A stretch of DNA of 64,000 bases from Cytophagaceae bacterium. Its GTDB lineage: Bacteria; Bacteroidota; Bacteroidia; Cytophagales; Cytophagaceae. Below the pieces are notes generated by a model, which was not told the origin of the DNA, made no database searches, and saw nothing but the letters and a program-made list of their open reading frames with translations. The position numbers and the translations under genes are program-made. Positions within the stretch are counted from its first letter, which is position 1, and the number at the start of each line of letters is the position of its first letter. The stretch lies in assembly GCA_025454925.1 (NCBI GenBank), contig JALONM010000002.1, positions 62,001-126,000 on the forward strand, given 5' to 3'. Positions 1 to 64,000 of the stretch are shown in pieces.

Positions 1-1416
1 CTGCAGCGCGTTAAAGAAGGCAAAACAAGTATTTTGATAGGCACTCATAAACTCATCGGAAAAGAAGTTCAGTTTAAAGATTTAGGACTTTTAATTATTG
101 ATGAAGAGCAAAAATTTGGTGTGAAAGTGAAAGAGAAGTTGCGCGAGTTCAAAGTAAATGTAGATACGCTCACATTAACCGCCACTCCCATTCCTAGAAC
201 CTTGCATTTTTCCCTGATGGGTGCGCGCGACTTGTCCATTATTGCAACGCCGCCACCCAACAGGCAGCCTGTTACTACCGCTATCCATGTATTTGACGAA
301 GTGCTGATCCGCGATGCTGTAGTGCAGGAACTCAAAAGAGGAGGCCAGGTTTTCTTTGTTCATAATCGTATTTCCGACATCGAAGAAGTAGCCGGTAAAA
401 TCAAACGGCTCGTTCCGGATAGTAAAATTGCTGTTGGCCATGGTCAAATGGAAGGTGAAAAGTTAGAACGCATTATGCTTGGCTTTGTGGACGGAGATTA
501 TGATGTACTGGTTTCTACCAACATTATTGAATCCGGGTTGGATATTCCCAATGCCAATACCATTATCATCAATCAGGCACAGAATTTCGGCTTGTCGGAT
601 CTGCATCAAATGAGAGGGCGCGTAGGCCGCTCTAACAAGAAAGCCTATTGCTATTTGCTTACGCCGCCAATCTCTGTGCTGGCTTCCGATTCCCGCAAGC
701 GACTAAGTGCCTTGGAAGAATTTTCGGATCTTGGAGACGGATTTAAGGTTGCCATGCGCGATATGGATATTCGGGGAGCTGGAAATTTGTTAGGTGCAGA
801 ACAAAGCGGATTCATAAGCGATTTGGGTTTTGAGATGTATCACAAAATTCTAGATGAATCTATTCAGGAACTAAAAGAAACAGAGTTTAAAGAACTCTTT
901 CAACATGAACTCGACATGCGCGAACTCAAGGCTCTTAGTCCTGATTGCACGATTGAAACCGATCTTTCCATCATCATCCCTGACGATTACGTTAGTAATA
1001 TCACCGAACGCTTAAGTCTATATTCTGCAATTGACAATATCAAAGAAGAAGGTGAACTACAAATGTTTGTACTTTCACTGGTGGATCGATTTGGAACCCT
1101 GCCCCAGGAGACGGAAGCCCTCATTGAAACCATACGCTTGCGTTGGAAAGCGGAAAAACTTGGTTTTGAAAAACTGATGCTTAAAAATGATACCTTGAAG
1201 GGATACTTTGTGCCGGCCAACAACGAATCCTATTACCGCTCTGAAGTGTTTGGTGCTATTTTAAATTACGTTCAGCAGAATCAAAAGCGGGCAAAGCTGA
1301 AAGAAGTTTCCAAAAAACTAATGTTGCAAGTAGAATTTGTGGGTAGTATAGAGTCCGCACATACCTTGCTGGATGGCATTTTAGAACTGATACCAGAAAA
1401 AAGTACTCAAGCTTAA
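1..1416 (+). CDS. mfd: Transcription-repair coupling factor Mfd, C-terminal part (5' end outside window)
   Basis: The reading frame is open from base 1, so the gene starts upstream; about 471 residues are visible of a family that is usually about 1100 long. Mfd is a DNA translocase that pushes stalled RNA polymerase off damaged DNA and recruits UvrA. Seen here: the helicase motif II DEEQ, motif III TATPIPRT, the HNRI segment, the motif VI QMRGRVGRS and, after about residue 330, the C-terminal regulatory domain region typical of Mfd. The TATPIPRT and GAGNLLG segments separate it from RecG. It is followed 13 bases later by mgsA on the same strand. An ATG-less internal start near base 34 is an artefact of truncation. 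Confidence 0.95.
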   Translation: MQRVKEGKTSILIGTHKLIGKEVQFKDLGLLIIDEEQKFGVKVKEKLREFKVNVDTLTLTATPIPRTLHFSLMGARDLSIIATPPPNRQPVTTAIHVFDEVLIRDAVVQELKRGGQVFFVHNRISDIEEVAGKIKRLVPDSKIAVGHGQMEGEKLERIMLGFVDGDYDVLVSTNIIESGLDIPNANTIIINQAQNFGLSDLHQMRGRVGRSNKKAYCYLLTPPISVLASDSRKRLSALEEFSDLGDGFKVAMRDMDIRGAGNLLGAEQSGFISDLGFEMYHKILDESIQELKETEFKELFQHELDMRELKALSPDCTIETDLSIIIPDDYVSNITERLSLYSAIDNIKEEGELQMFVLSLVDRFGTLPQETEALIETIRLRWKAEKLGFEKLMLKNDTLKGYFVPANNESYYRSEVFGAILNYVQQNQKRAKLKEVSKKLMLQVEFVGSIESAHTLLDGILELIPEKSTQA

Positions 1417-1429
1417 ATCGGAAAAAAGC

Positions 1430-1867
1430 ATGGAAGAAAAGAAACGTATCGCCCTGATTGCTCACGATCATAAGAAACAAGAACTGGTAGAATGGGTGTT
1501 GCAACATAAAGCCATTATTACGCAGCATGAATTATTTGCCACTGGCACCACTGGTCGATTGGTCGAAGAGGCACTGGGTGGATATCCAGTTCATAAATTT
1601 CAAAGTGGGCCTCTGGGGGGCGATCAACAAATTGGAGCCCTCATCGTCGAACGAAAACTGGATGTGCTTATTTTTTTCTGGGATCCCATGCAAGCTCAAC
1701 CCCACGATCCTGACGTAAAAGCCCTGTTAAGAATTGCCGCCGTGTGGAATATTGTAATGGCCTGCGATCGCACTACCGCCGATTTTGTGTTAAGTTCCCC
1801 CTTAATGACCAAATCGTACTCCCCCCTGGTACCTGATTTCTCTGCGCATTTAAATAGAAAGGTTTGA
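1430..1867 (+). CDS. mgsA: Methylglyoxal synthase
   Basis: Converts dihydroxyacetone phosphate to methylglyoxal and phosphate, a bypass of lower glycolysis when phosphate is short. The 145 residues match the usual family length. Visible motifs are IALIAHDHKK near the N-terminus, the phosphate-binding FATGTTG at residues 36-42, and GGDQQIGA at 63-70, with Asp65 corresponding to the catalytic Asp71 of the E. coli enzyme. The PHDPDV motif follows in the second half. The ATG lies 13 bases after the mfd stop, so read-through from mfd is possible. An AT-rich inverted repeat just downstream probably ends the transcript. Confidence 0.95.
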   Translation: MEEKKRIALIAHDHKKQELVEWVLQHKAIITQHELFATGTTGRLVEEALGGYPVHKFQSGPLGGDQQIGALIVERKLDVLIFFWDPMQAQPHDPDVKALLRIAAVWNIVMACDRTTADFVLSSPLMTKSYSPLVPDFSAHLNRKV

Positions 1868-1883
1868 TTATCAGTGTTTTTGT

Positions 1884-1920
1884 CTTTTTTTATTTTTTTT
1901 ATAAAAAAAGATAAAAAAAG
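1884..1920. terminator. AT-rich inverted repeat after mgsA
   Basis: A run of T with one A is mirrored by a run of A with one T, giving two stacked arms of the type CTTTTTTTAT and ATAAAAAAAG separated by a second inner palindrome. It lies 17 bases after the mgsA stop. The stem is almost pure A-T, so it is a weak hairpin; a terminator is the simplest reading. Confidence 0.45.
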
Positions 1921-1969
1921 TGGGAACGTTTTGGCCTTTCCATAGTCTGATAGGTATAGAGTTTATTAA

Positions 1970-2563
1970 ATGCTTTCTGAACAAGAAATAATAAAAGGTT
2001 GTAAAGATTTTGACCCTCTCGCACAGCAACTGCTTTATAAAAAGTATGTGGGCACCATGAGGATGGTCTGTCTTCGTTACAGCAAAGACAGGGAGGAAGC
2101 AAAAGACTTGTTGCAAGAAGGCTTTATTAAGATCTATACTCAGATATCAAAGTTCAACAACGCAGGTTCGCTGGAAGGTTGGATGAAAAGAGTGATGGTA
2201 AATACCGCCATTACCCATTTTCATAAATCAAAAAAAATGGTCTTTGAACCGTTCGAGCCTTACAGTGATTCCGATTCGGAAGAAACTAAACGTTCGAATC
2301 ATGTCAATCTTGGCGAATCAGAGGATACTGAATTAGAGTCAGAAGTGGAATTTACGCACGAGGAACTTCTTGAGGCATTGAACCAGTTACCCGAAGGGTA
2401 TAGACTGGTATTTAACATGTATCACATTGAGGAGTATTCGCATGCTGAAATTGGAAAATTTTTCGGCTATGACGAAAGAACATCGAGAACTCGATTGTTC
2501 AGAGCACGGAAAATGTTGCAGGATATCCTGCAGCAAGTATCAGCAAGTAAAATCGATCGATAA
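1970..2563 (+). CDS. ECF-type RNA polymerase sigma factor
   Basis: A 197-residue sigma-70 family protein of the extracytoplasmic-function group. Region 2 is seen as EEAKDLLQEGFIKIY and GWMKRVMVNTAITHF (about residues 40-85). Region 4 is LPEGYRLVFNMYHIEEYSH followed by the helix-turn-helix around DERTSRTRLFRARKML (about 140-190). The linker between them is unusually long and acidic (about residues 95-130). The next gene begins on the last base of the stop codon, and the third overlaps the second by 4 bases, so the three form a tight operon: sigma factor, membrane protein, envelope protein. This order is common for Bacteroidota sigma/anti-sigma pairs; the regulon and signal cannot be read from sequence. 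Confidence 0.92.
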   Translation: MLSEQEIIKGCKDFDPLAQQLLYKKYVGTMRMVCLRYSKDREEAKDLLQEGFIKIYTQISKFNNAGSLEGWMKRVMVNTAITHFHKSKKMVFEPFEPYSDSDSEETKRSNHVNLGESEDTELESEVEFTHEELLEALNQLPEGYRLVFNMYHIEEYSHAEIGKFFGYDERTSRTRLFRARKMLQDILQQVSASKIDR

Positions 2564-3204
2564 TGTCAAAAGAAAAAGGGCACATAGGAAAATTGTACAA
2601 GGATGCGTTTCAGCATGCCTCTTTGAACAGCGCACAGGACGATCAGGATTGGGCGCCCATCTCCAATCGTTTGGACAAAAAGAGATTCTTTCGATTCTCT
2701 TTGACAAGGTTTAATATTTATTATAGTTCGCTGATTGCTATCTCATTTTTGTTGTTACTTTTCCTGCTCTTGAAATCCGCCCGTAGGGAGCAAGGCGAAG
2801 CATCATATAGCACTCAATCCTCCGATACTTCTGCTTCTTTATACCAAATATCTTCCCATCATCGATCCGCTTCTGGGGCGAATCCTCCCGTGCAGGAAAA
2901 TACCGGATCCATCCCGGCAAAAACGTATCCACAGAAAAATGTAATCAGTCAAAAGTCAAACACAGTTTTGGCTGACGCTAATAATCTTCCACCTGATTAT
3001 AAGAAACTAGAGAACACCATTACAAAGGATAGCAGTATTAAAAATGCCGCAGAAATCAGTTCAACGTATTATAAATCAGATAGTTTAATTGTATCTAATA
3101 GTGTTTCAGTTCGGAAACCCAAAAAAATTGTGTACATTACACGCCAGGATACAATCATGGTGATTGATACCTTGGGTCCGAAGAAACAGCGAAGAAAAAA
3201 ATGA
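2563..3204 (+). CDS. Single-pass membrane protein, probable anti-sigma partner
   Basis: 213 residues with no recognised enzyme motif. The N-terminal 50 residues are charged and cytoplasmic in character, one hydrophobic segment spans about residues 52-71, and the rest is a Ser/Thr/Asn-rich region likely to be periplasmic, ending in a basic tail. Position supports an anti-sigma role: it shares one base with the stop of the ECF sigma gene (TAATG), implying translational coupling. The first 50 residues contain a short helical, W-containing segment resembling the sigma-binding part of similar Bacteroidota proteins, but I see no zinc-binding ZAS motif, so the anti-sigma role is inferred from context. 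Confidence 0.75.
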   Translation: MSKEKGHIGKLYKDAFQHASLNSAQDDQDWAPISNRLDKKRFFRFSLTRFNIYYSSLIAISFLLLLFLLLKSARREQGEASYSTQSSDTSASLYQISSHHRSASGANPPVQENTGSIPAKTYPQKNVISQKSNTVLADANNLPPDYKKLENTITKDSSIKNAAEISSTYYKSDSLIVSNSVSVRKPKKIVYITRQDTIMVIDTLGPKKQRRKK

Positions 3205-3971
3205 GATATCTCCTCTCATCGATTTTAATCTTATTATTAGTACGTGTAAACGCTCAGGTTGATACCAGTAAATTGGATGATTCAGAAGTAGACACGATTG
3301 TCATAGTTCAGTCTCCTCACGTTATTAGAAAAACAGTGGTGCTAGACGATATTCCCAGAAAAAAAAGGCAAACCATGCACTGGGGCGTTTTGCTTTCCTC
3401 AGCTACTTCTTACAACAGAGCCTTTTATAACGTTTGCTCGGATTGTAAAGAGATCTTCGATACCATCAAATACGCCACCCGCAATTCCTTAGGCTATCGT
3501 TTTTCATTCGGCGCTTTCAAGTATTGGGATCGATGGGGTATGATGGTGTACGGAAGCGTGCTTCAGCATCGTCAAAATTTTTCTTTTGAAGGTAATTACG
3601 ATGTCAATAAGTTTAGTTATAGTTCATGGGGTATTGAAGTGTCTTACGCCTTGTGGAAAGCTGCAAAAAACAGAATGGACCTTGCCATTTGTTATGAACA
3701 GCAACAAAAGCAAAATGTTAGCGGAAGCACAGTGGATGAGGAAGGTACCTATACCGTGGTGCCCATCGCCACGGTTCGTAATTTTCGTCAAATTTTACCA
3801 AATGCTGGTGGCACCGTCCGTTACTCAGCCATCCTTTCCAAGCATTCAGCACTTTCTTTAGGGTTGATTTACCGGTATGAAATGCTGGCAAACACGGTTA
3901 GAAACGAACCGTACATCGAACAACGACATACCATACATCCCGAGCTGGCATGGCGTTTTTACATAGAATAG
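3201..3971 (+). CDS. Exported protein, probable outer-membrane beta-barrel
   Basis: 256 residues beginning with a signal peptide that ends near NAQ (about residue 19). After a 40-residue linker, the remainder shows alternating polar/aromatic strands (for example GYRFSFGAFKYW, MVYGSVLQHRQ, LGLIYRYEML) and ends in WRFYIE, as in small outer-membrane barrels. The ATG overlaps the previous gene by 4 bases (ATGA), so it belongs to the sigma operon and may be the envelope element sensed or produced by it. No family recognised; barrel topology is an inference. Confidence 0.7.
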   Translation: MRYLLSSILILLLVRVNAQVDTSKLDDSEVDTIVIVQSPHVIRKTVVLDDIPRKKRQTMHWGVLLSSATSYNRAFYNVCSDCKEIFDTIKYATRNSLGYRFSFGAFKYWDRWGMMVYGSVLQHRQNFSFEGNYDVNKFSYSSWGIEVSYALWKAAKNRMDLAICYEQQQKQNVSGSTVDEEGTYTVVPIATVRNFRQILPNAGGTVRYSAILSKHSALSLGLIYRYEMLANTVRNEPYIEQRHTIHPELAWRFYIE

Positions 3972-4000
3972 CGCCAGTCAGTGCACTACTTGCCCGACAA

Positions 4001-4192
4001 TCAATGGTAATGATGATCGTCTTTGCTAAAAAAGCGCAGTACTGTCCCAAGCATAAATACCAACAACCACGTCGGATATAATGCCCACATATTGTCAACT
4101 TTTTTGTTGATCAGAAATAACACCAGCTGACAGAATACACTGAAAAATACACCGACAATGCTTAAGGTTTGAAAACCATTGAGACTTTGCAT
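4001..4192 (-). CDS. Small two-helix membrane protein, unknown
   Basis: 63 residues from ATG at 4192 (a longer upstream start at 4228 would add a very lysine-rich stretch and is less likely). Two hydrophobic segments, about residues 8-27 and 36-51, are separated by a short loop with INKKVDN, and the C-terminus is charged and histidine-rich. It lies convergent to the barrel gene and divergent from ilvA. Small proteins of this layout are common in Bacteroidota; no function is assigned. Coding status rests on the clean hydrophobic pattern and its isolation in otherwise empty sequence. Confidence 0.55.
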   Translation of the reverse strand: MQSLNGFQTLSIVGVFFSVFCQLVLFLINKKVDNMWALYPTWLLVFMLGTVLRFFSKDDHHYH

Positions 4193-4397
4193 ACAAGTAA
4201 TTATAGCCTTTTTTTTTCTTTTGGCCAATAATTTTAAGATTTTTAACCTCAGTCTGAGATTTTTATACGTGACTGGATGGTGTTACCTATCATGTTTTTG
4301 TGGTAAATTTCTTTGAATGCCTTGTGTTACATAATTTTCAAAGGCTTCAGGTGCCCAAATGCAGGAAGGAAAGAATGAGTATTTAGCAAGCAATGAT

Positions 4398-5654
4398 ATG
4401 TCGGATTCCTTTTCAAATTTTGCAAGCATAGAGCGTATTCATAAAGCGGGAGAGCGCTTGAAAGGAGTGGCTGTGCATACGCCTTTACAAAAAAATAAAA
4501 ATCTTTCGGAGGCCTATGCCTGCTCCTTGTGGCTAAAAAGAGAAGACTTGCAATTAGTAAGGTCGTATAAGTTGCGTGGTGCATATAACATGATTTCTGC
4601 AGTGCCTGAAGCAAAGAATGGTGTCGTATGTGCAAGTGCGGGCAACCATGCGCAAGGAGTCGCATACAGCTGCAGTAAGTTAGGAATACAAGGCACTATT
4701 TTTATGCCGGCCACTACTCCCAAACAAAAAATACATCAGGTAAAAATGTTTGGTAAGGAATTTATTGAAGTACGTCTGGTAGGCGATACCTTCGACGATG
4801 CCTATGCTGAGGCCATTGCCTATGCCGAAAATAAAAAATTAACGTTTGTACATCCTTTCGACCATCCGCTCATTGTTGAAGGACAAGCTACGGTGGGCAT
4901 TGAAATATTAGCCGACATGCAGGAACCTATCGACTATTTGATTGTTCCGGTAGGAGGGGGAGGGCTCGTGTCCGGACTTATTTCCTGGTTTAAGGTATTG
5001 AGCCCCGATACCAAAATCATAGGCGTTGAGCCGGAAGGGGCGCCTGCCATGCTTACTTCACTGGAGGCTGGCCTCAACACACCTCTGGCTACTATCGATA
5101 AATTTGTGGATGGTGCTGCGGTAAAAAGGGTAGGAGATTTAAATTTTGCTATCTGCAAAGATCATCTCGATCAGGTTATATTGGTGCCGGAAGGGAAAGT
5201 TTGCTCCACCATCATTAAGCTCTACAACGAAGAAGCCATAGTGGTGGAACCGGCCGGATCATTGGCCATTGCTGCACTCGATTTTATGAAAGATAAAATC
5301 AAAGGCAAAAATGTGATCTGCGTAGTAACCGGCAGCAACAACGATTTGGGCCGGATGGATGAAATAAAAGAACGGTCTCTCTTGTACGAAGGCTTAAAAC
5401 ATTATTTCATCATTAACTTTCCGCAGCGGGCAGGTGCCTTGCGTGAGTTCCTCGATCAGGTGCTAGGACCCAACGACGACATTACCCGATTTGAGTATAC
5501 CAAAAAAAATATGAAAGAATACGGTCCAGCCCTGGTAGGGATCGAATTAAAAAACAAAGAAGATTATAGTGCGCTGATTGATCGTATGGAAAAGAAAGGC
5601 ATTGTATACTTGACCATCAACAGCGATCCCAATTTATTTAATTATTTCTTATAA
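4398..5654 (+). CDS. ilvA: Threonine dehydratase (threonine ammonia-lyase), biosynthetic
   Basis: PLP enzyme converting threonine to 2-oxobutanoate and ammonia, the first committed step of isoleucine synthesis. The Schiff-base lysine is in SYKLRGAYN (about residue 58 from this start), the phosphate-binding glycine loop is VPVGGGGLVSG, and the SAGNHAQGVA segment is typical of the fold. The last 85 residues (from HYFIINFPQRAGAL) form the ACT-like regulatory domain, so isoleucine feedback is expected. The frame also has an ATG at 4359; I prefer 4398 because the family has a short leader before the conserved RLKGV. The next gene starts 1 base after the stop. Confidence 0.93.
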   Translation: MSDSFSNFASIERIHKAGERLKGVAVHTPLQKNKNLSEAYACSLWLKREDLQLVRSYKLRGAYNMISAVPEAKNGVVCASAGNHAQGVAYSCSKLGIQGTIFMPATTPKQKIHQVKMFGKEFIEVRLVGDTFDDAYAEAIAYAENKKLTFVHPFDHPLIVEGQATVGIEILADMQEPIDYLIVPVGGGGLVSGLISWFKVLSPDTKIIGVEPEGAPAMLTSLEAGLNTPLATIDKFVDGAAVKRVGDLNFAICKDHLDQVILVPEGKVCSTIIKLYNEEAIVVEPAGSLAIAALDFMKDKIKGKNVICVVTGSNNDLGRMDEIKERSLLYEGLKHYFIINFPQRAGALREFLDQVLGPNDDITRFEYTKKNMKEYGPALVGIELKNKEDYSALIDRMEKKGIVYLTINSDPNLFNYFL

Positions 5655-5655
5655 T

Positions 5656-6558
5656 ATGGAGAAAGTACTCGTAACCGGTGGAACAGGTTTAGTAGGAAGC
5701 AGTCTGATTCCTTTTTTGAAAAGCAAAGGCTATGAACCCTATGTATTAAGCAGGAAGCCTTCCAAAAGTGCCACCACACTGTATTGGAATCCTTCTCGAA
5801 AACATATCGACCTTTCGGCACTGCAGAAAATGGATTACATCATTCATTTGGCTGGTTCGAATGTGTTTGAAAAAAAATGGAGTGAAGAAAATAAAAAAGA
5901 AATTCTTGAAAGCCGTGTAGAAGGGGCGCGTTTGTTATCCATGGCCATGAAAGAACATGGTATAAAACCCAAAGCCTTTATCACGGCCTCTGGCGTAGCC
6001 TATTACGGCACCGATACCGGCGATCAGTGGATCAACGAAGAGGCGCCTAAAGGCCCAGGATTTTTGTCGGAAGTAGTAGAGGCCTGGGAAAAAGAAGCCG
6101 ATACCATTGCCGCGCAAGGAGTGCGCACTGTAAAATTCAGAATTGGCTTGGTGCTTAGCAGCGAAGGCGGGGCATTGGAAAAAATGAAAACGCCCGCCTT
6201 GATGGGAGCTTCTTCTCCGCTTGGTTCGGGTGATCAGTACATGCCCTGGATAGATGTATTGGACCTTTGCGCCATGATGGAATTTGGACTTAAAAATCCG
6301 GTGCAAGGAGTCTTCAATGCAGTAGCTCCCAATCCGGTAACCAATAAAGAATTTACAAAGTTGTTGGCACGTACCCTTCGCCGGCCTGCCTTTTTACCCG
6401 CTGTGCCCGCTTTCGTGCTCAACCTCATGTTCGGAAAAGAAAAGGCCGCTTTGTTGTTGGGAGGCAATCGCATTTCTCCCCAAAAAATTCAACAACAAGG
6501 ATTTCAATTTGAGTATCCTGAACTATCTGCATCCATGGCACGTTTATTGAAAAAGTAG
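5656..6558 (+). CDS. TIGR01777-type NAD-dependent epimerase family protein (YfcH-like)
   Basis: 300 residues with an N-terminal Rossmann motif GGTGLVG at residues 8-14, a middle segment FITASGVAYYG (short-chain dehydrogenase-like Ser and Tyr), and the C-terminal DUF1731-type segment with FGKEKAALLLGG and FQFEYPEL. This is the YfcH/SDR39U1 family, whose substrate is unknown. It begins directly after ilvA, so the two are probably co-transcribed; the link to isoleucine synthesis is not established. Confidence 0.88.
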   Translation: MEKVLVTGGTGLVGSSLIPFLKSKGYEPYVLSRKPSKSATTLYWNPSRKHIDLSALQKMDYIIHLAGSNVFEKKWSEENKKEILESRVEGARLLSMAMKEHGIKPKAFITASGVAYYGTDTGDQWINEEAPKGPGFLSEVVEAWEKEADTIAAQGVRTVKFRIGLVLSSEGGALEKMKTPALMGASSPLGSGDQYMPWIDVLDLCAMMEFGLKNPVQGVFNAVAPNPVTNKEFTKLLARTLRRPAFLPAVPAFVLNLMFGKEKAALLLGGNRISPQKIQQQGFQFEYPELSASMARLLKK

Positions 6559-6591
6559 TAATAGCCAACTATTTACATTAAAATAGCGTAT

Positions 6592-7443
6592 ATGGGGAAA
6601 CGGGTGGACGACTTAAATTTTTTTGAGATGAATGATTTTAAAGAACCCAAGGCTAATCTCGGTGCAGATTCTGGCCTTGAATCAAAATTGGAGAAAGAAA
6701 ATCTCTCCTACAAACAAAAAACAATTGACCTGTCTTCGGAAGAAGAGAAAAAAATACGTCAAGCTTTTAAACAACGTGATTGGAATGAAATAAAAAGTGC
6801 CGACTCCTGGGCAATTTTTAAAGTCATGGCCGAATTTGTAGAAGGATTCGAAAAATTATCTAAAATCGGACCTTGTGTATCCATTTTTGGATCGGCAAGA
6901 ACGCTGCCTAATAATCCTTATTACGAAATGGCCGTTGAAATTGCAGCCAAGCTCGTGCGTCATGGATATGGAGTTATTACCGGGGGTGGTCCTGGTATTA
7001 TGGAAGCTGGTAACAAAGGAGCTTTCTTACAGGGTGGTAAGTCGGTAGGCTTAAACATCATATTGCCTTTTGAACAAACCCACAATCACTACATCGATAA
7101 AGACAAAGTGTTAAACTTTGAACACTTCTTCGTACGAAAAGTAATGTTCATTAAATACTCACAAGGATTTATTGTAATGCCTGGTGGATTTGGAACGCTC
7201 GATGAATTGTTTGAAGCATTAACCCTGATACAAACTAAAAAAATCGGAAGGTTCCCCATTGTACTTGTAGGGAAATCATACTGGCAAGGGCTTTTCGACT
7301 GGATTAAAATGACATTAATTGGTCAGGAAAAAAATGCAAATCCCGAAGATTTGGATTTAATTTCTGTCGTTGATAATGCCTCCGAAGCGGTGCAGGTAAT
7401 AGATGATTTCTATTCAAAATATTTATTGCAACCAAACTTTTAA
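6592..7443 (+). CDS. LOG-family protein (TIGR00730, cytokinin riboside 5'-monophosphate phosphoribohydrolase type)
   Basis: 283 residues. The nucleotide-binding GGGPGIME is at residues 131-138 and the family signature PGGFGTLDE at 197-205. Characterised members cleave nucleoside 5'-monophosphates to base plus ribose 5-phosphate. About 90 residues precede the core domain, including a lysine/glutamate-rich segment; such N-terminal extensions occur in Bacteroidota members. Separated from the previous gene by 33 bases and followed by a clear terminator. Confidence 0.88.
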   Translation: MGKRVDDLNFFEMNDFKEPKANLGADSGLESKLEKENLSYKQKTIDLSSEEEKKIRQAFKQRDWNEIKSADSWAIFKVMAEFVEGFEKLSKIGPCVSIFGSARTLPNNPYYEMAVEIAAKLVRHGYGVITGGGPGIMEAGNKGAFLQGGKSVGLNIILPFEQTHNHYIDKDKVLNFEHFFVRKVMFIKYSQGFIVMPGGFGTLDELFEALTLIQTKKIGRFPIVLVGKSYWQGLFDWIKMTLIGQEKNANPEDLDLISVVDNASEAVQVIDDFYSKYLLQPNF

Positions 7444-7470
7444 AAAGCATCCGTATATCGGTATCTTCCA

Positions 7471-7503
7471 TAGTCGCCATTTGTTGGCGACTATTTCCTT
7501 TTT
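7471..7503 (+). terminator. Intrinsic terminator after LOG-family gene
   Basis: Perfect 8-bp stem TAGTCGCC / GGCGACTA with a 7-base loop, then a T-rich tract (TTTCCTTTTT). It lies 27 bases after the stop codon and marks the end of the ilvA-epimerase-LOG transcript. Confidence 0.85.
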
Positions 7504-7557
7504 CAAGCCCATGCAAAGGTTGAAAAATGGAGCTGGCAGAATTGAAAAAATAAAACA

Positions 7558-8457
7558 TTGAAACATAAAAAGGCGCAGTTATTAATGGTAGGAGTGAGCC
7601 TGAGCTTATCGGGTTACATCCTCTATCATTCCCTTTCCTTCAGCTTGCCCTACAAGCAGGAACAAGAACTCGCGTTCCAGCATAAAATTGCCAAGTTGCC
7701 CGACTCGCTGGTTTTTGCTGATGAGTTGGTGCATTTTAAAACCACCGATGCCTACAAGCAGTTTTATAAAGAATATAAATACCGAACTGCTCGAAATGCT
7801 TCCACTATTTCCACCCTAAGAAAGGCTGCAATATGGCTTCCGTTTTTTTCAGATATTCTCAAGCGCTACAAACTACCCGATGATTTAAAGTACGTGGCCC
7901 TTGCCGAAAGTAATTTGTCTAACGCGTACTCGCCCCGCGGCGCAGTAGGCTTCTGGCAATTTACCGAACTTACGGCCAAGCAATTCGGCTTGCGCATCAA
8001 CGAAGAAATTGACGAACGCCTCGATCCCGAAAAATCCACCTATGCCGCGTGTAAATATTTTACCAAACTGTACCAATACTTCAACAGTTGGTCGTCGGCT
8101 GCGGCAGCCTACAATTGTGGCGAGGCCTACCTCTTTTATCTGTTCAATAAACATCAGGTCAATTCCTATTACGATCTCAATTTTAAAATTGAAACGGCGG
8201 GCTATATGTACCGATTGCTCATCATAAAAGATTTGCACGAGCATCCTAAAAAATATGGATTTAAAAATTACAAGGCCTCGAAACCCGTTTACAAAAAATT
8301 AAAAATTGAAGCTACCATTCCCAATCTGGCCAAATGGTGTACCGAGAGAGAAATTATTTACTCCGAATTTCTGAAAATTAATCCCTGGATTTTAAAACAT
8401 TCCCTCACCGTTACCGAAGAAATTCCGTTTTACTGGATCAGTCTTCCCAATCAGTAG
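7558..8457 (+). CDS. Lytic transglycosylase (MltD/SLT type)
   Basis: Cleaves the glycan strands of peptidoglycan with 1,6-anhydro end formation. An N-terminal hydrophobic anchor (about residues 8-30) places it in the periplasm. The SLT domain has the catalytic glutamate in ALAESNLSNAYS (about Glu117), GAVGFWQF and the AAAAYNCGE segment. At 299 residues it ends soon after the catalytic domain and carries no visible LysM repeats, unlike longer MltD proteins. The start shown is TTG preceding KHKK; ATG at 7585 is an alternative that removes the basic residues before the anchor. Monocistronic. Confidence 0.87.
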   Translation: MKHKKAQLLMVGVSLSLSGYILYHSLSFSLPYKQEQELAFQHKIAKLPDSLVFADELVHFKTTDAYKQFYKEYKYRTARNASTISTLRKAAIWLPFFSDILKRYKLPDDLKYVALAESNLSNAYSPRGAVGFWQFTELTAKQFGLRINEEIDERLDPEKSTYAACKYFTKLYQYFNSWSSAAAAYNCGEAYLFYLFNKHQVNSYYDLNFKIETAGYMYRLLIIKDLHEHPKKYGFKNYKASKPVYKKLKIEATIPNLAKWCTEREIIYSEFLKINPWILKHSLTVTEEIPFYWISLPNQ

Positions 8458-8485
8458 TTTCAAATTTATTTTCTGATTTTTTTTT

Positions 8486-8566
8486 GGCGGCTGATCCGGC
8501 TATCGCTTCAAGGCCACGCGTTTCACGCGTGGGCTTTCCACTCTATCCGGGCCGATAGAACAGCCG
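8486..8566 (-). repeat. Dispersed structured repeat, copy E
   Basis: Minus-strand copy of the repeat family also found at 9170, 25273, 30632 and 35789. On the minus strand it has the core GGATAGAGTGGAAAGC, a perfect 8-bp hairpin CCACGCGT/ACGCGTGG, then CTTGAAGCGATAGCC. The outer arms are CGGCTG and CAGCCG, which pair. It sits 29 bases after the lytic transglycosylase stop. Confidence 0.8.
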
Positions 8567-9169
8567 TGGGCAATAGCGGAGAGAAGCGTATTTCAACCGG
8601 CTATTCTCCCTAGAAGCGAAGCGAGCGATGGAGAATGATGAACCATGGAAGGTATTTCCGACATAGAAAATTGCGGGCGTTAAAAAGAATTTCTGCTGTT
8701 CGATTCCTGCTGAAGCACTTGATTATTTGAGTCATTTCTCAATGGAAGAATTTCTATGAATAGAATTGGGTTCAAACCTACCGAGTAGACTTTCTGGCCA
8801 TCGATTTTTTGTTTATTTTATGATTTTAGTTAGCTATTTATTCATGAAAGATATTCGTGCAAAAATTAGTGTTCACCTGCTTTTTTCTTTGGTCTTCGCA
8901 TGAATATCCTCTAAGGATGATCAAAAAAAATGATCTGCCAGGTTTATATAGCGAGGATCGAATGCTGCGTTCCGTTGAGGCAATGCTTTGAGAGGAAAGC
9001 GAATTTTGCCATTTCATACGTTGGAAGAATATTGAAAATGGAGATGGTGATGAACGAGATGAACTTGAGTGCGCCTTGCGTTTTTCTCTTTCCTAGTTGT
9101 GTGCAGGAGTTTATGGTATTGTGTTAGCAAGTATGGTATGAGCATAGAGCATAACTTCAAACAAGCTTT
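8567..9169. other. Non-coding stretch between two repeat copies
   Basis: About 600 bases with no convincing gene. A 65-codon open frame at 8930-9127 has cysteine-rich, low-plausibility composition and is discounted. The first 90 bases contain GC-rich fragments that may be decayed repeat sequence; the rest is AT-rich and featureless to me. Confidence 0.5.
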
Positions 9170-9290
9170 GCGTGAGGGATAGAGCGGAAAGCGCTCGTGG
9201 AGGAGGATTTGTGGCGCTTCTAGCGCCACGAATCCTCCTCCACGGCCTTGAAGCGATAGCCCGGCCTAAGCGTAGCGCAAGGACACGCCC
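9170..9290 (+). repeat. Dispersed structured repeat, copy A
   Basis: Begins with GCGTG and ends CACGCCC, whose CACGC pairs with GCGTG. Inside are GGGATAGAGCGGAAAGC, a very long hairpin (arms GTGGAGGAGGATT and AATCCTCCTCCAC, extended by GTGGCGC/GCGCCAC around a TTCTA loop), CTTGAAGCGATAGCCCGGCC, and a short second variable segment. It lies between the empty stretch and the katG control region. Confidence 0.85.
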
Positions 9291-9313
9291 TTTTATTTTT
9301 TTATTTCATATAT

Positions 9314-9349
9314 ATCAATATTTTCAATAGCGCTATCAATAGTATTGAT
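9314..9349. promoter_or_regulatory. 36-bp dyad upstream of katG, candidate operator
   Basis: Arms ATCAATA (9314-9320) and TATTGAT (9343-9349) are exact reverse complements and sit symmetrically, 6 bases on each side, around a central perfect palindrome ATAGCGCTAT (9327-9336). The two-tier symmetry suggests a dimer or tetramer of a regulator. It is 109 bases before the katG start. The spacing does not fit the published OxyR pattern, so the regulator is unknown. Confidence 0.55.
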
Positions 9350-9445
9350 TTTACTTATTCTTATAATTCATGCTTATTTGAAAAGTGAATCGCTGAGAAA
9401 AGAAACAGTGTAACGAGCGCATAAAAAAATAGTAGCAAGGTATAA

Positions 9446-11665
<2,220 letters not shown>

Positions 11666-11683
11666 TCGACGGGAAGCAAAATG

Positions 11684-11735
11684 AAACCGGGCTGGTGGGA
11701 AGTATGTTTGCTACTTTTCGCCAGCCCGGTTTTTA
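11684..11735 (+). terminator. Intrinsic terminator after katG
   Basis: Arms AAACCGGGCTGG and CCAGCCCGGTTT form a 12-bp GC-rich stem around a 24-base loop, followed by a T run. Located 19 bases after the katG stop. Confidence 0.85.
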
Positions 11736-11784
11736 GTATTCATTGCTGGTACGATTGAGGTAGAGCAGCTTGTCAATAAGCCTT

Positions 11785-14700
11785 CTAAATTTTTATGCCT
11801 ATTAAGAGCAAATCATCCAGCTGATTTTCTTTTCCTTTCCACTCCAGGTGTTTTTGTTCAAACAGCAGTTGTTGTTCCTGCATCGGTAAAGGATGAATTT
11901 TGTCTACCATTTCCAGCATGCGTGTTCTTCCAAACTTCCTTCCATCGGGTCCTCCCAATTGGTCTTCGTATCCGTCGGAGTACAAATAAATATACGAGTT
12001 GGGCAGCAATGGGTAGGCATGTGTGGTAAACACAAAATCTTTACCATGTTCGCTTCCACCTATCGGAAATTTATCGCCTTTGATGTATTCTGCTTTTTGA
12101 TCTTGAACCAGGATGAGTGGATTTTTGGCTCCGGCAAATTGAATGGACTTAGCTTGCTTGTCGAGCACCACAATGGCCAGATCCATGCCGTCTTTGTTGG
12201 TGCCACTGTCTTGTTTTAATTCTTTTCGAATGCTGCTGTTCAGTTGAGTGAGAATTTCTCCCGGAGTAAGAATTTCACGTTCAAAAACCATTTGTTGCAG
12301 CAAGGTGTAACCCACCATGCTCATAAATCCGCCGGGAACACCATGCCCCGTGCAATCTACCGCCGCAATAAGAAGTTTGCCATCTTTTTCCGCAAACCAA
12401 TAAAAGTCACCACTCACAATATCGCGAGGTTTGAACAATACAAAGGCATCGCTTACTTGTTGCTTCAAACGATCCATGTCGGGCAATACCGCTTCCTGAA
12501 TACGTTTGGCGTAATTAATACTATCGGTGATGGATTTATTTTTCTTCTCAATAATCTCTTTTTGCTTGATTACCTCTTCGGTACGCTCTTTCACTTTACC
12601 TTCCAGGTTGTTGTACAAAGAGGCGTTTTCCAGTGAAATGGCAATTTGGGAGGACAATAGATTAAGCGTATCAATGCGATCCCGGGTAAAGGTATCGGTA
12701 GTTAGGTTGTTTTCCAGGTAAATCAAGCCTACCATATTACCTTGGTTGAGCAACGGAGTACACAATACTGATTTTGATTGCTGGGCTACGAAATACGGGT
12801 CGTTTTTGAAATTGCTGCTTTGTGCATTGGGCAGTACCAAAAACTCTTTTGTTTTAATGACATAATTGATAAAGGCAGCAGGCAGCAGGTGCTTGTCTGG
12901 ATCGTTGGATTCCGTGAACGATTTTCCTGGAAGAATAGAAAGGGCATCGGGAGTTCCGATGGCTTGCACCATCCATTTCTTTTGGTCGAGCATCAGCAGG
13001 GATCCGAATTGTGCGCCGGCATTTTCGAATACTATTTTCATTAATGCCTGCACTAGTTTTTCCAGTTTAATTTCCTGCGAAAGACTTTGTGATGCTTTAA
13101 CAATGCTTTCCAGGTCCATGCTCACCGTATTAGCGGTAACTGTAGAAAGATAGGCTGACGCAGCGCTGCTTCGCAAGGCTCTTGTCAGCAAGCGCTCTCC
13201 GTAGGCTTCTTTCAGTTGGGCAATTTTTGCCAATGCTCCCCAGTCGCCATACCGCTCAATGGATTTGATGATCATGTGCGAAGCCTCTTCCATGCAATCC
13301 CGTTCTAAATAGAATTTCGTCATCAATTCATAGGTAAGAGCCTCATCATTTTTGTATTGATGTTTTTTGGATAGGTTGAGGGCTTCGTTATACCATTGAT
13401 TGGCTTGGTCGGAATTCTTTTTTACCCGGTACCATTCAGCCTTTAGCAAAGCGAATTTTTGTCCGAAATTTTCGGGAGACCATTGCGCGAGTTTTTCTAC
13501 TTTTTTTATTAAGGCTCCAACGCCTGCTGTTTTTTGTTGGGCTAACAATATTAGGGCTTTGAAATAATAAAACAGATTTACATTGGGTTGGGAAATTGAG
13601 CCCTCCAGGTTTTTGCCACAAAGCTGTGCATACTCTTCTGCTTTTTCAAAAGCGCCAAAATAATAGGCTATGGTCATTTTGTTGTAATACGCCATGCACA
13701 GCATTGCCACATCTTTGCCTTCGGTATGGATGGGCATAAATTCCGCCTCGTTGTAATAGGGGCCTGTAAAGATCCACGGATCTTTGGTGGTGGCCATTAG
13801 ATGGTAGGCTGCCTGAGCATATACTCCACCGTGATAAAAAGCTGTTTTGTGGTGTAAGGTAGTTTTTACCGATTCAACGTATTCTTGATTTTCTTCGTTG
13901 AGTTCAAATAGGTTTAACCCTGCAAAATATTTACTGAACAAATAGTTATTGATGCTGTAGGCGGCAAATTCAAAATCACCCGATTCCATGCCCATGGTAT
14001 ACATGCGGTGCAGCGGTTCGATGGCCTCGCGGTAGGGGCGCTTCCAATGAGAAATACTGGAGTAGAAAATTTCTACAGGTCTAACAATTCCCACAGGATC
14101 GTTGGTTTTAGAAGCCAGGGTGAGCGCCACTTCTCCGAATTTAAATCCGTTTTCTACATCGCCCAGGGCACCACATAAAATCATGGCATAACCCGAATAG
14201 GAAAATGCAGAGTGTGTGGTATTGCCGTACTGAATGGAAAGCAGCGTGGAGCGAAACGCAATAATTGGCAGCAGATCTGGTGCTGCATACATGGCGGCAG
14301 ATCCAATCTTGGTCATGATGGAATGTGCCGCTACCATGTTGGCGTTGCTCATGGCAGGTAAGTCGGCCAGCGATTCAATTTTTTTACCTCGAAGTGCCCA
14401 TTTAATGGCAATCAATTCTTTCACTACATGCAGTTTATTGGGCTTTGCAGGCATCGAAACACCCAGCTTCTTCAAGGCTTCCAATCCCACTTGTACCTGC
14501 TCCAATAATTTATTCTGAGCATTGTAGGCATTAATGCGGATTTCATAGGCAAACGCCTCGTCGATGGGGGTTCGGGCCTTCGCACTTATCATGTGAACGA
14601 GCGATTCCATCAGTTCGAAGTTGCCACATAGATATGCAGCCTCTGCGGCGTCGTTCTGAAGCGAAAGCCGCTGGGCATAGTCTGTTTCCCAACTGCTCTC

Positions 14701-17022
14701 TTCGGTATGCCGTATTGCTGTTTCGAAGTATTGAGAAGCAATGGCAAAGGCCGCCGCATTGCGTGCTTTTTTCCCTGCCCACTGATTAAGTTGGATCAAG
14801 GTGCAGTTTTCACTTACCTGCACCGGCGACGCACCTATGTTTAAATGATTGACAATTTCAAAAATAGAAGCGGCATCCTGCGGATGACTTTCTTTCTCCA
14901 GCAAAAGTTTGCCAATTGCCAGGTGGCTTGATTGTTTTGTTTGTGGTGAAAGGCTCTGATAAAAGGTTTGTTGCACACGGTCGTGAATAAACCGGAATTG
15001 GAAGGCCTCCAGGTTTATTTCCGATTCTTCATTATTGCGCATGTGCGCTATGTTAGCTGATGCAATTAGCAAGCCGTTTTCAATGGCGGGTTCCAGGATT
15101 TCTGCTAAGGCTCGGGCGCTTTTCCCACTTATGGATTTTAGCTCAGGCAAGGTAAACGAATTACCAATACAAGAAGCCATGGAGAGTAAGTCGGTCGTCG
15201 ATTGGCCGAGCAAAGCAATCCTGCTCATCATGAGCTCCACTACGTTTTCACTTACCTGTAATTGCTCTATCTTTTCGATATCCCAGGTCCAGCGCGATTC
15301 CGCATGGTCAAAGGTAAACAGATTGGCAGAACTGATAGAGTTGAGGTATTGGTGAACGAAAAAAATATTTCCTTTAGATTTGGAATATACCAGGTTGGTA
15401 AGTCGTTCAATGGATTTATCCTGGCTGTGCAAGGCATCATGCAACAGCTCTTCAATATTTTCTTTGCTCAGATTGCCGAGTTGAATTTTGCTCGGCTTGC
15501 GCTTTCCGGACTTTAGTTTTTGAATAAGGTGAGCAAAAGGATGCGTGACACCTACTTCGTTGTCGCGGTAAGAGCACACCAGCATCAGGTAGGCCAGATC
15601 CTGATCCGAAAGAAAAACATCGATCAATCGGAGCGAAGCCTGATCTACCCATTGTAAGTCGTCGAGGAAGATAACCAGTGGATGTTCCTGATGACAAAAA
15701 GTGGCAATGAATTGTTTAAGGGTATATTCAAATCGATTTTGCGACGCGGCTCCTTCCAATTGCGGCACTGCGGCTTGCGCTCCAATGAGCAGTTCCAGCC
15801 GTGGCAAGAGATCAACCATGAGTTGCCCGTTTCCTCCCAGGTTTTTTAGTAGCTTTGATTTCCAGAATTCTTGTTTTTCTTCACTTTCAGAAAGCAACGA
15901 TTGCAACAATCCGTTGAGCGCACTTACAAAGGCACTGTATGGAACATCCTTTTGAAGCTGATCGAATTTCCCTTGTATGAAAAAACCTCGCTTGTCGGTA
16001 ATGGGCTTATTGATTTCTGCCACGAGCCTGGATTTACCAGTTCCCGAAGGGCCTTCTACGAGTACCATCTCTACGGCACCCTGGCCACTTAACTCAAATA
16101 TTTCCAGCAAACGCTCGTTCTCTTTTTCCCTCCCGTAGGACTTTTCAGGAATTTGAAAAATTCCTGAATGGTCGCGGCTTCCCAAAGGAAAGGATTGAAA
16201 CGTTTTTCCTTGCTGAAAGTAAGACCAACTGGTTTTTAAATCAATGAGTAGTCCTTGCGCCGATTGATAACGATCTTCCGCATTTTTTTTCACCAGGCGT
16301 CCAATAATTTCAGATAGTGAAACCGGAATGCCAGGCTCTTGAGTATGTAACAAAGGTATTTCTTTTGCCAGGTGCGCATACACCATTTGAAGAGAATCTT
16401 CAAGATCAAAAGGTACTTGCCCCAGGCATAGCTCGTACAGCACAATTCCTAAGGAATAAAAATCTGTTCGGTAATCCACAGACCTATTCATCCTTCCGGT
16501 TTGCTCTGGAGAAATATAGGCCAGTGTTCCCTCTAGTTTATTGATGTTAGGAGCGGCTTCGTTTTTGAGAGTCGTGCGTGTTGAAATTCCAAAATCTATG
16601 ATTTTTATTTTGCCATCTGGCTGAACGATGATGTTATTGCCAGATATGTCTTTGTGAATGATGTTCTGTTGATGAATGGCATCGAGCGTTTCGGCCAATT
16701 GAATGGCGATCTGGTAAACTTCCTCCAGGGAGAATGCATGTTTGCGTATGCGCTGGCGTAAGGTGTCCCCTTCAATATACTCCAGCAGCAAAGCCGGTTT
16801 ACTGTCGATGGTAGTTTTTTCTATGAGCCTGCGTATGCCTTGTGCACTGATTTTTTGAAGGATGCTGCATTCGTTCGCAAGCTCCAGTTTTTTCTCTGGT
16901 GAGTTTTCTACATTCTTGATGATTTTATATAATAGCTTTCTCCCTGTAGAGGCATCAGTGGTTACATAAAAATCAGAATGTATACTCTCATGAATTAATT
17001 CGAGTTCAGACAAGGTAATCAT
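11785..17022 (-). CDS. Multidomain Ser/Thr kinase - AAA ATPase - GAF - SpoIIE/PP2C phosphatase
   Basis: About 1745 residues from ATG at 17022 (a longer frame to 17073 adds an unlikely leader). Order: a protein kinase domain (residues 1-270) with HKDISGNN as catalytic loop, DFGIS and an activation-segment SPEQTGRMNR; an STAND/AAA ATPase with Walker A EGPSGTGKSR (about 322-331) and Walker B FLDDLQWVD (about 452-460); a long helical TPR-like region (about 730-1230); a GAF domain (about 1290-1450); a coiled coil with KERTEEVIKQKEIIEKKNK; and a C-terminal SpoIIE-type phosphatase with SGDFYW, DCTGHGVPGG and YSDGYEDQ. Known relatives are large sensor kinases of bacteria and cyanobacteria; combining kinase and phosphatase outputs in one chain suggests switching of a partner such as an anti-anti-sigma protein. 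The catalytic loop is HKD rather than HRD. No membrane segment. Convergent with katG. Confidence 0.9.
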   Translation of the reverse strand: MITLSELELIHESIHSDFYVTTDASTGRKLLYKIIKNVENSPEKKLELANECSILQKISAQGIRRLIEKTTIDSKPALLLEYIEGDTLRQRIRKHAFSLEEVYQIAIQLAETLDAIHQQNIIHKDISGNNIIVQPDGKIKIIDFGISTRTTLKNEAAPNINKLEGTLAYISPEQTGRMNRSVDYRTDFYSLGIVLYELCLGQVPFDLEDSLQMVYAHLAKEIPLLHTQEPGIPVSLSEIIGRLVKKNAEDRYQSAQGLLIDLKTSWSYFQQGKTFQSFPLGSRDHSGIFQIPEKSYGREKENERLLEIFELSGQGAVEMVLVEGPSGTGKSRLVAEINKPITDKRGFFIQGKFDQLQKDVPYSAFVSALNGLLQSLLSESEEKQEFWKSKLLKNLGGNGQLMVDLLPRLELLIGAQAAVPQLEGAASQNRFEYTLKQFIATFCHQEHPLVIFLDDLQWVDQASLRLIDVFLSDQDLAYLMLVCSYRDNEVGVTHPFAHLIQKLKSGKRKPSKIQLGNLSKENIEELLHDALHSQDKSIERLTNLVYSKSKGNIFFVHQYLNSISSANLFTFDHAESRWTWDIEKIEQLQVSENVVELMMSRIALLGQSTTDLLSMASCIGNSFTLPELKSISGKSARALAEILEPAIENGLLIASANIAHMRNNEESEINLEAFQFRFIHDRVQQTFYQSLSPQTKQSSHLAIGKLLLEKESHPQDAASIFEIVNHLNIGASPVQVSENCTLIQLNQWAGKKARNAAAFAIASQYFETAIRHTEESSWETDYAQRLSLQNDAAEAAYLCGNFELMESLVHMISAKARTPIDEAFAYEIRINAYNAQNKLLEQVQVGLEALKKLGVSMPAKPNKLHVVKELIAIKWALRGKKIESLADLPAMSNANMVAAHSIMTKIGSAAMYAAPDLLPIIAFRSTLLSIQYGNTTHSAFSYSGYAMILCGALGDVENGFKFGEVALTLASKTNDPVGIVRPVEIFYSSISHWKRPYREAIEPLHRMYTMGMESGDFEFAAYSINNYLFSKYFAGLNLFELNEENQEYVESVKTTLHHKTAFYHGGVYAQAAYHLMATTKDPWIFTGPYYNEAEFMPIHTEGKDVAMLCMAYYNKMTIAYYFGAFEKAEEYAQLCGKNLEGSISQPNVNLFYYFKALILLAQQKTAGVGALIKKVEKLAQWSPENFGQKFALLKAEWYRVKKNSDQANQWYNEALNLSKKHQYKNDEALTYELMTKFYLERDCMEEASHMIIKSIERYGDWGALAKIAQLKEAYGERLLTRALRSSAASAYLSTVTANTVSMDLESIVKASQSLSQEIKLEKLVQALMKIVFENAGAQFGSLLMLDQKKWMVQAIGTPDALSILPGKSFTESNDPDKHLLPAAFINYVIKTKEFLVLPNAQSSNFKNDPYFVAQQSKSVLCTPLLNQGNMVGLIYLENNLTTDTFTRDRIDTLNLLSSQIAISLENASLYNNLEGKVKERTEEVIKQKEIIEKKNKSITDSINYAKRIQEAVLPDMDRLKQQVSDAFVLFKPRDIVSGDFYWFAEKDGKLLIAAVDCTGHGVPGGFMSMVGYTLLQQMVFEREILTPGEILTQLNSSIRKELKQDSGTNKDGMDLAIVVLDKQAKSIQFAGAKNPLILVQDQKAEYIKGDKFPIGGSEHGKDFVFTTHAYPLLPNSYIYLYSDGYEDQLGGPDGRKFGRTRMLEMVDKIHPLPMQEQQLLFEQKHLEWKGKENQLDDLLLIGIKI

Positions 17023-17354
17023 AGAAAAAATAAATTCAATAATTCGGTAAGTAACGTTCCATTTTACGTTCAAAAAAAAGGTTGGTTGGAATCTCTACCG
17101 GCCTTTTTTGTGCATTCATCTACAAAAATACGAGTGCGTGGGTGTAAAAATAGAATGCACGCCTTCCAATACATCCGGAAGTTCGTACTATTCTGCGCCT
17201 TAATACCCTGGTGCATGTACGTATTTTAACATTAATATACCGATTAAAGCAGTATTTTATCAAAAAATTAACAAGAAATGAATCTTAAGATGCTTTGTCT
17301 GCGTTAAATTTAAACCGGGTTTTATTGTCACCCCCGGATTGAATTGTTTGTAAT
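17023..17354. other. Divergent control region between the large kinase and the small sorting-domain gene
   Basis: 332 AT-rich bases with no open gene. It must hold promoters in both directions. A TAAATTTA sequence about 45 bases before the plus-strand start loosely resembles the Bacteroidota -7 box, but I cannot place a confident promoter. Confidence 0.3.
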
Positions 17355-17633
17355 ATGGAAACTCGCGTTGAACCTATAGCTGCTTCTAAGATGATCCGAA
17401 GGATACTTTCAGGAAACTTTCTGGATTTGCACCTGGTGTCATCTGAATACGAGTTGGTGCATATCACCGTCACCAATCTCATTGGTGAAACCAAGGTGTC
17501 CTCCTGGGAAGAAGTTTTTTCAGGCGATAATTTTTTGGCCATCGACATTTCCCGTCTTTTGAAAGGAAGTTATAAGCTCAGTGTTCATTTCGCCACAAAG
17601 AGTAATCGCGAGGAAATTTTTTCACTTGCCTGA
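17355..17633 (+). CDS. Free-standing small protein resembling a T9SS type A sorting domain
   Basis: 92 residues with no signal peptide. The pattern from about residue 14 on (a strand, then LHLVSSEYELVHITVTNLIG, ETKVSS, an FLAIDISRLLKGSYKLSV segment) follows that of T9SS C-terminal sorting domains: LxL strand, V-I-Y-x-L-x-G strand, then xIDLSxLxxGxYxLxI and a final strand. Normally this domain is the tail of a long secreted protein; here nothing is attached and there is no export signal, so it cannot act as a secretion tag in the usual way. It could be a remnant of a lost cargo gene or a cytoplasmic protein using the same fold. No neighbour in the same direction. Confidence 0.65.
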   Translation: METRVEPIAASKMIRRILSGNFLDLHLVSSEYELVHITVTNLIGETKVSSWEEVFSGDNFLAIDISRLLKGSYKLSVHFATKSNREEIFSLA

Positions 17634-18033
17634 TACTACCCCTTTTATTTTTTTCCTTCCTGTATTTGTCAATTCAATAAAAAATTAATTTCTGCTGCCA
17701 CTAAAAGGAACCTGGATGTTCCAACAGACCTTCTTCAGTTGAGCTCGAATTCCTCCATTGAATTTTTTTTTTTGGAGAAACGAAAATAAAATCAAGAGTT
17801 TCAGAAGGAGTCAAACACAAGAAATTCTTTTCGAAGCCCATGAGCTTTCTTCATCTCGCAGTGCTTCTGTTTTGAATGTCGCTTGAAAAAGCTTTCCGCG
17901 GTTTTGCTTGAATGTAAATATTGCTAATTAAGTCGGTAACCGGATGCCTGCTAAGTAATGCGCTTGCTCGTTGCAATAGACAAATCCGTAATGTTTATCG
18001 GAAGTTCTTACTATTGGCGTGTAAAACAAACTG
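17634..18033. other. Intergenic stretch, nothing recognised
   Basis: About 400 bases between convergent genes. A T-rich tract follows the small gene and could end its transcript. There is no credible reading frame and no clear repeat-family copy. Confidence 0.4.
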
Positions 18034-18079
18034 TGGGTTTCAAAGTCATTTGATTAAATCAAATGTACTTCGAAACCCA
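18034..18079 (-). terminator. Long inverted repeat downstream of the DyP operon
   Basis: Arms TGGGTTTC...AAGT...ATTTGAT and ATCAAAT...ACTT...GAAACCCA pair over about 19 bp with three small interruptions and a tiny loop. It lies 32 bases past the DyP stop on the minus strand. The T tract that follows on that strand (AGTTTGTTTT) is broken, so it may stabilise the 3' end as much as terminate. Confidence 0.55.
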
Positions 18080-18110
18080 TGGTGTTGTTGTTTAATTGCG
18101 GTTGAATGCC

Positions 18111-19577
18111 TTATATACTGGCCAGGTATTTTATAGCCTTAATGCCTGGCATAAAAAAGTAGGCTCCTCCTTTGGTGCGCACGAAACGAGGGATATTCAT
18201 AACCCTCCGGCGAACCGGGGTATCGGGTATGGTAAAGTTATTGGTCTGAAAACCTCTGGGATCGTGACCGATCAAGGGATCGGAGTCGTCGTACAAGCCC
18301 AGGAATTTAGGATCGTTGACCCAACTTTGCTGCACCAGTTCAAATTGGCGCGCTATGCTGCTGTTAAAACAAATGAACTGAAGTCCTCTTTTTTGTTCAT
18401 CATTTTTCCCTTGGATGACTTCTTGCGGATTCAGGTCCGGAACTAAAGGGTTTCCATAGGGCCTGCCTCTGCGAATGATGCGATTGCGCTTCGTAACACG
18501 GATAGATTCTTTTACATCGTCTTTAATGAATGTGTCACGTGCATTGCTTCTCCGTAAGTGAGAGCCTATCGGGCATTTCATGCCATCGGGATCGTCTTTG
18601 GAATAATAAAAATTGTCATCATCCGACAAGGCTGGATTGTCGTGGAAAGGACACTTGGTTATCGGAGCGCCACTCGGCCAACGGCCTACCATCTTAGAAG
18701 CCAGGAACACCGCCGGATCTTCTTTGTCGGAATATATTTTTTTACCTTCTTCGTTTACAAAGTCCCAAAAGTTTTTTACATCCTGTTCCAGGGTTCTGAA
18801 GACCATAAAGGTTCCGTTCTTTCCGAAATCTTTTTTGCTTGGATCTAAGGGAGAGATGGGTAAAAGATTTTTCTGGTCGTGTTGTGGAGATACCAAGGGC
18901 GTGTCGGGATATTGCTCGTACTCGTTCAGGTAGCCGAGAATAAATTCTCCCGTTTTACAGGTATTGCCTTCGCTGCTTTGCTTTCCAATCCCTTCGATCA
19001 TAGGTTGTGAAATCCCATCTCTAAATCCGAAATGTTCTTTACGGCCAGGCAAGGTTTTGCCTTCCAATTTTGCTACTTCCCTCAATCCATGCGTGTCGTA
19101 CGATGCCCGGATTTGTTGATAGCGCTGATCCAGCGCGGCATCATCGGCGGCAAATACCATCAGGCAAAGATGTATTGCATTTTCACTGGCCTGAGTATCC
19201 TTGCCACTTTGTTCCGGATATCCATAGTCCCAATTGGCGGGTGCACTCTGGTCTATATCGCCGAGCATGCGCTGGCGGTAATCTTTGGCCATGCCTTCAC
19301 GGAATTCGCGCACAAATGTATTCTGAGCTTCCTCTGGTAAGCCCAATATTTTTAAACCATAGTTGGAGAATGCCAAATTCAGGCATCCTTCGTCCGGTTT
19401 TTCCAACCCATGGGTAAGCTGGTCGGCCACTTGCACAAGCCAGCTCTTACAAGCATTTACATTCGTAATAGAAAGCATAAGGTAGTAGGCACTCGGCATA
19501 TATCCATAGCCTCGTACTACAATACCTTGGATGTCGTTCATTTCAATCGTAGGCGGTATATGATGTTTTATCTGCAT
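18111..19577 (-). CDS. DyP-type haem peroxidase
   Basis: 488 residues. The family signature GFRDGISQP is at 184-192 with catalytic Asp187, and the proximal haem-ligand histidine is His340 in CPIGSHLRRSNARD, a strongly conserved DyP segment. The length and the long insert between the two halves fit the larger (fungal-like, C/D or V) DyP classes rather than the short A/B enzymes. There is no Tat or Sec signal, so it should be cytoplasmic. It is the third gene of a minus-strand operon, 19 bases after the duplicated-domain protein. DyP enzymes oxidise dyes, lignin-like phenols and porphyrins with peroxide; the natural substrate here is unknown. Confidence 0.92.
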   Translation of the reverse strand: MQIKHHIPPTIEMNDIQGIVVRGYGYMPSAYYLMLSITNVNACKSWLVQVADQLTHGLEKPDEGCLNLAFSNYGLKILGLPEEAQNTFVREFREGMAKDYRQRMLGDIDQSAPANWDYGYPEQSGKDTQASENAIHLCLMVFAADDAALDQRYQQIRASYDTHGLREVAKLEGKTLPGRKEHFGFRDGISQPMIEGIGKQSSEGNTCKTGEFILGYLNEYEQYPDTPLVSPQHDQKNLLPISPLDPSKKDFGKNGTFMVFRTLEQDVKNFWDFVNEEGKKIYSDKEDPAVFLASKMVGRWPSGAPITKCPFHDNPALSDDDNFYYSKDDPDGMKCPIGSHLRRSNARDTFIKDDVKESIRVTKRNRIIRRGRPYGNPLVPDLNPQEVIQGKNDEQKRGLQFICFNSSIARQFELVQQSWVNDPKFLGLYDDSDPLIGHDPRGFQTNNFTIPDTPVRRRVMNIPRFVRTKGGAYFFMPGIKAIKYLASI

Positions 19578-19596
19578 AAATCGTAAAGCTTAGGGA

Positions 19597-20889
19597 TTAG
19601 AAATTTTTTAACCACTCGGTGAGTTCTTTTTCGTTTAGTTTTTTACTAAGGCCATCCCGGATGCGTTTGTTGTTCAACATATTTTTTACCGTCATATCGG
19701 GATAAGCAGTATACCAAACCTGTGTGGGGTATTGATTTTGACGCACGGTGCTTTTAAACAACATTTCGTCGTGGGCTCCTTCTTTAATCATCCATTTCAC
19801 CTGAGGATATCCGATCATATTGGAAAATGTGAGGTTCATGGCATTGGCGGCATGGTCGATAAATTCACTCAGGTATTTTTCCCAGGCGCCATCGTAATTG
19901 CTGAGGAACATCACCGATTGATTGTTATTGAAAATTACCCAACGGGCAAAATGTACGGTTTCAATACCCGATAGTTTTCCTTTGGTAGATCGGTATGTTC
20001 CGTTAAGTTTGAATAACTTGATGGCAAGTTTCAGCGTAGTGCGTTTGAACCAGTACGGTGTTTTAATGGTTCCGTATACCGTAAGTTGATTTTGGGGTTG
20101 AAGGTTTTCAATCTTCATGAGTTCGTCAACGTTGTGCGAACCGTCGGTGAATCCGAGTTTGCGGTAGTATGCTCTTTTGGCATCGTCTCTCTTTTCGAAA
20201 TACCTACCTATAAGAACCCAACAAATAAGGAAGGGAAGAATGGGAAGGAGCAATACCAGCAAGCCTGCCAGTATCAATACTAATTTCCCCCAATAACGTA
20301 TCCACCAACTTCTCGGTGGAATTTCTTTGGGCTGCAAAGCCCAGCGATACTCTGAATTTTCTACGTAGGAAAGAATTGCCTGGTATACTTCTTTGGGACT
20401 CGATTTTCTGAAATCCTTGGAGTCGATGAATGTTTCGAGGGCATACCGGAGCTGATTTTCCATACGCAGTTCTTTTACGGTGTAAAAGCGCATCGCTCCC
20501 CAGAACAAGCGGTTCTCCACCTGGTAAGAGAGCAGGTATTTAATTTTGTCGGCGGTGCTTGCCGAGGCTCCGGGATATCCATCACAATATTGATATATGA
20601 GATCGAAGCCTTTTTCGAACAGGCGCATGAGATCTTGCAAGTGACCATTTACCTCTCCATCGTAGTTGCTGGTGAAAGCCAGCGTAGGAGGCTCATAGGC
20701 GCCGGATTCGGCCCTAAGCTGGTCGATGATGAACCAACGACAATAATGAATGGTGTCTAACTTTGAAAAGGGAACATGCGGGTTGTTGCCAGGATCTTTT
20801 CCGAGTTCTTCCAGAAAAGTCCGTAGTTGCGATAAGGCATTACCATCTTTGACAGGAACAATGATGGTGAGTCCGGATTGAAAAATCAT
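19597..20889 (-). CDS. Membrane protein with an internally duplicated domain, unknown function
   Basis: 430 residues from ATG at 20889, which lies 7 bases after the stop of the catalase-like gene (the frame extends upstream to 20952, but that would overlap that gene). Two halves share a motif pair: IHYCRW (46-51) with SNYDG (73-77) and GYPG (103-106) in the first, VHFARW (311-316) with SNYDG (329-333) and GYP (359-361) in the second. A strong hydrophobic segment (about 202-227) separates them. The strand-helix pattern suggests ferredoxin-like halves, as in dimeric alpha/beta-barrel haem proteins, but this is inference. It is sandwiched between a catalase-like and a DyP gene, so a role in peroxide or haem chemistry, perhaps as a membrane partner, is plausible. 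No name known to me. Confidence 0.8.
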   Translation of the reverse strand: MIFQSGLTIIVPVKDGNALSQLRTFLEELGKDPGNNPHVPFSKLDTIHYCRWFIIDQLRAESGAYEPPTLAFTSNYDGEVNGHLQDLMRLFEKGFDLIYQYCDGYPGASASTADKIKYLLSYQVENRLFWGAMRFYTVKELRMENQLRYALETFIDSKDFRKSSPKEVYQAILSYVENSEYRWALQPKEIPPRSWWIRYWGKLVLILAGLLVLLLPILPFLICWVLIGRYFEKRDDAKRAYYRKLGFTDGSHNVDELMKIENLQPQNQLTVYGTIKTPYWFKRTTLKLAIKLFKLNGTYRSTKGKLSGIETVHFARWVIFNNNQSVMFLSNYDGAWEKYLSEFIDHAANAMNLTFSNMIGYPQVKWMIKEGAHDEMLFKSTVRQNQYPTQVWYTAYPDMTVKNMLNNKRIRDGLSKKLNEKELTEWLKNF

Positions 20890-20896
20890 AGTTGTG

Positions 20897-21868
20897 TTAG
20901 CAATTAAAATTGGTAGGTTCAGGTACAGCTTGGTCATGATGGCGGAATGCACTCATGATTTCATATATTTTTTTTCTGGCGATACCAATATCTCCAGCCG
21001 GCCGGTGGTCATGCAAGGTATGCCAGGGTGTAAAGGAAAGGTTTTCCCCCAATGTTCTGCGTGCAGGGGTGTCGAATTCCTGAGAAAGCAATGTGAGGGT
21101 AGCAATTACTACCAGCGGGCCTTTCCATTCTATGGCAGCATTATGAATGGGATCGTTGGCTTCGCGTTTTTGCAAACACAGTTCAAACTGCACTTCCGAC
21201 TTGCGGAGGTTTTCTTGTAAACGCTCTTTTAAAAAATTATCCTTATCCTTCGCTTCGCAGGAAGGAGCCAGGCTCTTGGGTCTGAGCACGTACTTCACCA
21301 CCTGTTCTTCATAATGGTAAGGCACCTGGCTAAAATACGTTTCGTTCAAAAGGTTTTCGCAATGCTTCGCTGATTGCAAGGCCCTCCATACCGTGCGAAG
21401 GTGGGTAAGTGCGAAGAAAATTTTCTTCAGTAGGCCACCAGAGGTTGCTAAAATTCCTTTAACGGTTCCCTTAAAGGTGCCAGGAGGAAAGCTGGGATAG
21501 TTGGCCAATAGCAAGTCTTGAGTTACTGCATTTTTTTTGCCTTCCAATACTTTGATGCCGGGTACACCTATGATTTTGATGGCAAAACCACGCAGGTCTT
21601 TTTTTCGATCTGAAGCTACTGTGCGACTGCCGTTGGAAAGCCTTACCAGCGCCTCATAACGTTTGCCGGGTGTAAATAGTATGCTTTCCAGTTCCGAAGG
21701 GAGATCGGTCCGCACGTCTAAATATGCCTGAAGCAACCCATGCATTTTAGGGTGAAAGGCACGCAAGTATTTTCCGTCGGGATAGCGCTCCCTTAATTGC
21801 TGCTTAAGTTCCAGTAGTAAAGAATCCATTTCCTCCTGCGGAATGGATGCATCGGTAGCAAGGTTCAT
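20897..21868 (-). CDS. Catalase-like haem protein (catalase superfamily, short form)
   Basis: 323 residues, much shorter than a true catalase (about 480). The N-terminal half has the catalase signature order: RAFHPKMHGLL (His39 aligns with the distal haem histidine in RVVHAKG), then RLSNGSRT and KDLRGFAIKI, matching the RFST...RDVRGFAxKF block. The C-terminal part has FTPWHTLHDHRPAG followed by ARKKIYE, as in short catalase-like proteins of the y4iL type. I could not place the proximal tyrosine motif, so enzymatic activity is uncertain; relatives include peroxidases and allene-oxide-synthase-like enzymes. First gene of the operon with the duplicated-domain protein and DyP peroxidase. Confidence 0.85.
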   Translation of the reverse strand: MNLATDASIPQEEMDSLLLELKQQLRERYPDGKYLRAFHPKMHGLLQAYLDVRTDLPSELESILFTPGKRYEALVRLSNGSRTVASDRKKDLRGFAIKIIGVPGIKVLEGKKNAVTQDLLLANYPSFPPGTFKGTVKGILATSGGLLKKIFFALTHLRTVWRALQSAKHCENLLNETYFSQVPYHYEEQVVKYVLRPKSLAPSCEAKDKDNFLKERLQENLRKSEVQFELCLQKREANDPIHNAAIEWKGPLVVIATLTLLSQEFDTPARRTLGENLSFTPWHTLHDHRPAGDIGIARKKIYEIMSAFRHHDQAVPEPTNFNC

Positions 21869-21900
21869 AAAAAATAAGTCTATCAGTAAGCGTTGTAAAG

Positions 21901-21934
21901 GGATTGTTAAGAACGTAAAAAAATTAACAAATCC
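21901..21934. promoter_or_regulatory. Inverted repeat upstream of the catalase-like operon, candidate operator
   Basis: GGATTGTTAA and TTAACAAATCC pair with a single bulged base across a 13-base A-rich spacer. It lies 33 bases before the start of the catalase-like gene, where a regulator would overlap the promoter. No known consensus recognised. Confidence 0.4.
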
Positions 21935-21987
21935 ACTTCCGGAAAAGTCCGTCTACAATTTTAAAAAAGTCCATTTTCTTTAACGTA

Positions 21988-22109
21988 AAGAACCTCGAAT
22001 AGGTTGTGCCTGCTCAGCCTATGGGGTAATTATCGCTGTTATCGCCGCGAAAACCTATGTTTTCGAAAGAACTGGAGCCTGGGGCCGAGGACCGCAGGAG
22101 AAGGTTCTT
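21988..22109. other. Possible structured element between divergent genes
   Basis: The ends AAGAACCT (21988) and AGGTTCTT (22102) are exact complements, enclosing a GC-richer 106-base body. Inside are a 7-bp hairpin CGAAAAC/GTTTTCG and a competing hairpin AACCT/AGGTT that would use the same bases as the closing stem. It could be a leader RNA for either divergent gene or an unrelated GC-rich remnant. It does not match the cobalamin or TPP consensus that I know. Confidence 0.35.
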
Positions 22110-22266
22110 CTGCTCTGGAATATGCACCTTAATTATTTTTTGGTAGAATTTATCTACCTCTTACATTGATAGATACGCCTTCAAAAGACTCTTTTTCTCG
22201 CTTTCAGGCAAGCGATGTTACGATTCGGTAATCTTGTTTACATACTCTTAACATAGCGGTAATTTT

Positions 22267-22292
22267 TTGTTTATGGCAATGGTCTACTTTTG
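22267..22292 (+). promoter_or_regulatory. Promoter of the TonB-dependent receptor
   Basis: TACTTTTG at 22285-22292 is an exact Bacteroidota -7 box (TAnnTTTG). A TTG at 22267-22269, within a T run, sits 15 bases upstream and may serve as the -33 element. Transcription would start near 22297, giving a leader of about 30 bases to the ATG at 22327 and excluding the upstream in-frame start. Confidence 0.6.
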
Positions 22293-22326
22293 CCGGAAAT
22301 CAATTGTCATTCAATTTAGTAATTCC

Positions 22327-25146
22327 ATGAAAAATTTCCTTAAGGTATGTGTAGTAGTAGCGATGCTGGCATTCGGCAATGGGGCGCTGGCTCAGGAGCT
22401 GGGTATGATCCATGGAGAAGTATTCGATACTACGGAAGCGATTATTGATGCCAAAATTTTGGTATTAGGGCAGCCGGGAATAGGAGCTAAGTCGGATATT
22501 GATGGGAGTTTTACCATCAAACGTGTTACGCCGGGTACTGTAGATATTATTATTTCCTATTCAGGATACAAAACAGATACACTGCGAAACATTCAGGTGC
22601 TGGCAGGCAAAGTTACGGAAGTAGGCCGCATTCAGATGTTGCAAAATGCACGCCTGATGAAAGTGGTAGTGGTAAAAGGAAAACGCATCACGAATACCGA
22701 GGCCGCTGCTGTGAGGGAAACCAAGGAAAGCAAGCAAGTGGTGAATGTCATTTCTTCGGAACAGATTTCTAAATCGCAAGACAGGGATGCCGCACAGGTT
22801 ATGCAACGTGTGCCCGGTATCACGTTGATTCAAAACCGTTTTATATTGGTGAGAGGTCTGAGCGAACGCTACAACAGTGTTTTGCTGAACGGGGTAGTGG
22901 CGCCATCTTCCGAATCGGAAACACGCGCTTTCTCTTTCGATATTGTACCCAGCAATATGATTGATCGTTTGCTGGTGTATAAATCCGGATCGTACGATTT
23001 GCCAGGTGATTTCGCCGGTGCGGTAATCCGCTTGTATACCCGCAATACGGTAAGCGAAAATGTAAGTCAGTTGAGCATCACCGGTGGCTACAGAGTTGGG
23101 GCTACCTTGCAGAAAAATTTACGCCAGGAATCTGGAGCTGCTGATTTATTTGCCTTCGGCGACCGTCGTCGTGCATTGCCTGGTTCTATTCCTGATTATG
23201 ATTTAAAGTTAATTCCTGCAAATAGAGAAGCTCAGATCAATGAAATCAGCCGGGCTTTCCAGAATAATTGGGAAGTGAAAAATAAAACCGCACTGCCTGA
23301 TTTGAGATTGAATTATTTGTTTGGAAGAAAATTCAACGTAGGAAAGGTAGAAGTGAATTCCATATCGAATATTTCGTATAGCAATACCAATACTTATGCG
23401 GCACAAAGAAGAAACTTATACGGAGGTTATGATACGCTGACCAATGTTAGTACAGATGTATATAAGTTTGAGGATGATATTTATTCCAACGACGTACGCC
23501 TGGGTGTGCTCAGCAACTGGCAGTTCAAGCTTTCAGACCGCAGCCGCATTGCATTCAGAAATTTGTATTCCCGTTTAGGTTCTTCAGAAACCATGCACCG
23601 CACCGGTACCAACTTCAATAGCCGTCAGAACATAAGCCAATATTCGCTGCGTTACACCAGCAACGAATTATACAGCGGTCAGGTTCAAGGTTCACATGAA
23701 TCAGTTTCTAAGCTTACGAAGTTTAGTTGGTTGGTTGGATATTCCAATACCTCGCGCAAAGATCCAGATTGGAAGCGCGCCACCATGCTGCAACCCCTGG
23801 ATGAGCCGAATAAACCTTTTCAAGTATACATTTCCTCAACGGCCACCGCTACCGATGGTGCCCGGTTTTATATGGACATGAAAGAATCTTCGGTTTCGGC
23901 TGGTCTCGATGTGTCGAGAAAATTTGCCAAACATGCCGATTCATCTGGCATTACCGTTTCAGCCGGTGTATACAACGATCTAAAGCGACGCACGTATTCA
24001 GCCAGATTTTTATCCTATGTAACCAATGCGGCCTTGCCTGCATCCGTGCTTAATTTGCCTTTCGATCAAATTTATGATCCTGCCAACATTGCTTATCCTT
24101 CCAGTATTTTTATCAGCGAGGGTTCAGCGCCTACAGATAAATACTATGGATCTAATTTCCTGACAGCTGCCTACGCTGGCGCCTTGATACCATTTACAAA
24201 AAAATTAAACCTGACGGCAGGTATGCGGTTTGAAAACAATATTCAATTATTGCGCATCACCCAAGACGATTCTGATCTTGTCAATATTACCAAGCTCAGT
24301 CCTCTGCCGTTCGCTAATCTTTCGTACAATTTTACCGAGAAATTTTTAGCCCGCGTGGCGTATGGTAAAACCATCAACCGTCCAGAGTTTAGAGAATTGT
24401 CTCCCTTCAACTATTATGACTTTACTATTCCGGCCAATAAAGTGGGTAACCCGGATTTAAAGAATTGCGACATTCATAATCTTGATCTTCGTGCAGAATT
24501 TTATCCTACCCCCGAAGAAATGATTTCCTTGGGAGTGTTTTACAAATCATTTATCAATCCAATAGAAATCTATCAATTGCCAACGGGAAGCTATACGCCT
24601 GTATTTAAATATGGCAACGCCAGCAGCGCGGTTTCTCAGGGAGTAGAATTGGAAATTCGCAAGTCTCTGCAGTCAATCAAAAGCATCGCATGGATTAAGA
24701 ATTTTTCAGTCTTATTTAATGCCTCTTTAATTAAGAGTGAAATTAAATTCGATAACCTGTCCAATCAATTGCAATTGAGCAAACGTCCTATGCAGGGCCA
24801 GTCTCCGTACATAGTTAATGTGGGCTTGTATTACCAGAACGATGAGAAAAAGATGCAAGCCAGTATTTTATACAACGTATTCGGTCCTCGCATTGCGGTG
24901 GTGGGCGATAAGCAGTCGCGTACCTGGTACGAAATGCCGCGACATTTGCTGGACCTTACGTTCAGCAAAGGCATCAGCGAGCGTTCCACCTTGCGCTTTG
25001 GCATCAGCGACCTGCTTAATTCTACCTATCGCATTATGGAGGATGCCGATTATGACAATAAAATTAAAACCGAAAACGTAGACAAGGTGATTCAGCAATT
25101 CAATACCGGGCAGAATTTTACGTTCGGATGGAATTATAAATTCTAA
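22327..25146 (+). CDS. TonB-dependent outer-membrane receptor
   Basis: 939 residues from ATG 22327 (upstream ATG at 22267 falls in the promoter). Signal peptide to about residue 23 (ALAQ), then a carboxypeptidase-like regulatory domain (about 25-110), the plug domain with DAAQVMQRVPGI and LVRGLSERYNSVLLNG (about 150-260), and a 22-strand barrel ending in FGWNYKF. The barrel sequence PSNMIDRLLVYKSGSYDLPGDF is shared with receptors that pair with surface beta-helix lipoproteins. No SusD homologue is adjacent. The following gene is such a lipoprotein, with its own promoter. The substrate is not deducible. Confidence 0.93.
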   Translation: MKNFLKVCVVVAMLAFGNGALAQELGMIHGEVFDTTEAIIDAKILVLGQPGIGAKSDIDGSFTIKRVTPGTVDIIISYSGYKTDTLRNIQVLAGKVTEVGRIQMLQNARLMKVVVVKGKRITNTEAAAVRETKESKQVVNVISSEQISKSQDRDAAQVMQRVPGITLIQNRFILVRGLSERYNSVLLNGVVAPSSESETRAFSFDIVPSNMIDRLLVYKSGSYDLPGDFAGAVIRLYTRNTVSENVSQLSITGGYRVGATLQKNLRQESGAADLFAFGDRRRALPGSIPDYDLKLIPANREAQINEISRAFQNNWEVKNKTALPDLRLNYLFGRKFNVGKVEVNSISNISYSNTNTYAAQRRNLYGGYDTLTNVSTDVYKFEDDIYSNDVRLGVLSNWQFKLSDRSRIAFRNLYSRLGSSETMHRTGTNFNSRQNISQYSLRYTSNELYSGQVQGSHESVSKLTKFSWLVGYSNTSRKDPDWKRATMLQPLDEPNKPFQVYISSTATATDGARFYMDMKESSVSAGLDVSRKFAKHADSSGITVSAGVYNDLKRRTYSARFLSYVTNAALPASVLNLPFDQIYDPANIAYPSSIFISEGSAPTDKYYGSNFLTAAYAGALIPFTKKLNLTAGMRFENNIQLLRITQDDSDLVNITKLSPLPFANLSYNFTEKFLARVAYGKTINRPEFRELSPFNYYDFTIPANKVGNPDLKNCDIHNLDLRAEFYPTPEEMISLGVFYKSFINPIEIYQLPTGSYTPVFKYGNASSAVSQGVELEIRKSLQSIKSIAWIKNFSVLFNASLIKSEIKFDNLSNQLQLSKRPMQGQSPYIVNVGLYYQNDEKKMQASILYNVFGPRIAVVGDKQSRTWYEMPRHLLDLTFSKGISERSTLRFGISDLLNSTYRIMEDADYDNKIKTENVDKVIQQFNTGQNFTFGWNYKF

Positions 25147-25179
25147 GCATTGCAGGATATTTCCAGTGGTGCTACTTTC

Positions 25180-25218
25180 AAAATCCATTCTCTTCTTCAA
25201 GGGAATGGATTTTTTTTT
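25180..25218 (+). terminator. Intrinsic terminator after TonB receptor gene
   Basis: AAAATCCATTC and GAATGGATTTT form an 11-bp stem followed by nine T residues, 33 bases past the stop codon. Confidence 0.85.
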
Positions 25219-25272
25219 GAACCGTAGTAGATTTTCTGCTGTATAATTCCACCTAAAACCAGGCTTGTATGT

Positions 25273-25387
25273 GCGTGAGGGATAGAGTGTAAAGCCCCTG
25301 GTGGTAGCGCTCGTAGCGCTGCCAACAGGGACTTGCAGCGATAGCCCGGCCCGAGTGACGCCTTAGGCGGCACGAAGGGACACGCCC
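25273..25387 (+). repeat. Dispersed structured repeat, copy B
   Basis: GCGTGAGGGATAGAG at the left and GGGACACGCCC at the right bound a variable hairpin (CCCTG...AGCGCT / AGCGCT...CAGGG, with a mismatch and a G-U pair), the core ACTTGCAGCGATAGCCCGG, and a second hairpin GTGACGCC-TTA-GGCGGCAC. Same orientation as copies A and C. It fills most of the gap between the receptor and the lipoprotein gene. Confidence 0.85.
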
Positions 25388-25525
25388 AAAAAAATGTCTA
25401 TTAACTCTGCGTGCCTTTATCTCTGATCATCTCCCTTCTTTTGTCACCTTCTCCCATGGTGTTTTTCTTTCGTAAACTTTTACAAACGCTAATCTTTCAT
25501 TAATACTGTCTTAACATTGCCACGG

Positions 25526-25533
25526 TACTTTTG
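25526..25533 (+). promoter_or_regulatory. -7 box of the surface lipoprotein gene
   Basis: TACTTTTG, an exact TAnnTTTG match. Its preceding segment TTAACAT resembles the one upstream of the receptor promoter (TTAACATAG, 22248-22256), hinting at co-regulation. Transcription start near 25538 leaves only 7 bases to ATG 25545 but 19 to ATG 25557, which supports the latter start. Confidence 0.55.
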
Positions 25534-25556
25534 CATCGGATTCAATGAAAAAGATC

Positions 25557-26969
25557 ATGAAAAAACTAAATCTATTATTACTTGCTGCGCTTGCAGTAAT
25601 TACATTCGGATGTAAAGACGATGATAATGGCCCTGATAATCCACTTCCGGAGCCTACTCCTTCCAACCAAGTGGTAGTGCAAGGAAACATCACTTCCAAT
25701 ACTACCTGGGAGTCTGGGAAAACATACTTGTTAAAAGGTAAAATATACGTACAATCTCCTGCGGTATTAACGATTCCTGCCGGTACTAAAATTTTCGGGG
25801 ACAAAGCTTCTCAAGCCACCTTGATCATTAACCGTGGTGCTAAAATTATGGCAGAAGGTACTGCCAGCAGCCCTATTATCTTCACTTCTAATGCTCCTGT
25901 AGGATACCGTAACCGTGGTGATTGGGGTGGAATTGTGATTCTTGGAAAAGCTACCAACAACAAATCAACCGATGTAACCATCGAAGGTGTTACCGGAACT
26001 TCTGGTGACGATGGTAAGCACGGTGGATCGGACGATGCCGACAACTCAGGTAAATTAAAATTCGTTCGTATCGAATTCGCTGGTATTCCATTGGCTGATG
26101 ATAACGAATTGAATTCTCTTACTATGGGATCGGTAGGTTCAGGAACAGAAATTTCAAATGTAATGGTGTCGTATGCTAACGACGATGCTTTTGAGTGGTT
26201 TGGTGGAACTGTAAATGCCAGCTATCTGATTGCTACCTCTACCTGGGATGATGATTTTGATACGGATTTAGGATACAGAGGTAAAGTACAGTTCGGATAC
26301 ATCCAACGCGATCCTGACTTTGCTGACAAATCTGGTTCCAGAGCATTTGAGTGTTCAGGTAATAAAGATAATGCTGCCGCTACTCCTGCTTCTGCTCCTA
26401 AGTTTGCCAACGTTACTGTAGCGGGTCCTTTGGTTTATACCAACTATTCTTCTACTTCCAACTACAACGGAAATTACAGAGCGGCCATCGAAATGAATGA
26501 AGGTACTAGAGTAGAAATTTACAACTCCCTGATTATGGGCTTCCCTACTTCTGCACAATACAACACATCTTCGGCTGCCGGAGCAGTAGTGTTGAGCGAT
26601 ATCTTCTTCATTCACAACGGTACTACCAGTCTCTCAGGAACCAATGCCAATGCCACCACAACTAACTTAACATTCGGTGGAAACGGCTTAGCTATTGCTA
26701 ATTCATTGGTGGATTTATACGCAGGGGTAGATACTGCAAAAGCGAATCGTAAAAATAATGCTACGGCAACTGCCAGTGCCTTGAACTTTACCAATCCAGT
26801 GCCAGTGCTGAAGTCTACTTCCGCTTTGACTTCCGGTGCTCCTTCATTAACAGCCAAAGGATTTACAGCCTCTCCGGCTTACTACGGAGCTTTTGGATCT
26901 GCTGCCGATGCAGGTTGGAACTGGACTTCCGGCTGGATCAATTTCGATCCTATAAATGCTGCCTACTAA
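25557..26969 (+). CDS. Surface-exposed lipoprotein with beta-helix-like repeats
   Basis: 470 residues. A lipoprotein signal ends in VITFGC (Cys19), followed by KDDD, which resembles the lipoprotein surface-export signal of Bacteroidota (an acidic run after the cysteine). The body is rich in Gly, Asn, Thr, with repeated strands such as GNITSNTTW, LTIPAGTKIFG, IIFTSNAP and VTIEGVTG that look like turns of a right-handed parallel beta-helix; no catalytic motif is evident. It follows a TonB-dependent receptor, and the pair probably acts together at the cell surface in binding and uptake of some substrate. An ATG at 25545 is possible but disfavoured by the promoter position. Confidence 0.85.
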   Translation: MKKLNLLLLAALAVITFGCKDDDNGPDNPLPEPTPSNQVVVQGNITSNTTWESGKTYLLKGKIYVQSPAVLTIPAGTKIFGDKASQATLIINRGAKIMAEGTASSPIIFTSNAPVGYRNRGDWGGIVILGKATNNKSTDVTIEGVTGTSGDDGKHGGSDDADNSGKLKFVRIEFAGIPLADDNELNSLTMGSVGSGTEISNVMVSYANDDAFEWFGGTVNASYLIATSTWDDDFDTDLGYRGKVQFGYIQRDPDFADKSGSRAFECSGNKDNAAATPASAPKFANVTVAGPLVYTNYSSTSNYNGNYRAAIEMNEGTRVEIYNSLIMGFPTSAQYNTSSAAGAVVLSDIFFIHNGTTSLSGTNANATTTNLTFGGNGLAIANSLVDLYAGVDTAKANRKNNATATASALNFTNPVPVLKSTSALTSGAPSLTAKGFTASPAYYGAFGSAADAGWNWTSGWINFDPINAAY

Positions 26970-27022
26970 TATTCACAGCACGTAAATTACTAGCAGACAC
27001 CTTACTTTGCTAACTATACATC

Positions 27023-27055
27023 GACTAAGTCCTGGTATAAACCCGGGACTTAGTC
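27023..27055. terminator. Hairpin after the lipoprotein gene
   Basis: GACTAAGTCC and GGACTTAGTC form a perfect 10-bp stem with a 13-base loop, 53 bases after the stop. There is no T tract on either side, so it may be a factor-assisted terminator or 3'-end stabiliser. Confidence 0.5.
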
Positions 27056-27094
27056 ATTACAACGAAGTAAACGCATATCGAATTTTTGGCTCAC

Positions 27095-27697
27095 ATGAAC
27101 TTGCTCTTTGCACATCCAACGAAAAACGCTAGCGGCCTTCTCGCCCTGCTCTTGTTTGCTTGTTTGCTGAGTTCTTGTTCCCAGCCGGCTCCCGATGAAT
27201 CCTATGATCTGTCGACGCTGAGCGAGGTTCAAAGGAATAAAATTGAAAAACATTTCAGACCCTTTTTTTTGTTGAAGCCTGATAAGGTAAAAGCCGATGA
27301 TCGTTTTCACGATTCCCTGTCTTCGCACTATGAAACACAGGCGCAATTGTGCGCTATGCAACTAAAGGCATATAAAGATCTGGGAGCAGGTAATCATGCG
27401 GTGCTTTTTCAGAGAAAAGATTTGAAAAGCTTGTACAATGATTACAGAGCCTTGGGCGCAACTTTTCGCATGACTCAGGATAGCATAGCAGAAGTGAAGT
27501 TGTATTTTCTTACTCAAATGCTCAGACCCGATACCGTGCAACGGGTAGGAGCTTTGTTGTTTAAAGAGTTGGTAGAAAAGAAAAATATCGACGCCTATGT
27601 AAACGACAGAGAAATGATTTACTGGCCAGGAAACGGAGTGGTGTACAATGTGCCTCAAAAAAAATGGGTGCTTAACGACAGCATCCCATTGCAATAA
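27095..27697 (+). CDS. Predicted lipoprotein, unknown function
   Basis: 200 residues from ATG 27095 (27086 is an alternative). A hydrophobic segment followed by LLSSC places the lipidated cysteine at about residue 28. The mature part is charged and helical in the middle and ends in an aromatic, beta-rich tail (IYWPGNGVVYNV). No family recognised. It lies downstream of the receptor/lipoprotein pair and may be part of the same locus, though a hairpin separates it. Confidence 0.7.
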   Translation: MNLLFAHPTKNASGLLALLLFACLLSSCSQPAPDESYDLSTLSEVQRNKIEKHFRPFFLLKPDKVKADDRFHDSLSSHYETQAQLCAMQLKAYKDLGAGNHAVLFQRKDLKSLYNDYRALGATFRMTQDSIAEVKLYFLTQMLRPDTVQRVGALLFKELVEKKNIDAYVNDREMIYWPGNGVVYNVPQKKWVLNDSIPLQ

Positions 27698-27734
27698 CAT
27701 GGAATAATTTTTTCTCCTTTTTAATATGATGTGA

Positions 27735-27772
27735 CAGGCCAGGAGCAGAAGGTTTCTGGCCTGATTTTTTTT
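27735..27772 (+). terminator. Intrinsic terminator after the 27.1-kb lipoprotein gene
   Basis: CAGGCCAG and CTGGCCTG form an 8-bp stem with a 13-base loop, followed by ATTTTTTTT. It abuts the stop codon of the convergent gene. Confidence 0.85.
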
Positions 27773-28205
27773 ATCCGGTAATTTCTTGCACTGCCTGGTT
27801 AAATATCCGGTAAGTGGAAAGTGGCAAGCCCTGTCCTTTCATTTCAATCAAAATACTTTTGGCACGTATTTCTTCCCGGATGAATAAAGAGGAAATGAAA
27901 AAAGCAAAATTATCTTGCAAGGATCGCTTGCTCCGGCATTCGTGCAGTTCGTAGTGCAGTTTCCAGAAAGTAATGGATGGCAATAGCGAATAATTCCGTA
28001 GGAAAGAGATGAGGTCTATTTCTTTTTCTTGTACCGGTATGCTGGTAAAATCCTTTTCACCAGAGATGGAAATTTCATCCGGTTGCAAATGGTATACACG
28101 TTTCAGGTTGACCACGTTTTTATGAAAATCAATTTGGAAAAAACGTTCATACGTTCTACCATTTTTCACATCTTCTCCAAATTCAAATGTAATCGTAAGT
28201 TCCAT
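27771..28205 (-). CDS. Unknown protein
   Basis: 144 residues from ATG at 28205 (the frame extends to 28250 with a basic leader). No signal peptide or membrane segment. The sequence begins with MELTITFEFGED and shows a strand-rich first half and helical second half. I recognise no family. Convergent with the lipoprotein gene. Confidence 0.6.
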   Translation of the reverse strand: MELTITFEFGEDVKNGRTYERFFQIDFHKNVVNLKRVYHLQPDEISISGEKDFTSIPVQEKEIDLISFLRNYSLLPSITFWKLHYELHECRSKRSLQDNFAFFISSLFIREEIRAKSILIEMKGQGLPLSTYRIFNQAVQEITG

Positions 28206-28558
28206 AAGGATAATTTGCCTTGTAATACCTCTCTTCTTCGCTTTCGTCATGGAACTGAGCCATTGTTGGTTTAATACCTGGTTAAATGCTCAGCTTATAG
28301 ATCATTCTTACGGGAATATTGGGTCAGGGTTATTGAAATAATTAAAATGAATTGGAATTTAATAGGATGGAAGGATTCAGTGATTAGCTCCTGTTATTCG
28401 CGTCTTTTTGTTGATTTTCAGTATATTGCCACCTTAATACAACCACTTGTTGCGAGGTGTCGTATCAAGAATTGTATAGAAACCCAGATTTTCTTACTTT
28501 TCAAAACCTGGGACTAGGCAGAAATGTTCGTCTTACCTTATTGCTGAATACTACAAGA
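28206..28558. other. Divergent control region, no gene seen
   Basis: About 350 AT-rich bases between the unknown minus-strand gene and the SPOR-domain gene. The SPOR frame stays open through the second half (to 28457), but the sequence before ATG 28559 lacks family features. TATATTGC at about 28421 loosely resembles a -7 box. Confidence 0.35.
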
Positions 28559-29098
28559 ATGGCTGAATCCACTTCAGAAAAGAAAAAAGTACCGGAAAGC
28601 AGACCTTCCCCGGTTTGGAATTTTTTATTGATTTTTTTCTTGCTGGGAATAATTGCCTTAGGTGTGTTGTTGGCCAAAGGCATCATTAAGCTTGATTTTA
28701 TTTTTGACGATATAAAATTCAAAAAGGAAAAAAAGATTCAGGATTCTATTTCCAATGATTCCACCAACAATACCAACCAGCCCGATTACTCCATCGATTC
28801 GGGTTCACATTCCCAACGAGATAATTCTCCGGGAGTTTTAATTCCTGGAGCGACCGCATCGCCCGATGGAAAGGCACATGTTATTGCAGGGGTATTTTAT
28901 AACAAGCTCTTGTGCGATACCTATTGTAAGCGTCTCCGCGCCTCCGGACTTACTCCGGTTCTCATTTCCTTTACTTCCAGCGGTGGAAATACATTTTATC
29001 GGGTATCTGTTTTTTCGTCACAGGATGTTGAAGAAGCTAAAAAGCGAAGCGCTGAAATTTCGGAACAACATCATTTATCTACCTGGGTGCTAAAATAA
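28559..29098 (+). CDS. SPOR-domain membrane protein
   Basis: 179 residues from ATG 28559: a short cytoplasmic stretch with SEKKKVPES, one transmembrane helix (about 20-41), a low-complexity Asn/Ser linker, and a C-terminal SPOR-type domain (about 100-179) with HVIAGVFYNKLLCDTYCKRL, the LISF strand and NTFYRVSVFSS. SPOR domains bind glycan strands stripped of peptide stems at division septa. It is convergent with murF, another cell-wall gene. An upstream in-frame start at 28457 would add 34 residues; the ATG before the lysine-rich stretch gives a better topology. Confidence 0.82.
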   Translation: MAESTSEKKKVPESRPSPVWNFLLIFFLLGIIALGVLLAKGIIKLDFIFDDIKFKKEKKIQDSISNDSTNNTNQPDYSIDSGSHSQRDNSPGVLIPGATASPDGKAHVIAGVFYNKLLCDTYCKRLRASGLTPVLISFTSSGGNTFYRVSVFSSQDVEEAKKRSAEISEQHHLSTWVLK

Positions 29099-29133
29099 CG
29101 TGCTCGTTTGTGACTGAAAAGAATTCAGAAGAA

Positions 29134-30417
29134 TCAGGAAATCGCATCTACAATTTTTTCAAGTCCCATGCCCCGGGATCCTTTTATAAGCCAGGTGGCA
29201 TGCTCAATGCGCGTGTTTTTAAGAAACTGGTTCAATTCCTCCCGGCTTGCAAACCAAAGCGCCGATGGACACTCTTCGTTGGCCGCGCGCATCTGTTTTC
29301 CGCATAACAGGATATGATCCAGTTTAAGCGTAGCCAGCTGCTTGCCCAAGGTTCTGTGTTCCATTTCACTTTCGTCTCCCAGTTCAAACATATCGCCCAG
29401 CACAGCCACCTTTGTCGATGCGGATAATTGTTGCAGGTTTTCCAATGCAAATTTCATCGAAGTAGGATTGGCATTGTAAGCATCCAAAATGATTTGGTTG
29501 CTGCCCCGGCTGATCCATTGCGAACGCATGTTGTCGGGTGTATACGCGGCTATGGCGGCATGCGCCTTTGCTTCGTCTACCTTAAAATATTTTCCCACGC
29601 ACAAAGCCGCCGCAATGTTCGTCAGGTTATAAGCACCTGCCAGCTGCGTGGTATGCGCTTTGCCGCTGCTGTCCTTGTATATCAATACTGGCGAAGCTTC
29701 CAGCAATTCAATATGTACATAATTGCCAATGTTCGGATAGGTAAACGGTGCCGAAAAACGTTCGATCTCCAGAATATTCGGATCGGCTGTATTCACAAAT
29801 CCCGGACGCTTGTGCTGATGCAAGTACGCAAATAATTCGCCTTTTCCTTTTTTTACACCTTCCAGACCGCCAAAGCCTTCCAGATGTGCTTTTCCAATGC
29901 TTGTTATCAAACCAATAGTGGGGTCAGTATACGCGCAATACGAAGCAATTTCGCCCTGATGGTTGGCTCCCATTTCAATCACTGCAATCTCCGCATCCTC
30001 TTTTATAGACAGCAAGGTCAAAGGAATGCCGATATGGTTGTTGAGGTTGCCTTGGGTATAATAGGTTTTATATTTGGTCGAAAGCACAGCCGCTATCAAT
30101 TCCTTGGTGGTGGTTTTTCCATTCGATCCGGTTATCGCAAGAAAAGGAATGGAAAATTGTTTGCGATGATAAAACGCCAACTGCTGTAGTGCCGTCAAAC
30201 AATCTTCCACCAACAAACACTGCTCGTTTACCTGGTATTCCGGTTCATCCACCAATACAAAAGCAGCGCCCATTTCCAGAGCCTTGGCTGCAAAGGTATT
30301 CCCATTAAAACTGGGGCCTTTCAGGGCGACAAAGAAATTTCCTTTTGCTATTTTCCGGGTATCTGTACAAACACCCGTGCTGCTTTTCCAGGCAGTATAC
30401 AATTTTTCTATATCCAT
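29134..30417 (-). CDS. murF: UDP-N-acetylmuramoyl-tripeptide--D-alanyl-D-alanine ligase
   Basis: Adds D-Ala-D-Ala to the UDP-MurNAc-tripeptide, the last cytoplasmic step of peptidoglycan precursor synthesis. 427 residues. The ATP-binding loop is TGSNGKTTTKE (about residues 95-105), followed by QGNLNNHIGIPLTLL, the MurF signature, then EMGANHQGEI and DAYNANPTSM, the C-terminal domain motif. The start is ATG just before DIEKLY. A single gene; the region upstream contains a dispersed repeat copy. Confidence 0.95.
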   Translation of the reverse strand: MDIEKLYTAWKSSTGVCTDTRKIAKGNFFVALKGPSFNGNTFAAKALEMGAAFVLVDEPEYQVNEQCLLVEDCLTALQQLAFYHRKQFSIPFLAITGSNGKTTTKELIAAVLSTKYKTYYTQGNLNNHIGIPLTLLSIKEDAEIAVIEMGANHQGEIASYCAYTDPTIGLITSIGKAHLEGFGGLEGVKKGKGELFAYLHQHKRPGFVNTADPNILEIERFSAPFTYPNIGNYVHIELLEASPVLIYKDSSGKAHTTQLAGAYNLTNIAAALCVGKYFKVDEAKAHAAIAAYTPDNMRSQWISRGSNQIILDAYNANPTSMKFALENLQQLSASTKVAVLGDMFELGDESEMEHRTLGKQLATLKLDHILLCGKQMRAANEECPSALWFASREELNQFLKNTRIEHATWLIKGSRGMGLEKIVDAIS

Positions 30418-30631
30418 ATTCTTTGCTTCCTAGCGTCTTACTTATTCTACGTTCCGCATTTCATTCGCTTCCAATCAAGATTCGAATCATTCCTGTGGTG
30501 AATATACAAAGAAGGGAATTACGCCGCATATAAAATTAATCCCAATTCCATGGCTTCAAGCGGCATTGCTCTAAAAAAGAATTACTGTCCTATAAGTTAG
30601 TTCAGGGTCTTGAATAGAGCCGATATATCTT

Positions 30632-30717
30632 GGGCGGCTTCTCTGGCTATCGCTGCAAGTCCTCGTGGTGCCGCCTTTAGCGCCGCCACTGCGGGCTTTC
30701 CGCTCTATCCAGGCCGC
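30632..30717 (-). repeat. Dispersed structured repeat, copy D (diverged)
   Basis: On the minus strand: GCGGCCTGGATAGAGCGG, AAAGC, an imperfect hairpin with GTGG/CCAC ends, then GACTTGCAGCGATAGCC and GCCGCCC. The outer GCGGC pairs with GCCGC, replacing the GCGTG/CACGC pair of copies A-C. It lies between the MFS gene (stop at 30796) and murF, both on the minus strand. Confidence 0.78.
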
Positions 30718-30737
30718 AAATACTGCTGGGTACAAAA

Positions 30738-30778
30738 CACAAAAAAAGGAGTCCAACAGTTGAACTCCTTTTTTTGTG
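30738..30778 (-). terminator. Intrinsic terminator of the sugar MFS transporter gene
   Basis: CACAAAAAAAGGAGT and ACTCCTTTTTTTGTG form a 15-bp stem around an 11-base loop, with the T-rich arm last on either strand; a bidirectional terminator 18 bases after the stop. Confidence 0.85.
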
Positions 30779-30795
30779 AAATCATTTTCGCACGA

Positions 30796-32118
30796 TTATT
30801 CTCTTACTTTATGGCCCTTGAAGCCAAAGTAGCTGATGTATGCATAGCATAGGATTGGCAGCAGCAAGGCAGTTTTCATCGAGATCGTATCGGTTATAAA
30901 TCCAAATGCCATGGGGATTACGGCACCACCCACAATGGCGGTGCACAACAAGCCCGATGCTTGTTCGGTATATTTGCCTAATCCTTTAATGGCCAGGGTG
31001 AAAATGGTTGGGAACATCAGCGAGTTGCAGAACCCAACCAATAGTAAGGTCCACATCGAAACGGATCCAGTAAGTGCAATGGAGAGTATCAACAAGGTAA
31101 TGGCACCGATGGCGTAATAACCAAGAATTTTACCAGGGTTGAATTTCGCCAGAATGACAGTGCCAAGGAATCGCCCTACCATGGCTCCTCCCCAGTAGAA
31201 TGAAATGTAATAACCTGCCGCACCTCGATCCATGCCCATTACTTCTTTCAGCCCGAGGTAATCTACGATATGACTTCCGATGGCCACTTCCGCACCTACG
31301 TAAGCAAAGATTCCCAGCATGCCCAATACCAGATGCTTGTATTCCCAAATGGAATCTTTGATTTCCATTCCTTCGGTGTCCACTTCTCCTTCACCATGTC
31401 CGATGGCGGGCAGACGCAAAGCCATCAATACCCCTCCAATAAGGATTAGTACCCCCGCTATGGCCAAGTACGTAGTTTGTAAGTGGCTTACATCAAGCGT
31501 GGCAAGAATGGAATCCAACAAGGTTTTGTTTTCCGGAGAAAGTTTTGATAAGTCTTTTGCTTCGTTAATTGTGGCCGGAAGTTTCGGTAAATTGGAGATG
31601 ATCAGTGCAGAGCCAAGCGGTCCGGCCAGTGTTGTTCCCAGGCTATTGAGCGCCTGCGTCAAGGTAAGGCGTGAGGAGGAAGTTTCAGGAGAACCCAATA
31701 CTGCCACATATGGATTCCCGGCCACCTGGAGCATCGTGATGCCACTTGCCAGAATAAATAATGCTCCCAGGAATAATCCATAAACCCGCATCGATGCTGC
31801 CGGGTAAAATAGCAAACAGCCCAGTGCGGCTACAAAAAAGCCCGTAATCATAATGGCTTTGTAACCATAGCGCTGCACCAATTTTCCTGCCGGGATAGAC
31901 ATGACAAAATACGCGGCGAAGAAACAAAAATTAATAAGATTGGTTTGGGTATAATTGAGAGCAAACAACACTCTCAAATAAGGAATCAGGATGTCATTAA
32001 AACAGGTAATGAATCCCATCATGAAAAACAAAGTCATTAATGCGCCCAACGCGGTCGCATTCCCTTTTCCTCCGCCGGAGGAAGAAAGAGTGGTAGTGTT
32101 TGATGCAGATAGTGCCAC
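30796..32118 (-). CDS. Sugar MFS transporter, FucP/GluP (fucose:H+ symporter) family
   Basis: 440 residues with about 12 hydrophobic helices; plasma membrane. The start region has the family-typical FFMMGFITCFNDILIPYL, then SIPAGKLVQRYGYK between helices 2 and 3, and QVAGNPYVAVLG, a signature of the FHS (fucose-galactose-glucose) branch. Known members import fucose, galactose, glucose or N-acetylglucosamine with protons. The N-terminus carries a Ser/Thr/Gly-rich tail. The adjacent minus-strand GH8 gene suggests uptake of sugars released from a beta-glucan, though a terminator separates them. Confidence 0.9.
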   Translation of the reverse strand: MALSASNTTTLSSSGGGKGNATALGALMTLFFMMGFITCFNDILIPYLRVLFALNYTQTNLINFCFFAAYFVMSIPAGKLVQRYGYKAIMITGFFVAALGCLLFYPAASMRVYGLFLGALFILASGITMLQVAGNPYVAVLGSPETSSSRLTLTQALNSLGTTLAGPLGSALIISNLPKLPATINEAKDLSKLSPENKTLLDSILATLDVSHLQTTYLAIAGVLILIGGVLMALRLPAIGHGEGEVDTEGMEIKDSIWEYKHLVLGMLGIFAYVGAEVAIGSHIVDYLGLKEVMGMDRGAAGYYISFYWGGAMVGRFLGTVILAKFNPGKILGYYAIGAITLLILSIALTGSVSMWTLLLVGFCNSLMFPTIFTLAIKGLGKYTEQASGLLCTAIVGGAVIPMAFGFITDTISMKTALLLPILCYAYISYFGFKGHKVRE

Positions 32119-32220
32119 GGTATAAAATTTTTCCGGACAATATACTCTATTTTTTTCTAACCAATAGCATTTTTCATCTGTCGAAACGAAGGTTTTGCTG
32201 CAGTGAAATATAGGTTAGAA

Positions 32221-32274
32221 AAAAAACAGGTGGTAGGCGATACCAGATTTGTATCATTCCTCCACCTGTTTTTT
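32221..32274 (-). terminator. Intrinsic terminator of the GH8 gene
   Basis: AAAAAACAGGTGG and CCACCTGTTTTTT form a 13-bp stem with a 28-base loop. On the minus strand it lies 65 bases past the GH8 stop and ends in T residues. Confidence 0.8.
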
Positions 32275-32338
32275 ATTAATACACCATCAATTGCGCTAAG
32301 TAGCAATTTTCCTAGGCTACTGGCATCGCAGTTTATGT

Positions 32339-35300
32339 TTAACGTTTGATCAATCGAGTGAATTCCTGTTTGCCCTCGCACACTGCTTTTACCCAATAGA
32401 TGCCGCTGGGCAGTTCGGCAATAGAAAGCATAACCTGGTCTTTCTGGCTGTGATGCGAAAGCAATAAATTCCCCTGGCTGTTATATATGCCAATTTCTTC
32501 AATTGTTTTTCCCTGGCCAGATTGTAAGGTTATTGCATCCTCCGCCGGATTGGGGTATACCTGCACCCATCGCATGCTTTCCTCCTCCACACGAATCAAT
32601 TCAGAATATTGAAAACTTCCATTCTCTTCCACCGCCATCAGACGATAGTATTGAACTTCAGTTCCGGCAATGCGGTCCACATACGAATATTGCTGCAAGC
32701 TTTCGGATGCCCCCTGTGAATTGACATAGGAAATGGTTTCAAAGGATCCACTTGTATTCATGCGTTGAAGGGCATAGTAGCGTATGTTTTTTTCTGAAAG
32801 TGTTTGCCATTGAATTTTTATTCCACCATGCATACGCTTGCCCTCAAAGGAAAGTAATTCTGCAGGAAGCCCTGCAGGACATGAGCCCACAACGGCCTGC
32901 ACCGGTATGCGGCTGCAATTGTTTTCAGTAGAAATTGTCCAGTCGTAAAAGTGTGCATACCGGTTGGCAAAAGTAGTACTGTATGCAAAACTACTTTTGA
33001 TATAAGCGGTGTTACCATCAATATCATCGTAGTAATTGTACGAAATATTCGTAGGATGCTGTTCCAGCATTAAATTGGGTGTGGCGCTCGAAATTTTGAG
33101 TCGGTAATTTCCACTTGGTACATTATTAAAACCTACGTAGAAACGAATGCCTGCGAATTTTCCATCGAAGGGAGGGCCCGCAGGTATTACCGTTCCGGCT
33201 GGAACAATGCGTAAGCCTGTGCGGGTAACATCCGGGAAGCCGCTTACTGCGCCGCCTGCCGCATTGGTCAGACTGAAGGTAACACTTGGGAGGCTAAGGT
33301 TGTAGATACACATCCACACCGTCACCGAATCTATATGAATGAAATTCCTTACAATGGTCCAATCCTGTGAATAGGTATTGCCAGCATCTACACCCCAGCC
33401 GGCAGTAATACCATCGGCATTCAAACTGAATAGGTCTGGCGATGAAGCCCCGTTGCAATCGATCGGATAAGGACTGGTGGGCGCTGGTTTTCCTAAGGTG
33501 CCATATTGCCTGGATTTATCTTGCACGTAAAATGTGTACGTGCCAGTGCTAAGTGTAGGCGTTGTCCAGGTGTAGGTGCCAGCGGCAGGAGAGGGAGTCC
33601 CTCCGGTCATGGGCGAACCTCCTGTGGCCGTGGCATACCAATCGTACAAAGAAGCTGCTCCTAAATTGGGGCCTGTAACCGAAAGGGGCACCGTACCTGT
33701 TGATGCTGTAATGCAGTTGTCGCCGGGTGAAATGAGGGAAGATGAAATGCGCACGGTATCCCAAAGGGCGGTGCAGCCCGCTTTGTTGGCGGTTACCCGG
33801 TACAAGCCCGGTCGGCGCACCATGCTCAGCGTAGTGTTGTTTTCGCCAGGTATGGTTTGTAAGCCAGCCTGAGTAAAGTCAGAAGCATGCTCCCATACAA
33901 AGGAGTATCCGGTAGCGCTGTATAAACCCGATTGCAGGGTGAGACTCGTAGTACTGCATAGCGTTTTATTGGATCCTAATTGAGGCTGCACAGCAGTGGA
34001 ACTAACGTAAATAGAATCGGATTGGCTGCAACCACCGGTAGTATCCACTTTTACTTTAAACCATCCTGGGCCTGCCGGCGATGGAGAGCTGGCATTCACC
34101 GTAAGGCTGTTCGCCGCTCCGCTGGCTGCTCCTAGGGAGTTATTATCCTTGAACCACTGGAAGGTACGGTTGCCTCCTGTAGCCAGTCCGGAAGTGAGCA
34201 ATACGGTGGAGCTGCCGCAGGTAGAAACGGAGTCCGTGGCAAATGTAGGCGCTGCGCATCTTGGTGGACATGGTTTCCAAAAGTTTCCTGTCATCATAAA
34301 CAGCGTAAGTACCCGCAAGGTATTTCCAAAGTAATAACTGTTTCCTGAGCTACAATCACTTCCGAAGTTTCCTTGTTTTACGGCCTTCACACGATTGTAC
34401 ATAAAATCGAGTGTTGCCTGATTATTACCTGTGTTGTCTACACCCATGGGAGCTGCACCAAACATGGCTGTAAAAAAGGCATCCGGTGTAGGGTTGGTTC
34501 TTCCATTGTAATTTCCGTCCAGGTTTACAGGTCCCCTAAGGTTATTGGCTGCCGTTAGATTGCTGGTTCGGCTGTGAATGTAATCGGTTACTTTCTGGGT
34601 AAAATTGTTTTTCGCAGCAGCAGTTCCATGCCATAAGTAATCCGTTGCCATGCGCCAGGAGCTTCGTCCGGCATCGTATCCGTGATCAATAAAGGCCGGT
34701 GGATTGCAACCATTGGGGACGCCGGCTTTGTCGGACCAGTTCGAGGTTAAGCCGGTGGTAGTATTTCGGTTGGCATTTAATAAAGCATAACTGGCATTAG
34801 GAACACTGCTGGTCCAGTAGTTTGCCGGAGCACCTGCATCGTATTGTTGAAACAATCGATAGTAGGCAGGAGCCTGGTAACTGGGATTGAAACAATCGTT
34901 ACATCCCGATTTGAATCCATCTCCGGAAGAGGTGAGGAAGTTAGGTAAGCTTGGACAGGAAGATCCAATGATCTCATGTTGTCTGATCTTCGAAATGAGA
35001 TCCGATGCTTCGGTGCCGTAATTGTAGGGACTGGTGGCTGCGGGCCATTGACATTTGGCTACAATCAAAGCCATGGCCACATCCAATTCCGAATCGGTTG
35101 CGCCATTGCTCCCCGTAACAGTGGTGCCACAGCCGCTTGCGCTGCCGTTATCAATCCTCCAGTGCATCAGTCCGTTGCTATTGGTGCGTGCTTTGTAATA
35201 CGCATACAATCCATTCAGCAAAGACTGGTCGGCAGCATAGGCCGCCAGCAGCATGCCATAGGCAATACCTTCGGATACGGTGTAGCGTGCATCGTCAAAT

Positions 35301-35578
35301 CGAACTCTAAATTGTCCGCCACCACAGTTTACTACATAACAACTTTTCCATTCGTTATAAGCGAGGTAAGCATCCTGAGACTTGCCAAACAAGCCGGAGC
35401 CGGGGTTGTACGTGCCCGTTGGTAAATTCGTCGGGATCAATCCGTAAGGATAGGGGGCAGCCGTTTCTTGAATTCTTGATCCAAAGGGCCAGGCTGCGCC
35501 AGAAGGGGTATTCACTTGTGCGGGTAGGGAAAACGCAAAAAATACGCAGGCCACTGAAAATTTCAGAAGTCTATTCAT
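32339..35578 (-). CDS. Secreted family 8 glycoside hydrolase with T9SS type A sorting domain
   Basis: 1079 residues. Signal peptide to about residue 20 (SLPAQ). The GH8 catalytic domain spans about 25-420, with the general acid in VSEGIAYGML (Glu103) and the NGATDSELDVAMAL motif (Asp162 region) that carries the family's conserved acid. GH8 members are endoglucanases, lichenases, chitosanases or reducing-end xylanases; the substrate cannot be settled by eye. Ig-like or PKD-like modules (about 440-680) follow, then a beta-rich domain, and a T9SS tail with VYPNPAEDAITL, a second strand and SGIYWVKA, ending in RLIKR. It should reach the cell surface or medium. An excellent promoter lies upstream. 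Confidence 0.92.
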   Translation of the reverse strand: MNRLLKFSVACVFFAFSLPAQVNTPSGAAWPFGSRIQETAAPYPYGLIPTNLPTGTYNPGSGLFGKSQDAYLAYNEWKSCYVVNCGGGQFRVRFDDARYTVSEGIAYGMLLAAYAADQSLLNGLYAYYKARTNSNGLMHWRIDNGSASGCGTTVTGSNGATDSELDVAMALIVAKCQWPAATSPYNYGTEASDLISKIRQHEIIGSSCPSLPNFLTSSGDGFKSGCNDCFNPSYQAPAYYRLFQQYDAGAPANYWTSSVPNASYALLNANRNTTTGLTSNWSDKAGVPNGCNPPAFIDHGYDAGRSSWRMATDYLWHGTAAAKNNFTQKVTDYIHSRTSNLTAANNLRGPVNLDGNYNGRTNPTPDAFFTAMFGAAPMGVDNTGNNQATLDFMYNRVKAVKQGNFGSDCSSGNSYYFGNTLRVLTLFMMTGNFWKPCPPRCAAPTFATDSVSTCGSSTVLLTSGLATGGNRTFQWFKDNNSLGAASGAANSLTVNASSPSPAGPGWFKVKVDTTGGCSQSDSIYVSSTAVQPQLGSNKTLCSTTSLTLQSGLYSATGYSFVWEHASDFTQAGLQTIPGENNTTLSMVRRPGLYRVTANKAGCTALWDTVRISSSLISPGDNCITASTGTVPLSVTGPNLGAASLYDWYATATGGSPMTGGTPSPAAGTYTWTTPTLSTGTYTFYVQDKSRQYGTLGKPAPTSPYPIDCNGASSPDLFSLNADGITAGWGVDAGNTYSQDWTIVRNFIHIDSVTVWMCIYNLSLPSVTFSLTNAAGGAVSGFPDVTRTGLRIVPAGTVIPAGPPFDGKFAGIRFYVGFNNVPSGNYRLKISSATPNLMLEQHPTNISYNYYDDIDGNTAYIKSSFAYSTTFANRYAHFYDWTISTENNCSRIPVQAVVGSCPAGLPAELLSFEGKRMHGGIKIQWQTLSEKNIRYYALQRMNTSGSFETISYVNSQGASESLQQYSYVDRIAGTEVQYYRLMAVEENGSFQYSELIRVEEESMRWVQVYPNPAEDAITLQSGQGKTIEEIGIYNSQGNLLLSHHSQKDQVMLSIAELPSGIYWVKAVCEGKQEFTRLIKR

Positions 35579-35632
35579 GTTGTGTTTGGGGGTTAAGCAA
35601 GAAAAAGTTGTATTTCAACCTTAATCTGCGCC

Positions 35633-35663
35633 CAAAGGTATTCTTTCTAAAACATTATTCAAA
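35633..35663 (-). promoter_or_regulatory. Promoter of the GH8 gene
   Basis: On the minus strand TTTG (35660-35663) is separated by exactly 19 bases from TACCTTTG (35633-35640), an exact TAnnTTTG -7 box. Transcription would start near 35628, a leader of about 50 bases. The best promoter match in the window. Confidence 0.75.
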
Positions 35664-35788
35664 TCCGTTCACTCATCATTCGGAAGGAATTTGAACGTGC
35701 TTTTCTTCATAGAAGCGAAGAGCTTCCAAGGATTCGACAGATAACTTCATTAAATAAACGAAATTCTAATCCTCATTATGCAGGATTT

Positions 35789-35897
35789 GCGTGAGGGATA
35801 GAGCGTAAAGCCGTGGCGCCTTAGGCGCCATGGCTTGCAGCGATAGCCCGGCCCGCAGTGGCGTGGCGCCTTAGGCGCCAACACAAGGGACACGCCC
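35789..35897 (+). repeat. Dispersed structured repeat, copy C
   Basis: GCGTGAGGGATAGAGCG to GGGACACGCCC. The first hairpin has AAGCCGTGGCGCC / GGCGCCATGGCTT with one G-T pair around TTA; the core is GCAGCGATAGCCCGG; the second hairpin has GGCGCC arms and GTG/CAC ends. Both hairpins carry the same GGCGCC-TTA-GGCGCC centre. Confidence 0.87.
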
Positions 35898-36138
35898 AAG
35901 TACTTATTACTCTGAATAAGCTAAATAAGGGAAGGGATAGTTAGCTAGATAATCAAACCTACAGAACGCTTGGATTTAGGATTAGTAAGCTGAATTATTA
36001 AAAGTTACCATTAACAGTTTTGATACTTTATTAAGTTTTGACTATATTAAATATAGACTTTTATGGATATATAATATTATTATTCCAATTAATTTATTAT
36101 AGACTAGTCTAAAGTGTATATTTATAATTGATTTATTT
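35898..36138. other. AT-rich control region before the 7TMR-DISM gene
   Basis: About 240 bases, strongly AT-rich in its second half, with no open gene. A TATATTTA near 36115 resembles a -7 box only loosely. Likely the promoter region of the next gene. Confidence 0.4.
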
Positions 36139-38031
36139 ATGAAAGCAAATATCTATATAATCTTTCTGCTGCTGCTCCATCTAGCGAAAGCCCAGGCTTC
36201 TGTGGCGGAGAAGGTTCTTATTAATTCCCAAACCATTCATGAAAATAATTTCTGGATGGGTAAACACATGATGGTTTATTGGGATCGTTCGGGCAAGCTT
36301 ACTTTTGAAGAAGTTTCCGGAGTGTATGCCAAGGAATTCAAAAAACCTTCCGAAGTTGTTCCCTTGCTTTCCAACGATGGTCATTATTGGATTAAAGTAG
36401 TTATCAAAAAAACTACCAACGATCCATACTTTTGGTTATTTGAATGCTACGATCAAAGTATAGACGACATAGAGTTTTATGCTAAGGATGCACAAGGGAA
36501 TTATTTCAAGCAATCCAGCGGCGAATTACATACGTTTTCTTCCAAAGCCTATCAACATAAAAACCTTTTGTTTGAATTGAACTTTGCCTCAGGTCAGGAG
36601 CAAGAAGTCTACTTTAAAGTGAAAGATAAATTTAGGATGTCGATGATCGGAGCCATCCGAAATCACCGCTCACTGATGAACTATGCACTCTCTGAATATT
36701 TTTTTCTTTCGCTGTTTTATGGTTTGGTGGCCTGTATGTTGTTGGTAGCAATTGCTTACTATTTTTCTACGCACAAACGTATTTACCTGTATTATCTTGC
36801 TTATCTAATTGCCGTTGGAGCATTTGCCCTTTGCACCGATGGCATGGGATTTCAATTTATTTGGGGCGAATATCCAACATTCAATAACGAACTGCGTGAG
36901 GTTGCCAGTTTGGGCGTTATCGCAGTCTTCTTCTTTTTTATTAAAGGTTTTCTTGGTGAAAATAAACCACCCAAATGGATAGAAGCTTCGCTTCTGGCTA
37001 TCTTGTTCATACGTGTTGTGTTTTTTGTAATTAAAGTTACCACCACCGAAGAATATTTTTCACCTACCTATCTTGATATTTTAGTGAGAGGATTGTTGTG
37101 CTATGCTGTGTATGCGCAAATGCGATCGGGTAAAAGGCAATATCGTTTTTTGTGGTTGGCTATTACCTGTGTGCTCATCGGATACGCAGTAAGAGAGTTG
37201 GCGATTCTCAATGTATTGCCCAATAATGTAATAACCATTTACATGAATCTTTTCGGAGAATCGCTGCAAATGATTTTTATAACCATTGCTTTAAGTGAAC
37301 AACTTAAAATTCAGTTGGAAGTAAGCGTAAAGCAACAAGAAACAGCCATTCGCGAAATGGAAAAGATGCATGCTGAAACGGAACAGATTAAAAATAGTTT
37401 GCAAGATCAGGTCAATGAACAGGTAGCGCAGGAGAAATTTTTGTCCGAAGGATTATCGAAGTTGAATGGCATAATCGCCAATTATCAGCAGGAACCAGAG
37501 TTGCTCTATCAGCATCTAAGTTCATTCATTGCCAATCAATTTAATTTTGGAATGGTGGCTTTGTATGCGCCAGATATGCAAGAACAGCATGCCGTGTTAA
37601 AGTCCGGATACAGTTTGGATGAATACCGGCTCGATCATCTGAATGCTTCCATATCTACTGGGTTAATTGGACAATGTTTGAAAAATAAGGAGCGTATAGT
37701 GTTGGAAAACATTCCTCAAAATTATTTGTCAATTGGCAGTGGCTTGGGAGGGAAAGCGCCTGTGTTGATCATTATAGAACCGTTGCTGTTTAATAATAAG
37801 TTGGTGGGTATATTGGAATACGCCTCATTCCATGAACTCACTAAACTGGAGTTGGAATTATTGCATCGTGTGACTGGCCAGATTTCTTCTGTGCTGAGTT
37901 ATACCACATTTAGCGAACTTACCGGGGAAATGCTCGAACGCTCAAGAGCTGTAGAGGCCGAATTGAAGCAACAAGTTGCAGATTTAACTCAACAATTGAG
38001 CACTCTCGAACTGCAACCGAAAAAGTCATGA
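36139..38031 (+). CDS. 7TMR-DISM membrane sensor with C-terminal GAF domain, no catalytic output
   Basis: 630 residues. Signal peptide to about 20, an extracellular 7TMR-DISMED2-like beta-domain (about 30-175), seven hydrophobic helices (about 185-385) with the family pattern YFFLSLFYGLVACML and FGESLQMIFITIALSEQL, a coiled coil (about 385-440), a GAF domain (about 455-600) and a coiled tail. There is no histidine kinase, GGDEF or phosphatase domain, so it must signal through a partner or via the coiled coil. The window holds a second 7TMR-DISM protein with a kinase (61457), a possible partner in principle but not nearby. Confidence 0.87.
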   Translation: MKANIYIIFLLLLHLAKAQASVAEKVLINSQTIHENNFWMGKHMMVYWDRSGKLTFEEVSGVYAKEFKKPSEVVPLLSNDGHYWIKVVIKKTTNDPYFWLFECYDQSIDDIEFYAKDAQGNYFKQSSGELHTFSSKAYQHKNLLFELNFASGQEQEVYFKVKDKFRMSMIGAIRNHRSLMNYALSEYFFLSLFYGLVACMLLVAIAYYFSTHKRIYLYYLAYLIAVGAFALCTDGMGFQFIWGEYPTFNNELREVASLGVIAVFFFFIKGFLGENKPPKWIEASLLAILFIRVVFFVIKVTTTEEYFSPTYLDILVRGLLCYAVYAQMRSGKRQYRFLWLAITCVLIGYAVRELAILNVLPNNVITIYMNLFGESLQMIFITIALSEQLKIQLEVSVKQQETAIREMEKMHAETEQIKNSLQDQVNEQVAQEKFLSEGLSKLNGIIANYQQEPELLYQHLSSFIANQFNFGMVALYAPDMQEQHAVLKSGYSLDEYRLDHLNASISTGLIGQCLKNKERIVLENIPQNYLSIGSGLGGKAPVLIIIEPLLFNNKLVGILEYASFHELTKLELELLHRVTGQISSVLSYTTFSELTGEMLERSRAVEAELKQQVADLTQQLSTLELQPKKS

Positions 38032-38206
38032 ACCCAGGCCAATGGTAATGATTTTTTGAAATTTCAATATGGATAATTGCTATATTATATGTTGTAACGC
38101 ACAGAATTAAGCGGATATCCCTCTATTTAAGCCCTTCAGGGCTATTAATCTTTTCTTTATCGATAAATTTTGCCAACTTTGATTCAGGGGAAACTCCTCA
38201 CAACCT

Positions 38207-39673
38207 ATGAATCTATTGAAGGCAATTGGAATTTTGTTTCTTGCGTCCGTCGCATGCGCACAGTCCTACGAGGTTTTGTCATCTCGTGTAACCACCGTTG
38301 TGGACTCAATTCCCAATAATAATAATTTTCACACGCCAATTAAATTAATTTCCTATCAGGATGATTTCTATGCATCACTCTATGCTGGAAATCAGTTGGC
38401 TATTTTTAGTTATAAAAAAGATGGTACCCGCAATACTGAATTTTCCGGCGATGGTCTTTGGGTAAAAACATTTCCGTTTACATTAAGCGAGGTTCAGGTT
38501 GCTATGGACGAGGCTGGAAATTTTTATTTGGCCACTCTTAATGCAGGGGTTTTACGTATCAATAAAGTTTCGTTATCAGGAGTAGAAAGCACTACCTTTG
38601 GTTCATCTGGTGTATTTTCATTTACTGTAGGCAACGGAAGAATTGCAGGCATGACCTGTCGTAGCAATAAAATTATAGTGGGTGGTAGCAGCGGCACCGC
38701 CTTGTATGGTTTGCAACTTTCAACCGAAGGTGCTGCGGACCAAAATTTTGGTAGCTCCGGATATGCTACTTATGTTTATGCGAACGACTCGCCAGTATTA
38801 TCTTCTATGACGGAAGACGCAAGTGGACATGTTTACCTGGCGGGATTGATAAATTATTTTTCTTTTGGGTCCGATCGTATGATCGTTCGTTTCAATCAGA
38901 CAGGGCTTGATACAACGTTTGCTCCGAACGGAATAAAAATTATAAGCACAACCAATACTATTAATAATGTTCGATATCTTAATAATAAGCTTTGGTTTTG
39001 TGGTTCGCGTTTCGCCTCGGGCAGCGATCAAGCTGTTATCATGGCTATTAATGCAAGCAATGGAAATTCAATAACCAATTTCGGGACGAATGGAGAACTA
39101 GTGGTTGGTAAAAATAACCTGTATGATTATTTAAACGATGTTGTGCGTTTGAAGGATGGAACCCTGCTTGGGATTGGATATTCATGGAGTTTTTTTAATT
39201 ATAACGAAGATCCCTATTTTGTAAAGTTTACAGAGGACGGAAAATTAATTACCACCTTTGGTGACAGTGGCCAAGTGCGACTTCCATCGTTTCCTGCAGC
39301 AGAAAGATATACAAAAGCTATTGTATCGGGTTCTCAGCTCATCTCTCTGGGAAGGTATAATTTCAATAAATTTATTGTACTATTTACTGAGGTTTTTCCC
39401 TTGGATGGGAAGCCAGATTTTCCAACGGGATTTTCTCCCAACGGAGATTTTAAGAATGATGTTTTTGAAATAAAGGACATAGACTTCGCGGATCGCAATG
39501 AATTAAAAGTATACGATCGGACAGGTAATTTGGTATATCAATCAAAAAATTACCAAAACAACTGGGATGGCACCAATAACAATGGAAATCCATTGGTGGA
39601 TGGTACCTACTACTTTGTGTTTTTCTACAACGACACGTATTTCAAAAATTATGTAGAAATCCGCAGAAAATAA
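38207..39673 (+). CDS. Secreted protein with T9SS type B (CHU_C / gliding-motility) sorting domain
   Basis: 488 residues. Signal peptide to about 19 (VACAQ), a beta-propeller-like body made of repeated blades with NFGSSGYATY, TFAPNGIKII, NFGTNGELVV and TFGDSGQVRL, i.e. the delta-60-repeat type, and a C-terminal type B sorting domain (about 405-488) with GFSPNGDFKND, ELKVYDRTGNLVYQS and WDGTNNNGNPLVDGTYYF. Proteins with this tail are secreted by T9SS and often attached to the surface through a PorP/SprF partner. That partner is the next gene, 16 bases away. Confidence 0.9.
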   Translation: MNLLKAIGILFLASVACAQSYEVLSSRVTTVVDSIPNNNNFHTPIKLISYQDDFYASLYAGNQLAIFSYKKDGTRNTEFSGDGLWVKTFPFTLSEVQVAMDEAGNFYLATLNAGVLRINKVSLSGVESTTFGSSGVFSFTVGNGRIAGMTCRSNKIIVGGSSGTALYGLQLSTEGAADQNFGSSGYATYVYANDSPVLSSMTEDASGHVYLAGLINYFSFGSDRMIVRFNQTGLDTTFAPNGIKIISTTNTINNVRYLNNKLWFCGSRFASGSDQAVIMAINASNGNSITNFGTNGELVVGKNNLYDYLNDVVRLKDGTLLGIGYSWSFFNYNEDPYFVKFTEDGKLITTFGDSGQVRLPSFPAAERYTKAIVSGSQLISLGRYNFNKFIVLFTEVFPLDGKPDFPTGFSPNGDFKNDVFEIKDIDFADRNELKVYDRTGNLVYQSKNYQNNWDGTNNNGNPLVDGTYYFVFFYNDTYFKNYVEIRRK

Positions 39674-39689
39674 GTCATATCAAACGAGC

Positions 39690-40583
39690 ATGAAAAAGAA
39701 TCTAATACTACTGTTTGCTGTCTTACTGGCTCCTTCGCTGTTTGCCCAGCAGTTGCCTGTGATTTCGCAGTTTCAATACAATCGTTTGTTGTACAACCCT
39801 GGTTACGCAGGTAGCAATGAACAACTGTCTGCTTCGACCTTATTTAGAAAACAATGGATTGGAAATTTGCCCAAAACGCCAGCTACCGGATTGTTTGCTT
39901 TGGACGCTCCCATCGGTACTACTCGCTTGGCGGCCGGTGGATATGCCATTCATGATGTGACTGGTGTTACTTCCAATACAGAACTTTCAGGAGCCTTGTC
40001 TTATCGCTTAAAAGTAGGAGCCGAAAGTTATTTGTCTATGGGTATGAATGTTGCGGCTTCATTTTATAAGTCCAATGTTACTCAACTAAAAGTCTGGGAT
40101 GCGAACGATGAGGTTTTTATTAATAACGACATTCAGGCAGTAATTCCTAAACTCGGTGTAGGTGCATATTATTATCATACCAATTACTATGCTGGCCTTT
40201 CATCTCCGGATCTATTCATCATTGATCAACAGAAATTATTTTCTCCCACTATCAATGGAGAGAAGGTGCTGTATCGCAATCTCATCGCTATGGGAGGAGC
40301 AAACATCAATCTTACCAATCGTTTTATTCTATCACCTTCCGTCTTGATCAAGTATTTTCCTAATGCTCCTCTATACCTGGCAGTTAATACATCCTTGAAA
40401 TTAAGTGAGAAATTGCAAGCGGGTGTTGGATATAGAACTCCTACTTCCTTCGCCATGTTTGGAAGTATGAACATTTCAGAAAAAATCAAACTTGGGTATG
40501 CTTTTGATTTTAATCCCAGCAATTTTAGTTTGGGCACTGCAGGTTCCCATGAATTTATGGTTTCCTACGGATTCCAGCAATAA
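39690..40583 (+). CDS. PorP/SprF family T9SS outer-membrane protein
   Basis: 297 residues: signal peptide (about 1-19, LFAQ), then the family pattern QFQYNRLLYNPGYAGSNE, FRKQWIG, TRLAAGGYAIHDVTG, and a barrel ending in FMVSYGFQQ. In Flavobacterium, SprF is needed to place the adhesin SprB, which has the same type of tail as the preceding gene; so the pair is very likely a cargo and its dedicated partner. Followed by a strong bidirectional terminator. Confidence 0.93.
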   Translation: MKKNLILLFAVLLAPSLFAQQLPVISQFQYNRLLYNPGYAGSNEQLSASTLFRKQWIGNLPKTPATGLFALDAPIGTTRLAAGGYAIHDVTGVTSNTELSGALSYRLKVGAESYLSMGMNVAASFYKSNVTQLKVWDANDEVFINNDIQAVIPKLGVGAYYYHTNYYAGLSSPDLFIIDQQKLFSPTINGEKVLYRNLIAMGGANINLTNRFILSPSVLIKYFPNAPLYLAVNTSLKLSEKLQAGVGYRTPTSFAMFGSMNISEKIKLGYAFDFNPSNFSLGTAGSHEFMVSYGFQQ

Positions 40584-40605
40584 GTTTCAGTAAGGTATAT
40601 TTTAT

Positions 40606-40644
40606 AAAAAAGGTCTTGCATTATGTTTTTGCAAGACCTTTTTT
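40606..40644. terminator. Bidirectional intrinsic terminator between convergent genes
   Basis: AAAAAAGGTCTTGCA and TGCAAGACCTTTTTT form a perfect 15-bp stem with a 9-base loop. It serves the PorP/SprF gene on the plus strand and the cyclophilin on the minus strand. Confidence 0.9.
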
Positions 40645-40696
40645 GTGAAATGGCAATATGTTGCTATCGAGAAAAGCCAATTGAAATCTTGGTGGT

Positions 40697-41347
40697 TTAT
40701 TTCAATCCATAGAAGGCTCCGCAACCGTAGGTTTTGATTATTTTTTTTGTTTTCATTTTCTGAACAGAAACATTCATGCGCACATCCTGAATGGGTCTGT
40801 CTCCAACGCCTTTTTCCACGTTCGCTATTTTATCAATTACCTCTAAGCCTTTTATAACTTGTCCATATACGGTATAATTTCCATCCAGGAACGGCGTTCC
40901 TTTGTCGTTATGAACGATGTAAAATTGTGACCCACTTGATGCTTTTTTCGGATTTACCTGATCAGAGGTGCGGGCTGCTGCCAGCGCGCCTTTTATATGT
41001 TTTAATGTGGGTATAAATTCTGCATCTACCGTATAGCCCGGGCCGCCTTGCCCATCATTATAAGGGATGGAATCTTTGGAATTAGGATCGCCTCCCTGAA
41101 TCATAAAATCTTTAATGACACGATGGAAGGTAGTGCCGTTGTAATATCCTTCCTGTGCTAATTTTACAAAGTTGGCTTTGTGCTTGGGCGTTTGATTGTA
41201 AAGCAACAAAATCATATCCCCTTGTGCCGTTTTGATCGTTACTACGAAATCTTCTTTTGGAATTGTGTTTTTATTTTTCGTTTGAGCGAAGCCCGACATC
41301 GGGAACACCCAACTTGCCAGCAGGCATAGTACAGCAATTATTCTCAT
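40697..41347 (-). CDS. Exported peptidyl-prolyl cis-trans isomerase, cyclophilin type
   Basis: 216 residues. Signal peptide to about residue 21 (GFAQ), so periplasmic. The cyclophilin domain has FHRVIKDFMIQGGDP (about residues 75-89) with the catalytic arginine, the QFYIVHND strand and TPFLDGNYTVYGQV. The family speeds prolyl isomerisation in protein folding. Last gene of a minus-strand run holB-hemC-cyclophilin, 6 bases after hemC. Confidence 0.93.
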   Translation of the reverse strand: MRIIAVLCLLASWVFPMSGFAQTKNKNTIPKEDFVVTIKTAQGDMILLLYNQTPKHKANFVKLAQEGYYNGTTFHRVIKDFMIQGGDPNSKDSIPYNDGQGGPGYTVDAEFIPTLKHIKGALAAARTSDQVNPKKASSGSQFYIVHNDKGTPFLDGNYTVYGQVIKGLEVIDKIANVEKGVGDRPIQDVRMNVSVQKMKTKKIIKTYGCGAFYGLK

Positions 41348-41353
41348 AGTAGT

Positions 41354-42283
41354 TTATTTTTGGTTTTTGATTTCGGATAAAATTTTTGATCCTCCCTGCT
41401 CCAGCAAGGCTTTTGCCAGGTTTTGTCCAAGTTGCTGCGGATCATTCAAGTGCATGCGCTGTTGAATGAGTTTGTCTCCATCCAGACTAATAATGCCAGC
41501 ATCGAGGGTTAAAGTTCCTTCCAGTATTCGCGCATGGGCGAAGGCCGGTACGGAGCATCCGCCCTGAATAGTACGAAGAAAATGGCGCTCCGCAAGCACG
41601 CATTGAGCAGAGGGGAAATGATTTAGTACTTTCTGAATGGCCTGTTTTTTTTCGGGCGATAATTCGTTGGAGGCTTCAATAGCCAAGGATCCTTGGCCCA
41701 CAGGAGGTACAAATACTTCTACATGCAAGTGCTGACGGATATAGGATCCTAATTCCATACGATGCACACCCGCAAAGGCGAGTAGCATGGCATCGCATTG
41801 GCCTTCTTCCATTTTTTTAAACCTTGTTTGAAGGTTTCCACGGATATCCACCAGCGTATGTTGTGGGAAATATCGCTGCAATAATGCTTTTCTGCGCACA
41901 GAGCTAGTTCCTATGACTAAGGGCTGCTTTTGCTCCAGGCGAATGTTTTCTTTATGACTTACCAGGACGTCCTGCGCAGACTCACGTTCTGTAAAAGCGA
42001 TGAGCTCCAGGTTGGAAGGCAGTTCCGAAGGCATATCCTTGGCGCTGTGCACCGCTATGTCGATGCTGTGGTTGAGTAATTTTTCTTCCAGCTCCTCGGT
42101 AAAAAGACCTTTAGAACCAATAGAAGCAAGGCTTTGACCAAGTATCTTGTCTCCTTTGGTTTCCATAGTAACCAGTTCGGTTTCCCATCCGGCTTGCTGC
42201 AATCGGGCTGCTACCCAATGGGCTTGCCATAGCGCGAGTGCGCTAGCCCTTGTTCCTATGATAATACGTGATGATGTTGACAT
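41354..42283 (-). CDS. hemC: Hydroxymethylbilane synthase (porphobilinogen deaminase)
   Basis: Polymerises four porphobilinogen units to hydroxymethylbilane in haem synthesis. 309 residues. Motifs: IGTRASALALWQA, METKGDKILG, VHSAKDMPSELP, SSVRRKALLQR, DIRGNLQTRF, PVGQGSLAIE, and the dipyrromethane cofactor cysteine in GGCSVPAFAH (about Cys241). The start codon shares one base with the holB stop (TAATG). Relevant to the several haem proteins in this window. Confidence 0.96.
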   Translation of the reverse strand: MSTSSRIIIGTRASALALWQAHWVAARLQQAGWETELVTMETKGDKILGQSLASIGSKGLFTEELEEKLLNHSIDIAVHSAKDMPSELPSNLELIAFTERESAQDVLVSHKENIRLEQKQPLVIGTSSVRRKALLQRYFPQHTLVDIRGNLQTRFKKMEEGQCDAMLLAFAGVHRMELGSYIRQHLHVEVFVPPVGQGSLAIEASNELSPEKKQAIQKVLNHFPSAQCVLAERHFLRTIQGGCSVPAFAHARILEGTLTLDAGIISLDGDKLIQQRMHLNDPQQLGQNLAKALLEQGGSKILSEIKNQK

Positions 42284-43422
42284 TAGGATTGGTTAAATAC
42301 TTGAGCAATTTGAAACGAAGCAGCCATAAACACCATTTTCGGACTTGCATTCCGTTCGATATACAGGCTGCTTTGATTCAGTTTGGCACTGATGATTTCT
42401 ATTTTCTCATCACTCAATACTTTGGAAAAATTTTCTACAAAGGTTAAGTCTTCCTGGGGTAAGCGCACCAGCGAAGTGGCAGTGTATTTATATACCAGCG
42501 TCTCCCGAAGTATATTCATGCCAAACAATAGCAAATTCTTTTGCGATTCCCTGCCTAATTTCGCAAACATTTCACTCCATTCTGTCAGTTCTATCAAATT
42601 GGAGGTTTTGCGGTATAGTAAAAAACACATTCGCATCCAGTCTCTAAACATCTGCTGATGGTCCTCGTCGGCTTCGGACATCATGCGTATCGCTTTGTCC
42701 ATATTGCCATCCGCCAGATAGGAAAGCTGCAAGGCTTTCTTTTCGTCTACCTGATAATGTTCGCGTAAGTATCCTGCGATAAGTGTATCTTCAAAGGCTG
42801 GAATAAAAACTTTTTGTGTACGGGATAAAATAGTAGTGATGATTTTCTCCAAATTGTTGGTGACAAGCAAAAACAAAGTCTTCACCGGAGGTTCTTCCAG
42901 AATTTTGAGAATAGCATTCGCCGCTTCATGCCTCATCACCTCCGGGAGCCAGATGATCATGATTTTATACTCCGATTCGAAAGATTTCAAAGAAAGTGTT
43001 TTAATGACATTTCTGCTTTCGTCCACTGAGATGAGTAATTGTTTGTTTTCAGCCCCAATAAAATTCCCCCACTCTACCAAATTGTTGTAAGGATTTTCTA
43101 ATAGAAAATTTCTCCAGTCTTTGTAGAAAAGAGCACTCAATGGATCTTTGCTGACTTGCTTGGTGGAGGATATAGGAAAAACAAAGTGTAAATCTGGGTG
43201 AATGTATTTTTTATTTTTGGAACAAGAGGCACATTCTCCACACGAATCTTCCTCGCCTCTGTTTTCGCATTGAATATAGGTGGCGTAAGCAAGCGCAAGC
43301 GCCAGGTTTGCGCTGCCTTCCGGACCCGCAAACAATTGTGCGTGTGCAATATGACTTTCCCTTACGGAGGCTACAAGGGTCTTTTTTACATCCTCCAATC
43401 CTGGAATGTCTTTGAACTGCAT
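42283..43422 (-). CDS. holB: DNA polymerase III delta-prime subunit (clamp loader)
   Basis: 379 residues. Clamp-loader ATPase-fold subunit without ATPase activity. Visible: AGPEGSANLALALAYA in place of a working Walker A (no GKT), a zinc-binding cysteine cluster CENRGEEDSCGECASCSK, KIMIIWLPEVM and NAILKILEEPP, the family signature, and LSRTQKV for the SRC-like arginine. The N-terminus is DIPGLEDVKKTL, as in the family. The gene leads the minus-strand run into hemC. Confidence 0.9.
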   Translation of the reverse strand: MQFKDIPGLEDVKKTLVASVRESHIAHAQLFAGPEGSANLALALAYATYIQCENRGEEDSCGECASCSKNKKYIHPDLHFVFPISSTKQVSKDPLSALFYKDWRNFLLENPYNNLVEWGNFIGAENKQLLISVDESRNVIKTLSLKSFESEYKIMIIWLPEVMRHEAANAILKILEEPPVKTLFLLVTNNLEKIITTILSRTQKVFIPAFEDTLIAGYLREHYQVDEKKALQLSYLADGNMDKAIRMMSEADEDHQQMFRDWMRMCFLLYRKTSNLIELTEWSEMFAKLGRESQKNLLLFGMNILRETLVYKYTATSLVRLPQEDLTFVENFSKVLSDEKIEIISAKLNQSSLYIERNASPKMVFMAASFQIAQVFNQS

Positions 43423-43649
43423 TCGGTGGTGTTTTTGGTACTATTAAAACAAATATCGTTAAATGTACGATGGCCGTTTCCCGGCTATTTGTCTTTTCGC
43501 AAATTACTAATTTCCTGATTAAAAATTCAAGGCTTGGCCACTCTGTTGAAATTTGGCTAAAGAATTAAGCTTGGCATCAATACATCGGTGTGCCAGAGCG
43601 AATCCTGTTGACTGTCACAAATCCCGTTGGGCGGGATAATGGAATAAAA

Positions 43650-43675
43650 AAAACGGCGCTGGTGAGCGCCGTTTT
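43650..43675 (-). terminator. Intrinsic terminator of the SGNH gene
   Basis: AAAACGGCGCT and AGCGCCGTTTT form an 11-bp stem with a GGTG loop. On the minus strand it is followed by T residues (A tract at 43646-43653), 27 bases after the stop. A second small hairpin ATCCCG/CGGGAT at 43621-43637 lies just beyond. Confidence 0.85.
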
Positions 43676-43702
43676 CAGGTGAGGGTGCCATACCCTGTCA
43701 AC

Positions 43703-44416
43703 TTATCGGTGGGTATGTAAAGCTGTTAATACAGTAGGTTCCATGCGTTCTACCCAAAGCTTGTATTGAGCTCCTGAAGGATGTAAACCATCGGCGGAAA
43801 TCAGCGTTGGGTCTTTGGTAACTTTTTTGGAAATATCGGTAATATCCACATAGTGGCCTTTGGCTGCAATGGTTTCTTTTTTCAACACATTGTTGAATTT
43901 GGAAATATTTTCAGCCATGGCCTCCAAGGCAGCAGAATCATGTCTTTTAGCAAATGGTGTAGCGCTCCAATCCGGAATGGAAATAACAAACACACGGCCA
44001 GGTCTGCCTCCTGTTAATTTCTCAACTTTAGCCAACAAAGCTCTGAAATCGGTTGTAAATTGGGCGATGGAATGTTTTTTATATTCATCATTCACCCCAA
44101 TTTGAATGGAAATCAGATCGTAATGTTTATCGAATTCTTCTTCATCCAATCGCTTGGAGAGTTCGTTGATGGTCCAACTTTTATTGGCAATGAAGATGGG
44201 GTAATTGATATGAAGATGTGCGTCGTGTTTGCGCAAAGAGTTTTCGAGTAAAATAGGCCAGCGTTCGTGCTCATCAATCCCGTCCCCAAGCGTGTAGGCA
44301 TCACCCAAAGCCAGGTAGGTGTTTTTATGGCTTGCGGCATCCTTAATGGTGAAGGAAGGGGTAACACAGGCAACCAATACCAAGGTCATTATCCCAAATA
44401 AAACTCTCCTTTTCAT
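43703..44416 (-). CDS. SGNH/GDSL-fold lipoprotein with Ser-to-Ala at the nucleophile position
   Basis: 237 residues. The hydrophobic N-terminus with LVACV suggests a lipoprotein (Cys about 17). The SGNH blocks are readable: block I is YLALGDAYTLGDG (about residues 35-47) where the family has GDS; block III is IQIGVND (about 105-111) with the GxND motif; block V is DGLHPSG (about 207-213) with the catalytic Asp and His. The nucleophile serine is alanine (codon GCC), so esterase activity by the usual mechanism is not expected. Everything else in the fold looks intact, so it may bind a ligand without hydrolysis. Monocistronic. Confidence 0.88.
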   Translation of the reverse strand: MKRRVLFGIMTLVLVACVTPSFTIKDAASHKNTYLALGDAYTLGDGIDEHERWPILLENSLRKHDAHLHINYPIFIANKSWTINELSKRLDEEEFDKHYDLISIQIGVNDEYKKHSIAQFTTDFRALLAKVEKLTGGRPGRVFVISIPDWSATPFAKRHDSAALEAMAENISKFNNVLKKETIAAKGHYVDITDISKKVTKDPTLISADGLHPSGAQYKLWVERMEPTVLTALHTHR

Positions 44417-44574
44417 ACTATTAATACTTTAAATTTCAGTTATTTACAGTTTTTAATTCCAATTCGACTCTTCAATGGAATCAATATTTTCATTCAATAA
44501 AACAATTATAGGGCCAAAATTGCTACAATGCAAAAGCCCTTGTTTAAAATTGAATGATTGTGTTTCCATTTTAA

Positions 44575-44582
44575 TACCTTTG
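44575..44582 (+). promoter_or_regulatory. -7 box of uvrA
   Basis: TACCTTTG, an exact TAnnTTTG match. A TTG at 44550-44552 lies 22 bases upstream as a possible -33 element. Leader of about 50 bases to the GTG start. Confidence 0.5.
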
Positions 44583-44636
44583 GATTAAACACTACGCAGG
44601 AGCCGGTTGTTTTGTTTTTAAGATTGGAAAAATAAA

Positions 44637-47492
44637 GTGAAAAACGAATTGTCTGAATTACCCGAAACACAAGATTTTGAATCGCTTGACCCCAAACAGT
44701 TTATTCTGATCAAGGGAGCCAGAGTTAACAATCTTAAGAACCTCAGCGTTGCCATACCTCGCAATAAACTGGTGGTAGTGACGGGCCTTTCAGGTTCCGG
44801 AAAATCCTCCCTGGCTTTTGATACCTTGTTTGCCGAGGGGCAGCGCATGTATGTAGAAAGTCTCAGTTCGTATGCGCGCCAGTTTCTTGGCAGGATGCAG
44901 AAACCAGAGGTGGATTATATAAAAGGGGTATCTCCTGCAATAGCCATAGAACAAAAGGTTACTTCTAAAAATCCGCGCTCAACCGTAGGCACAACCACAG
45001 AGATTTATGATTATCTGAAGCTCTTGTTCGCCCGCATTGGAAAAACATTTTCCCCGGTATCCGGCAAACAGGTGCGTAAGGATACAGTTTCAGATGTAGT
45101 GAATTTTCTCTTTACTCAACCCGAAGGCACTCGGTTGCTTTTGTATACTCCTTTGCGATTGAAAGAAGGTCGCAAAAGAGAAGAGGAATTACAGGTTTTG
45201 CTTCAAAAAGGATTTACACGCTTGTATGTCGACGGTCAAGTTTTGTTCATTGAAGAATTATTGGGAAAGCCAGCTGAAATTAAGAAAATAAAGGATGCAT
45301 TTGTTTTGATCGACCGGATGATTCTGAATAATCAGGATGAAGAAGCGAGGTTCAGAGCGGCAGATTCGGTGCAGACGGCTTTTTTTGAAGGCGAAGGGGA
45401 ATGCGTGGTGGAGGTAGTCGGACATGAGAAAAGACAATTCAGCGATCGCTTTGAATTGGATGGTATTCGTTTTGAAGAACCCAGTGTGAATTTTTTCAGT
45501 TTCAATAATCCGTACGGCGCTTGTAAGCGTTGCGAGGGTTTTGGGACGGTACTTGGGCTAGACGAAGATCTGGTGATTCCGCAAAAACACTTGAGCGTTT
45601 ACGAAGGGGCAATAGCTCCCTGGCGCGGAGAGAAAATGCAGGAATGGCTAAAACCCCTTCTGAAGAACGGTATAAAATTCGATTTTCCAATTCATCGCCC
45701 CTACAATGAATTGAATAAAGAAGAAAAGAAATTACTCTGGACTGGTAACAAATATTTTCAAGGTCTCACAGAGTTTTTTAATTACCTGGAAACACAAACC
45801 CATAAAATACAATACAGGGTAATGCTTTCCCGCTACCGCGGAAAGACAGCCTGTCCGGAGTGCCGTGGTTCGCGCCTGAGAGGAGATGCTTCTTATGTTC
45901 TGATTCATGGGAAATCCATCACCGATATTGTGCTGATGCCGATTTCAGAAGTGATTTCGTTTTTTAAGGAATTAACGCTGACGGACCACGACGCAGCCGT
46001 TGCACAGCGCTTGCTTACTGAAATTCGTAATCGCTTAGGGTATCTTGAAAAAGTTGGCCTAGGGTATTTAACTCTCAATCGCCTCACCTCGACCTTGTCG
46101 GGAGGTGAATACCAGCGAATCAAGTTGGCTACTTCTCTTGGAAGTTCGCTGGTAGGTTCTATGTATATCCTGGATGAGCCTAGCATAGGTTTGCATCCTC
46201 GCGATACTGCCCGGCTGGTGCAGGTATTGCTGATGTTGCGTGATCAGGGAAATACGGTGGTGGTAGTGGAGCATGAAGAGGAAGTGATGCTGGCCGCGGA
46301 TCAGCTTATTGATATTGGCCCGGAGGCAGGTGCGCACGGTGGAGAATTGGTTTTTCAATGTCGATTGACAGAATTGAAAAGTAACCCGGAACGTTATGCT
46401 GCATCCCGCTCGCATACCTGGCGCTACCTCACAGGTGTGGAGCGTGTGCCGCTTCCTGTTTATCGTCGAAAGCCGATCGATTGGATGGAAATTACAGGAG
46501 CAAGAGAAAATAATCTGAAAGATATTTCTGTGAAATTTCCCTTGGGCGTATTTACCTGCATCACCGGTGTTTCAGGTTCTGGAAAATCTACGCTCATCAA
46601 AAAAATTCTGGCACCAGCCATTCAGAAACAATTCGGATTGGGTGGAGACATCACTGGAAAATTTGATGAACTGTTGGGCGGTTTCTCCCAGATTACGCAA
46701 CTGGAATTTGTAGACCAAAATCCAATAGGGAAATCTTCACGATCGAATCCAGTGACTTACGTTAAGGCCTATGATTTAATTCGCGACCTATTTGCTGAAC
46801 AAGCGCTCTCGAAAGCGAGAGGATACAAGCCAGGTCACTTTTCGTTTAATGTGGATGGTGGACGTTGTGAAATTTGTCAGGGCGAAGGGGTGGTAACGGT
46901 AGAAATGCAGTTTATGGCCGATATTCACCTTACCTGCGAAGCCTGCCAGGGCAAACGCTTTAAACAAGAATTATTGGAAGTAACCTATAAGGAAAAAGCC
47001 ATTCACGAAATTCTTGATTTAACGGTAGAAGAAAGTCTATCCTTTTTTGCTGACAAACCAAAAATTTTTGAAAAACTTAAACCACTTTCCGATGTGGGGC
47101 TGGGCTATGTCCGTTTAGGCCAATCGTCTAATTCCCTCTCTGGTGGAGAAGCGCAACGGGTGAAGCTGGCCTCATTTCTTAACAAAGCTCCCGGATCTAA
47201 CAAGGAACATATTTTATTTGTATTTGATGAGCCAACCACTGGATTGCATTTTCATGATATTCGGAAATTGGTAAACTCTATCCATGCATTAGTAGAGCAA
47301 GGAAACTCTGTGATGGTGATTGAGCACAATATGGAAATGATTAAGTGCTCGGATTGGATTATAGATCTTGGTCCTGAGGGAGGAGAAAAAGGAGGCTACG
47401 TTTGTTTTGAAGGAACGCCTGAACAAATGATTACACTCCGTGATAATTATACCGCAACGTATCTTAAGGATAAAATGCAATCGCATGGCTAA
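44637..47492 (+). CDS. uvrA: Excinuclease ABC subunit A
   Basis: Damage-recognition ATPase of nucleotide excision repair. 951 residues; the start is GTG (KNELSELPE follows). Two ABC modules: Walker [10 protein letters not shown] (about residue 50) and [10 protein letters not shown] (about 640); signature [12 protein letters not shown] and [12 protein letters not shown]; Walker [12 protein letters not shown] and [11 protein letters not shown]. Zinc modules are seen as [16 protein letters not shown] and CEICQGEG...CEACQGKR. The first cysteine pair that precedes [10 protein letters not shown] in E. coli UvrA (CPVC) is missing, with no cysteine in that segment; Bacteroidota UvrA proteins commonly look like this. 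Partner Mfd is at the left edge of the window. Confidence 0.96.
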
Positions 47493-47949
47493 TATTATTT
47501 TGGAAAACATTCAGGCACATTTAAACCGTTCGATGCAGACCGACCCAATACGTGTGGCGTCCTGGTTGGGAGGAATTGTGCGGAAGGCAGAACCCGGAGT
47601 ACTTGAATTGGAGTTCGAGGTAAGGCAGGAAATGACCAATTTTGCAGGTACCTTGCATGGAGGAATGATTGCCACCATGCTGGATGATGTGATGGGGGCT
47701 ACGGTAATGACCATTGAAGAAGAATTTTTTTTCACTACTGTAAACCTCAACGTCGATTATTTTTATCCTGCACGCAAAGGCGATAAAGTAACCGCCATTT
47801 CCTCCATCACCAAAAAGGGAAAGACAATTCACCATGTAGAATGTGCTTTATGGAATTTGGCCACAGGTAAGCAACTGGCTTTGGCACATTCCAATTTAAT
47901 GAAAACCGATTTTAAAATCTCCGACTTGTTACCAGGGATACAACGTTAA
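47485..47949 (+). CDS. PaaI/YigI-type hotdog-fold thioesterase
   Basis: 154 residues from ATG 47485, which overlaps the uvrA stop by 8 bases (an upstream in-frame start inside uvrA is unlikely). The hotdog motif is FAGTLHGGMIATMLDDVMG (Gly-Gly loop plus acidic residue), followed by NLNVDYFYPARKGD and VECALW. Such enzymes cleave acyl- or aroyl-CoA thioesters; no substrate can be assigned. Cytoplasmic. The overlap with uvrA suggests a shared transcript rather than a shared function. Confidence 0.85.
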   Translation: MANIILENIQAHLNRSMQTDPIRVASWLGGIVRKAEPGVLELEFEVRQEMTNFAGTLHGGMIATMLDDVMGATVMTIEEEFFFTTVNLNVDYFYPARKGDKVTAISSITKKGKTIHHVECALWNLATGKQLALAHSNLMKTDFKISDLLPGIQR

Positions 47950-47973
47950 TTCAATTTTCAATTTCCGAATACC

Positions 47974-49329
47974 ATGAACATCAGTGCACAGGATCAGGAA
48001 AAATACCTGCAAGAATTAAAAGAGTTTTTAAAAATTCCTTCGGTAAGTGCCGACCGGAGTTTTCATCAGGAAGTTTTAAAGGCGGCTACATTTTTAAAAG
48101 ATAAATTACTTGAGGCAGGAGCGCAAGTAGCAGAGTTGTGTCCTACCAAAGGATTTCCGGTGGTGTATGCAGAACGAATGGCGGATCCGTCATTGCCTAC
48201 GGTATTGGTATACGGTCATTACGATGTGCAACCGCCCGATCCCCTGGATCTTTGGGAGAGTCCACCGTTTGAGCCTGTCATCAAAAATGGAAGAATAGTG
48301 GCCAGAGGTGCATGCGATGACAAAGGCCAATTATACATGCACGTGAAAGCGCTGGAGCGCATGAACCAACGAAATGAATTTCCGTGCAATCTGAAATTTA
48401 TGTTTGAAGGGGAAGAGGAAGTCGGATCTGATAATTTGGGACCCTTCCTGCAGGCCAATAAAGAAAAGCTGAAAGCAGATCTTATTCTCGTATCAGACAC
48501 GAGTATATTTTCTACAGATGTTCCAACCATCACCGTGGGGCTTCGTGGATTAAGTTATTTGGAAGTGGAAGTCACTGGTCCCAATCGCGATTTACATAGT
48601 GGTATGTACGGTGGAGCAGTGGCCAATCCGATCAATGCCTTGTGTCAGATGATTGCGTCTTTAAAAGATGAACATAATCACATTGTCATTCCTGGGTTTT
48701 ATGACAAGGTGCTTACCGTTTCAGATGAAGAACGTGGACTGATGAATCAAATTCCTTTTTCTCTTTCTTCGTATCAGGATGCATTAGGAATTAATGCCGT
48801 TTCCGGTGAAATGGGTTATACTACCTTGGAGCGAGTGTCGATTCGTCCTACCCTCGATGTAAATGGCATTTGGGGGGGGTATACAGGTGAAGGCGCCAAA
48901 ACGGTACTTCCATCCAAAGCCTATGCAAAAATTTCCATGCGACTCGTGCCCAATCAGGAACCTGATGAAATTACCCGTTTGTTTACCGAACATTTTATTG
49001 CCATGGCTCCTCCAGGCATTCAGGTAAAAGTAACTCCGCATCATGGAGGGGAGCCAGCGCTTACACCGACCGATTCAGCAGGATATCGAGCGGCTTCGCT
49101 TGCCTTTCAAAAAGTATGGGGGAAAACACCACTGCCTATGCGCTCCGGAGGAAGTATTCCCATTGTGAGTATGTTTGAAAAAGTATTAGGCTTGAAAACC
49201 GTGTTGATGGGATTTGGTTTGGATGAAGATGCGATACATTCGCCCAACGAAAGTTATCGTCTGGATCATTTTTTCAAAGGTATTGAATCCATTGAAGTGT
49301 TTTATAAAGAACTGGCTTTGCAATCTTAA
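47974..49329 (+). CDS. M20-family dipeptidase / metallopeptidase
   Basis: 451 residues. Metal-binding residues are visible: His in VYGHYDVQPPDP, Asp in ARGACDDKGQ, Glu-Glu in FEGEEEVGS, Asp in LVSDTS and His in EDAIHSPNE. The dimerisation domain (about 200-310) contains VTGPNRDLHSGMYGGAV, the M20 lid. Close to the CNDP-like branch with two zinc ions. Cytoplasmic (no signal). Follows the thioesterase by 24 bases. Confidence 0.92.
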   Translation: MNISAQDQEKYLQELKEFLKIPSVSADRSFHQEVLKAATFLKDKLLEAGAQVAELCPTKGFPVVYAERMADPSLPTVLVYGHYDVQPPDPLDLWESPPFEPVIKNGRIVARGACDDKGQLYMHVKALERMNQRNEFPCNLKFMFEGEEEVGSDNLGPFLQANKEKLKADLILVSDTSIFSTDVPTITVGLRGLSYLEVEVTGPNRDLHSGMYGGAVANPINALCQMIASLKDEHNHIVIPGFYDKVLTVSDEERGLMNQIPFSLSSYQDALGINAVSGEMGYTTLERVSIRPTLDVNGIWGGYTGEGAKTVLPSKAYAKISMRLVPNQEPDEITRLFTEHFIAMAPPGIQVKVTPHHGGEPALTPTDSAGYRAASLAFQKVWGKTPLPMRSGGSIPIVSMFEKVLGLKTVLMGFGLDEDAIHSPNESYRLDHFFKGIESIEVFYKELALQS

Positions 49330-49464
49330 TCAGGAATGACTTTATTCCTCTAATCGGTTGTTAATCCTCGAATCTTTGGAGGCTGTAAGTAAAACAACCA
49401 TTTCCGGGAATAGAACCATGGGAATTAATTGTTTGGAATCAATTTCATTTGATGAAACTTTTCT

Positions 49465-50010
49465 ATGTCAGAAAGACCATTAATTGTTTATATCGCCATG
49501 AGCCTTGATGGCTACATCGCAGCTCCCGACGGTGATATTCGTTTTTTGGATGCCATGGCTGTGGAAGGCGAAGATTATGGATATAAATCTTTTTACGAAC
49601 GTTGCGATACACTGATATACGGACGAAAGACGTATGATAAAATAATCAGTTTTGGAATACCCTGGCCGCATGCGGGGAAACGGACATTTGTATTTACACG
49701 GCAAGAGCTTGAATCCACTCGAGAAGTAGTTTTTATACAGGAACCTTTGGCTCCGTTTATTTCTCGGTTAAAAGAGGAGCCAGGGGAAATTATTTATTGC
49801 GATGGGGGAGGAGAGATGGTTCGCGCCCTTTTACAGGAAAAACTGGTAGACGAACTCATCGTTTCTGTAATTCCAGTGTTGTTGGGAGAAGGGATTTCTT
49901 TGTTTCCTCCTTCATTCCCTACGCAAGCATTACAATTAAAAAAACACCAAGCCTTTTCCAGCGGCTTGGTTCAACTGCATTATGCTGTTGATAAGCATAA
50001 TGCCGGTTAA
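49465..50010 (+). CDS. RibD C-terminal / dihydrofolate-reductase-like reductase
   Basis: 181 residues. The N-terminus IVYIAMSLDGYIAAPDGD is the signature of the DHFR-like RibD C-terminal family, with LIYGRKTYD and IIYCDGGGEMVRALL (NADPH-binding glycine run) and ELIVSVIPVLLGEGISLF. These proteins are NADPH-dependent reductases of unknown substrate (often annotated YyaP-like). Not part of a riboflavin operon here; convergent with the response-regulator gene. Confidence 0.88.
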   Translation: MSERPLIVYIAMSLDGYIAAPDGDIRFLDAMAVEGEDYGYKSFYERCDTLIYGRKTYDKIISFGIPWPHAGKRTFVFTRQELESTREVVFIQEPLAPFISRLKEEPGEIIYCDGGGEMVRALLQEKLVDELIVSVIPVLLGEGISLFPPSFPTQALQLKKHQAFSSGLVQLHYAVDKHNAG

Positions 50011-50041
50011 TGCAAGGCTTGCGTGATTTTGAGGCATAGCC

Positions 50042-50722
50042 TTATTCACCGGTTTCAAATTTATAACCGATGCCTTTAATGGTAGCGATGTATTTCTCTC
50101 CGATCTTCTCTCTGATTTTGCGGATATGCACATCTACGGTTCTTGAAACAACATATACGTCAGAACCCCACACACGGCGCAGGATATCGTCGCGGTTAAA
50201 AATTTTATTGGGGTTTTGACAGAGGAAAAACAAAAGTTCAAATTCCTTGCGTGCCAGATTTATTTTTTTCCCTGCTACCGATACGGTGTAACTCTGTTTG
50301 TCAATTACGAGTTCGTTAAACGAAAGAATGGAACTTTTTTTAATAGTCTCTTTGCGGAAATAACTTGAGAGTCTGCTTACCAGTGCACGGGGTTTGATGG
50401 GCTTTACAATAAAGTCATTTGCCCCCGATTCAAAAGCGGCAATTTCCGAATACTCTTCAGAACGAGCCGTAAGAAATATGATGAAGGTTTCTTTAAGTTC
50501 TTCGGTTTGACGAATTTGACGGCACGTTTCTATGCCATCCATCAACGGCATCATGATGTCTAGCAAAATCAAACGAGGTTGGAATTCCTTTGCCAGACTC
50601 AACGCCATAGGTCCGTTGGTTGCCACCTTAACCTCGTAGCCTTCTTTTTCAAGGATATACTGAAGCATGTCCAGAATATCTTGTTCATCATCTGCAATCA
50701 GGATTCGGTTCTTCTTACTCAC
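50042..50722 (-). CDS. OmpR/PhoB-type response regulator
   Basis: About 226 residues from a GTG at 50722 directly before SKKNRILIADDEQD (the frame extends to 50758 with an implausible leader). Receiver domain with the phosphoacceptor in LILLDIMMPLMDG and the lysine in VKPIKP; a C-terminal winged helix with NKIFNRDDILRRVWG, VVSRTVDVHIRKIREKIG and GIGYKF. No histidine kinase is immediately adjacent on the same transcript, but the FixL-like kinase lies two genes upstream in the same orientation. A gap of 172 bases separates it from the receiver-CRP fusion. Confidence 0.9.
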   Translation of the reverse strand: MSKKNRILIADDEQDILDMLQYILEKEGYEVKVATNGPMALSLAKEFQPRLILLDIMMPLMDGIETCRQIRQTEELKETFIIFLTARSEEYSEIAAFESGANDFIVKPIKPRALVSRLSSYFRKETIKKSSILSFNELVIDKQSYTVSVAGKKINLARKEFELLFFLCQNPNKIFNRDDILRRVWGSDVYVVSRTVDVHIRKIREKIGEKYIATIKGIGYKFETGE

Positions 50723-50894
50723 GTGTAACCAGGTATTAAGCTGGTCAAAAGTACACAAGAGGTATTGTTAAATAATTACGCCAATGTTAACTGTTTGTTA
50801 AGAGCAGAGAGCGTTTGATCATGCCTTCCTGCACAATACCGCTTTCTTCAACAGGCGGACAAAGCTCTGCCTGCCGGGAAACGATGCAGCTAGT

Positions 50895-51953
50895 TTAATT
50901 GCGCATGTTACGCAGTTTGGTTTCGTTGAGGAGCGTTATTTGGCTTCCTTGAATTTCAATCAGTCCTTCTTCTTTAAAGTCTGAAATGGTACGTATTACA
51001 GTTTCTTTGGAGGCTCCTGTAATCGAGGCAAGGTCTTCCCTTGAAACAGGCATCACCACTTTTTCATTTACCTTGCGGTAATTTTCTGCCAACATGAGTA
51101 ACGATTCCGAGACCCTTTTGCGCACGCTGTTGTATGCGAGTTTAATCAGCCGGTCTTCATTGGAACGAAGATCGCTGGAAAGCATTTTGATGAATTTTTC
51201 TGCAATGTCTTTGTTGCTGTACAATACCGCGAAAAACTCTTGCTTTGGAACCACACAGATCTCTGTGTCTTCCATAGCCATGGCAGACTCGGTATACGTA
51301 GATTCTTCTAATAAATTGATATAGCCAATGAAGTCTCCGTTTTTGTGAAGTCCAACAATATACTCTCGTCCGTCTTCATTGGTTTTATATGTTTTTACTT
51401 TGCCTGATACAATAAAAAAAAGTGAATTTGCCATGTTCCCTTCTGAGTACAAAACTTGCTTTTTTTTGTACCGGCTGGTTTTGCGTTTGTCGGCGATAAG
51501 ATGCTCCAGCTCTTTTACGCCCCTGGCTTCAACAGCAACTTGTTGAATGTTGTCGAGCGTGGTTTCGTTTTGCTTTCGAATTAGTTCGTTTTTACGCAAG
51601 CGAATTTCAACAGCATCCAGAAGCTCTACATCATCAAAGGGTTTGGTGATATAATCGTCTGCACCCAGGTTCATTCCTTTGCGCATATCTGCCTTTTCCG
51701 TTTTAGCAGTCAGGAAAATAAAAGGAATCAAAGAGGTTTCCGGATGTTTACTTAAAACATGCAATACGCCAAAGCCGTCCAGTTCGGGCATCATGACGTC
51801 GCAAATAATTAAGTCCGGCTTTTCTTGTTTGGCCAACTCCACGCCCTCTTTGCCATTGGATGCAGCAATAACTTCGTAGTCGGAAAGTTCCAGGATTTCT
51901 GCAATATTTTCTCTTACTTCTAAGGTGTCTTCTATGACAAGAATTTTTTTCAT
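50895..51953 (-). CDS. Response-regulator receiver fused to CRP/FNR transcription factor
   Basis: 352 residues. Receiver domain (1-120) with acidic pocket, phosphoacceptor in LIICDVMMPELDG and lysine in ITKPFDD; a linker; a cyclic-nucleotide-binding-like domain (about 165-260) with KKKQVLYSEGN, LFFIVSGKVK and DFIGYINLL; and a CRP-type helix-turn-helix (about 300-340) with PVSREDLASITGASKETVIR. The recognition helix carries the E...R pair of CRP/FNR. There is no N-terminal FNR iron-sulphur cysteine cluster. It starts 13 bases after the FixL-like kinase, so the two are one operon; the fusion joins the FixJ-type receiver to a FixK-type output. Confidence 0.92.
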   Translation of the reverse strand: MKKILVIEDTLEVRENIAEILELSDYEVIAASNGKEGVELAKQEKPDLIICDVMMPELDGFGVLHVLSKHPETSLIPFIFLTAKTEKADMRKGMNLGADDYITKPFDDVELLDAVEIRLRKNELIRKQNETTLDNIQQVAVEARGVKELEHLIADKRKTSRYKKKQVLYSEGNMANSLFFIVSGKVKTYKTNEDGREYIVGLHKNGDFIGYINLLEESTYTESAMAMEDTEICVVPKQEFFAVLYSNKDIAEKFIKMLSSDLRSNEDRLIKLAYNSVRKRVSESLLMLAENYRKVNEKVVMPVSREDLASITGASKETVIRTISDFKEEGLIEIQGSQITLLNETKLRNMRN

Positions 51954-51966
51954 GCGCCTTGCGGTT

Positions 51967-53139
51967 TTATTCTACATGTGCAGGAAGGGGAATCCAGACA
52001 AAGAAGGTAGTTCCTTTGCCTGAATAACTTTCAAAAGAAATTTCACCTTTCAGCAAGTCAATATATTTTTTAACGATGTTCAATCCAAGTCCAGTGCCCT
52101 GGATGTTCGAGGCATTGTGTGCCCGGAAAAACCGGTTGAATACATGGCTCTGTTCATCTTCCGGAATACCGATGCCCTCGTCTTGTATTTGAATTTTCAA
52201 TGCCTCATTCTCACATTCAACCTGGAAATAAATTTTCTTGCCATCTTCCGAATATTTAATGGCATTGGAAAGTAGGTTGATGCAGATATTCTTAATGAGG
52301 TTTTTGTCCAGAAAAACCAAGTGATTGCCGGAAGGGAAACTTGTAATTAATTCTTGTTTTTCTTTTAGCACCGACACCATTTCTTCCTGAATTTCATCAA
52401 GTAAGTTTTCCAGTTCCAATTCGCTAGGATGGTTGTGAATCTGTCCTTCTTCCAGCCTGCTAAGCGAAAGGAAATCGTTTAAGATGCCTGTCAGGTTGCT
52501 TACCGAGGATTTGATCCGGTTGATGTGCTTGTCGCGCTTGTCCTGATCTTTTTCTGAAACATATTTGGCAATCAAGGAGGCGGAAGAAAGAATGGTGCTG
52601 AGTGGCGTGCGGAACTCATGGGAGGCCATGGTGACAAATCGCGACTTTAACTCATTGAGTTCTTTTTCCTTTTCCAGTGCCGCTTTCATTTGTCTGATTT
52701 CCGAAAGGTCATGGACTATGCCGGTAAAAATCAGCTTTTCATTCAAGTGGACTTCGCTGATGCTAAGTAAAAAAGGAAAGGTGCTGCCATCCTTGCGCTT
52801 TCCGATCAACTCCCTTCCTTTGCCAATGATATTGGCCTTACCGGTTTTCAGGTAGTTGTCTACGTAGGTATTGTGCCGGCTGCGGTCCGGATCAGGCATC
52901 AGCACTGAAATGTTTTTTCCGACCAGCTCATCTTCCGTAAATCCGAAAATACGATTTACAGCTGGATTGGCAGATTCAATAATTCCACGGGTGTCAATGG
53001 TGATGATGCCATCCACTGCGTTGTCTATGATGGCTTGTAACCGAAGTTCAAGTTCCGACAGAGAATTGGCTTTTATGGGCATTTCTGTAGAAAATTTTTC
53101 CTTCGTAATATTACTAATTTTATGGAATTCCTTAGGCAT
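51967..53139 (-). CDS. FixL-like PAS histidine kinase, predicted haem oxygen sensor
   Basis: About 390 residues from ATG 53139 (ATG 53082 and a leader up to 53196 are alternatives). No membrane segment. The PAS domain matches Bradyrhizobium FixL closely: LMPDPDRSRHNTY, then IIGKGRELIGKRKDG and FTGIVHDLSE. The histidine of SRHNTY corresponds to the haem-ligand His200 and the arginine of GKGR, 20 residues later, to the distal Arg220; position 214 is Asn instead of His. A HisKA domain with ASHEFRTPL and a HATPase with NAIKYSEDGK, DEGIGIPEDE and GTGLGLNIVKKY follow. FixL turns off when oxygen binds haem; that this protein is a haem sensor is a strong inference, not shown. Confidence 0.9.
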   Translation of the reverse strand: MPKEFHKISNITKEKFSTEMPIKANSLSELELRLQAIIDNAVDGIITIDTRGIIESANPAVNRIFGFTEDELVGKNISVLMPDPDRSRHNTYVDNYLKTGKANIIGKGRELIGKRKDGSTFPFLLSISEVHLNEKLIFTGIVHDLSEIRQMKAALEKEKELNELKSRFVTMASHEFRTPLSTILSSASLIAKYVSEKDQDKRDKHINRIKSSVSNLTGILNDFLSLSRLEEGQIHNHPSELELENLLDEIQEEMVSVLKEKQELITSFPSGNHLVFLDKNLIKNICINLLSNAIKYSEDGKKIYFQVECENEALKIQIQDEGIGIPEDEQSHVFNRFFRAHNASNIQGTGLGLNIVKKYIDLLKGEISFESYSGKGTTFFVWIPLPAHVE

Positions 53140-53286
53140 CCTATACCACTTACAATCGGTAAAGAACCTATAAATAAGTGGTGTAAAAAATGACATTCGT
53201 CAGTGCCGGACGCACAAGCATGTTCTGCTTTATTGCCTGGCCAGGGTATACGGGTAAAACTTATGTCTAAGCGCTTAATTGTAAGC

Positions 53287-53316
53287 TTGTTGATAATATA
53301 TTTTAGCGTACTTTTG
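53287..53316 (+). promoter_or_regulatory. Promoter of mltG with near-zero leader
   Basis: TTG at 53287-53289, exactly 19 bases, then TACTTTTG at 53309-53316. The mltG ATG is at 53321, only 4 bases on. Transcription would begin at or next to the start codon. Confidence 0.65.
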
Positions 53317-53320
53317 TTGT

Positions 53321-54364
53321 ATGGCTGAAAAAAATGGAACATGGAAACTTTCTAGGAACCGGATATTTTACTGGTTGCTATTGATTTTGCTGGTCTATAT
53401 TGCCTACCGGACCTTCGTAGGGGCCAATGTAATTGCTCGTCCTTCGGTTTGTTATTTTTACGTGAAGCAGACTACCTCGGTGAAACAGATGGCCGACTCA
53501 TTGAAGGAGTCGGGTATTGTAAGTAGTCGTCTTTCCTTCAGACTTGTGGCAGCCTTGAGAGGCTTGAATGTCATTCGACCAGGCATGTATGAACTGCGCA
53601 GGGGATGGAATAACTTTCGATTGGTTCATCATTTTAAAGAGTTCTCTTCTCCTCCCACGCAAGCGGTGAGAGTTCCGGCCATGCAACGCCGGAATAATAT
53701 GCTGCAAGGACTATGCAAAGGCACTCAAGTGCATCCCGATGATTTATGGCGATTGTTGAATAATAAAAAATACGTTCAGGAACTGGGTGATTTTACCACC
53801 GAATCGGTGTTCTGTATGTTTGTTCCGGGTACTTACTACATGTATAAGAATCCCGATTCAAAAAAACTTTTGAAGCGAATATATTCCGAATATCTGGTAT
53901 TCTGGAATCAGGAAAGGCTGGGAAAAGCAGATGATATCGGGCTGCGCCCGGAAGAAGTGGTAATTTTGGCTTCCATTGTTTACAGCGAAACCAAGCTGCC
54001 AGACGAAATGCCCATCATTGCTGGTGTATACATCAATCGTCTCCAGAAAAATATGCGACTCGAATCGGATCCTACGCTGGTGTATGCAGCTAAAAAGTAT
54101 GGTACCAAACGAGTATTGAATGAGTATAAGTCCGTGGATTCACCCTATAATACGTATCGTAGAAAAGGACTTCCACCCGGGCCCATCAGCATCGTGCCTC
54201 CTTGGGTAATCGATCTGGTGCTAGATTACGAAGGCCACGATTATTTATATTTCTGTGCAAAGCCTGATTTTAGTGGAGAGCATTTATTTGCAGAAACCTA
54301 CGAGGATCATCTCGAAAACGCTAAGGCCTATCGGGAAGAGTTAAATTCCAAACGGATTTTTTAA
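53321..54364 (+). CDS. mltG: Endolytic transglycosylase MltG (YceG)
   Basis: 347 residues. One N-terminal membrane helix (about 14-34), a LysM-like subdomain, and the catalytic region with ILASIVYSETKLPDEMP (the SETK glutamate is the catalytic acid), VYINRLQKNMRLESDPTLVYA and SPYNTYRRKGLPPGPI, the family signatures. MltG cuts nascent glycan strands and so sets their length. The next start overlaps the stop (TAATG). No other ATG in the first part of the frame, which fixes the start. Confidence 0.94.
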   Translation: MAEKNGTWKLSRNRIFYWLLLILLVYIAYRTFVGANVIARPSVCYFYVKQTTSVKQMADSLKESGIVSSRLSFRLVAALRGLNVIRPGMYELRRGWNNFRLVHHFKEFSSPPTQAVRVPAMQRRNNMLQGLCKGTQVHPDDLWRLLNNKKYVQELGDFTTESVFCMFVPGTYYMYKNPDSKKLLKRIYSEYLVFWNQERLGKADDIGLRPEEVVILASIVYSETKLPDEMPIIAGVYINRLQKNMRLESDPTLVYAAKKYGTKRVLNEYKSVDSPYNTYRRKGLPPGPISIVPPWVIDLVLDYEGHDYLYFCAKPDFSGEHLFAETYEDHLENAKAYREELNSKRIF

Positions 54365-55266
54365 TGCTGAAAATTGCATGGTCCCCCTTGTATGCACATC
54401 CCTTGCCGGAGGGACATAGATTTCCCATGGCCAAATACGAATTGATCCCCGAACAGCTCTTATACGAAGGTACTATTTCAGCAGAAAACTTATTTGAGCC
54501 AAGCTACTGTTCCGAGGAACAAATTTATTCTATCCATCCGGAGTCCTACTGGCAAAAACTGAAAACCGGGAATCTGAGCCCACAGGAAATCCGGGCCATG
54601 GGTTTTCCGCTAAGTGAACAGTTGGTGCAACGCGAATGGCAAATTGTATCGGGAACGATGCAATGCGTGGAATTTGCTATGCAATACGGCATCAGCATGA
54701 ATGTGGCTGGAGGCACACATCATGCTTTCGCAGACAGGGCGGAGGGTTTTTGCTTGCTCAACGACCTGGCCCTGGCGGCAGCCTACTATCTTCAAAAAGT
54801 TCCGCACGGAAAAGTACTTATTGTCGATCTCGATGTACATCAGGGCAATGGCACTGCTTCCATTTTTTCCGGACACCCTTCTGTTTTCACCTTTAGTATG
54901 CATGGTGCCAATAATTATCCTGTTCGAAAGGAGCAATCGTCGCTTGATGTTGGATTGCCTGACGGAACGAATGATGCTGAATACGCAGCTTTATTGAACC
55001 AACATTTGCCTGCTCTATTGCAACAATACCAACCAGGATTGATCCTGTATCAGGCAGGTGTAGATATACTCCAAACCGATCAGTTGGGTAAATTGGCCGT
55101 TTCCAGACACGGATGTATGCAACGGGATATGTGCGTACTTCAAGCTGCCCATGCGGCCCACATTCCACTGGTGGTAACAATGGGAGGGGGCTACTCCTCT
55201 CAAATGAAGGATATTCTCGAAGCGCATTGCAATACCTTTCGCCTGGCGCAGAAAATTTATTTTTAG
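54364..55266 (+). CDS. Histone-deacetylase-family protein (AcuC/HDAC-like amidohydrolase)
   Basis: 300 residues with NVAGGTHHAFADRAEGFCLLND, where the His pair is the charge relay, then VDLDVHQGNGTA (zinc Asp and His), YQAGVDILQTDQLGKL (second Asp) and MGGGYS. Zinc-dependent deacetylases of this family act on acetyl-lysine, acetylpolyamine or related amides; the substrate is unknown. Coupled by a 1-base overlap to mltG; no common function known. Confidence 0.92.
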   Translation: MLKIAWSPLYAHPLPEGHRFPMAKYELIPEQLLYEGTISAENLFEPSYCSEEQIYSIHPESYWQKLKTGNLSPQEIRAMGFPLSEQLVQREWQIVSGTMQCVEFAMQYGISMNVAGGTHHAFADRAEGFCLLNDLALAAAYYLQKVPHGKVLIVDLDVHQGNGTASIFSGHPSVFTFSMHGANNYPVRKEQSSLDVGLPDGTNDAEYAALLNQHLPALLQQYQPGLILYQAGVDILQTDQLGKLAVSRHGCMQRDMCVLQAAHAAHIPLVVTMGGGYSSQMKDILEAHCNTFRLAQKIYF

Positions 55267-55520
55267 CATACTTCACATACCCGATGCCTTTCCAGGGCTG
55301 AATGAGCAAAGGCTCCCACCGGTTCATAAAGTATTAAAATTAATCCTCCTTTCACTCTCCTTTCTACCTTTAATTTTCTTATTTTTATAACCTTGTCGTT
55401 TGGCGAATCCTGCTGCCAAAGAGGAAGATAGATCATCCCTGTTGCCCCGATCAAAGGGTGTTTCGCAGAGGATGCGATGTAGATGAAATATGTATGATTC
55501 AATCAACCAGCTGGTTTAGC

Positions 55521-56138
55521 ATGAAAAAGATTTTTCTTTTGCTGTTTTTCTATACTTGCCTGCTATACGCCCAGCGTGATAGCCTGGTCATGAACACCCT
55601 GGGTAGTGCCAGGACCTTGATGGAATCGGGAAAACATCAGGAGGCACATCAGCAATTCAGAATGCTTTTTTCGATGAAAAAAATTATTCCCAACGAAGCG
55701 GCTTATTGGTACGGAGTAAATTTATTTCACCTGACAAAAAATGCTGCTTCCAAGGCTGCGTTTAAAAAGTATTTAAAAATTTCTGGTGATACAGGGCTGC
55801 ATTTTATTAAAACCCAGGAATATCTGGCTAAACTTGATTGCAAAGAAACAGGCTATAAAGAAGTTGTGATTACCTGCGAAATTTGCTACGGAGATACCAT
55901 TTTGGTTGAGTGCCATCACTGCAAAGGAAAAGGCTTAGAAGTGTGCCCGGTGTGCAAAGGTAATGGGGTGGTATCATCGCAAGGGGCTATGGGCAGAACC
56001 TTTCATACCTGCTCCCGTTGCCAGGGCGAAAAGGTGCTAAGCTGTAGTGTTTGCAAAGGGCAAAAGAAAGTGCGGGATATTTGTCAGTCCTGCAACGGCA
56101 CGGGTCGATTAAAAGTGAAAAGGAAATGTGAGGATTAG
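55521..56138 (+). CDS. Exported protein with six CxxCxG zinc modules (DnaJ-like cysteine region) and TPR-like N-part
   Basis: 205 residues from ATG 55521, which begins a clean signal peptide (to about 18, LLYAQ). An N-terminal helical TPR-like part (about 20-105) precedes a cysteine-rich domain with six CxxCxG modules: CEICYG, CHHCKG, CPVCKG, CSRCQG, CSVCKG and CQSCNG. The last five resemble the DnaJ central zinc domain, which has four. There is no J domain and no C-terminal substrate domain. Export is likely, so the cysteines would bind zinc in the periplasm. The function is unknown. Confidence 0.82.
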   Translation: MKKIFLLLFFYTCLLYAQRDSLVMNTLGSARTLMESGKHQEAHQQFRMLFSMKKIIPNEAAYWYGVNLFHLTKNAASKAAFKKYLKISGDTGLHFIKTQEYLAKLDCKETGYKEVVITCEICYGDTILVECHHCKGKGLEVCPVCKGNGVVSSQGAMGRTFHTCSRCQGEKVLSCSVCKGQKKVRDICQSCNGTGRLKVKRKCED

Positions 56139-56246
56139 AACCTTACGGACCTTCTTCTTGTTTACCAGTGAAATAGTACTGCTGATTTAAAAAAATGCAG
56201 TTCAGGAATTTTATAGATCAATTTGCAGAACGGACACTCGAATACT

Positions 56247-57434
56247 ATGAAGGTAAAAGAAAATTTTTTATTGCTGATGCTGGTTCTGGTGAACTTTACG
56301 CACATCATGGACTTTGTGATCATGGCTCCTTTATCGCCTGCCATGCGCGAAGCACTGCACATCAGTACCAATCAGTTTTCCTGGCTTCTGGGTTCCTATA
56401 CCATGAGTGCTTGTTTGGCAGGCTTACTTGGCTCCTGGTGGGTAGATCGTTTTGATAGGCGCACCGCTATGATGTTTCTGTTTACCGGATTTACCCTCAG
56501 TAATCTGGTATGTGCCCTATCCAGTGAATACCTGGTGCTTATGTTGGGACGAATGTTGGCGGGAGGATTTGGTGGTGTGTTAGGTTCGCTGCTGTTTTCG
56601 GTTATTGGAGATGTAATTCCGGTGGAGCGCAGGGGAAAAGCTACCGGCATGGTGATGTCTGCGTTTGCAGGAGCTTCGGTCATGGGCATACCATTGGGCT
56701 TGTGGTTGGCTGAAAAGTTTTTTTGGCAAGCGCCTTTTATTCTTTTAGCGGTGCTTTCGGCCTTGGTCTGGCTGTTGTTGTTTTTGCGATTTCCTTCCCT
56801 TGCACTGCACATGGAAGCACAGTCACAAAGCACACCGGCAGCCCGCTTGCGTTCTATATTCACCGATACCAACCTTCAACGATCCATGGTGTTCATTGTC
56901 GTCTTGATGATCGCAGGATTAACCGTGGTGCCTTTTCTGAGTGATTACCTTGTGAATAATGCAGGAGTTCAGCAATCGGATCTTAAGTTTATTTATATCT
57001 TTGGTGGAATAGCTTCCGTAGCCGTAGGCCCTGTTGCCGGCATGCTATCCGATCGGTTTGGCAAACCCAACGTGTATATGATAACTGCTGCGGTTTCGAT
57101 CGTGCCATTGTGGATTATGACACATATGGACGAGCGTCCCTTATATCAATTGCTTATGATGAGTACTACCTTTTTCATTGTGTTTGGAGGAAGATTTGTG
57201 CCTGCCATGGCGCTTGTTACCTCTAGCGTAGATGCGGCAAGGCGTGGGAGTTTCATGAGCGTTAATTCTTCGGTTCAACAATTGGGTTCATCTCTTGCGG
57301 TAGGTATTTCCGGAATTATTTTAGAAAATGCGGCAAGCGGAAGAATTCTTAATTTTGATCGGGTAGGGTGGGTAGCCATCGTTGCGACCATCATTTCTAT
57401 TCCTTTAGCAGCACGCATAAAACAAGTTTCCTAA
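56247..57434 (+). CDS. MFS transporter, drug/arabinose efflux type
   Basis: About 395 residues from ATG 56247; the frame runs on upstream to 56223 without features. Twelve hydrophobic helices; the motif FTHIMDFVIMAPLSPAMREAL in helix 1, DRFDRRTAMM in the loop between helices 2 and 3, and VERRGKATGMVM after helix 4 are typical of AraJ/multidrug efflux MFS. The substrate is unknown. The stop overlaps the menA start by one base (TAATG). Confidence 0.85.
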   Translation: MKVKENFLLLMLVLVNFTHIMDFVIMAPLSPAMREALHISTNQFSWLLGSYTMSACLAGLLGSWWVDRFDRRTAMMFLFTGFTLSNLVCALSSEYLVLMLGRMLAGGFGGVLGSLLFSVIGDVIPVERRGKATGMVMSAFAGASVMGIPLGLWLAEKFFWQAPFILLAVLSALVWLLLFLRFPSLALHMEAQSQSTPAARLRSIFTDTNLQRSMVFIVVLMIAGLTVVPFLSDYLVNNAGVQQSDLKFIYIFGGIASVAVGPVAGMLSDRFGKPNVYMITAAVSIVPLWIMTHMDERPLYQLLMMSTTFFIVFGGRFVPAMALVTSSVDAARRGSFMSVNSSVQQLGSSLAVGISGIILENAASGRILNFDRVGWVAIVATIISIPLAARIKQVS

Positions 57435-58342
57435 TGGCTTCATTCGCTTCCTGGATACAAGCAGCCCGACTTCGTACTTTGCCCTTGGCTTTTGCCAGTA
57501 TTTGTATGGGCGCATTTTTAGCCGCGGAGGCAGGTAAATTCAATCCTCTGGTCTTTGCTTGTACTTTACTCACTACCTTGTTGTTGCAAATTCTTTCGAA
57601 TTATGCCAACGACTACGGTGATTTTGTAAACGGGGCAGACCTCACAGGCAGGCAAGGACCTGCGCGTATGTTACAATCAGGTGCCATCAGTCAGCATGCC
57701 ATGAAGAAAGCCTTGTACCTCGTGTCGGTGCTTACATTTACCTCTGGAATTTTATTGCTGTACCTAAGCGGACTCCTGGAAAACATCAGCGCCTTCGGTT
57801 TTTTTCTGGCTCTAGGAATAGCCGCAATTGTAGCCGCCCTTAAATATACCGCAGGTTCCAATCCTTATGGATACATGGGTTTGGGTGATTTGTCGGTACT
57901 CATGTTTTTTGGTTGGACAGGAGTCATGGGTACGTTTTATTTGATGACACAATCCATCAGCTTTGTATTGTTTTTGCCAGCTACTGCATTTGGACTTCTT
58001 GCAACCGGCGTTTTAAATGTTAACAATATGCGCGACATCGATTCCGATCAGAAAGCAGGAAAGAATACCATTCCGGTGCGTATTGGCCTTAAACAAGCCA
58101 AAAGTTATCACGCCTTGCTGATAGGTTGCGCTTTTTTAATGGCTGCGCTCTACTTACTTAGTACCAAAAATACCCATATCGGAAATGCCTGTTTTTTGCT
58201 TTCATTGCCATTGTTCCTGTTTCATCTGCAAAAAGTGCAGCAGGCCAACAGTCCTCAACAATTGGATCCACTGTTAAAACAACTGGCCTTGTCCTCTTTC
58301 GTATTTGTCATTACCTTTGGAATTGGTTTGTTGCTGGCATGA
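57434..58342 (+). CDS. menA: 1,4-dihydroxy-2-naphthoate polyprenyltransferase
   Basis: About 302 residues from ATG 57434 (longer in-frame start at 57368 lies inside the MFS gene). Membrane UbiA-family prenyltransferase that makes demethylmenaquinone. The first Asp-rich motif is NDYGDFVNGAD, the second is NNMRDIDSDQKAGK; about eight membrane helices. The start AASWIQAARLRTLPLAF resembles the MenA N-terminus. Menaquinone is the respiratory quinone of Bacteroidota. The SDR gene overlaps the stop by 4 bases. Confidence 0.92.
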   Translation: MASFASWIQAARLRTLPLAFASICMGAFLAAEAGKFNPLVFACTLLTTLLLQILSNYANDYGDFVNGADLTGRQGPARMLQSGAISQHAMKKALYLVSVLTFTSGILLLYLSGLLENISAFGFFLALGIAAIVAALKYTAGSNPYGYMGLGDLSVLMFFGWTGVMGTFYLMTQSISFVLFLPATAFGLLATGVLNVNNMRDIDSDQKAGKNTIPVRIGLKQAKSYHALLIGCAFLMAALYLLSTKNTHIGNACFLLSLPLFLFHLQKVQQANSPQQLDPLLKQLALSSFVFVITFGIGLLLA

Positions 58343-59067
58343 AAAAAAATGAATTCAGAATTGTATTAATTTCCGGTGGTATCGATCCCATCGCCATCGC
58401 TACTATGGAGAAATTTGTGGCAGCAGGATTTCTGGTGGTTTTTCTGGATTCCGATGATCGCAAAGGCCGACTGGTGGTGAGTGAAATGAAAGCGCAAAAA
58501 AAGCCTGTTGATTTTTTTCAGGTAGATACCACACAGCCTGAACAATTGGAATTGGTGGCCAGACAAATTTTCGATAAGTATAAACGCATTGATGTGCTGA
58601 TTAATAATTCCAGCAGCACCCACACCCTCGATTCGGAAGACTGGCAGGCAGTGCTCGACCGAAGCTTGAAGTCGGTCATGAATTGCATCAAATACATGGC
58701 CCCCTACATGGTCTTGAATAATTTTGGCCGCATATTAAATACTACCTCCTTGTTAGGATTGTACGGCGAAATCAATCAGACGAATTACAATGCCGTTAAG
58801 AATGGAGTACTTGGTATTTCGAAAATCTGGTTAATGGAGCTTTCTAAAAATAATATTACCGTGAATACGGTGGCCCCTGGTTATATTGAAAGCGATTATA
58901 TTGGTAAAAATCCGCCCGTGATGCTGAAGTCGATTACAGAGAAAATTCCTGTTCGTAAAATTGGCAAACCCATCGATGTTGCCAATGCGTATTTTTTCCT
59001 TGCTTCCGAAGAGGCTTCCTACATTAATGGTACCGTGCTTCAGGTAGATGGAGGCTATGCAGTATAA
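58339..59067 (+). CDS. Short-chain dehydrogenase/reductase family protein with altered cofactor loop
   Basis: 242 residues, normal SDR length. The catalytic Ser (NTTSLLG) and Tyr-x3-Lys (NYNAVKNGV) are present, as is the C-terminal INGTVLQVDGGY. The dinucleotide-binding loop is SGGIDPIAIATM instead of TGxxxGIG, and the NNAG element is NNSSS. Either the cofactor is bound in an altered way or the protein has a different role. Overlaps menA by 4 bases and is followed 4 bases later by nadD. Confidence 0.85.
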   Translation: MKKNEFRIVLISGGIDPIAIATMEKFVAAGFLVVFLDSDDRKGRLVVSEMKAQKKPVDFFQVDTTQPEQLELVARQIFDKYKRIDVLINNSSSTHTLDSEDWQAVLDRSLKSVMNCIKYMAPYMVLNNFGRILNTTSLLGLYGEINQTNYNAVKNGVLGISKIWLMELSKNNITVNTVAPGYIESDYIGKNPPVMLKSITEKIPVRKIGKPIDVANAYFFLASEEASYINGTVLQVDGGYAV

Positions 59068-59071
59068 TGGA

Positions 59072-59641
59072 ATGAAAACAGGATTGTTTTTCGGCTCATT
59101 TAACCCCATTCATATGGGCCATCTCATTATAGCCAATACCATGTTGAATAATGGATTGGAAGAAGTTTGGTTTGTTATAAGTCCTCAAAATCCATTTAAA
59201 AGAAACAGCGGCTTATTGCATGAGTTTGATCGATACGAAATGGCTCGTCTGGCCTCGTTTGATAATACGAGATTAAAAGTCTCTGATATAGAATTTCAAT
59301 TGCCCCGCCCCAGTTATACTGTAGATACCTTAGAAATACTGGTTCAAAAATATCCTATGCAGGATTTTGTGTTGATTATGGGCTCGGATAATCTACAGCA
59401 ATTTGAAAACTGGAAAAATTATGAGTCCATATTAAAAATGGTGGAACTGTACGTGTATCCAAGGCCAGGAAGCGACTATCGGCAATGGAAAGAACATCCG
59501 CGCATACATTTTATTGAATCGCCACAATTGGATATTTCAGCTACCTATATTAGAAAGTTGATTAAAGAAAATAAATCCATACAATACCTGGTAACCGATG
59601 ATGTAGCTCGCTACATCGAACGAAAAAAGTTTTTTAAATAA
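59072..59641 (+). CDS. nadD: Nicotinate-nucleotide adenylyltransferase
   Basis: About 189 residues from ATG 59072. Adenylates nicotinate mononucleotide in NAD synthesis. The nucleotidyltransferase motif is GSFNPIHMGHL, followed by DFVLIMGSDNLQQFENW, then SATYIRKLI, the SxTxIR motif. Start chosen because it lies 4 bases after the SDR stop; upstream ATGs at 59048 and 59057 overlap that gene. Confidence 0.93.
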   Translation: MKTGLFFGSFNPIHMGHLIIANTMLNNGLEEVWFVISPQNPFKRNSGLLHEFDRYEMARLASFDNTRLKVSDIEFQLPRPSYTVDTLEILVQKYPMQDFVLIMGSDNLQQFENWKNYESILKMVELYVYPRPGSDYRQWKEHPRIHFIESPQLDISATYIRKLIKENKSIQYLVTDDVARYIERKKFFK

Positions 59642-59648
59642 CCTATTC

Positions 59649-60374
59649 ATGAATATTATACTTTGTGTGCCCGGTCCCTGGACAAGCATAGAAGCGCTTC
59701 GCGCAGCGGTTAAGGAAATAACGAATGCCGAGTATTTGTTGGACGAGTCGGGCCTGGTGCATTCCGAAAGTGGCTTCGAGGCATCCGTAGAGTTTTTTGA
59801 ATACGAAGAAGGAATGGCGGCTGCGTTTAAAGCCGCCGGAATAGCCACGGGTATTACCCCGCAGGAACTAAAAGAAATTTCAGAACATCAGTCAGTGGTA
59901 TACTTGAAAGCAGAAGGCGGAAACGAAGCGTCTGCTCATTCCATGGCACTCGCGGCCCAGGCCCTCGTAAAAGCCGGTGGATTGGGTGTAAAGGTAGAAA
60001 CAGCATGCAAAGCCTTTAGCGCAAGGCTTTGGAATAATTTGGTGGAACATTTCGAGGATGAAAATTTGTATGTGCTTTATGTGCACGATTGCATTGAGGA
60101 TGAAGAAGGTTCCGTGTATTCCTGCGGTATGCATAATCTAGGATTGAAGGATACCATTCTATCAGGAATGGATCCGGAAGAGGCCACAGAGATCATTTCT
60201 GTTTTCGGTTATTTTCAGTTATTGGACAAACCCACCATTATAGAAAACGAACTGTTTAGCGAGGAGGAGGATTCTCCTGCCTATCTAATTTTAGACGAAC
60301 CCGATCAGCCGGCCATGGGCGATGAGTTGTTGGAAAATCCTTATGGCATGTGGCGTCTGGAACCAACAGAATAA
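59649..60374 (+). CDS. Acidic cytoplasmic protein, probably DUF4261-like
   Basis: 241 residues, strongly acidic in the C-terminal third (EEEDSP, DEPDQP). It begins NIILCVPGPWTSIEAL and contains a central segment SAHSMALAAQALVKAGGLGVKVETA reminiscent of DUF4261. No catalytic motif, signal or membrane segment. It lies 7 bases after nadD and 10 bases before the ATP-grasp gene, in a probable operon. Family assignment is tentative. Confidence 0.65.
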   Translation: MNIILCVPGPWTSIEALRAAVKEITNAEYLLDESGLVHSESGFEASVEFFEYEEGMAAAFKAAGIATGITPQELKEISEHQSVVYLKAEGGNEASAHSMALAAQALVKAGGLGVKVETACKAFSARLWNNLVEHFEDENLYVLYVHDCIEDEEGSVYSCGMHNLGLKDTILSGMDPEEATEIISVFGYFQLLDKPTIIENELFSEEEDSPAYLILDEPDQPAMGDELLENPYGMWRLEPTE

Positions 60375-60384
60375 AACGTGTACC

Positions 60385-61401
60385 ATGAATATTCGTCTGC
60401 GATTCATACGGTTTAAGGAAAAATTAACGCATTGGGAATACTGGCCTTTTGAGGTCGTTTATTTTCCTGTTTTTTTCTATTATATATTCCTGGCGGCAAA
60501 AGCCAAATCGTTTTTCTTTTTCTCTGCGTCTAATCCTTCCATTCCCGGAGGTGGACTTACCGGAGAATCGAAAGGCGATATACTGGATCTCATTCCACCG
60601 GAATGGAAAGCAATTACCTTTCGTGTTTCCGCAGGAAGCTCCCTAAATCAGTGGATGGCTGCTGCTGCGCCCTTGGGCTATCCCCTTATTGCCAAGCCCG
60701 ATGTGGGCGAGCGGGGTACGGATGTGAAAATAATTCATTCGGAAGAAGAATTAATTCAATACGCCAGCCCTCGGTTGCATGCATCCACACTTCTGCAGGA
60801 ATATGTAAGTTTTCCTCTGGAATTGGGTTTGTTTTATTATCGTTTTCCAGGGCAACCCAAAGGTGTTATCTCCTCTCTTACCTCCAAGGATTTTTTGAGT
60901 ATCACCGGCGATGGAATGTCTACCACGGTGGAATTACTTGAAAAAAATAAACGCGCGTTATTTCAATACCATCGACAAGAGGAATTACTGGAAGGAAAAC
61001 GGAATTACATTCCGTTAAGAGGCGAAAAACTTGTACTGGAACCCATCGGAAACCATTGCCGGGGCACTACTTTTTTGAATGAAGCCTCTAATATTGATGA
61101 ACGCTTGCATCAGGTTTTCGACGCCATCGCACAATCCATTCCTGGCTTTTATTTTGGAAGATTTGATTTAAGATGCAGCAGTTGGGAGGATTTAAAGCAA
61201 GGGAAAAATATTAAAATACTTGAACTCAATGGCGCTGGTGCGGAACCCGCACATATTTATCAGCCAGGTTTTCCTTACCGCAAAGGGATTGGAAGTCTGT
61301 TGTTACATTGGAGAATTTTGTTCGAAATTTCCATGGAAAACCATCGGAGTGGAGTTCCATTCATGGCTTACAAAGACTGGAAAAAATTAAGGAAACGATA
61401 G
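60385..61401 (+). CDS. ATP-grasp-fold protein (D-Ala-D-Ala-ligase-like), substrate unknown
   Basis: 338 residues from ATG 60385. Near the N-terminus is a hydrophobic segment (about 20-45). The ATP-grasp core shows PLIAKPDVGERGTDVKII (the lysine of the nucleotide-binding loop), ASTLLQEYV, GLFYYRFPGQP, and FYFGRFDLRCSS with ILELNGAGAEPAHIY, the metal-binding DxR and ExNG motifs. It resembles carboxylate-amine ligases. No partner identifies the product. Confidence 0.8.
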   Translation: MNIRLRFIRFKEKLTHWEYWPFEVVYFPVFFYYIFLAAKAKSFFFFSASNPSIPGGGLTGESKGDILDLIPPEWKAITFRVSAGSSLNQWMAAAAPLGYPLIAKPDVGERGTDVKIIHSEEELIQYASPRLHASTLLQEYVSFPLELGLFYYRFPGQPKGVISSLTSKDFLSITGDGMSTTVELLEKNKRALFQYHRQEELLEGKRNYIPLRGEKLVLEPIGNHCRGTTFLNEASNIDERLHQVFDAIAQSIPGFYFGRFDLRCSSWEDLKQGKNIKILELNGAGAEPAHIYQPGFPYRKGIGSLLLHWRILFEISMENHRSGVPFMAYKDWKKLRKR

Positions 61402-61456
61402 GTTGGAGTTTTTATATTGACATGCAGGTTCCGTCGTCAGACAAAGATTGAAGCAA

Positions 61457-63523
61457 CTATGCTTGTTTGATAAGAGTGATGGTAACTTCGGTACCAACAT
61501 TCGGTTCACTTTTTAACTCCATGCTTCCGCCAAGAGCGTCCACTTGTGTCTTTACTAAAAACAATCCGATGCCTTTACCTTCAATCTGCGGATGGAATCG
61601 TTGGTAAGGAGAAAATAACTTTCTTCTAAACTTTGCGGCATCCATACCAAGACCATTGTCTTTAATGCTGAAATAATAATATCGCTTGTCTTCCCATACC
61701 CGTAAGGCAATTTGCAAAGGTCTTTCCGGGTTACGGAATTTGTAGCTATTGGAAATCAGATTGTAAAAAATGCTGTACAATAATGGACGGAAAGAACTGA
61801 TGTCCTTGGTTTCAAAATGGAGTTCAAAGACTTCTTCCGCGTTGAGCGGTGCTTCCAGGGCATTAAGCACATTCTCGAATAATTCTGGGATATGCACCAC
61901 GGTTTTTCCAGACTGCAGATCTCGGTCGATTTCCAGCAGGAAAGAAAGATCTTTTACAATGGAGTCAAGTTCATGCGTACTTTTTTCCAGGCGTTGAATG
62001 ATTTCCTTGCGTACATGGGTTTCTTTGTCGTCTTCAATAGAAAGTAAGTACAACAAGCCTTGGATGCGTGCCACGGGTCCCCGAATATTGTGTGCGGCAA
62101 TAAAGGTATATTGTTCTAGCCGTTGGTTTTGTAGCTTTAGCTCGTCGTTCATTTTAATAATTTCGCGGGCTCTTTCTACCACCAACGTTTCCAGTCCTTT
62201 GGAATATTTTTCCAGTTCGGTATTTTTATCCGCCAGTTCTTTGGTGCGCTCCCCTACCAGGGCCGCCAATTCTTCTTTCTGTTTTATTATCAATTTTTCG
62301 TTATCCTGAAGTTTTTTTAGCATTTCCTTGTTGCTGGTTTCGGCTTCTTTCTTTACGAATTGCATTTTGTCAGCCAGAGCAATGGAAAATAAAATACTTT
62401 CTGCTATTGATCCGAGCAGCACCCCATTCAGGTTGATGAAATTCATTGGGAATACGCTGTTGATGGTTAACAGGTACGACATGATGAAGGCCCACCCTAT
62501 TAGCCAGGCAACGATGTAGAATCGGTTGGCTCGTTCACCTTTGCGGTAAATTGCAATCGAAATTGGAATCAGATAAAGTGCGGAGCAAGTAGTGAAAATT
62601 TGAATAAAAATAGAGCCAATGTATTCCTGCCCCATCAGGCTTAGCAGGATGGTAGAACCTTCCAGGCCCAGCAACACATAAACCGGCCAATACCAGGCAG
62701 GAAAATGTTTTCGAATTTCGAGAAAAGAGGCTGAAAACAGCGTAAGACAAATGGCACTAAGTGCCATCAATACATGCACCTGTTCGCCAAGGTTAAAAAG
62801 TGCATTCGTTAGAAACGCAGGGGTGAAGCCAACCAGAAATGCACTGCTTAAATTGACAAATAAAATATAGCCCATATAATAGAGGTATACTTGCCCGCTG
62901 CCACTAAAATATAGAAAGGAAGTATAGATGAGGGCCATGAATAATATGCCAAAGGAAATTCCAAAAAACATATCATGACTTCCTTTTTTTTCAAACGCTA
63001 CTTTCTCTGTTGAAATGACGATTGGAAGTGTTTTGTTCGGGCTTTGCAGCCGTATGAAAAATGTTTTAATACCCGAAAACGGTTTTATGCGAAACCAAAG
63101 GCGGTTATGTTCATAATCTTTTTGCTCAATTGGGATGCGCACCCCGGCTTGATGCACAATATAAGATTGTGCGCTAGGTTCGTATAAGGTAGCTAATCTT
63201 AAATGAGGTTTGCCTAATTCGAGGGTAAGGGGGGAAGAAAGTTCGGTTGAAAGAGTAAATTTTATCCAAACCGCCTTATCGGAATTTCCAAAATTGAGGA
63301 TGGGGTGATTCAACGGAACAAATGTTTCATTTTCTACTTCCTCAATGCTCATTTCTACCTTCTTTTCCACAAAATACTGGCAGCCCGGCGAGAGGTTAAT
63401 CTCCAGGGTATCCTGTGAAATATGCACCAACTGTCCCCAACTCGAAGAGCAGGGTATCATTAGGACCAATAACACGTAAAAACATGCACGGGAGAGACGA
63501 GTGACTCTCCGAGAAAAAATCAT
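61457..63523 (-). CDS. 7TMR-DISM sensor histidine kinase
   Basis: About 688 residues from ATG 63523; the signal peptide ends near SWGQ. An extracellular 7TMR-DISMED2 domain (about 35-180), seven membrane helices (about 185-390), a coiled coil and a histidine kinase. The H-box is AAHNIRGPVARIQG, with HN-R-G-P in place of the usual HE-RTP, a variant seen in Bacteroidota kinases of this group. The ATP-binding domain has NLISNSYKFRNPERP, DNGLGMDAAK and GKGIGLFLVKTQ. No receiver domain or regulator gene is adjacent. Upstream in-frame start at 63556 adds only a short leader. Confidence 0.9.
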   Translation of the reverse strand: MIFSRRVTRLSRACFYVLLVLMIPCSSSWGQLVHISQDTLEINLSPGCQYFVEKKVEMSIEEVENETFVPLNHPILNFGNSDKAVWIKFTLSTELSSPLTLELGKPHLRLATLYEPSAQSYIVHQAGVRIPIEQKDYEHNRLWFRIKPFSGIKTFFIRLQSPNKTLPIVISTEKVAFEKKGSHDMFFGISFGILFMALIYTSFLYFSGSGQVYLYYMGYILFVNLSSAFLVGFTPAFLTNALFNLGEQVHVLMALSAICLTLFSASFLEIRKHFPAWYWPVYVLLGLEGSTILLSLMGQEYIGSIFIQIFTTCSALYLIPISIAIYRKGERANRFYIVAWLIGWAFIMSYLLTINSVFPMNFINLNGVLLGSIAESILFSIALADKMQFVKKEAETSNKEMLKKLQDNEKLIIKQKEELAALVGERTKELADKNTELEKYSKGLETLVVERAREIIKMNDELKLQNQRLEQYTFIAAHNIRGPVARIQGLLYLLSIEDDKETHVRKEIIQRLEKSTHELDSIVKDLSFLLEIDRDLQSGKTVVHIPELFENVLNALEAPLNAEEVFELHFETKDISSFRPLLYSIFYNLISNSYKFRNPERPLQIALRVWEDKRYYYFSIKDNGLGMDAAKFRRKLFSPYQRFHPQIEGKGIGLFLVKTQVDALGGSMELKSEPNVGTEVTITLIKQA

Positions 63524-63762
63524 ATCCCTGTTTTGTTCATAAATATTCAAAAGCAATTTATAATTCCTGTTTTAATAAACCAGCAATAACCATAAGAATA
63601 CAACGATTACCTTTTTTAATACAATATAGAGTCTTTTATTTCTATTATAAATTAATGACTATAGGTGTTCGTGGAATTATTTACACCTGGTTTTAGTTAT
63701 TAGAAAGTACCTGCTTTGGTCTTTTCGAACAAGGTAGTATCTTGGTATACAGAATATTTACT

Positions 63763-64000
63763 ATGAAATACAGAATACTGCTATTGTTTTTACTGGTCTG
63801 GTACCAGGCTTTCCCGCAAGACAATACTTCGGCATGGCAGGTGCAATGGTCTAAGTCAGAAGTAAAACAAGGGGAAACACTAGACTTACTTATTCGCTGC
63901 TCCATTGCAGATAACTGGTATATGTACGGTTCGGATTTCGATCCCAATCTTGGTCCTACGGTAACCACCTTGGAACTGGCATCGCATCCTTCATACAAAA
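63763..64000 (+). CDS. Exported DsbD N-terminal-like protein, 3' end outside window
   Basis: 79 residues are visible before the window ends. A signal peptide (to about 18, AFPQ) is followed by WQVQWSKSEVKQGETLDLLIRCSI and DNWYMYGSDFDPNLGPTVTT, the pattern of the DsbD N-terminal (alpha) domain that takes electrons from DsbD across the membrane. In Bacteroidota this is often the front of a full DsbD-like protein with a membrane and thioredoxin part, which cannot be checked here. An opposing frame on the minus strand is a shadow. Confidence 0.75.
   Translation, partial: MKYRILLLFLLVWYQAFPQDNTSAWQVQWSKSEVKQGETLDLLIRCSIADNWYMYGSDFDPNLGPTVTTLELASHPSYK

Follow-up and report, generated by a model that had tools for sequence, protein, structure and literature searches.

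The operon analysed here pairs a DyP-type peroxidase with a predicted membrane-anchored barrel protein of no named family, and the two recur together across many bacterial phyla as what is almost certainly a functional unit. Its third haem enzyme, a catalase-related protein here and a P450 in many other loci, is very probably interchangeable. Comparison of gene neighbourhoods and structural models reveals this core, the interchange, fusions that join the partners, the barrel fold and the types of accessory gene. As a tentative proposal, the operon would encode a cascade of haem oxidations, anchored at the membrane and controlled through signalling, whose product would be lipophilic, oxygenated and oxylipin-like.

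Layout of the operon

The catalase-related, middle and DyP genes (323, 430 and 488 aa) lie in that order on the minus strand of the window (the whole 64,000-nucleotide stretch of DNA that we analysed) and span positions 18111-21868 (Table 1). A preliminary description of this DNA had called them tightly packed, and the ORFs bear this out, with gaps of 7 nt between the catalase-related and middle genes and 19 nt between the middle and DyP genes. This packing suggests that the three genes are co-transcribed. We took an ATG as the start of the middle gene; an in-frame upstream GTG at 20952 would make it overlap the catalase-related gene.

Folding against shuffled sequence confirmed the long hairpin described after the DyP gene (-30.1 kcal/mol, z -7.0, none of 200 shuffles equal). 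The hairpin is present as a single copy in the genome, ruling out a repeat or mobile element. The inverted repeat described before the first gene is visible but weak, as 20 of 200 shuffles fold equally well (z -1.4). Scans for sigma-70-like and TAnnTTTG promoters gave no signal above chance, and no promoter-like or terminator-like consensus match in the locus exceeded those in shuffled sequence. Upstream of the operon is a divergent TonB-dependent-receptor-like gene (identified by eye), and a gene for a 1762 aa kinase lies ~1 kb downstream on the same strand.

Table 1. Positions of the operon genes, segments of the middle protein and neighbouring features in the window
Feature	Position	Strand	Evidence
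Catalase-related haemoprotein, 323 aa	20897-21868	-	ORF, profile match, AlphaFold, haem residues
Middle protein, 430 aa, no named family	19597-20889	-	ORF, AlphaFold, structure comparison
DyP-type peroxidase, 488 aa	18111-19577	-	Pfam, TIGR01413, invariant residues
First repeat of middle protein, residues 1-131 (His48, Asp77, Cys102)	20497-20889	-	
Long helix of middle protein, residues 193-244, hydrophobic membrane segment with mid-segment Pro	20158-20313	-	
Second repeat of middle protein, residues 266-394 (His313, SNYDGxW, GYP)	19708-20094	-	
Long hairpin 3' of DyP gene with T-rich tail, likely terminator	18034-18079	-	Folding against shuffles
Imperfect dyad 5' of catalase-related gene, weak; possible operator or 5' leader hairpin	about 21900-21935	-	z -1.4
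Giant Ser/Thr kinase-AAA_16-GAF-SpoIIE phosphatase protein, 1762 aa	11788-17073	-	Domain scan

The three proteins

Both outer genes had been described as relatives of haem peroxidases and catalases, and profiles, structures and conserved catalytic and haem residues agree. The first protein matches Pfam Catalase weakly (15.7 bits, cut-off 25). When a profile of its relatives was compared with the PDB, the best match was Mycobacterium avium MAP-2744c (3E4W, E 8.9e-15), with true catalases (4e-6) and coral allene oxide synthase (cAOS; 0.005) ranking lower. Its AlphaFold model (pLDDT 82) has the catalase core fold without the C-terminal part of full-length catalase. The top structural matches of this model were 3E4Y/3E4W and cAOS, at Z 24.0-24.4 (24.4 to 3E4Y and 24.1 to cAOS 1U5U), with true catalases at 23.2 and below, ~1-2 Z units behind the best; the sequence profile separates the protein from catalases more clearly than does the structural Z.

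R36, H39, R76, R298, Y302 and R309 are invariant or at least 90% conserved in relatives. They make up a haem-contact set of distal His39, proximal Arg298-x3-Tyr302, Arg309 (placing Arg at -4 and +7 of the Tyr) and R36/R76, in which His39 was placed by HMMER alignment and the other residues by motif spacing against a published residue list (PMC5617202). Judged from these residues, the haem contacts seem intact. As fold (Z 24), size, haem-contact Arg and His residues and the Arg-x3-Tyr...Arg pattern are common to this protein, MAP-2744c (3E4W/3E4Y) and the coral AOS/hydroperoxide lyase (1U5U, 3DY5), sequence and model together assign it to the small catalase-related haemoprotein superfamily. It differs from coral cAOS in having Phe38, a position that is variable in relatives, in place of Thr66, in having no conserved equivalent of distal Asn137 within the aligned stretch of relatives (the alignment is loose there) and in having no lipoxygenase fusion. 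Because the distal Thr of cAOS is absent, we did not assign the protein as an allene oxide synthase. No signal peptide was apparent by eye.

The middle protein has no convincing match in Pfam, NCBIfam or PHROGs, and no solved structure matched it by sequence. It had been described as duplicated around a membrane helix, and both points held: profile comparison of its N- and C-terminal halves gave a probability of 99.7 (E 3.7e-26), its motif sets are conserved, and all 70 homologues examined have a hydrophobic insert between the repeats. The residues that never vary among these homologues include H48, D77, C102, H313, S330 and N331. Using the 70 homologues as input, AlphaFold predicted a long helix flanked by two beta-alpha-beta-beta repeats, forming a tandem ferredoxin-like alpha+beta barrel (pLDDT 92.1, pTM 0.90). 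The best structural match was WhiE-ORFI (9LMN; Z 15.1, 226 residues, 4.0 Å), followed by Abx(+)O (9LTX; Z 11.4) and two putative monooxygenases (Z ~10), while the haem protein HmoB (4JOU) scored Z 5.0. Thus, of the two folds suggested in the preliminary description, ferredoxin-like and chlorite dismutase, the first was recovered, but the nearest relatives are of the ABM/SchA type, and no chlorite dismutase was among the best 50 structure matches.

WhiE-ORFI, Abx(+)O and HmoB all have the two-repeat barrel. Nonetheless, the middle protein is only 7-9% identical to WhiE-ORFI and Abx(+)O, and it differs from ABM/SchA-type proteins in its long hydrophobic helical insert, its HxxRW and SNYDGxW motifs, its gene context and its lack of a family match. 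On the predicted structure, we place it in the ferredoxin-like alpha+beta barrel (ABM/Cld/DyP) superfamily, nearest to the polyketide ABM/SchA type. The middle protein and DyP showed no relationship in profile comparison, and we dropped the idea that they are homologues.

The insert is mostly 30-39 residues long, often with a central proline; in 13 of the 70 homologues it reaches 45-58 residues, long enough for two passes. If both repeats belong to one barrel, as the structural alignments suggest, they should lie on the same side of the membrane, which would favour anchoring by a membrane hairpin or monotopically. In each repeat, the second strand has an invariant His at its start (His48 in strand 47-55, His313 in strand 312-320). 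In this the two residues depart from the IsdG, Cld and DyP barrels, in which the haem-ligand His is on a helix (PMC4835899). However, siroheme decarboxylase carries its tetrapyrrole ligand His on a beta strand within the barrel (PMC4835899). Because the predicted positions of His48 and His313 are compatible with this arrangement, binding of haem or sirohaem by the middle protein is possible.

The third protein matched DyP_N (35.0 bits, cut-off 27.5) and TIGR01413 (101.7 bits, cut-off 100.5), with a marginal match to Dyp_perox_C (19.9 bits, cut-off 20). D187 of the GxxDG motif, proximal H340 and R369/R370 are conserved in 27 DyP homologues, and the arginine cluster is intact. Its best PDB matches were 8re3 and the ancestral D-type 7anv, placing it by sequence nearest to class V/D enzymes. 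It has the domains, GxxDG motif, proximal His and Arg cluster of class V (C/D) DyPs, from which it differs in its constant pairing or fusion with the middle barrel and in having no signal peptide apparent by eye. With the EfeB/deferrochelatase iron-uptake DyPs and the encapsulin-cargo DyPs it has only the DyP superfamily in common. We rejected an EfeB deferrochelatase identity (TIGR01412 16.9 bits, cut-off 428), and no EfeUO or encapsulin cluster was noticed near the operon.

Partners of the middle gene

We surveyed a genome collection using seeds picked by similarity to the middle protein, independent of neighbours. Of 197 relatives found, 80 loci were read, of which 76 had enough sequence to judge; the other four are cut off by a contig end right at the middle gene. 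The loci come from at least eight phyla, among them Bacteroidota, Myxococcota, Proteobacteria, Acidobacteria, Gemmatimonadetes, Planctomycetes, Chloroflexi and Actinobacteria. DyP was adjacent or fused to the middle gene in 75 of the 76 assessable loci, 3' of it and on the same strand. Only one locus (L089) truly lacked a neighbouring DyP, while in another (L064) the two genes form a single ORF. The neighbourhood tabulation of the 80 loci thus upheld the earlier impression that similar middle proteins occur near DyP genes in other bacteria, rather than revealing homologues with no link to DyP or catalase-like genes.

Among 59 related genomes, 10 have the middle gene and exactly those 10 have a close DyP; three of these genomes carry both genes in duplicate. 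A single further genome has a distant DyP only, and no close DyP was found without its middle partner. In the phylum-wide set of 148 genomes, a middle or DyP gene was present solely in the window's own genome, making this co-occurrence test uninformative.

A catalase-related gene was found in 23 of the 80 loci and a P450 in 22, with no locus containing both (hypergeometric P=1.3e-4, ignoring descent), and well-supported branches of the middle-protein tree force at least four swaps between the two. In the other 35 loci, some on short contigs, neither was nearby. Catalase-like genes, which had also been expected near middle proteins, are therefore recurrent but not fixed neighbours, as P450s substitute for them in many phyla. 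The P450 genes mostly adjoin the middle-DyP pair on the same strand. In Skermanella, P450, middle and DyP form a three-gene operon; in two Acidobacteria loci (L056 and L106), DyP and P450 are one protein; and on alphaproteobacterial plasmids of Sulfitobacter, Pararhizobium and Novosphingobium, all three are fused (P450-middle-DyP, 1400-1600 aa), with a cyclase-TPR or TPR gene preceding the fusion. From the mutual exclusion and the fusions, we infer that the catalase-related gene of the window fills a slot held by P450 elsewhere.

The acid-alcohol pair that activates O2 is lost in 10 of 26 aligned P450s and kept in 16. Loss of O2 activation by the partner P450s, first hinted at by L056 and L113, was therefore dropped as a general rule, and peroxide-driven chemistry is not uniform.

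Accessory genes and candidate products

Several accessory genes recur. In six loci, the middle gene is preceded at 9-10 nt, or overlapped, by a patatin lipase gene. Catalase-related proteins of one clade (518-536 aa) have a C-terminal SRPBCC-like (lipid transport/cyclase) extension; in the protein scanned (L102), the match scored 25.9 bits, just under the Pfam cut-off of 27.4. A GST domain is fused to the P450 in three of five long P450 forms scanned. SnoaL-like genes, near the catalase-related gene in some loci, and ABA4-like membrane genes, directly 3' of DyP in four, recur in sub-clades; in plants, ABA4 belongs to the xanthophyll pathway. The scan of recurring neighbour families turned up neither a lipoxygenase nor a classical fatty-acid dioxygenase.

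Of the 80 loci, 24 carry a gene of the giant kinase-AAA-GAF family within 10 kb of the middle gene, with outputs that differ: a SpoIIE phosphatase in the window, a guanylate cyclase in L068 and a histidine kinase plus LuxR regulator in L016. The 1762 aa kinase is the sole such protein in the window's genome at E<=1e-100, and is probably a regulator of, or respondent to, the operon.

Rearrangement of fatty-acid hydroperoxides is carried out by P450s in plants and fungi and by catalase-related cAOS in corals (PMC5617202). Class V DyPs oxidise beta-carotene, also without added peroxide, and cleave alkenes (PMC8197335). Since the two stand-ins are known from one chemistry and the DyP class acts on such compounds, we propose that the operon oxygenates a lipophilic substrate, a proposal that the lipase, GST and lipid-binding domains fit and that we regard as rather probable. 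That the product is of the oxylipin type in particular is a suggestion that we hold more loosely, by analogy. In fungal DOX-P450 fusions and in Nostoc, where a 10S-DOX is paired with a catalase-related lyase (PMC13049297), the logic is alike: a haem oxygenase is coupled, often by fusion, to a P450 or catalase-related enzyme. Here, the first enzyme would be DyP plus barrel rather than a dioxygenase of the COX/peroxidase family. Judging from gene logic, the swap in our operon may work like that in pathways joining DOX or LOX to a P450 or catalase-related enzyme.

In the mechanism that we propose, the tandem barrel would be tethered to the membrane's inner face through its hydrophobic hairpin or single helix and would present or channel a lipophilic substrate to cytosolic DyP. 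DyP would oxygenate this substrate with peroxide or, acting as an oxidase, with O2, and the resulting hydroperoxide would be rearranged by the catalase-related protein, or by P450 elsewhere, to an oxylipin-like epoxide, aldehyde, ketol or similar product. Where present, patatin, SRPBCC/SnoaL and GST could provide the acyl substrate or deal with the reactive product, and the adjoining kinase-AAA-GAF or cyclase proteins may couple the pathway to signalling. A bolder form of this proposal, cross-phylum oxylipin-type signalling in which DyP is a lipid dioxygenase, the barrel binds a tetrapyrrole via its strand His, the P450 or catalase-related enzyme is the finisher and the kinase or cyclase is the sensor, we consider doubtful.

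Some observations count against the oxylipin-like cascade. The distal Thr and Asn of cAOS are not evident in the catalase-related protein, 35 of 80 loci show no third enzyme nearby and most P450s (16 of 26) keep the O2-activating pair. The lack of a lipoxygenase or classical fatty-acid dioxygenase among the scanned recurring neighbours and the SRPBCC score below the cut-off also weigh against it. The accessory genes are also patchy, and a carotenoid, terpenoid or polyketide could be served instead.

Indeed, the operon could tailor a pigment-like carotenoid, terpenoid or aromatic polyketide, with the barrel as an ABM-type cyclase or chaperone and DyP and the P450 or catalase-related protein as oxidases. 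The nearest folds of the middle protein, WhiE-ORFI and Abx(+)O, are polyketide ABM proteins, and the ABA4-like genes after DyP, the SnoaL-like genes near the catalase-related gene and the oxidation of beta-carotene by class V DyPs (PMC8197335) all fit this explanation. However, the scan of recurring neighbour families (a subset of neighbours was annotated) brought up no PKS gene and no carotenoid or terpene cyclase gene, patatin, SRPBCC and GST are a better fit to acyl lipids, and the characterised enzymes nearest the catalase-related protein use fatty acyl hydroperoxides. We consider pigment tailoring unlikely.

Plain oxidative-stress defence, in which the operon scavenges H2O2 or organic peroxides and the middle protein is a membrane anchor, is improbable. 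DyP and catalase-related proteins can work as peroxidases, and sensor proteins with GAF domains are nearby. Yet cAOS shares the fold but is not an H2O2 scavenger (PMC5617202), a scavenger would hardly be replaced by a P450, and patatin and GST are left unexplained. Moreover, no stand-alone close DyP turned up in relatives, and the partnership is kept in all but one assessable locus. In place of the haem or peroxide processing suggested in the preliminary description, the context of patatin, GST, SRPBCC and kinase or cyclase genes points to biosynthesis of, or signalling by, a lipophilic compound.

A role in anti-phage or inter-bacterial conflict, with the haem enzymes making a toxic oxidised lipid, is very unlikely. 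TIR-SIR2 and nSTAND genes lie beside the catalase-related gene in four loci, presence among near relatives is patchy, and conflict systems often employ patatins and sensor ATPases as effectors and sensors. But the conflict genes are limited to one small clade, the middle protein was found in no phage record, and none of the three operon proteins had a PADLOC match, the match to the kinase reflecting generic Ser/Thr kinase similarity. Secreted lignocellulose oxidation is scarcely credible: DyPs are often discussed as ligninolytic (PMC8197335), but neither DyP nor the catalase-related protein has an apparent signal peptide, DyP is constantly paired with a membrane-anchored barrel, and the genes occur across many unrelated phyla.

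A search of open-access papers gave no account that links DyP to catalase-related proteins, P450, patatin or oxylipins in the way described here. The parts are of known kinds, but a constant partner for DyP seems to be new, as does the three-way arrangement. To our knowledge, most bacterial DyP peroxidases have no established physiological substrate. The constant partner and interchangeable third enzyme make the question of the DyP substrate directly testable, as knockouts of the three genes should share a metabolite phenotype. They also provide a lead to function for the middle-protein family, which matches nothing in Pfam, NCBIfam or PHROGs. Should the product prove to be an oxygenated lipid, the operon would be a bacterial counterpart of the eicosanoid and jasmonate pathways, built from other haem enzymes and equipped with its own sensor proteins.

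Loci departing from the pairing with DyP

Among the 76 assessable loci around relatives of the middle protein (L-numbers), only L089, from Dyadobacter frigoris, had no DyP gene adjoining the middle gene; a frameshifted remnant was also absent. This locus is a lead that points to either decay or an independent function of the middle gene. In L073, an additional DyP gene lies on the opposite strand, ~4 kb away from the paired middle and DyP genes. L112 holds a 780 aa Rhizobium plasmid protein that shares the middle protein's second repeat and has no detectable DyP or P450 domain; its neighbour has a weak cytochrome P460 match.

Coordinates of the features
Feature	Location	Strand
Giant Ser/Thr kinase-AAA_16-GAF-SpoIIE protein	window 11788-17073	-
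780 aa protein containing the second repeat	L112:5386-7728	

Loci with a cytochrome P450

In four of the loci where a P450 gene replaces the catalase-related gene, an ABA4-like membrane gene lies immediately 3′ of DyP (L058, L059, and L069) or of the P450 (L100); among these four, the Pfam match was confirmed in L059 only. L059, L077, and L104 encode fusions of glutathione S-transferase and cytochrome P450, and the long P450s of L064 and L070 have N-terminal parts with no assigned domain.

Nearby genes with possible conflict or sensor roles

Near the catalase-related gene, the Chitinophagales-type loci L043, L067, L094, and L098 carry a TIR-SIR2 gene and, after it, one for an nSTAND1 protein, a possible link to conflict or immunity. 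In other genomes, relatives of the giant kinase that end in a different output, such as guanylate cyclase or histidine kinase, are found repeatedly in the vicinity of this operon. Together, the differing outputs and this recurrence suggest a modular sensor family.

Follow-up and report, generated by a model that had tools for sequence, protein, structure and literature searches.

Two neighbouring genes in the window, i.e., the whole 64-kb stretch of DNA from a Cytophagaceae bacterium analyzed here, raise the question of whether a FixL-like sensor kinase and a receiver fused to a CRP/FNR-type DNA-binding module could together form an oxygen-responsive circuit shorter than that of rhizobia. In rhizobia, the FixL cascade ends on an activator of the CRP/FNR family, which acts on fixNOQP (cbb3 oxidase) via the TTGAT-N4-ATCAA anaerobox (PMC7888657). 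Control of the cbb3 oxidase in aerobic Bacteroidota is little described in the literature that we searched. Taken together, the evidence presented below makes it likely that the pair is an autoregulated two-component oxygen switch, whose FNR-type fusion acts on operators in front of cbb3/hemN genes, universal stress protein-type (Usp) genes and its own operon.

A soluble kinase and a receiver-CRP/FNR fusion in tandem

The sensor histidine kinase gene extends over positions 51967-53196 of the minus strand (409 aa as listed, from open reading frame call and domain search), and encodes a FixL-like PAS domain (residues 52-166 of the 409-aa frame, positions 52699-53043; Pfam PAS_9 and PAS), a HisKA domain (residues 184-251, 52444-52647) with the phospho-acceptor His193 within a SHEFRTP motif that is invariant in the kinase alignment, and a HATPase_c catalytic domain (residues 297-405, 51982-52308). 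The kinase probably starts at the methionine at 53079 (MPIK..., 370 aa), because the start region of its close relatives L012 and L013 matches there, and the upstream start at 53139 adopted in the preliminary description is probably too far 5'. The kinase has a single PAS domain, and reading of the translation by eye revealed no obvious transmembrane-like segment, consistent with the soluble kinase proposed earlier.

The fusion gene (50895-51953, minus strand, 352 aa; open reading frame call, domain search and alignment) follows at exactly the 13-nt spacing originally described, and both frames are real and far above chance in the open reading frame analysis. As had been claimed, a receiver is joined to a CRP/FNR module in one open reading frame: Response_reg (residues 4-116, positions 51606-51944), a cNMP-binding-type effector fold (161-244, 51222-51473) and a CRP-type helix-turn-helix, HTH_Crp (280-349, 50907-51116), all identified by Pfam. 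The receiver carries the phospho-acceptor Asp52 (codon 51798-51800), and Glu8/Asp9, Asp52, Thr82 and Lys104 are invariant in an alignment of 19 fusion sequences. The output, cNMP_binding plus HTH_Crp, thus lacks the LuxR/NarL-type helix-turn-helix of FixJ. In CRP, the arginine that binds the cAMP phosphate lies in the cassette as Arg-Ser at positions 82-83; the stretch of the fusion that seems to correspond, judged by eye in the fusion alignment, reads TESA, without arginine. The N-terminal cysteine cluster (CxxC) of FNR is also absent, and where FNR has its last Cys, the window fusion has one too (EICVVPK), which many relatives lack. The E..R pattern of the recognition helix (GASKETVIRT) and the TGA-N6-TCA operator described below are marks of the FNR/FixK subgroup, from which the corresponding mode of DNA binding is predicted.

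The fusion is followed, after about 136 nt, by a response regulator gene of the PhoB/OmpR type (50042-50758, minus strand), with no directly adjacent kinase besides the FixL-like one.

The FixL-like PAS domain and its putative haem pocket

The closest solved structure to the PAS domain is that of Bradyrhizobium FixL (BjFixL, E 3e-32, 45% identity), followed by RmFixL and then E. coli DosP (E 6e-13). Alignment supports the earlier statement that the haem-ligand histidine and the arginine 20 residues later are kept: His108 (codon 52873-52875, minus strand) corresponds to FixL His200, the proximal haem ligand, and Arg128 (codon 52813-52815, minus strand) to Arg220, the distal arginine that stabilizes the ligand, and Ile215, Leu236 and Ile238 are retained as well. 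Three departures from FixL were found, Arg206 to Asn, His214 to Asn and Ile218 to Lys. FixL Arg206 and His214 contact the haem propionates and are not strictly defining, and both columns are variable among the relatives as well. The lysine (Lys126, codon 52819-52821, minus strand) also occurs in the three nearest relatives, L011-L013, and stands at what we take, by residue count, to be the position of the distal ligand Met95 of DosP; it could change, or itself provide, the distal haem ligand.

In the PAS cluster of FixL and DosP, haem binding is described as being determined primarily by the histidine of helix F-alpha (PMC10468136). The presence of this histidine, together with the distal arginine and the hydrophobic distal residues, characterizes the protein as a FixL-type putative haem-PAS kinase. 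The kinase scored 177.8 bits against the NCBIfam equivalog NF041777 (FixL sensu stricto), below its cut-off of 850. Modelling of the PAS structure, as proposed in the preliminary description, gave the positions of helices and strands and placed His108 within a helix (residues 66-79 of the 370-aa frame), but was uninformative on the haem pocket: AlphaFold2 gave medium-confidence models (pLDDT about 74, and below 50 in the PAS stretch 75-87) and Foldseek matches concerned mostly the kinase core, and neither was retained as evidence for the pocket.

Distribution of the pair and variation of its sensors

When 59 relatives were searched with the fusion, 32 genomes gave matches at E 1e-40, mostly full-length fusions, and a scan of named genomes yielded 589 confirmed relatives, from which 80 loci were kept. 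These loci are spread over the Bacteroidota, and their hosts include Rufibacter, Pontibacter, Dyadobacter, Runella, Emticicia, Reichenbachiella, Phaeodactylibacter and many Bacteroidota metagenome-assembled genomes. Of 110 loci, 103 have a kinase of the same type adjacent to the fusion and on its strand, a proportion that describes the family and not random genomes, the loci having been picked by fusion similarity.

The sensory part of the partner kinases is less uniform. Sixteen carry a FixL-like (Ile215-type) PAS domain, all with both His and Arg. In 49 others the PAS domain is remoter (19-28% identity to FixL) and a histidine is scored at the ligand column, a few of these placements depending on weak alignment, while Met, Arg or Leu are commonest in the Arg220 column. 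The remaining partners have a receiver domain or a different PAS domain as input. The receiver-type loci (Rufibacter, Pontibacter, Adhaeribacter, Rhodocytophaga, L183-L187) have, directly upstream, a separate kinase whose FixL-like PAS input shows one or two His...Arg motifs. In L102, L109 and L111 the FixL-like PAS domain lies inside a longer kinase. It thus mostly stays in the locus even where it has shifted to a separate kinase. The idea that it belongs invariably to the partner kinase was discarded, as receiver, other-PAS and multi-PAS inputs occur.

The arrangement of a receiver-bearing partner with an upstream FixL-like PAS kinase is seen in L039, L041-L046, L055 and others, and about 12 such loci also hold a single receiver of 151 aa (cluster of L039:4051-4503). 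The receiver-type loci look like a longer phosphorelay form of the same circuit.

Replacement of the ligand histidine in close homologs, named in the preliminary description as evidence against haem, was looked for and found once, in L015; the second pair of the same genome (L191) keeps the histidine. Genome G007 contains two kinase-fusion pairs, L190 (G007:C16) and L191 (G007:C6), one with a His-less and the other with a His-bearing kinase, and the loss came via a rearranged PAS stretch.

These sensor data bear on the best of the competing explanations, which we nevertheless regard as improbable: the regulon and phosphorelay would be the same, and the PAS domain would work without haem or oxygen sensing, responding instead to redox state, NO/CO or another small molecule, with the histidine kept by descent. 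The pocket changes (asparagine for Arg206 and His214, lysine for Ile218), the His-less L015 and the non-FixL PAS or receiver inputs of other members would all fit such a sensor, as would the absence of the histidine from 40% of the FixL/DosP PAS cluster, which suggests altered sensory specificity (PMC10468136). Set against this are the strict conservation of His and Arg in the FixL-like PAS partners and the fact that this domain usually remains in loci whose partner kinase has changed; moreover, sensing of NO or CO would normally need haem too. A haem-based oxygen sensor is the reading that we prefer.

Association with cbb3 oxidase and haem synthesis genes

The genes clustering around the 80 named loci encode Usp, CcoNO, CcoP, CcoG, CcoH, a CcoI-type copper ATPase, a DsbD_2/SafE protein, a HemN-type radical SAM protein and HemA, the HemN and CcoI assignments resting on the general Radical_SAM and E1-E2 ATPase Pfam models plus context. 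The Dyadobacter loci L079 and L085 have the gene order ccoP-ccoG-ccoH-safE-hemN-kinase-fusion. At the genome level, ccoNO is present in 28 of 31 genomes with the fusion versus 14 of 28 without it. The pair does not adjoin cbb3 genes in the genome of the window, which carries a ccoNO-ccoP-ccoG-ccoH-safE-hemN operon on its contig C64. A family of 128-aa proteins without Pfam match (L064:7450-7833 and homologs) is encoded near the pair in 22 loci.

A common operator precedes the pair and its neighbors

When all short palindromes in the intergenic DNA of the loci were counted against shuffled sequence, the top ones were TGAC-N4-GTCA (42 versus 1.7 in shuffled sequence) and TGAT-N4-ATCA (86 versus 3.9), i.e., TGA[C/T]N4[A/G]TCA, with the extended form [A/C]TGA[C/T]N4[A/G]TCA[T/G]. 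A test gene by gene, using dinucleotide shuffles and a reversed-pattern control that remained near 0, located this operator upstream of the kinase (42 of 67, 1.9 expected), ccoNO (7 of 7, 0.3 expected), hemA (7 of 7, 0.2 expected), hemN (5 of 7, 0.2 expected), ccoI (8 of 13, 0.7 expected) and Usp genes (30 of 54, 1.3 expected); it also precedes 12 of 23 genes of the 128-aa family. The same test gave no enrichment before operon-internal genes such as ccoP, ccoH or the fusion itself, and no match was found in front of the kinases of L193, L195, L196 and L191.

Among the listed operators less than 60 nt apart (intergenic regions of L039-L118), 37 of 46 pairs are spaced by 22-23 nt, about two helix turns, which suggests dimers arranged in tandem along the same face of the helix.

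In the window, a FixK/FNR-type palindrome, TGACATTCGTCA in plus-strand reading, occupies positions 53191-53202, roughly 115 nt ahead of the probable kinase start, and is the sole match to TGAYNNNNRTCA in the 64 kb (one found, 3.6 expected by chance). Sixty-one operator sites were counted in the same genome, and its regulon was examined among the matches listed: these include a site 255 nt before ccoNO of the C64 operon and another before a Usp gene on contig C84. The CRP-type site prediction suggested in the preliminary description hence returned, among the own-genome matches listed, FixK/FNR-type palindromes before the pair's own operon, ccoNO and a Usp gene.

The operator does not by itself identify its regulator, because it precedes ccoNO in 11 of 14 genomes without the fusion, about as commonly as in those with it (22 of 27); the operator alone was accordingly rejected as proof of control by the fusion.

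Relation of the fusion to cysteine-bearing FNR proteins

When 12 fusion-less ccoNO genomes were searched with the CRP half of the fusion, ten (G021, G024, G026, G032, G035, G038, G044, G048, G051 and G055) were found to encode a CRP-type protein that stands alone (35-39% identity) and has, like FNR, a CxxC near its N-terminus and another Cys further on; no such Cys-FNR was found in G003 and G013. In an alignment, 30 FNR-type relatives shared the CxxC and the later Cys, and their recognition helix was almost identical to the fusion's. The phylogeny of the CRP half recovers the fusions as one clade (99/98) beside the Cys-FNR group, which includes two long-branched proteins of unsure place. Among the matches listed from 106 genomes, 38 have the fusion only, 52 FNR only and 15 both, the fusion being undercounted; a strict either/or of the two regulators was rejected on account of these 15 genomes.

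The search with the CRP half gave no Cys-FNR match in the genome of the window. It did reveal another CRP-type regulator on contig C39 (approximately 6400-7100; L259, L149), with a similar recognition helix (ATESLVR), which is a long-branched neighbor of the FNR group and has no N-terminal CxxC. A perfect TTGATATTCATCAA (TTGAT-N4-ATCAA) stands before its gene.

This C39 protein, with its helix and site, and the frequent operators before ccoNO in fusion-less genomes, are what gives weight to a second alternative, namely that the operators are worked here by another CRP/FNR protein and the fusion controls something else. Together with a different PAS ligand, this is one of the two strongest rivals, and we rate it slightly lower still, as the operator stands before the fusion's own operon, most fusion-less cbb3 genomes hold instead a Cys-FNR with nearly the same helix, and the genome of the window gave no Cys-FNR match, while the C39 protein is without the N-terminal CxxC. 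Control of these operators by the fusion stays the favored assignment. Far less credible is an ordinary two-component pair with coincidental likeness to FixL and FNR operators, whose kinase would mainly serve the PhoB-like regulator downstream on the same strand: that gene falls outside the large conserved neighbor clusters, the conserved unit is kinase plus fusion, and the operator statistics speak against coincidence.

A proposed one-step oxygen circuit

With cbb3/fixGHI-type, hemN and hemA neighbors, and operators before them and the pair, the condensed oxygen circuit envisaged in the preliminary description holds up as a computational proposal; the reading of oxygen as the signal is supported because these neighbors are the target set of rhizobial FixK-type regulators, with FixK/FNR-type operators. 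In the oxygen switch that we favor, falling oxygen would free the cytosolic FixL-type haem-PAS kinase from inhibition, the sign of the response being taken by analogy from FixL, and the freed kinase would phosphorylate the partner's receiver at Asp52. In this state the receiver would switch on the fused FNR-type half, and the active fusion would bind TGA[C/T]N4[A/G]TCA operators both before its own operon and before Usp genes and the operon for cbb3 oxidase and hemN, taking the place of the oxygen-labile Fe-S FNR of related genomes. The outcome would be activation of the cbb3 oxidase and of oxygen-independent haem synthesis at low oxygen.

A broader evolutionary scenario, on which we find the evidence evenly poised, is that a one-step oxygen circuit is spread across the Bacteroidota: a receiver under the command of a FixL-like haem kinase would, in a single event, have taken over from the Fe-S sensing part of an FNR-like ancestor, the operators and the cbb3 regulon would have been kept, and the sensor would later have been split off or exchanged in several lineages. 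For a large part of a phylum, the pair supplies candidates for the regulator, the kinase and the operator. It also sets up a natural experiment in which the chemistry of an Fe-S cluster and that of a haem kinase would act via nearly the same helix, operator and target genes. Why a lineage swaps direct sensing for phosphorylation could be tested in cultured hosts such as Dyadobacter and Pontibacter.

Comparison with known systems

Each part of the kinase-fusion pair belongs to a known kind, while no description of the combination was found: in the literature searched, mainly open-access, no Bacteroidota family was described that links such a fusion to cbb3 genes and a FixL-like kinase, which is weak evidence. 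The fusion resembles response regulators with CRP-type output in its receiver, cNMP-binding fold and Crp helix-turn-helix. The PAS domain is related in sequence to that of DosP, a haem-PAS in the same cluster as FixL (PMC10468136), whose output is c-di-GMP hydrolysis (PMC4263535), unlike the phosphotransfer expected of a kinase of the window type. The two also differ at the distal position, Met95 in DosP and, by residue count, lysine here.

With FNR and FnrN, which carry an oxygen-labile [4Fe-4S] cluster, the fusion has in common a nearly identical recognition helix and operator and the cbb3 target, and differs in lacking the CxxC N-terminus, with an N-terminal receiver as control part instead. 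With the rhizobial FixL-FixJ-FixK and hFixL-FxkR-FixK systems, it shares the FixL-type PAS kinase, the CRP/FNR-family output and the cbb3-type targets. In contrast to these, receiver and CRP/FNR module are united in one protein, without a FixJ/FxkR-to-fixK transcription step; compared with FixL-FixJ-FixK, moreover, the window kinase is soluble with a single PAS domain, the operator is of the extended form given above, and the FNR half groups with Bacteroidota FNR. The original suggestion that the FixJ-to-FixK steps were collapsed into one protein stands as an analogy, but the CRP half groups beside Bacteroidota Cys-FNR. Rhizobial FixK and FnrN both bind TTGAT-N4-ATCAA (PMC7888657), and the one-step circuit, if true, parallels this sharing of one operator set by FixL-FixJ-FixK and FnrN.
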